In this document: positions 1 to 13,619 of the stretch, in pieces
How the letters are laid out: every line of letters starts with the position of its first letter
Position numbering within the stretch: position 1 is the first letter of the stretch
NCBI GenBank assembly: GCA_031265345.1
Contig: JAISCU010000282.1
Location: forward strand, 1 to 13,619
Direction of reading: 5' to 3'
DNA from: Bifidobacteriaceae bacterium
GTDB taxonomy: Bacteria > Actinomycetota > Actinomycetes > Actinomycetales > WQXJ01
Length of the DNA stretch: 13,619 bases
The notes under the pieces: model-generated
Seen by the model: the letters and a program-made list of their open reading frames with translations, nothing else
The model's database searches: none
What the model was told of the DNA's origin: nothing
Translations under genes and position numbers: made by a program

Positions 1-430
1 CGCCTGGGATCAGGTCCTGGCCCATCAAGATGCCGCCATTGTCGAGAGCCCCGGCGGGCCTGGAGCCGCCCGCGTTGCCGGTGTCTGTGTTCTCGGTGTC
101 CGTGCCCCGGGAGCCTGTGGTCCCGGTGCCCGAAGCGCCGGGGGGAGCGGTCGGCTGGTCGGCCTTGCGGGCCAGGATCACTGCGACAGTCACGGCCAGA
201 GCCACCACGGCCAGCACCACCACCGCCACTATGATCACCCGCTGACGCGTCTGGCGCGCCCGTGCCCGCATCATCTCCTCGACCGTGACGCCCTTGGGTT
301 TGGGCTGACCGGCGCTCGGTTGGTGGCCGGAGCCAGCATTGGCGCCGATGCCGCCGTCCGCAGATCCCCCAACGCCACCACCCTTGCCCGCGCCCGCTGG
401 CTGGTCGCCGCCGCGATTCTTACCGCTCAT
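1..430 (-). CDS. DsbA-like membrane-anchored thioredoxin-fold protein (N-terminal part, cut by left edge)
   Basis: Reading from the ATG at 430 the frame stays open to base 1 (143 codons seen), so the C-terminal part lies outside the window. Visible: a hydrophilic Gly/Lys-rich cytoplasmic start (1-60), one transmembrane helix at about residues 63-86 rich in Val/Ala/Leu, then a Thr/Gly/Pro-rich linker ending in ILMGQDLIPGG. The upstream neighbour has IVVGQDLAAGG at the same place, just before its thioredoxin fold, so the two are paralogues and the missing part is expected to hold the CXXC domain. It starts 13 nt after the stop of that neighbour, with a G-rich stretch before the ATG, so it is probably the last or a later gene of the same operon. 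The function (extracytoplasmic disulfide exchange) is inferred from the paralogue; no catalytic residue is visible here. Confidence 0.75.
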   Translation of the reverse strand, partial: MSGKNRGGDQPAGAGKGGGVGGSADGGIGANAGSGHQPSAGQPKPKGVTVEEMMRARARQTRQRVIIVAVVVLAVVALAVTVAVILARKADQPTAPPGASGTGTTGSRGTDTENTDTGNAGGSRPAGALDNGGILMGQDLIPG

Positions 431-443
431 GATCGCCGCCCCG

Positions 444-1286
444 CTATCCGTTCGGGTTGTCGCCCGCGCGCACAGCCGCGATGACGGCGTCGAGGTTCAG
501 GCTGGAGGTGTCCGTTATCTGCGTCAGGTCGGAATCCGACTTGCCCACCCAGATCGATGGCGTGCCCCCCACGCCGAAGTCCTGGGCCTGCGTTGTCGCG
601 TAATCGACCCAGCTCTCATACTTGCGCTCCGCGAACTGGCTGGTCACAGATTCGGGGACGCCGACCTCCTGGGCCAACTCGACCAGGCGCTCATCGGTCA
701 GGCCCTCGGTGCTCTCCTCCGGCTGGACCCCCGATTCGTAGAGCTTCGAATGGAACGCCAGATATTGCTCGGGGGCCAACGCGGCCACGGTGGCGGTGGC
801 ATTGGCCGCCCGTGTCGAATACTCCGTGCCCTGCGAGAAACGGTTCAGGTAGGCCACCGACTGCAACTCCAGTTTGATGTCCCCGGAAGCGGTCAGCTCC
901 TCCAGCTTGGCGCCGAGCCGCCGTTCCACCGACCCGCAGCCTGGGCACATGTAGTCGGAGTAGATCCGGACCACCACCACGTCGTCGCCCTCGGCTGGGG
1001 CGCCACCTGCGGCGAGGTCCTGCCCAACGACAATAGCCCCCGCCTCGCTGCCGCCCAGCGGCCTGGTGACGTCCTCGTAGCTCGACTTGTTGCTGCCGCG
1101 CAGCACCAGCACCACCGCCACGGCCACAGCTATCACGACCACCACGGCTGCGGCGACGGCGATCAGCTTGGTTCGCCGCTCCTTGGCCGCCTGGGCCGCC
1201 TTCAAGCGCTCGGCTTCGGCGCGCGCCGCAGCCTGCCTGCGCTGTTGGTCCTGGGCCTTGTCGGGTTTCTTCTTCGCGTTTGCCAT
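444..1286 (-). CDS. DsbA family protein: membrane-anchored extracytoplasmic thioredoxin-fold oxidoreductase
   Basis: Predicted thiol-disulfide oxidoreductase anchored in the membrane with its catalytic domain outside. 280 aa: a Lys/Arg/Ala-rich cytoplasmic helix with coiled-coil character (1-40), a transmembrane helix (about 40-62), then a DsbA-like fold with the active-site motif YSDYMCPGC (Cys114 and Cys117) and the cis-proline loop GGTPSIWVG (Thr242-Pro243), which is followed by the last helix. DsbA-family members of actinobacteria commonly read FxCPYC; CPGC is a less common variant. The ATG at 1286 was chosen over an in-frame upstream codon because it has GAAGGA a few bases before it and lies 1 nt after the TGA of the MauE-like gene, which suggests translational coupling. 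Whether it works as an oxidase or a reductase cannot be read from the sequence. Confidence 0.85.
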   Translation of the reverse strand: MANAKKKPDKAQDQQRRQAAARAEAERLKAAQAAKERRTKLIAVAAAVVVVIAVAVAVVLVLRGSNKSSYEDVTRPLGGSEAGAIVVGQDLAAGGAPAEGDDVVVVRIYSDYMCPGCGSVERRLGAKLEELTASGDIKLELQSVAYLNRFSQGTEYSTRAANATATVAALAPEQYLAFHSKLYESGVQPEESTEGLTDERLVELAQEVGVPESVTSQFAERKYESWVDYATTQAQDFGVGGTPSIWVGKSDSDLTQITDTSSLNLDAVIAAVRAGDNPNG

Positions 1287-1287
1287 T

Positions 1288-2157
1288 TCAGTCCTTCGTC
1301 TTCCGGCCACCATCATGGCCGATGCCGTCTGGTCGTCCCCCGCCTGGGTCATCCTTGCTGTCGGTCGGGTCGGCGCCTTCTGGATCGCCGCCTTCTACTT
1401 GGCCATGGCGGTCATGGTCATCTTCGTCATAATCGTCCCCGTCGTGGTCGCCCTCATGGAGGGCGCCCTCGCCATGGTCATCTTCGTCATAGTCGCCTTC
1501 TTCATGGCCGTCCTCATTGTGGTGGTCCTCATCGAAGTCCTCCTGGCCGAAGTCTTCCTCGTACGGATCGTCCAGGCCGTCCTCGTGCGCCTGATCCGGG
1601 TCGAACTCGCTCAGCGCTGCGGCGCGCTCCGCTCTGGTTCGCGGGTTCAGACCCAGGAGCGTGTCCGCCGAGGCCATCGAGCGCGGCCAGATCGCCAAGA
1701 ACGCCGTCATCGCCATGAACCCGATGTCCCTGAGGATGTCCTGCCCGTACTTGGTCTGCTCACCGGGCTTCAACGCGCCATCGACCGAGAAACAGCCGCA
1801 GTCGATGGACAGTCCGCGCGCCCAGGCCGAGATGATCCCAGCAATGAACGCCACCAGCATCAGCCCGAACACGATTGACGCGTAACGGCTGAGGAGCCCG
1901 GTCAGGAACAGAATGCCGAGCGTCAGTTCGATGATCGGCAGGCCCACCCCGATCAGCTGGTTGATCGCGGGCGGGAAGATCTGGTACAGCGCCACCATTT
2001 GCGTGCTGCCGCGCAGGTCGGACAGCTTGGGGATGGCCGCCCAGAACATGACCACCGCGAGTCCGAGGCGGACCAGCAACGACAGCCACGGTTGTAGGCG
2101 CGGCCAAGCCTGCGGCGCGCGCGGAATGGCGCCGCTCAAATCTGGGGGCGTTGTCAC
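1288..2157 (-). CDS. MauE/DoxX family redox-associated membrane protein with acidic His-rich tail
   Basis: 289 aa from GTG 2157. Four hydrophobic segments (about residues 23-43, 67-88, 92-114 and 145-157) form the MauE/DoxX-type core. A DCGCF motif (Cys120, Cys122) sits between the third and fourth, matching the Cys pair typical of MauE. Proteins of this family are associated with disulfide chemistry outside the cytoplasm, and the downstream DsbA-like genes fit that role. From about residue 183 the core gives way to a roughly 105-residue tail rich in Asp, Glu, His and Gly, containing two copies of a DYDEDDH block encoded by a 35-bp DNA repeat (1413-1447 and 1473-1507, 60 bp apart). This tail is not part of the usual family architecture. 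GTG 2157 is preferred over TTG 2199 because a -10-like TACAGT lies 7 nt upstream and no ribosome site is seen at either. The start is the least certain point. Confidence 0.8.
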   Translation of the reverse strand: MTTPPDLSGAIPRAPQAWPRLQPWLSLLVRLGLAVVMFWAAIPKLSDLRGSTQMVALYQIFPPAINQLIGVGLPIIELTLGILFLTGLLSRYASIVFGLMLVAFIAGIISAWARGLSIDCGCFSVDGALKPGEQTKYGQDILRDIGFMAMTAFLAIWPRSMASADTLLGLNPRTRAERAAALSEFDPDQAHEDGLDDPYEEDFGQEDFDEDHHNEDGHEEGDYDEDDHGEGALHEGDHDGDDYDEDDHDRHGQVEGGDPEGADPTDSKDDPGGGRPDGIGHDGGRKTKD

Positions 2158-2164
2158 CCGCCCA

Positions 2165-2170
2165 ACTGTA
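2165..2170 (-). promoter_or_regulatory. Probable -10 box of a leaderless promoter for the MauE-DsbA operon
   Basis: On the minus strand TACAGT is followed by 7 nt (TGGGCGG) and then the GTG at 2157. This TANNNT-to-start spacing is what a leaderless actinobacterial transcript shows. No convincing -35 hexamer is seen at 17-18 nt. It also decides the start codon of the MauE-like gene. Confidence 0.4.
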
Positions 2171-2415
2171 CCGCTAGCACCTGTGAGCCCGCTGGGCAAT
2201 CACCAATTGCTCACGCAATAGCCACCCCCGCCGCCCCGTCCGGATCACCCGACCTCGATGTCTGTGTCACAGGGGGCAAGTCAGGATTGAGCCACAAAGA
2301 GTCAGACCCGGCAACACCGACGGGCGCACGGCACCATCAGAACGCGGGCGGTTGACGGAACAACCGTCGGCCCAACAGGTCGTGGCCCCAACCCCGGCCC
2401 GCACCGCTTCCGACG
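2171..2415. other. Intergenic stretch without a recognisable gene
   Basis: Both strands have short open frames here, but they are Arg/Pro/Ala-rich, have no ribosome sites and match nothing I know. The stretch separates the promoter of the MauE-DsbA operon from the tandem repeat and long repeat copy A. Confidence 0.5.
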
Positions 2416-2470
2416 CCAGGCCGAGCACTGGCGGCCAGGCCGAGCACAGGCGGCCACGCCGATCACGGCG
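2416..2470. repeat. 19-bp short tandem repeat, about three units
   Basis: Units at 2416-2434 and 2435-2453 read CCAGGCCGAGCACTGGCGG and the same with one base change (T to A). A degenerate third unit of 17 bp follows at 2454-2470. They are head to tail with no spacer, immediately left of long repeat copy A. Confidence 0.75.
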
Positions 2471-2483
2471 AGACTCGGCCAGA

Positions 2484-2646
2484 CGGCATCGGCGGCCTTG
2501 GAAGACGACCCCGAAATACCTTGACCTGAAGCGAGATTTCCGGCCCTTGGGCACGAAACGGGGACGGACCCGTTATCCACAGGGTCTGACCTGCGCGGAC
2601 ACCTGTGGAAAACCGCCGGGCGGGCATGGAAAGGTACCGTCCCCGA
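2484..2646. repeat. Long direct repeat, copy A (REP-like, with DnaA-box-like nonamer)
   Basis: Left copy of a 163/165-bp direct repeat; the other copy is at 4589-4753 in the same orientation. The inner part 2545-2646 matches 4652-4753 at 99 of 102 positions by my reading; the outer left part is less alike, with small indels. Structure: an outer inverted pair CGGGGACGG / CCGTCCCCG (ending at 2645) encloses an inner pair TTATCCACAGG (2573-2583) / CCTGTGGAAAA (2602-2612). TTATCCACA is a perfect consensus DnaA box; the inner right arm is a one-mismatch opposite-facing box. The copy ends 9 nt before the last base of the AbiEii-like stop codon, so its hairpin could also end that transcript. Confidence 0.85.
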
Positions 2647-2655
2647 AAGGGGGCG

Positions 2656-3588
2656 CTAGCTGAACGCCTCGCGCCAGCTTTGCACCAGCGGGCCCAAGTG
2701 AGCGGGCGGAACGGGAGGCGACACCGCTTCTCGCATGGTGCGGATGAAGCCAGCGTCCGCGAGCAGCCGAACGAGGTACGCGATTCCTGCTTGGACGGAC
2801 ACCCCGATGGCCGGGTCGTCGCTGTACTCGGAGAAAGTCTCCGCGACCGCTGCCGGGGCGGCGGAGCCCATGAGGGCGAACAGGTCGGCGGCGTCCTTGT
2901 CGCGGAAGTACCGCCCGGAGTCGAACAGCCGCTCTCCGATCTTGAACGCCTTGGCCATTATCAACGCTGGCACGCCCGCCACGTACACCTCGACACTGAG
3001 CGCCGGGTCTTCCAGATCGGAAACCGTCATCAAACTGCGGTCGTAGACAGCTAGCTCCAAGCCCCGAGCGACGGTGGCGGCGCCCCTGCCGTGCCGCAAG
3101 GTCGCCGCGACCGAACGGCGGCGCGGACTCTCGTTGCCGGACAGCGCCGCAGGAACATCCAGGTCGATGCGCTCCGCAAAGGCCGTCCTCCCGGTCGGCG
3201 ACGTGTACGGGCTGCGTCCCCACAGACCCGGACGGGAGTCGGAGCGGGGCACGAATCCCGCTTGCGTCAAGGCGTCCTCGATCCGCGGGTCGCTGGCGAC
3301 TAGGGAGGGCGTCAGCGCGAAGTCCGCATCCTCGGTGCTCAGGTTGACACCGTGCCGGTCGATGGTTCTAAGGATGACCGCCTGCCCGCCCACCAGCGTC
3401 AACGCCCGCCGATGCTCGGAGAGAACATCGCCTACCAAAGCTATGATGGAACGCCGCGCCCACACGTACTGGGCGGCCAAGGATGGCCCCAAGGACCCGA
3501 GCGCGGCTTTCGGGGTCGCACGCCGTCCAACACGGGTCGGCGCGGCTTCGCCATTCCCCGACCAACCCGAGCCTTCCGCTCCTGTCAT
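2656..3588 (-). CDS. abiEii: AbiEii/AbiGii-family nucleotidyltransferase-like toxin
   Basis: 310 aa, predicted toxin half of a type IV (AbiE) toxin-antitoxin or phage-exclusion pair. The family has the polymerase-beta-type nucleotidyltransferase fold; members have been reported to act as NTP transferases that halt growth. Visible here: LVGGQAV (Gly67-Gly68), then TEDADF with Asp87 and Asp89 at the expected distance for the GG...DxD metal site, further acidic residues in ERIDLDV (Asp142, Asp144), and the family's C-terminal signature MAKAFKIGER...RDKDAADL (Lys213, Lys216, Arg229-Leu236). The N-terminal 35 residues are low-complexity. ATG 3588 was chosen over GTG 3594 because it forms a 4-nt ATGA overlap with the upstream gene's stop, standard for a coupled antitoxin-toxin pair. 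Length is in the family range and key residues look intact, so it may be active. Confidence 0.82.
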   Translation of the reverse strand: MTGAEGSGWSGNGEAAPTRVGRRATPKAALGSLGPSLAAQYVWARRSIIALVGDVLSEHRRALTLVGGQAVILRTIDRHGVNLSTEDADFALTPSLVASDPRIEDALTQAGFVPRSDSRPGLWGRSPYTSPTGRTAFAERIDLDVPAALSGNESPRRRSVAATLRHGRGAATVARGLELAVYDRSLMTVSDLEDPALSVEVYVAGVPALIMAKAFKIGERLFDSGRYFRDKDAADLFALMGSAAPAAVAETFSEYSDDPAIGVSVQAGIAYLVRLLADAGFIRTMREAVSPPVPPAHLGPLVQSWREAFS

Positions 3589-4343
3589 ACCCACAACCCC
3601 AGCAGTGCCTCGCCTTGCTCCTGACCGCGATTGGGAACGCCGTTGCAGTCGATGACGAGTTGGACCTCATCGGCCATCGGCACGTCGAAGGCGTTCCAAG
3701 TCTCGGCGAGCACGCGCCTTCCGACTTCGCTGATGCCGTTGAACGGGAGCAACGTCACAGTCCTCCCGTGCGGATCAACGGTTAGCGCCCGTGCCGCGAC
3801 GTCGGGATTCGGCACGTAGAAGACAGGGCTGGTGTCCCCCCCGACGGGGATCAACTCGTTCGCTGCTGCGCCACCGGTGAGAATCCAGTCGATATCACCC
3901 AGGCGCGTGGCTATCTCCAACCAGGAGCCTGAACAGGTGACCGTCCGCGCTCCTGCCCGGTCGGAAGGCCTGTTCGTGCGCCCGACGAATCGCAGCATCT
4001 CGGCTAGTTCCCAGCCCCGCCAGGCCTTGACCAGCGCCTCCGCCGCCCCATCAATCCGGCCATCGAAATCCGGGTTCGCGATCTTGCGGGCCGCCGCTAT
4101 CGCGGACGGATTCTCCGTTCGCTCCACTCCGAGCTCCAGGCCCAGCGCCCCCAGAATCCGTCCCGCCAGTTGCGCCGTCGGGTCGGACTCCCGGTTCTCG
4201 ACCCGGCTCACAGTGCGGGCGGACACGCCCGCCATCTCGGCCAGACGCGCGATCGAGAGAGAACTCATGATCCGTCCCGACTTGATTCGCGCCGCAATGT
4301 CCACGACCGAGACTCTACCAGACGCATATGACGCTAGTGCCAT
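3585..4343 (-). CDS. abiEi: AbiEi-type antitoxin / transcriptional regulator with N-terminal HTH
   Basis: 252 aa, predicted antitoxin and autorepressor of the downstream AbiEii-like gene. Residues about 14-70 form an XRE/Cro-like helix-turn-helix (DIAARIKSGRIM, then LAEMAGVSARTVSRVENRES). Its first helix lies upstream of Met26, so the ATG at 4343 is right and the ATG at 4268 would cut the domain. Residues about 137-252 resemble the AbiEi C-terminal domain: WILTGGAAANELIPVGG, VFYVPNPD, then VQLVIDCNGVPNRGQEQGEALL, which matches the family pattern of a D...RGxEaAexLL ending. AGGAA sits directly before the ATG. A perfect TGACA-N4-TGTCA palindrome lies upstream and could be its own operator. The AbiEi assignment rests on motif resemblance plus the adjacent toxin; the fold of the middle (80-135) is not recognised. 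Confidence 0.75.
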   Translation of the reverse strand: MALASYASGRVSVVDIAARIKSGRIMSSLSIARLAEMAGVSARTVSRVENRESDPTAQLAGRILGALGLELGVERTENPSAIAAARKIANPDFDGRIDGAAEALVKAWRGWELAEMLRFVGRTNRPSDRAGARTVTCSGSWLEIATRLGDIDWILTGGAAANELIPVGGDTSPVFYVPNPDVAARALTVDPHGRTVTLLPFNGISEVGRRVLAETWNAFDVPMADEVQLVIDCNGVPNRGQEQGEALLGLWV

Positions 4344-4359
4344 TTCCTGCGCACCAATA

Positions 4360-4373
4360 TGACATATCTGTCA
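4360..4373. promoter_or_regulatory. Candidate AbiEi operator (TGACA-N4-TGTCA) in its promoter region
   Basis: Perfect 5-bp inverted arms, 17 nt upstream of the antitoxin ATG, in a locally AT-rich patch that would have to contain the promoter. On the minus strand TGGCAA (a weak -35) lies 17 nt from TCATAT, with the palindrome across the spacer. Known AbiEi antitoxins repress their operon by binding inverted repeats, so position and symmetry fit; binding itself is inferred. Confidence 0.4.
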
Positions 4374-4380
4374 CTATCCT

Positions 4381-4588
4381 TGCCACAGCGGGAGCCCAGG
4401 AACGATGCGTTGGTGCACCATCATGTTCTGAACCCGCCGTCGCGCCCGCCGGGACAGCCTCGGTCGTCGAGCTCTTGGTTCGCGCGTCGATGGCCCGCGC
4501 AGCCCGGACCGCGCCGCCTCGGGTTGGGTCAACGGGTGCCCGATGCCGCCCGCTCGGCAACCAGCGTCGGCCCGGGCAGCCGAGTCGG
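4381..4588. other. Intergenic stretch without a recognisable gene
   Basis: Open frames exist on the plus strand but they are compositionally Arg/Pro/Ala-rich, run into the repeat and have no start signal. It separates the AbiE promoter from long repeat copy B. Confidence 0.5.
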
Positions 4589-4753
4589 CGGCATCGGCGG
4601 CCTTGGAACACGACCCCAGAAAATGTCTTCACCCGAAGCGAAATTTCCGGGCCTTGGGCACGAAACGGGGACGGACCCGTTATCCACAGGGCCTGACCTG
4701 CGCGGACACCTGTGGAAAACCGCCGGGCGGGCACGAAAAGGTACCGTCCCCGA
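4589..4753. repeat. Long direct repeat, copy B (REP-like, with DnaA-box-like nonamer)
   Basis: Right copy of the repeat described at 2484-2646, same orientation. TTATCCACA is at 4680-4688 and the opposite-facing TGTGGAAAA at 4711-4719, inside the outer CGGGGACGG / CCGTCCCCG inverted pair. The two copies frame the AbiE cassette exactly: nothing else lies between them except its promoter and short gene-free flanks. No transposase gene is present between or beside them. Confidence 0.85.
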
Positions 4754-4775
4754 GACGGGGGCGGCGCGGGGGATT

Positions 4776-4822
4776 GCCGCACGGTCGGCAACCCGCGGTT
4801 GGCAGGTTGCCGACCAAGCGGC
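4776..4822 (-). terminator. Strong hairpin after the HsdR-like gene
   Basis: GGTCGGCAACC (4783-4793) and GGTTGCCGACC (4805-4815) are perfect 11-bp inverted arms around an 11-nt loop, extended by a second GCCGC/GCGGC pair (4776-4780, 4818-4822). It starts 28 nt past the stop of the HsdR-like gene. There is no U-tract, which is common for actinobacterial terminators. Confidence 0.65.
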
Positions 4823-4849
4823 ATCGGGACCCTGAAAAAGCGGGCGGGA

Positions 4850-6439
4850 TCAGACCTCGGAGAGAAGCTGCCTCAGCAACGCGATGTGCCGGAGGATGGC
4901 CTGCTCACCGCCGACCTGGTCCTCGAGCTCGGCCAGCAACTCCAGCTCGTTCAACTCGCTGGCCCGGCGCCCGGCCGCCCGGCCCACCGGCCCAGGCCGC
5001 TTGGCGACTTGCAGCAGCGAGACCAACTTCGCGGCCAACGCGACCTGACCAGCGGCCAGATTCGCGTATTCGACGGAGCGGCGGATCTGGACCGCCACGG
5101 CCACCGGATCGCGCGAATCGCCGGCCGGGGCCTCTTGGTCCTCGCGGAAAGCGGTGACGTCGATCTCCTCGGGCGCCGAGTCGGCCGGGTCCGGAGCGCC
5201 CGCGGGCGTGGCCGGCAAATAGGCGTCCGCGCGGGCCTGCTCGTCGGTGTACCGGTAGACCGGCCGGCCGAAGTACTCGTAGACCGGTTCGGCCTGGGCG
5301 GGCGGCACGCCCACAATCCCAACCTGGTAGGCGTCCGGGAAGCGGTCCAGCACGTCGCGCCAGGTCGCTTGGTCCGCGGTCTGGCCGCCATGCGCCAGGT
5401 TGACCACCACCAGGTTCACGGAAGCCGGATCGAGCCCGTCGAAGGAATCTCCCAACGACCCGATCGTCACGTCCGCGGCCGTCGATTCGGCGAGGCGGCG
5501 GACCGGGGCCAGAGTGCTCCGGGTGGACTGGCCGACCGGGCGGTCGTCCAGGTAGAGCATTCCGACATGGTCGCGCGGGTGGGTCGCCAACTCATAAGCG
5601 GCGAACTTGGCCATCAGGGCCGCGGCGACGAACGTGGTCCCCGTGCCCGCGGGCAGGCTGATGAGCACCCTGCGCTCGGGTTGGCTGATCGCGCCCAGAG
5701 CCCTGGCGATCGCCGCGCCCTGGTAGTACCGGAGCTGGACCGGCGCGGAGCCGTCGGACAGGATGTCGTGGTCGAACGGTTGCGACACCAGTTGGGCGCC
5801 AGCGCGGCGCAGATGGTGCAGGCGCAGGTAGGAGCGCCAGGCACGGATCGGAGTGGCGAAGTCGTCGACCGACCGGGTCTGCCCGGAAGCGACGAAGTGC
5901 TCCACGATCTGATGCCCGTTGGTGGCGTAGGCCAAAGGCACGTCCAGCTTGGTCGCCTGCCGGATGGCTCGGGCCAGGCCGGTGCGCGGGTCGTGTTGCG
6001 ACCCCACTGTCGCCACCACGGCCACGGGAGTCCCGGGACGCGCGGACAGCACGTAGGAGACGCGGTCGTCGCGCGACCCGTGGTGGTGCTGGCGCGCGAC
6101 CGAGGGGGGAGCCGCCGGGGGACGCAGCTGGTAGTCCCGGTGGACTTGCTCCGGCTCCCATTGCGCGCGGTCGAACAGGTCGACCACGAAAGCATGACGC
6201 GACCCGGCGCGGATGTGCGGCCGGTCCCCGGCCGTCCAGGCCGGAGAGCGGCGATGGTTGAATATCTCTTTCGGGGAGGGCGACGACCTGGGTCGGCGGG
6301 GCCGGCCCACAGCCGGGCTGTCGCCCACCGCGTCAAGAGCTATTGAGTTGCCATGTGTCGAGGCCTTAGGTGTGGACGCCGGGACAGCTGAAGGACGTTC
6401 AGCCGCCCGGCCCTTGTTGGTGTTACTCGCAGCAGTCAT
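4850..6439 (-). CDS. Type I restriction R-subunit-like protein with all visible catalytic motifs degenerate
   Basis: 529 aa, laid out like an HsdR subunit. Residues 1-75 are a disordered Pro/Arg/Ser-rich start. SRHAFVVDLFDRAQWEPEQV (80-99) matches the HsdR TR-lID-L-AGW entry. VSYVL (127-131) and PVAVVATVG (138-146) stand where nuclease DYvL and vvEAK belong, so D becomes Ser128, E becomes Ala143 and K becomes Val145. LAYATNGHQIVEHF (169-182) is the conserved NGH block. LRYYQGAAI (236-244) is the Q-motif, LPAGTGTT (262-269) replaces ATGTGKT (Lys to Thr268), MLYLDDRPVGQ (294-304) is motif Ia, VVVNLAHGG (344-352) replaces DEAH with NLAH, GIVGVP (374-379) replaces LTATP, and EYFGRPVYRYTDEQARADAYL (388-408) is the conserved YFG block. 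It then ends in about 120 residues of acidic linker and helices, with no second RecA domain. The frame is unbroken. No hsdM or hsdS is in view. Function unknown; a binding or scaffold role is inferred. Confidence 0.7.
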   Translation of the reverse strand: MTAASNTNKGRAAERPSAVPASTPKASTHGNSIALDAVGDSPAVGRPRRPRSSPSPKEIFNHRRSPAWTAGDRPHIRAGSRHAFVVDLFDRAQWEPEQVHRDYQLRPPAAPPSVARQHHHGSRDDRVSYVLSARPGTPVAVVATVGSQHDPRTGLARAIRQATKLDVPLAYATNGHQIVEHFVASGQTRSVDDFATPIRAWRSYLRLHHLRRAGAQLVSQPFDHDILSDGSAPVQLRYYQGAAIARALGAISQPERRVLISLPAGTGTTFVAAALMAKFAAYELATHPRDHVGMLYLDDRPVGQSTRSTLAPVRRLAESTAADVTIGSLGDSFDGLDPASVNLVVVNLAHGGQTADQATWRDVLDRFPDAYQVGIVGVPPAQAEPVYEYFGRPVYRYTDEQARADAYLPATPAGAPDPADSAPEEIDVTAFREDQEAPAGDSRDPVAVAVQIRRSVEYANLAAGQVALAAKLVSLLQVAKRPGPVGRAAGRRASELNELELLAELEDQVGGEQAILRHIALLRQLLSEV

Positions 6440-6445
6440 GAGCCC

Positions 6446-6451
6446 AATCTA
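6446..6451 (-). promoter_or_regulatory. Probable -10 box of a leaderless promoter for the HsdR-like gene
   Basis: TAGATT on the minus strand is followed by 6 nt (GGGCTC) and then the ATG at 6439, with no ribosome site. This gives the HsdR-like gene its own promoter in the 92-bp gap after ino1. GTGACC and GGTCAC (6468-6473, 6490-6495) form a small inverted repeat just upstream. Confidence 0.45.
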
Positions 6452-6531
6452 CGGCCATGGCCGCGCTGTGACCTAGGACACAAGAGTTGGGTCACTATGT
6501 GGACGCACAACCAGCGCCGCGAAATCTACTT

Positions 6532-7611
6532 TTATCGGACGAGTTCGCCCGCGATGAACGCCTCGACCATCCGACGGCCCTCTCGATCCTCATGCTGGAC
6601 CGGCGGCGACTTGAAGAAATAGGTCGATGGACTGGTGATGGGCCCCCCGATCCCGCGGTCCTTGGCGATTTTGACCGCCCGCAGGGCGTCGATGATGATC
6701 CCGGCCGAGTTCGGCGAGTCCCAGACTTCGAGCTTGTACTCCAAGTTCAGCGGCACCTCGCCGAAAGCCCGTCCTTCTAGCCTGACGAACGCCCATTTGC
6801 GGTCATCCAGCCAGGCCACATAGTCGGACGGGCCAATGTGAATGTCGCGGGCCGGGAGCTCATGGTCCATGTTCGAGGTGACCGACTGGGTCTTGGAGAT
6901 CTTCTTCGACTCCAACCGCTCCCGCTCCAACATGTTCTTGAAGTCCATGTTGCCGCCGACGTTCAACTGGTAGGTCCGGTCCATCACCACGCCGCGGTCC
7001 TCGAACAGCCGAGCCAGCACGCGGTGCGTGATGGTCGCGCCGACCTGGGATTTGATGTCGTCACCCACGATCGGCACCCCGGCGGCTTCGAACTTGGCCG
7101 CCCAGGCCGGGTCGGAGGCGATGAACACCGGCAAGGCGTTGACAAAGGCGACGCCCGCGTCTATTGCGCACTGGGCGTAGAACTTGTCGGCCTGCTCGCT
7201 GCCCACCGGCAGGTAGCTGATCAACACGTCGACCTGTTTGTCCCTCAGTTCTTGGACCACATCCACCGGTGCCGCGTCCGATTCGGCGATGGTCTCACGG
7301 TAATACTTGCCCAAGCCGTCGAACGTGGCGCCGCGTTTGACCTCGACGCCCTTGAACGGCACGTCCGCGATCTTGATCGTGTTGTTCTGGCTAGCCCCGA
7401 TCGCCTCCGACAGATCCAGCCCGACCTTGGCGGAATCGACGTCGAAAGCCGTGACGAACTCGATGTCGCGGACGTGATACGGACCGAACTGGACGTGCAT
7501 AAGGCCGGGCACCGTCGAATCTGGATCGGCGTCCTTGTAGAACTCGACGCCCTGGACCAGCGACGCTGCGCAGTTCCCAACGCCGGCTATGGCGACCCGA
7601 ATGGGGCTCAT
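6532..7611 (-). CDS. ino1: Inositol-3-phosphate synthase (myo-inositol-1-phosphate synthase)
   Basis: Cytoplasmic NAD-dependent enzyme that cyclises D-glucose 6-phosphate to 1D-myo-inositol 3-phosphate, the entry to phosphatidylinositol and, in many actinobacteria, mycothiol. 359 aa, the usual length of the short actinobacterial form. Visible: nucleotide-binding loop [13 protein letters not shown] (6-18), [19 protein letters not shown] (131-149), [12 protein letters not shown] (157-168), [15 protein letters not shown] (183-197), [13 protein letters not shown] (215-227) and [13 protein letters not shown] (235-247); all conserved in the family, and the sequence shows no gaps or odd substitutions. 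AAGGAG lies 5 nt before the ATG. It follows padR by a 12-nt gap and is presumably co-transcribed and repressed by it, an arrangement known from mycobacteria (Rv0046c/Rv0047c). Confidence 0.97.
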
Positions 7612-7623
7612 GGATGCTCCTTC

Positions 7624-8259
7624 TTACCTGGTAGTTGTGTTAGCACTTGCGGTGGACTCGCTGGCCGACCCGGCGGCATCGGGCAAGATGGCCGGGCCGA
7701 CCGGAGCCCGACGCGAGCCGCGCTCCGAGTCGATCAATTCCTCCAACCAATGCACTTCCCGCTCGACCTGCTCCAAGGTGTGGCGCTGGAGCTCGCGCGT
7801 GTAGGCGTCGGCGGGGCGGCCCCTCTTGATGGCGCCGTGGATGCCGTCGAGGCGTTCGGCCATGCGGGCGCGGCGCCCCTCCAAGATGCGCAGCCGGGTC
7901 TCGACGTCGGTCTGCGCGAACAAGGCGAACCGGACGTCGAAGTTCTCGTCCTCCCAACTGGCCGGCCCGGCCTCCCCGAGCAACGACTCCAGGTGCGCTG
8001 AGCCCGCCTCCGTGAGCTGGTAGACGATCCGTCCACGCCGCGGTGGCCCCATCGTCACGGCCTCCGCCTCTTCCGCCGAGGAGGTGATCAGCCCTCGCGC
8101 GGCCAGCCCCTTGAGACAGGGATAGAGGCTGCCGTAGGAGAACGGCCGCAGCAGCCCGAGCATCTCGTTGAGGCGCTTGCGCAGTTGGTAGCCATGCATG
8201 GGGGCGGAGTGGAGCAGCCCGAGAATGGCTAGCTCCAAGACCCGCGAACGGTTGCGCAC
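7624..8259 (-). CDS. PadR family transcriptional regulator
   Basis: 211 aa from GTG 8259. N-terminal winged helix (about 6-95) with VLELAILGLLHSAPMHGYQL (7-26), the recognition-helix block GSLYPCLKGLAARGLI (43-58) and a basic wing PPRRGRIVYQLTEAG. The helical C-terminal dimerisation part (about 104-185) is rich in Glu, Arg and Leu, followed by a low-complexity Ala/Ser/Thr tail. The GTG was chosen because GAGGA lies 7 nt before it and the PadR fold begins right after; an ATG at 8322 would add 21 non-conserved residues and would sit at the transcription start of the promoter described at 8327-8355. It lies 12 nt before ino1, so it probably controls inositol synthesis and itself. The effector is unknown. 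Confidence 0.92.
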   Translation of the reverse strand: MRNRSRVLELAILGLLHSAPMHGYQLRKRLNEMLGLLRPFSYGSLYPCLKGLAARGLITSSAEEAEAVTMGPPRRGRIVYQLTEAGSAHLESLLGEAGPASWEDENFDVRFALFAQTDVETRLRILEGRRARMAERLDGIHGAIKRGRPADAYTRELQRHTLEQVEREVHWLEELIDSERGSRRAPVGPAILPDAAGSASESTASANTTTR

Positions 8260-8266
8260 GCCGCAG

Positions 8267-8271
8267 TCCTC
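8267..8271 (-). promoter_or_regulatory. Ribosome binding site GAGGA that fixes the padR start at GTG 8259
   Basis: GAGGA on the minus strand with a 7-nt spacer to GTG 8259. The longer frame starting at 8322 has no such site. Confidence 0.7.
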
Positions 8272-8303
8272 GATTCTGGTGAAAGGGGCGAATCTGTTTG
8301 TCG

Positions 8304-8322
8304 ATGCATCGGATCGATACAT
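8304..8322. promoter_or_regulatory. Candidate PadR operator palindrome
   Basis: ATGCATCG-GAT-CGATACAT has 8-bp arms with a single mismatch. On the minus strand the block ATGTATAG, ATGTATCG and ATGCATCG appears three times within about 30 bp starting at the -10. The palindrome covers the expected transcription start, so binding would block initiation: typical of an autoregulated PadR gene. The link to this PadR is inferred. Confidence 0.5.
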
Positions 8323-8326
8323 CTAT

Positions 8327-8355
8327 ACATTAGGTCGAATCAATGCTTTCGTCAA
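8327..8355 (-). promoter_or_regulatory. Promoter of the padR-ino1 operon
   Basis: Minus-strand TTGACG (8350-8355), 17-bp spacer, TAATGT (8327-8332). This is the best housekeeping-sigma promoter in the window and lies in a markedly AT-rich patch. The predicted start (about 8320) gives a 5' leader of some 60 nt before GTG 8259. Confidence 0.7.
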
Positions 8356-8461
8356 ACCTATCGTTTCGATTGTTTCCGCGCCCGGTCTGACGGCTCCCGT
8401 ATCACGATCCGGCTCGGACGGTGGGCTCTTGCGGCCCGTGGCAGTCACGCACTCGTGCCAA

Positions 8462-8497
8462 CCCCGGAAAGGGGACTGTCCCCGTTCCGTGATCGGG
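8462..8497. repeat. REP-like hairpin related to the long repeats
   Basis: The centre GGGGAC-T-GTCCCC (8471-8483) is a perfect palindrome, extended to CGGAA/TTCCG (8465-8469, 8485-8489) after one mismatch, with CCCC/GGGG outside. Read on the minus strand it gives ACGGGGACAGTCCCC then TTTCC. The long repeats carry ACGGGGACGGACCC at one end and, read inward from the other, CGGGGACGGTACC then TTTCC. The shared core suggests one repeat family. Confidence 0.6.
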
Positions 8498-8598
8498 GCT
8501 GATGGCAGGCGTTTCTTTGTACGTCTGTCCTTGCCATTGGCGCTGTGACAACTTCGGCGGACGATGCCGCCGGGCCGGGCTCGCGCCGTTCGTCAAGT

Positions 8599-8633
8599 CC
8601 GCCCAACAAGTCTCCGGGAGACTTTTTGGGCGG
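8599..8633 (-). terminator. Long perfect-stem hairpin after the DUF2599-like gene
   Basis: CCGCCCAACAAGTCTCC (8599-8615) pairs with GGAGACTTTTTGGGCGG (8617-8633): 17-bp arms with one mismatch around a 1-nt centre. It lies 26 nt past the stop codon at 8659. No U-tract follows on the minus strand, so it would be a stem-only terminator. Confidence 0.65.
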
Positions 8634-8658
8634 CCCCGGTCGGTCGCCGTGAGTCGGG

Positions 8659-9240
8659 TCAAGGGTTGCAGCGGGCCGCGACCGTTTCGGTGTAGCCGAC
8701 GTCCGGTCTGTCCAGTTCCAGGTCCCAGGTCGGCTTGTCGGGCTCGTCGATGGTGGCGAACTGCTGGTGGCAGATGTACTGGTAACGCATTCGGCTGGCG
8801 GCCTCGTCGAGCCTGGGGTCTGGATAGCGGGACACCAGTTGGTCCCACCCGTCCACACCGGCCTGGAACGAACCGACCGCTGCCCTGGCGGCCTCGGACG
8901 GAGTGACCACCAATGTGGGGCCCTCCGCAGCGTCCTCCCAATGGGCTTCGATGATGTAGTCGGGCGGCGCGCTGGGAGTCGGTTGAGCGGCAGAAGCGGG
9001 CGGTATGTCTGCGGGACTCGGCTCGGCGACCGTGTTGGCGCCAGCCGTGTTGGTCCGAACCGGGGCGGCGGCGGGCGTGTTGGCTGGGCTCATGGCGGAT
9101 GCCGCGGGACTGGGTGTCGACTGCGCCCCTCTGGCGGGCCGATTGTCCCCGCATGCCGCTGGCGCAGCCAGCAGGGCCACGCCCATGATCGCCGCCACGC
9201 CGCGAACGACGCGTCTGTTCATCTCGATCCATGTGGCCAT
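8659..9240 (-). CDS. Putative secreted lipoprotein, DUF2599-like C-terminus
   Basis: 193 aa. The N-terminus has basic residues then a hydrophobic run (about 11-29) ending LLAAPAAC (Cys30), a plausible but imperfect lipobox (Pro at -3). A Pro/Ala/Thr-rich flexible linker follows (31-93), then a small globular domain (about 94-193) with two cysteines (Cys157 and Cys191) that could form a disulfide. The ending RPDVGYTETVAARCNP, with CHQQFA and TWDLE before it, resembles DUF2599 proteins of actinobacteria, whose function is not known. ATG 9240 was chosen because TAAGCT lies 6 nt upstream as in a leaderless gene; ATG 9222 is possible and leaves the signal sequence intact. It is a single-gene unit closed by the hairpin at 8599-8633. 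Confidence 0.7.
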   Translation of the reverse strand: MATWIEMNRRVVRGVAAIMGVALLAAPAACGDNRPARGAQSTPSPAASAMSPANTPAAAPVRTNTAGANTVAEPSPADIPPASAAQPTPSAPPDYIIEAHWEDAAEGPTLVVTPSEAARAAVGSFQAGVDGWDQLVSRYPDPRLDEAASRMRYQYICHQQFATIDEPDKPTWDLELDRPDVGYTETVAARCNP

Positions 9241-9246
9241 CCAGCG

Positions 9247-9252
9247 AGCTTA
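9247..9252 (-). promoter_or_regulatory. Probable -10 box of a leaderless promoter for the lipoprotein gene
   Basis: TAAGCT, then 6 nt (CGCTGG), then ATG 9240 on the minus strand. No ribosome site is seen for this ATG. No clear -35. Confidence 0.4.
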
Positions 9253-9283
9253 CGGCCACCCTGGCCGACGCGGGGCCAGCCCC

Positions 9284-9423
9284 GGGCGCGAAATGCGGGT
9301 TGAACGCGTTCGTGGTCGCACGCGTCGTGCCACGAACGTCAAATAGGCGCATTTCAGGCCCGGCGCGGGCCCCAACCCGCCGTCCACGGGCGCGAAATGC
9401 GGCCTGAACGCGTTCGTGGTCGC
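9284..9423. repeat. Three-copy repeat (direct, inverted, direct) able to form alternative hairpins
   Basis: Copies at 9284-9319 and 9388-9423 match at 34 of 36 positions in the same orientation. Between them, about 9329-9356, is a shorter inverted copy holding CCACGAACG and CGCATTTC, the exact complements of CGTTCGTGG and GAAATGCG in each direct copy. The inverted copy can pair with the left or the right copy but not both. The block lies in the 321-bp gap between the divergent lipoprotein and DUF5926-like genes; no gene is seen in this gap. Confidence 0.8.
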
Positions 9424-9548
9424 GGCCGACCGACCCGGCGGCATCGTGCGCGTGAAGTTGGCCTTGGCGACGCAACCAGGGAGTCTCCTGGATGCTTTTC
9501 GAACGGGCCGGTCCAGCGCCAGGATTTCGGGCATCGGCGCGCCCTTAG

Positions 9549-9554
9549 TACGCT
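9549..9554 (+). promoter_or_regulatory. Probable -10 box of a leaderless promoter for the DUF5926-like gene
   Basis: TACGCT, 7 nt (CGTAGCC), then ATG 9562. There is no ribosome site before this ATG, and the geometry equals that of three minus-strand genes in the window. Confidence 0.4.
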
Positions 9555-9561
9555 CGTAGCC

Positions 9562-10410
9562 ATGCCTAAGTCCGATATGCCGTTTGTGGCCCGCCCGTTG
9601 GCCGGCCTGCCGCTGGAGCCCGAACTGGTCGCCATGCGCGAAATCCTGCCCGCCGCCGTCGCCACTGCGACCCTGGCGGACTCTGGTGGCGGCGCCGCAA
9701 GCCAGCCGGACGGCACAGCGACCGTTCAGTTCGTCACTTTCCTACCGCAGATGGTGCGCGGCTTCAAACGGGCCGATGGAGTGCCGGTGGTGGCGCTGCA
9801 GCCGCCGAACCCGTCCGACGACGTCTCCCAGGACCTCGGCAACGCCCTCGTCGCGGCGCTGGCGGCCGAGCCCAAATCGGTGGCCGAGCCCGCGCCGCTC
9901 GGCATGCCCGGCCCGCGGCTGCAGGACCTGATCGACGCGAACGGCCCCGTCAGCTTCGAGTTGAAGGAATCGTTCGAGTACTGGACGGAGCTCGACCCGG
10001 ACAACAAAGAATTGGCCGATGCCGCCGTCAAGTCAGCCGACGAACTCATGCCCACCGAACTGGTCGGCTCGATCCCCGGGGCCTACTGGGCGCGCATCAA
10101 CGGACGCGAGTATCTGCGTTGGTCGCTCGGAATCGAGGAGGGCGCGCTGCTCGACGCCCTGGCGCGACTGCAAGCCAAACGCCAGGCGGGCGTCATGGAG
10201 GGCTCCAAGTACGCGGGCGCGTTCCGGGCGCTCGGCCTGGTGATCCCGGTCTGGGATCTGCCCGCCGGCACCACGGCCGCAGACTTGACCGAACCGCTGG
10301 CCGAGTTCAAGGGACGCCTGGACGAGGCGCTGGCCGCCGCTGCTCCGCTCGACGCCAACGAGCGCCGTTCCCGCGCCGGGTTGGTGGCGCGCTTCCTCAC
10401 CTTGCGCTGA
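9562..10410 (+). CDS. DUF5926 family protein
   Basis: 282 aa, soluble, no signal peptide or membrane segment. The N-terminus MPFVARPLAGLPLEPELVAMREILPAA is the recognisable opening of DUF5926 proteins, which are widespread in actinobacteria and of unknown function. Further family-like blocks are VQFVTFLPQMVRGFKRADG (about 55-73), DVSQDLGNALVAAL (about 87-100), GAYWARINGREYLRWSLGIE (about 173-192) and a C-terminal helical stretch ending in RAGLVARFLTLR. As I recall, many homologues begin with a Lys-rich segment and a small Cys/His SEC-C motif; this one has neither. The frame is open upstream to 9397, but that part is repeat sequence and ATG 9562 has the promoter box. It is followed after 108 bp by the glycosyltransferase gene. 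Confidence 0.75.
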   Translation: MPKSDMPFVARPLAGLPLEPELVAMREILPAAVATATLADSGGGAASQPDGTATVQFVTFLPQMVRGFKRADGVPVVALQPPNPSDDVSQDLGNALVAALAAEPKSVAEPAPLGMPGPRLQDLIDANGPVSFELKESFEYWTELDPDNKELADAAVKSADELMPTELVGSIPGAYWARINGREYLRWSLGIEEGALLDALARLQAKRQAGVMEGSKYAGAFRALGLVIPVWDLPAGTTAADLTEPLAEFKGRLDEALAAAAPLDANERRSRAGLVARFLTLR

Positions 10411-10468
10411 CGGCGCGCGACTGGACGGGCGCGGTTTTGGTCTTTCGTGCGGCCGCTACCAGACCTTT

Positions 10469-10487
10469 ACACTAAGCGGGCTAGTGT
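10469..10487. promoter_or_regulatory. Inverted repeat upstream of the glycosyltransferase gene
   Basis: ACACTA-N7-TAGTGT, perfect 6-bp arms, in the AT-richer part of the 108-bp gap, 32 nt before GTG 10519. TTTACA (10466-10471) overlaps the left arm and TAATGC (10492-10497) follows, a loosely spaced -35/-10 pair. It could be an operator or the terminator of the previous gene. Confidence 0.35.
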
Positions 10488-10518
10488 TTGGTAATGCGTT
10501 GCCCCCAGGAGTTCTAAA

Positions 10519-11346
10519 GTGGTTCGGGTGAGCGGACAATCGTCCTCCATCCAACCCGATGCCGCAGCGCAGCGGGTGGCCGTTGTCATCCCTGCCAAGA
10601 ACGAGTCAGGCCGCATCGGCGTGACCGTGACCAGCGCCAAGACGATCCCCCGCGTGGACCTGGTGCTGGTCGTGGACGACGGCTCGCAGGACCAGACCCG
10701 CCGCAAGGCGCGCGAGGCGGGCGCGGTGGTGGTCCGGCACTCGCACAATCGCGGCAAGGCGGCGGCGATGGAGACCGGCGCGGCCATAGTCGCCATGCGA
10801 GACGTCGAGGGCGACCCGGCCCGCCTGTTGCTGTTCCTCGACGCTGACCTGGGCGACACCGCCGCAGGCGCTGCTCCGCTGATCCGCCCGGTGGCGGATG
10901 GCGAAGCCGATTTCACCGTGGCGGTCCTGCCGCCGCAACTGGGCGCGGCGGGCTTCGGCGCGGTGGTGCGATTGGCCCGAAAGGGCATCGCCAGAGCGAC
11001 CGGGTTCGTCCCGCGCGCGCCCTTGAGCGGGCAGCGCTGCATGACCCGCGAAGCCTACGAGGAAGCCACGCCGCTCGCCCGCGGCTGGGGGGTCGAGACC
11101 GCCATGACCATCGACTTGCTCCGCCAGGGTTTTTCGATCCAGGAGGTCGAATGCGAGTTGCGGCACCGTCCCTCGGGACGCACGGTGCGAGGCTTCAGCC
11201 ACCGGCTGGCCCAGTATCGGGACGTGACGTTAGCCCTCGCCGCTCGCGGCGTCAAGATCACTTTCGTGTCGATTGGCCACCGCTTCAAGCGCGCCGCCAA
11301 CCGGGGCCGGCCACCGGTCAGGCCGCCGGGGCACGAGACCGTCTGA
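10519..11346 (+). CDS. Family 2 glycosyltransferase
   Basis: 275 aa, GT-A fold, expected to transfer a sugar from a nucleotide-sugar donor. Visible: VAVVIPAKNES (20-30), LVVDDGSQD (50-58, with Asp53 and Asp54 of the nucleotide site), HNRGKAAAMETG (76-87), the metal-binding LFLDADLGD (105-113, DAD as the DxD motif), LSGQRCMTREAYE (169-181) and GWGVETAMTIDLLRQGFSIQEV (189-210), the acceptor-side GVE block. No membrane helix, so it probably acts in the cytoplasm, perhaps at the membrane face. The layout resembles actinobacterial GpgS-like and dolichol-phosphate-mannose-synthase-like enzymes, but the substrate cannot be called. GTG 10519 has AGGAG (10507-10511) with a 7-nt spacer. Its 3' end overlaps the convergent gene by 29 bp. 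Confidence 0.88.
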   Translation: MVRVSGQSSSIQPDAAAQRVAVVIPAKNESGRIGVTVTSAKTIPRVDLVLVVDDGSQDQTRRKAREAGAVVVRHSHNRGKAAAMETGAAIVAMRDVEGDPARLLLFLDADLGDTAAGAAPLIRPVADGEADFTVAVLPPQLGAAGFGAVVRLARKGIARATGFVPRAPLSGQRCMTREAYEEATPLARGWGVETAMTIDLLRQGFSIQEVECELRHRPSGRTVRGFSHRLAQYRDVTLALAARGVKITFVSIGHRFKRAANRGRPPVRPPGHETV

Positions 11347-13619
11347 GGCTGGCCCAGGTCAGCCCGGCGGCCGCCGCGGGCCCCGCCGTCGCCAGGCCGG
11401 CCACCGCCACGACCAGCCCGGAATCGTTCACTAGGGAACCCACCACCCAGAGCGTCACCAGGCCCGCGAGCACCGGCCTCGCGAGCGGCACGCGCGACCA
11501 CGATCTGGCTTTGAGCCCGTCGAAGGCACCGGCGCGCGCCAAGCGCCGGCAGACCAGTGCGGCCAACGCCAACCCTAGAATCGGCCCCACCGACAGGCGT
11601 AGCCACATCAGCCCCTTACCGAGCAGCACGTCGCCGAGCCCGCCATCCGCCACCGTCTGGACGAACCTTCCCAGGTGCGTCCACCGCTCCGGCCCGCGTC
11701 GGTAGTCCAGGAAGGCCATGGCGGCGGCCGCTGCCGCTCCTGCCGCTAGTGCCGCCAGCACCCATTTCCAGTTCACGCGCACGTCCGCGGCGCTGAGGGC
11801 CAAGACCACAAAAGCGCCGCCGATGCCGACCGCCCCGCCCAGATCGGCGCCCCAACTTGGGTAGGCGTCAAGTATGAGCGCCACCAGACCGATCCCGATG
11901 ATCGGCATAACGGTGGCCGTTCGCTTGGCCTTGGCCCAGGCGCCTCCGGCGAACAGCACTGTGGCCAGGATCGCGCCGGTCGCGAAAACCGCGAAAGCCG
12001 AGTTGGGGTAGCCGTACACGCGAACGGCCAACAACGTCTGGTAGCCGAGTGGCGCGTCACGAATGAAGATTCTGTCCACGAACGGGTCGAGTCCCACAAC
12101 CACGGCGCTGAGCAATCCGATCACGCCGGGGGCCAGCAACGGCGAGGCGGCCTGGCCACCCCGCCAAAGCCGCCTGGTCGCGACCGCGCAAGCGGCCGCG
12201 AAGAGCGCGAATCCGGCCCCGCACGCCGCCCAGGCGATGAGCGGCGCTCCCGCCCGCCACCAGGGAAGGGCGTTCGCGGCCAGTCCAGCGGCGGGAAAAG
12301 CGGCGGCGGCCAAAGCCAGGTACTCGACCAGGCCCCGCGACCCGCGTCGACCCCTCCCTTGCCGTTCCGGGCCGCGTGGAACGCCGCTTCCGTCATCCCG
12401 CCCACTGTCCTTGAGCCATTCGCCAGTGGGCTGACGAGCCCCTTTGCTTGTGCGTCTGCCACCGCGCTGTGCGGATTCCACGTCGAAAGCGGCCTCCGGA
12501 ACACGGGTTTGCGTCAGACGCCAACCCGTGTTCGCGCCGCCTCGGAGCGCAATGAGCGGGCCGAAGATGCCCAGGGCGGCCACGACCAGGATCATGATCC
12601 ATCCCAGCTGGCTCCACTGGCGGGCGGCGACGGCGTGGCGGTCCAGATCGGCCAGATGCACCTGCACAGCTGGCGCGCCGGACGGGCCTTCCGCGCTGGA
12701 CCACGGATCGACGGGCCCGAACGGCACCGCCAGCAGACGGGATCCGATCACCTGGGCGAGGTCGGTGGCCAGAACCAGTCCCGCCGTCTTGGTCGCCGAA
12801 GATTCGAGCAGGTGGGACTGGGCGGCGCTGCGGTCTGGGGCCCAATCCAGAAGCAGTCCCATTGTCGGCTTGGTCCAGTCCGCCAGTGACGCGAGCACGA
12901 TCTCGACGCCTGGGCCGGGATTTCCCGGCTCCGCTTCCTCAGCGGCGGCTCCAGTGGTGGCTCCGGTGGCCGATCCGGCCATGGCTCCGACCACTGCGCC
13001 GATTCTCTGATCGATCATGGTTGGCGTGAGCTCGGATGAGCGGACGCCCACGTCGACCACGATCAACTGTGAGCCTCGCGCCAGAGCCTCGCGCGCGGCA
13101 TCGGCCAATTCGTTAGTGGACCAGCCGGCCGGAGTGTAAGACGCCTGGACAACGCCGTCCCCGCTGGCCAGCGCGAGCGCTGCGCCCGGCCCGATGGCGG
13201 CGGCGGGGATTTTCTGATCAGCGAGCCAACGCGCCAGCGACCCAATCGACTCGGCGGTGCCGGACTCGACGGCTGCCGCTGTCAGCTCGGCCCAGTCCGG
13301 TATGCGGCCGCCCACCGGTTCGGCCAGATTCCGACAAGGCGTGCCGGTGGCGCCCTGGGTGTCGCTCAGCATGGTCCGTGCCACTTCGCCGATCCTGGCT
13401 CCCGCGCCGACGGCCAGCCAGCCCTCGGCCGGGCAGGAGCCGACCCTGACGGACCGGTTCGCCATCGCGGCGGCGTCCGCGCCTTGGTCGAGCAGGCGCC
13501 AGATCGCGGGAGTGGCAGCCGGGGAGAGGTCCTCGGGGCTGAGCCCGGTGGTGCCGATCAGCACGACCGTGCCGCTGGCGCTGGCGGCTCCCGCTCGCGG
13601 CCCGGCGCCTTGGTTGCTG
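11318..13619 (-). CDS. Large polytopic membrane protein with alkaline-phosphatase-like N-terminal region (5' end outside window)
   Basis: 766 residues seen; the frame has no stop to the right edge, so the signal sequence and true start lie outside. Residues about 18-340 look extracytoplasmic: VVLIGTTGLSPEDLSPAATP, WRLLDQGADAAAM and CPAEGWLAVGAGAR resemble the start of alkaline-phosphatase-superfamily-like actinobacterial membrane proteins, but the metal ligands are not clear to me. A first transmembrane helix (WIMILVVAALGIFGPLIAL) is followed by a charged, disordered loop of about 70 residues and then roughly nine more helices. Blocks such as PLGYQTLLAVRVYGYPNSAFAVFATGA and LVNDSGLVVAVAG are typical of this actinobacterial family. 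The function is unknown; a cell-envelope role is inferred from topology and the neighbouring glycosyltransferase. It converges on that gene. Confidence 0.75.
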   Translation of the reverse strand, partial: SNQGAGPRAGAASASGTVVLIGTTGLSPEDLSPAATPAIWRLLDQGADAAAMANRSVRVGSCPAEGWLAVGAGARIGEVARTMLSDTQGATGTPCRNLAEPVGGRIPDWAELTAAAVESGTAESIGSLARWLADQKIPAAAIGPGAALALASGDGVVQASYTPAGWSTNELADAAREALARGSQLIVVDVGVRSSELTPTMIDQRIGAVVGAMAGSATGATTGAAAEEAEPGNPGPGVEIVLASLADWTKPTMGLLLDWAPDRSAAQSHLLESSATKTAGLVLATDLAQVIGSRLLAVPFGPVDPWSSAEGPSGAPAVQVHLADLDRHAVAARQWSQLGWIMILVVAALGIFGPLIALRGGANTGWRLTQTRVPEAAFDVESAQRGGRRTSKGARQPTGEWLKDSGRDDGSGVPRGPERQGRGRRGSRGLVEYLALAAAAFPAAGLAANALPWWRAGAPLIAWAACGAGFALFAAACAVATRRLWRGGQAASPLLAPGVIGLLSAVVVGLDPFVDRIFIRDAPLGYQTLLAVRVYGYPNSAFAVFATGAILATVLFAGGAWAKAKRTATVMPIIGIGLVALILDAYPSWGADLGGAVGIGGAFVVLALSAADVRVNWKWVLAALAAGAAAAAAMAFLDYRRGPERWTHLGRFVQTVADGGLGDVLLGKGLMWLRLSVGPILGLALAALVCRRLARAGAFDGLKARSWSRVPLARPVLAGLVTLWVVGSLVNDSGLVVAVAGLATAGPAAAAGLTWASLRRSRAPAA

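Follow-up and report, generated by a model that had tools for sequence, protein, structure and literature searches.

The window, meaning the whole stretch of 13,619 nucleotides analysed here, carries on its minus strand an ORF of 529 codons (4850-6439, ATG start) whose product is related to HsdR, the R subunit of type I restriction. The sequence-only reading had described this frame as unbroken, and the same ORF was recovered by us. The features of the locus, all on the minus strand, are the following.

4850..6439, minus: HsdR-derived pseudoenzyme, 529 aa (ORF list; Pfam, NCBIfam and PDB profile matches)
6215..6439, minus: residues 1-75, variable tail, largely disordered (pLDDT below 50 for 1-66)
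5756..6214, minus: residues 76-228, former nuclease domain, net charge now basic (residue comparison, charge count)
6005..6013, minus: residues 143-145, A-T-V replacing E-A-K (E kept in 0/15 members, K in 0/15)
5957..5971, minus: residues 157-161, RxxxQ replacing QxxxY (Q in 0/15 members, Y in 0/15)
5210..5755, minus: residues 229-410, RecA1-like domain that has lost its ATPase residues (residue comparison)
5633..5647, minus: residues 265-269, GTGTT replacing GTGKT (K in 0/17 members, T269 in 17/17)
5390..5401, minus: residues 347-350, NLAH replacing DECH (N 17/17, L 17/17, H 17/17)
5303..5314, minus: residues 376-379, VGVP replacing TATP, motif III (residue comparison)
5078..5209, minus: residues 411-454, linker at the expected start of RecA2, RecA2 absent (pLDDT below 50 for 414-454; profile matches)
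4853..5077, minus: residues 455-529, conserved helical C-terminal segment (weak signs of an HsdR helical-domain remnant)
6446..6451, minus: -10-like TAGATT, 6 nt ahead of the ATG, leaderless layout (hexamer comparison, 11 loci)
6467..6482, minus: dyad TGTGTCCTAGGTCACA, CRP-like (GTG-N8-CAC comparison, 11 loci)
6532..7611, minus: myo-inositol-1-phosphate synthase (Ino1), usual upstream neighbour (Pfam, locus comparison)
1288..2199, minus: gene that we take to be DoxX/MauE-like, next downstream in G001, G002, G004 and G013 (locus comparison)

A 140-nt direct repeat (92%; 2514-2653 and 4621-4760) brackets 2656-4343, which holds an HTH_3 gene (3585-4343) and an unassigned gene (2656-3594) that by motif is presumably an AbiEii-type nucleotidyltransferase. 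This pair lies between the pseudoenzyme and DoxX genes, which are adjacent in the four genomes just named.

Ancestry and replaced catalytic residues

The HsdR family signal of the protein is far above chance. A profile search, proposed as a check in the sequence-only reading, matched both Pfam ResIII (E 4.9e-7) and NCBIfam EcoAI HsdR (NF046051; E 4.8e-46), and PDB 3h1t matched with an E of 1.5e-23. The NCBIfam score of 157 bits lies under the cut-off of 550, which separates little because it was also missed in 18/18 family genomes and 14/14 control genomes. The protein has the nuclease-RecA1 fold by which a type I restriction R subunit is recognised, and we regard its HsdR ancestry as demonstrated at the level of sequence.

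Residues were compared with 18 hand-picked HsdR rows (nine of 120 listed, P0016 and eight genome loci), among which L013 is a fragment and P0075 begins past the nuclease Asp. In the former nuclease domain, Asp128, Glu143, Lys145 and the QxxxY motif (157-161) have all been replaced: S128 stands opposite the nuclease Asp in 17/17 rows, A143 opposite Glu in 18/18 and V145 opposite Lys in 18/18, in agreement with the sequence-only reading, which had named these three substitutions but had missed the change from QxxxY to RxxxQ. The QxxxY motif and the catalytic triad are named for EcoR124I in PMC4454674. In the motor, T268 stands opposite the Walker A Lys, N347-L348 opposite the Walker B Asp-Glu and VGVP (376-379) opposite TATP, each in 18/18 rows; the first two are as first read, and the third had been read as GVPP. 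Family members covering the nuclease sites kept D...ExK and QxxxY in 0/15 each, and the Walker A Lys and Walker B Asp-Glu were kept in 0/17 each. On these alignments, all three sets of catalytic residues have been replaced.

The claim that every recognisable catalytic residue had changed was slightly overstated: the named ones are gone, but RxYQ, the Walker A Thr T269 and the motif Ia Arg R300 remain in 17/17 members each, along with G267 (16/17), an NG block and FGxPxYxY. As for the signatures said to be retained, the "NGH block" keeps its NG but not a conserved His, and "DDRxVxQ" keeps its Arg but not a conserved Q. The absence of RecA2 had been overlooked. No Pfam Helicase_C match was found in the window protein, and dead-form genomes match the family profile (768 positions) solely within 4-218 and 266-344; the G008 genome also matches 397-549. 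The retained RxYQ, G267 and T269 might suit a protein that binds nucleotide without hydrolysing it, as an ATP/ADP-sensing switch, but no member keeps the Walker lysine or the Walker B Asp-Glu, G265 is replaced in G002 and P0007, the Walker A loop is broken up in G006, and RecA2, the other half of the SF2 ATP site, is absent; we regard such a switch as improbable.

The mean charge of the former nuclease domain is -4.4 in HsdR (-7 to 1, n=17) and +9.2 in members (4 to 13, n=14), with +8 in G017 and -2.7 in nuclease-dead, motor-intact forms, and the RecA1-like domain differs little between HsdR and members. Invariant Arg residues were gained at 77, 157, 199 and 202. This reversal is a single evolutionary change and should be counted once. 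Along the chain, other gained residues lie on either side of the old catalytic centre: H119, H120 and D125 (15/15 members) and Q148 (14/15), each present in at most one HsdR row, and H149, which occurs in 15/15 members yet also in 4/18 HsdR rows. Together they could make up a new active site or metal site, and the protein would then be an enzyme with changed chemistry, but the HHG stretch (117-121) falls at a low-confidence spot of the predicted structure, and we give this reading a small chance.

The first 60 residues carry a net charge of +2 to +10 (10 loci). At the other end, an in-register tail match occurred in 15/97 HsdR with any match and in none of 5 shuffles or of the reversed sequences, and the C-terminal 110 residues matched 20/111 HsdR, against 0-2 in 10 shuffles, these proteins being related and not independent. 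The best E of the segment profile, built from 13/17 members after leaving out four without a readable segment, was 5e-4, for one protein. The segment was not found in G005, P0013 and P0015 (3/17 members) and is out of frame in G004 (1/17). These matches weakly suggest a possible descent of the segment from the C-terminal helical domain of HsdR.

Family, selection and upstream layout

The protein search returned 16 proteins, 15 of the pseudoenzyme kind (one of them the window product) and one ordinary HsdR, and a second search with alignment returned the same set minus P0011. Seven of the 15 database proteins (P0001, P0003-P0006, P0009, P0014) were duplicates of locus copies or of the window, whose sequences were used instead, the contig-end fragment in G011 was excluded from protein counts, and addition of the genome loci brought the total to 17 distinct members, counting the window. 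The nuclease residues are gone from 15/15 members that cover them and the motor residues from 17/17. The sequence-only reading had expected orthologues of a conserved pseudoenzyme to share its substitutions, and Asn347 and Leu348 are indeed fixed (17/17), a sign that the replacing residues are themselves under selection.

Members with a taxonomic placement all lie in one family, for which the genome assemblies are fragmented and come with no completeness values. Eleven of the 18 searched gave a match: eight with the dead form, the G011 fragment, the intermediate in G017 and the motor-intact copy in G008. In G012 and G018 the slot beside Ino1 is readable and the gene is absent, suggesting that some species do without it; G007 and G014 have other sequence after Ino1, the contigs of G009 and G016 end within about 300 bases of Ino1, and a search for Ino1 in G015 gave no match. 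Across the order, with the scoring of four candidates in each genome, 18/396 genomes gave a match at 1e-10, and the seven matches outside the family are frames of 805-867 codons with GTGKT and DECH. Six relatives are "Bifidobacteriaceae bacterium" MAGs, and their sample codes hint that the hosts were termites or other insects. PMC11707648 deals with Bifidobacteriaceae of the termite gut; its termite genera differ from the window in having low G+C, and its main text nowhere mentions "restriction". Two further frames were seen in these genomes, one of 480 codons in the G012 slot downstream of Ino1 (L048) that by eye looks like a repeat-rich lipoprotein, and one in G001, away from the pseudoenzyme, that holds 365 codons of an ordinary HsdR as a fragment, its motifs intact (L013 1414-2511).

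Maximum-likelihood (ML) omega among close relatives, with G017 left out, was 0.069 for the nuclease-like, 0.086 for the RecA1-like and 0.081 for the C-terminal part, next to 0.070 for DoxX, 0.084 for DsbA, 0.049 for PadR and 0.021 for Ino1. NG86 gave dN of 0.16-0.31, dS of 0.6-1.1, which is near saturation, and dN/dS of 0.16-0.47 (15 core pairs), compared with 0.17-0.30 for DsbA pairs and 0.03-0.08 for Ino1, and YN00 gave about 0.56 from 2/24 pairs, both of the C-terminal segment. With ML values low and the others higher, the size of omega is uncertain, yet it lies below 1. Under neutrality, the observed changes would have brought about 11-17 stops per pair, and a read-through search of the family genomes counted no stops inside any match. 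Frameshifted or absent homologues, named in that reading as counter-evidence, do exist, since the G004 copy is shifted ahead of its C-terminal part (perhaps an assembly error) and G012 and G018 lack the gene. The codon comparisons demonstrate purifying selection, and with its enzyme homology, lost catalytic residues and selective maintenance the window protein qualifies, as judged from its sequence, as a pseudoenzyme.

Upstream of the ATG, a TA[AG]N[CT]T hexamer stands at -12/-13 in 11/11 loci and GTG-N8-CAC at -42/-43 in 8/11 (G006, G010 and G017 are without it), both patterns having been written after seeing the sequences; enrichment of the bare GTG-N8-CAC motif in the window was looked for and not found. 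By consensus, we take the dyad to resemble a CRP-family site. A second conserved stretch (like CATGCTGACCC) lies directly upstream of it in most loci (window 6489-6501). The comparison reveals a conserved promoter-like layout, which supports the choice of start codon. The same layout recurs in G003, whose copy lies on a contig that has no Ino1, and in G005, whose copy is convergent with Ino1. The gene thus appears to be a transcription unit in its own right, probably read from a leaderless promoter and perhaps regulated by a CRP-family protein.

A slowly decaying pseudogene, with a frame left open by high G+C or by a long antisense ORF, would agree with the GC3 of 0.84-0.90 (6 loci), the 544-codon ORF on the opposite strand, the G004 frameshift and the higher NG86 and YN00 ratios. 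It is contradicted by ML omega of 0.06-0.09, by a third-position excess in the pseudoenzyme frame and by the upstream layout, and the antisense ORF has no Pfam match. We regard this reading as very improbable.

Intermediates and proposed order of loss

The G017 copy adjoins Ino1, carries GAGRT, DEAR and TCAS, and is without RecA2 and the nuclease residues. The G008 copy lies 3.4 kb past Ino1, behind genes that are presumably nrdD/nrdG-like, and, like P0018 and P0019, keeps GxGKT, DECH, TATP and RecA2; in these three the nuclease Lys is Ala (3/3), the Asp is gone (2/2 covering) and the Glu stays in 2/3. Arg157 is common to all three stages (the G008, G017 and window types), and the position is Gln in 18/18 HsdR. 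The motif comparison establishes graded relatives of the pseudoenzyme. The nuclease-dead forms (P0017/G008, P0018, P0019) share with it R157, the loss of the nuclease Lys and a neighbouring tree branch, and differ in keeping Walker A/B, TATP and RecA2. The G008 protein is also joined in frame to an MFS transporter (PF07690), in one frame of 1065 codons (L045 471-3668).

A protein tree of 37/39 rows (HsdR rows P0016 and L042 left out) supported HsdR at 99/98, the nuclease-dead group at 100/99 and G017 plus the pseudoenzymes at 100/99. In an Ino1+PadR tree, used as a species proxy with a midpoint root and several weak inner forks, one side held G008, G007, G009, G014 and G018 (100/99), and all other genomes made up the opposite side, within which G017 was the earliest to branch off (83/82). 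Both trees show the pattern that vertical, stepwise disarming predicts. The protein would descend by vertical inheritance from an EcoAI-type R subunit, the nuclease being lost first with the motor intact (G008 type), then RecA2, with the motor cut back and the nuclease-like domain turning basic (G017 type), and finally the remaining ATPase residues (window type). The order of loss depends on the root within HsdR, and long branches could draw degenerate forms together.

Function and known parallels

We infer that the pseudoenzyme no longer performs cleavage, translocation or ATP hydrolysis and works by binding. In this group of gut actinobacteria, selection, the promoter-like stretch and the gained positive charge suggest that the leftover protein has probably taken on a new role that needs no catalysis. 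Nucleic acid or another polyanion is most likely held by the former nuclease domain, now rich in Arg, although this domain may bind something else, and the RecA1-like domain would serve as a rigid platform. As a whole, this account of vertical descent, stepwise disarming and a selected, binding pseudoenzyme with its own promoter appears fairly probable to us. More tentatively, and with somewhat less than even confidence, a restriction motor subunit may have been domesticated, via intermediates that survive, into a regulated chromosomal DNA/RNA-binding protein at a housekeeping locus, its nuclease-domain charge reversed.

The protein could instead still serve type I restriction, docking on HsdM/HsdS in place of the active R subunit and inhibiting or tuning restriction. 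In favour of this, the C-terminal segment may derive from the helical domain of HsdR, described in PMC5248579 as thought to contact the methyltransferase, and carriers G001, G003 and G017 have HsdS and strong HsdM matches. However, HsdS was not found in 6/9 carriers (in assemblies that may be incomplete), and of these six G002 and G010 have no N6_Mtase match and the other four have E of 1e-5 to 6e-7; 4/17 members lack the C-terminal segment or carry it out of frame, and the gene usually lies beside Ino1. G011, outside the nine carriers as only a fragment was seen, has no HsdS and an N6_Mtase match at 4.9e-19, and no hsdM or hsdS was found among the window neighbours searched (Pfam, NCBIfam). 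Six of nine carriers being without HsdS and without a strong HsdM match, a restriction role is unlikely. The earlier suggestion of a protein kept for binding is partly supported: it holds as to its being kept under selection, with binding the preferred reading of its action, and does not hold well as to inhibition of a real R subunit.

Compared with EcoAI/FtnUII-type R subunits (NF046051; 3h1t, EcoR124I 2w00), the pseudoenzyme has the same nuclease and RecA1 order and fold, RxYQ, motif Ia Arg, NG block and FGxPxYxY, but differs in its replaced nuclease and ATPase residues, absent RecA2, basic nuclease-like domain and the carriers in which HsdS was not found. The nearest parallel found is Utp25/Def of the SSU processome, which PMC9539457 describes as a validated pseudohelicase; like the protein described here it retains its fold, with dispensable catalytic motifs. 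Utp25 is of eukaryotic DEAD-box origin, has both RecA domains and acts in ribosome assembly, whereas the protein described here is bacterial, restriction-derived and has one RecA domain and a disarmed nuclease domain. In a literature search with most subscription papers outside its scope, no report of a conserved HsdR-derived pseudoenzyme was found. Pseudoenzymes are usually seen solely as end products, and here the stages, in order, appear to survive within a single bacterial family, which opens to testing the point at which a dead enzyme takes on a new role. Some family proteins carry "type I restriction R subunit" labels, suggesting that such labels can hide non-restriction proteins.
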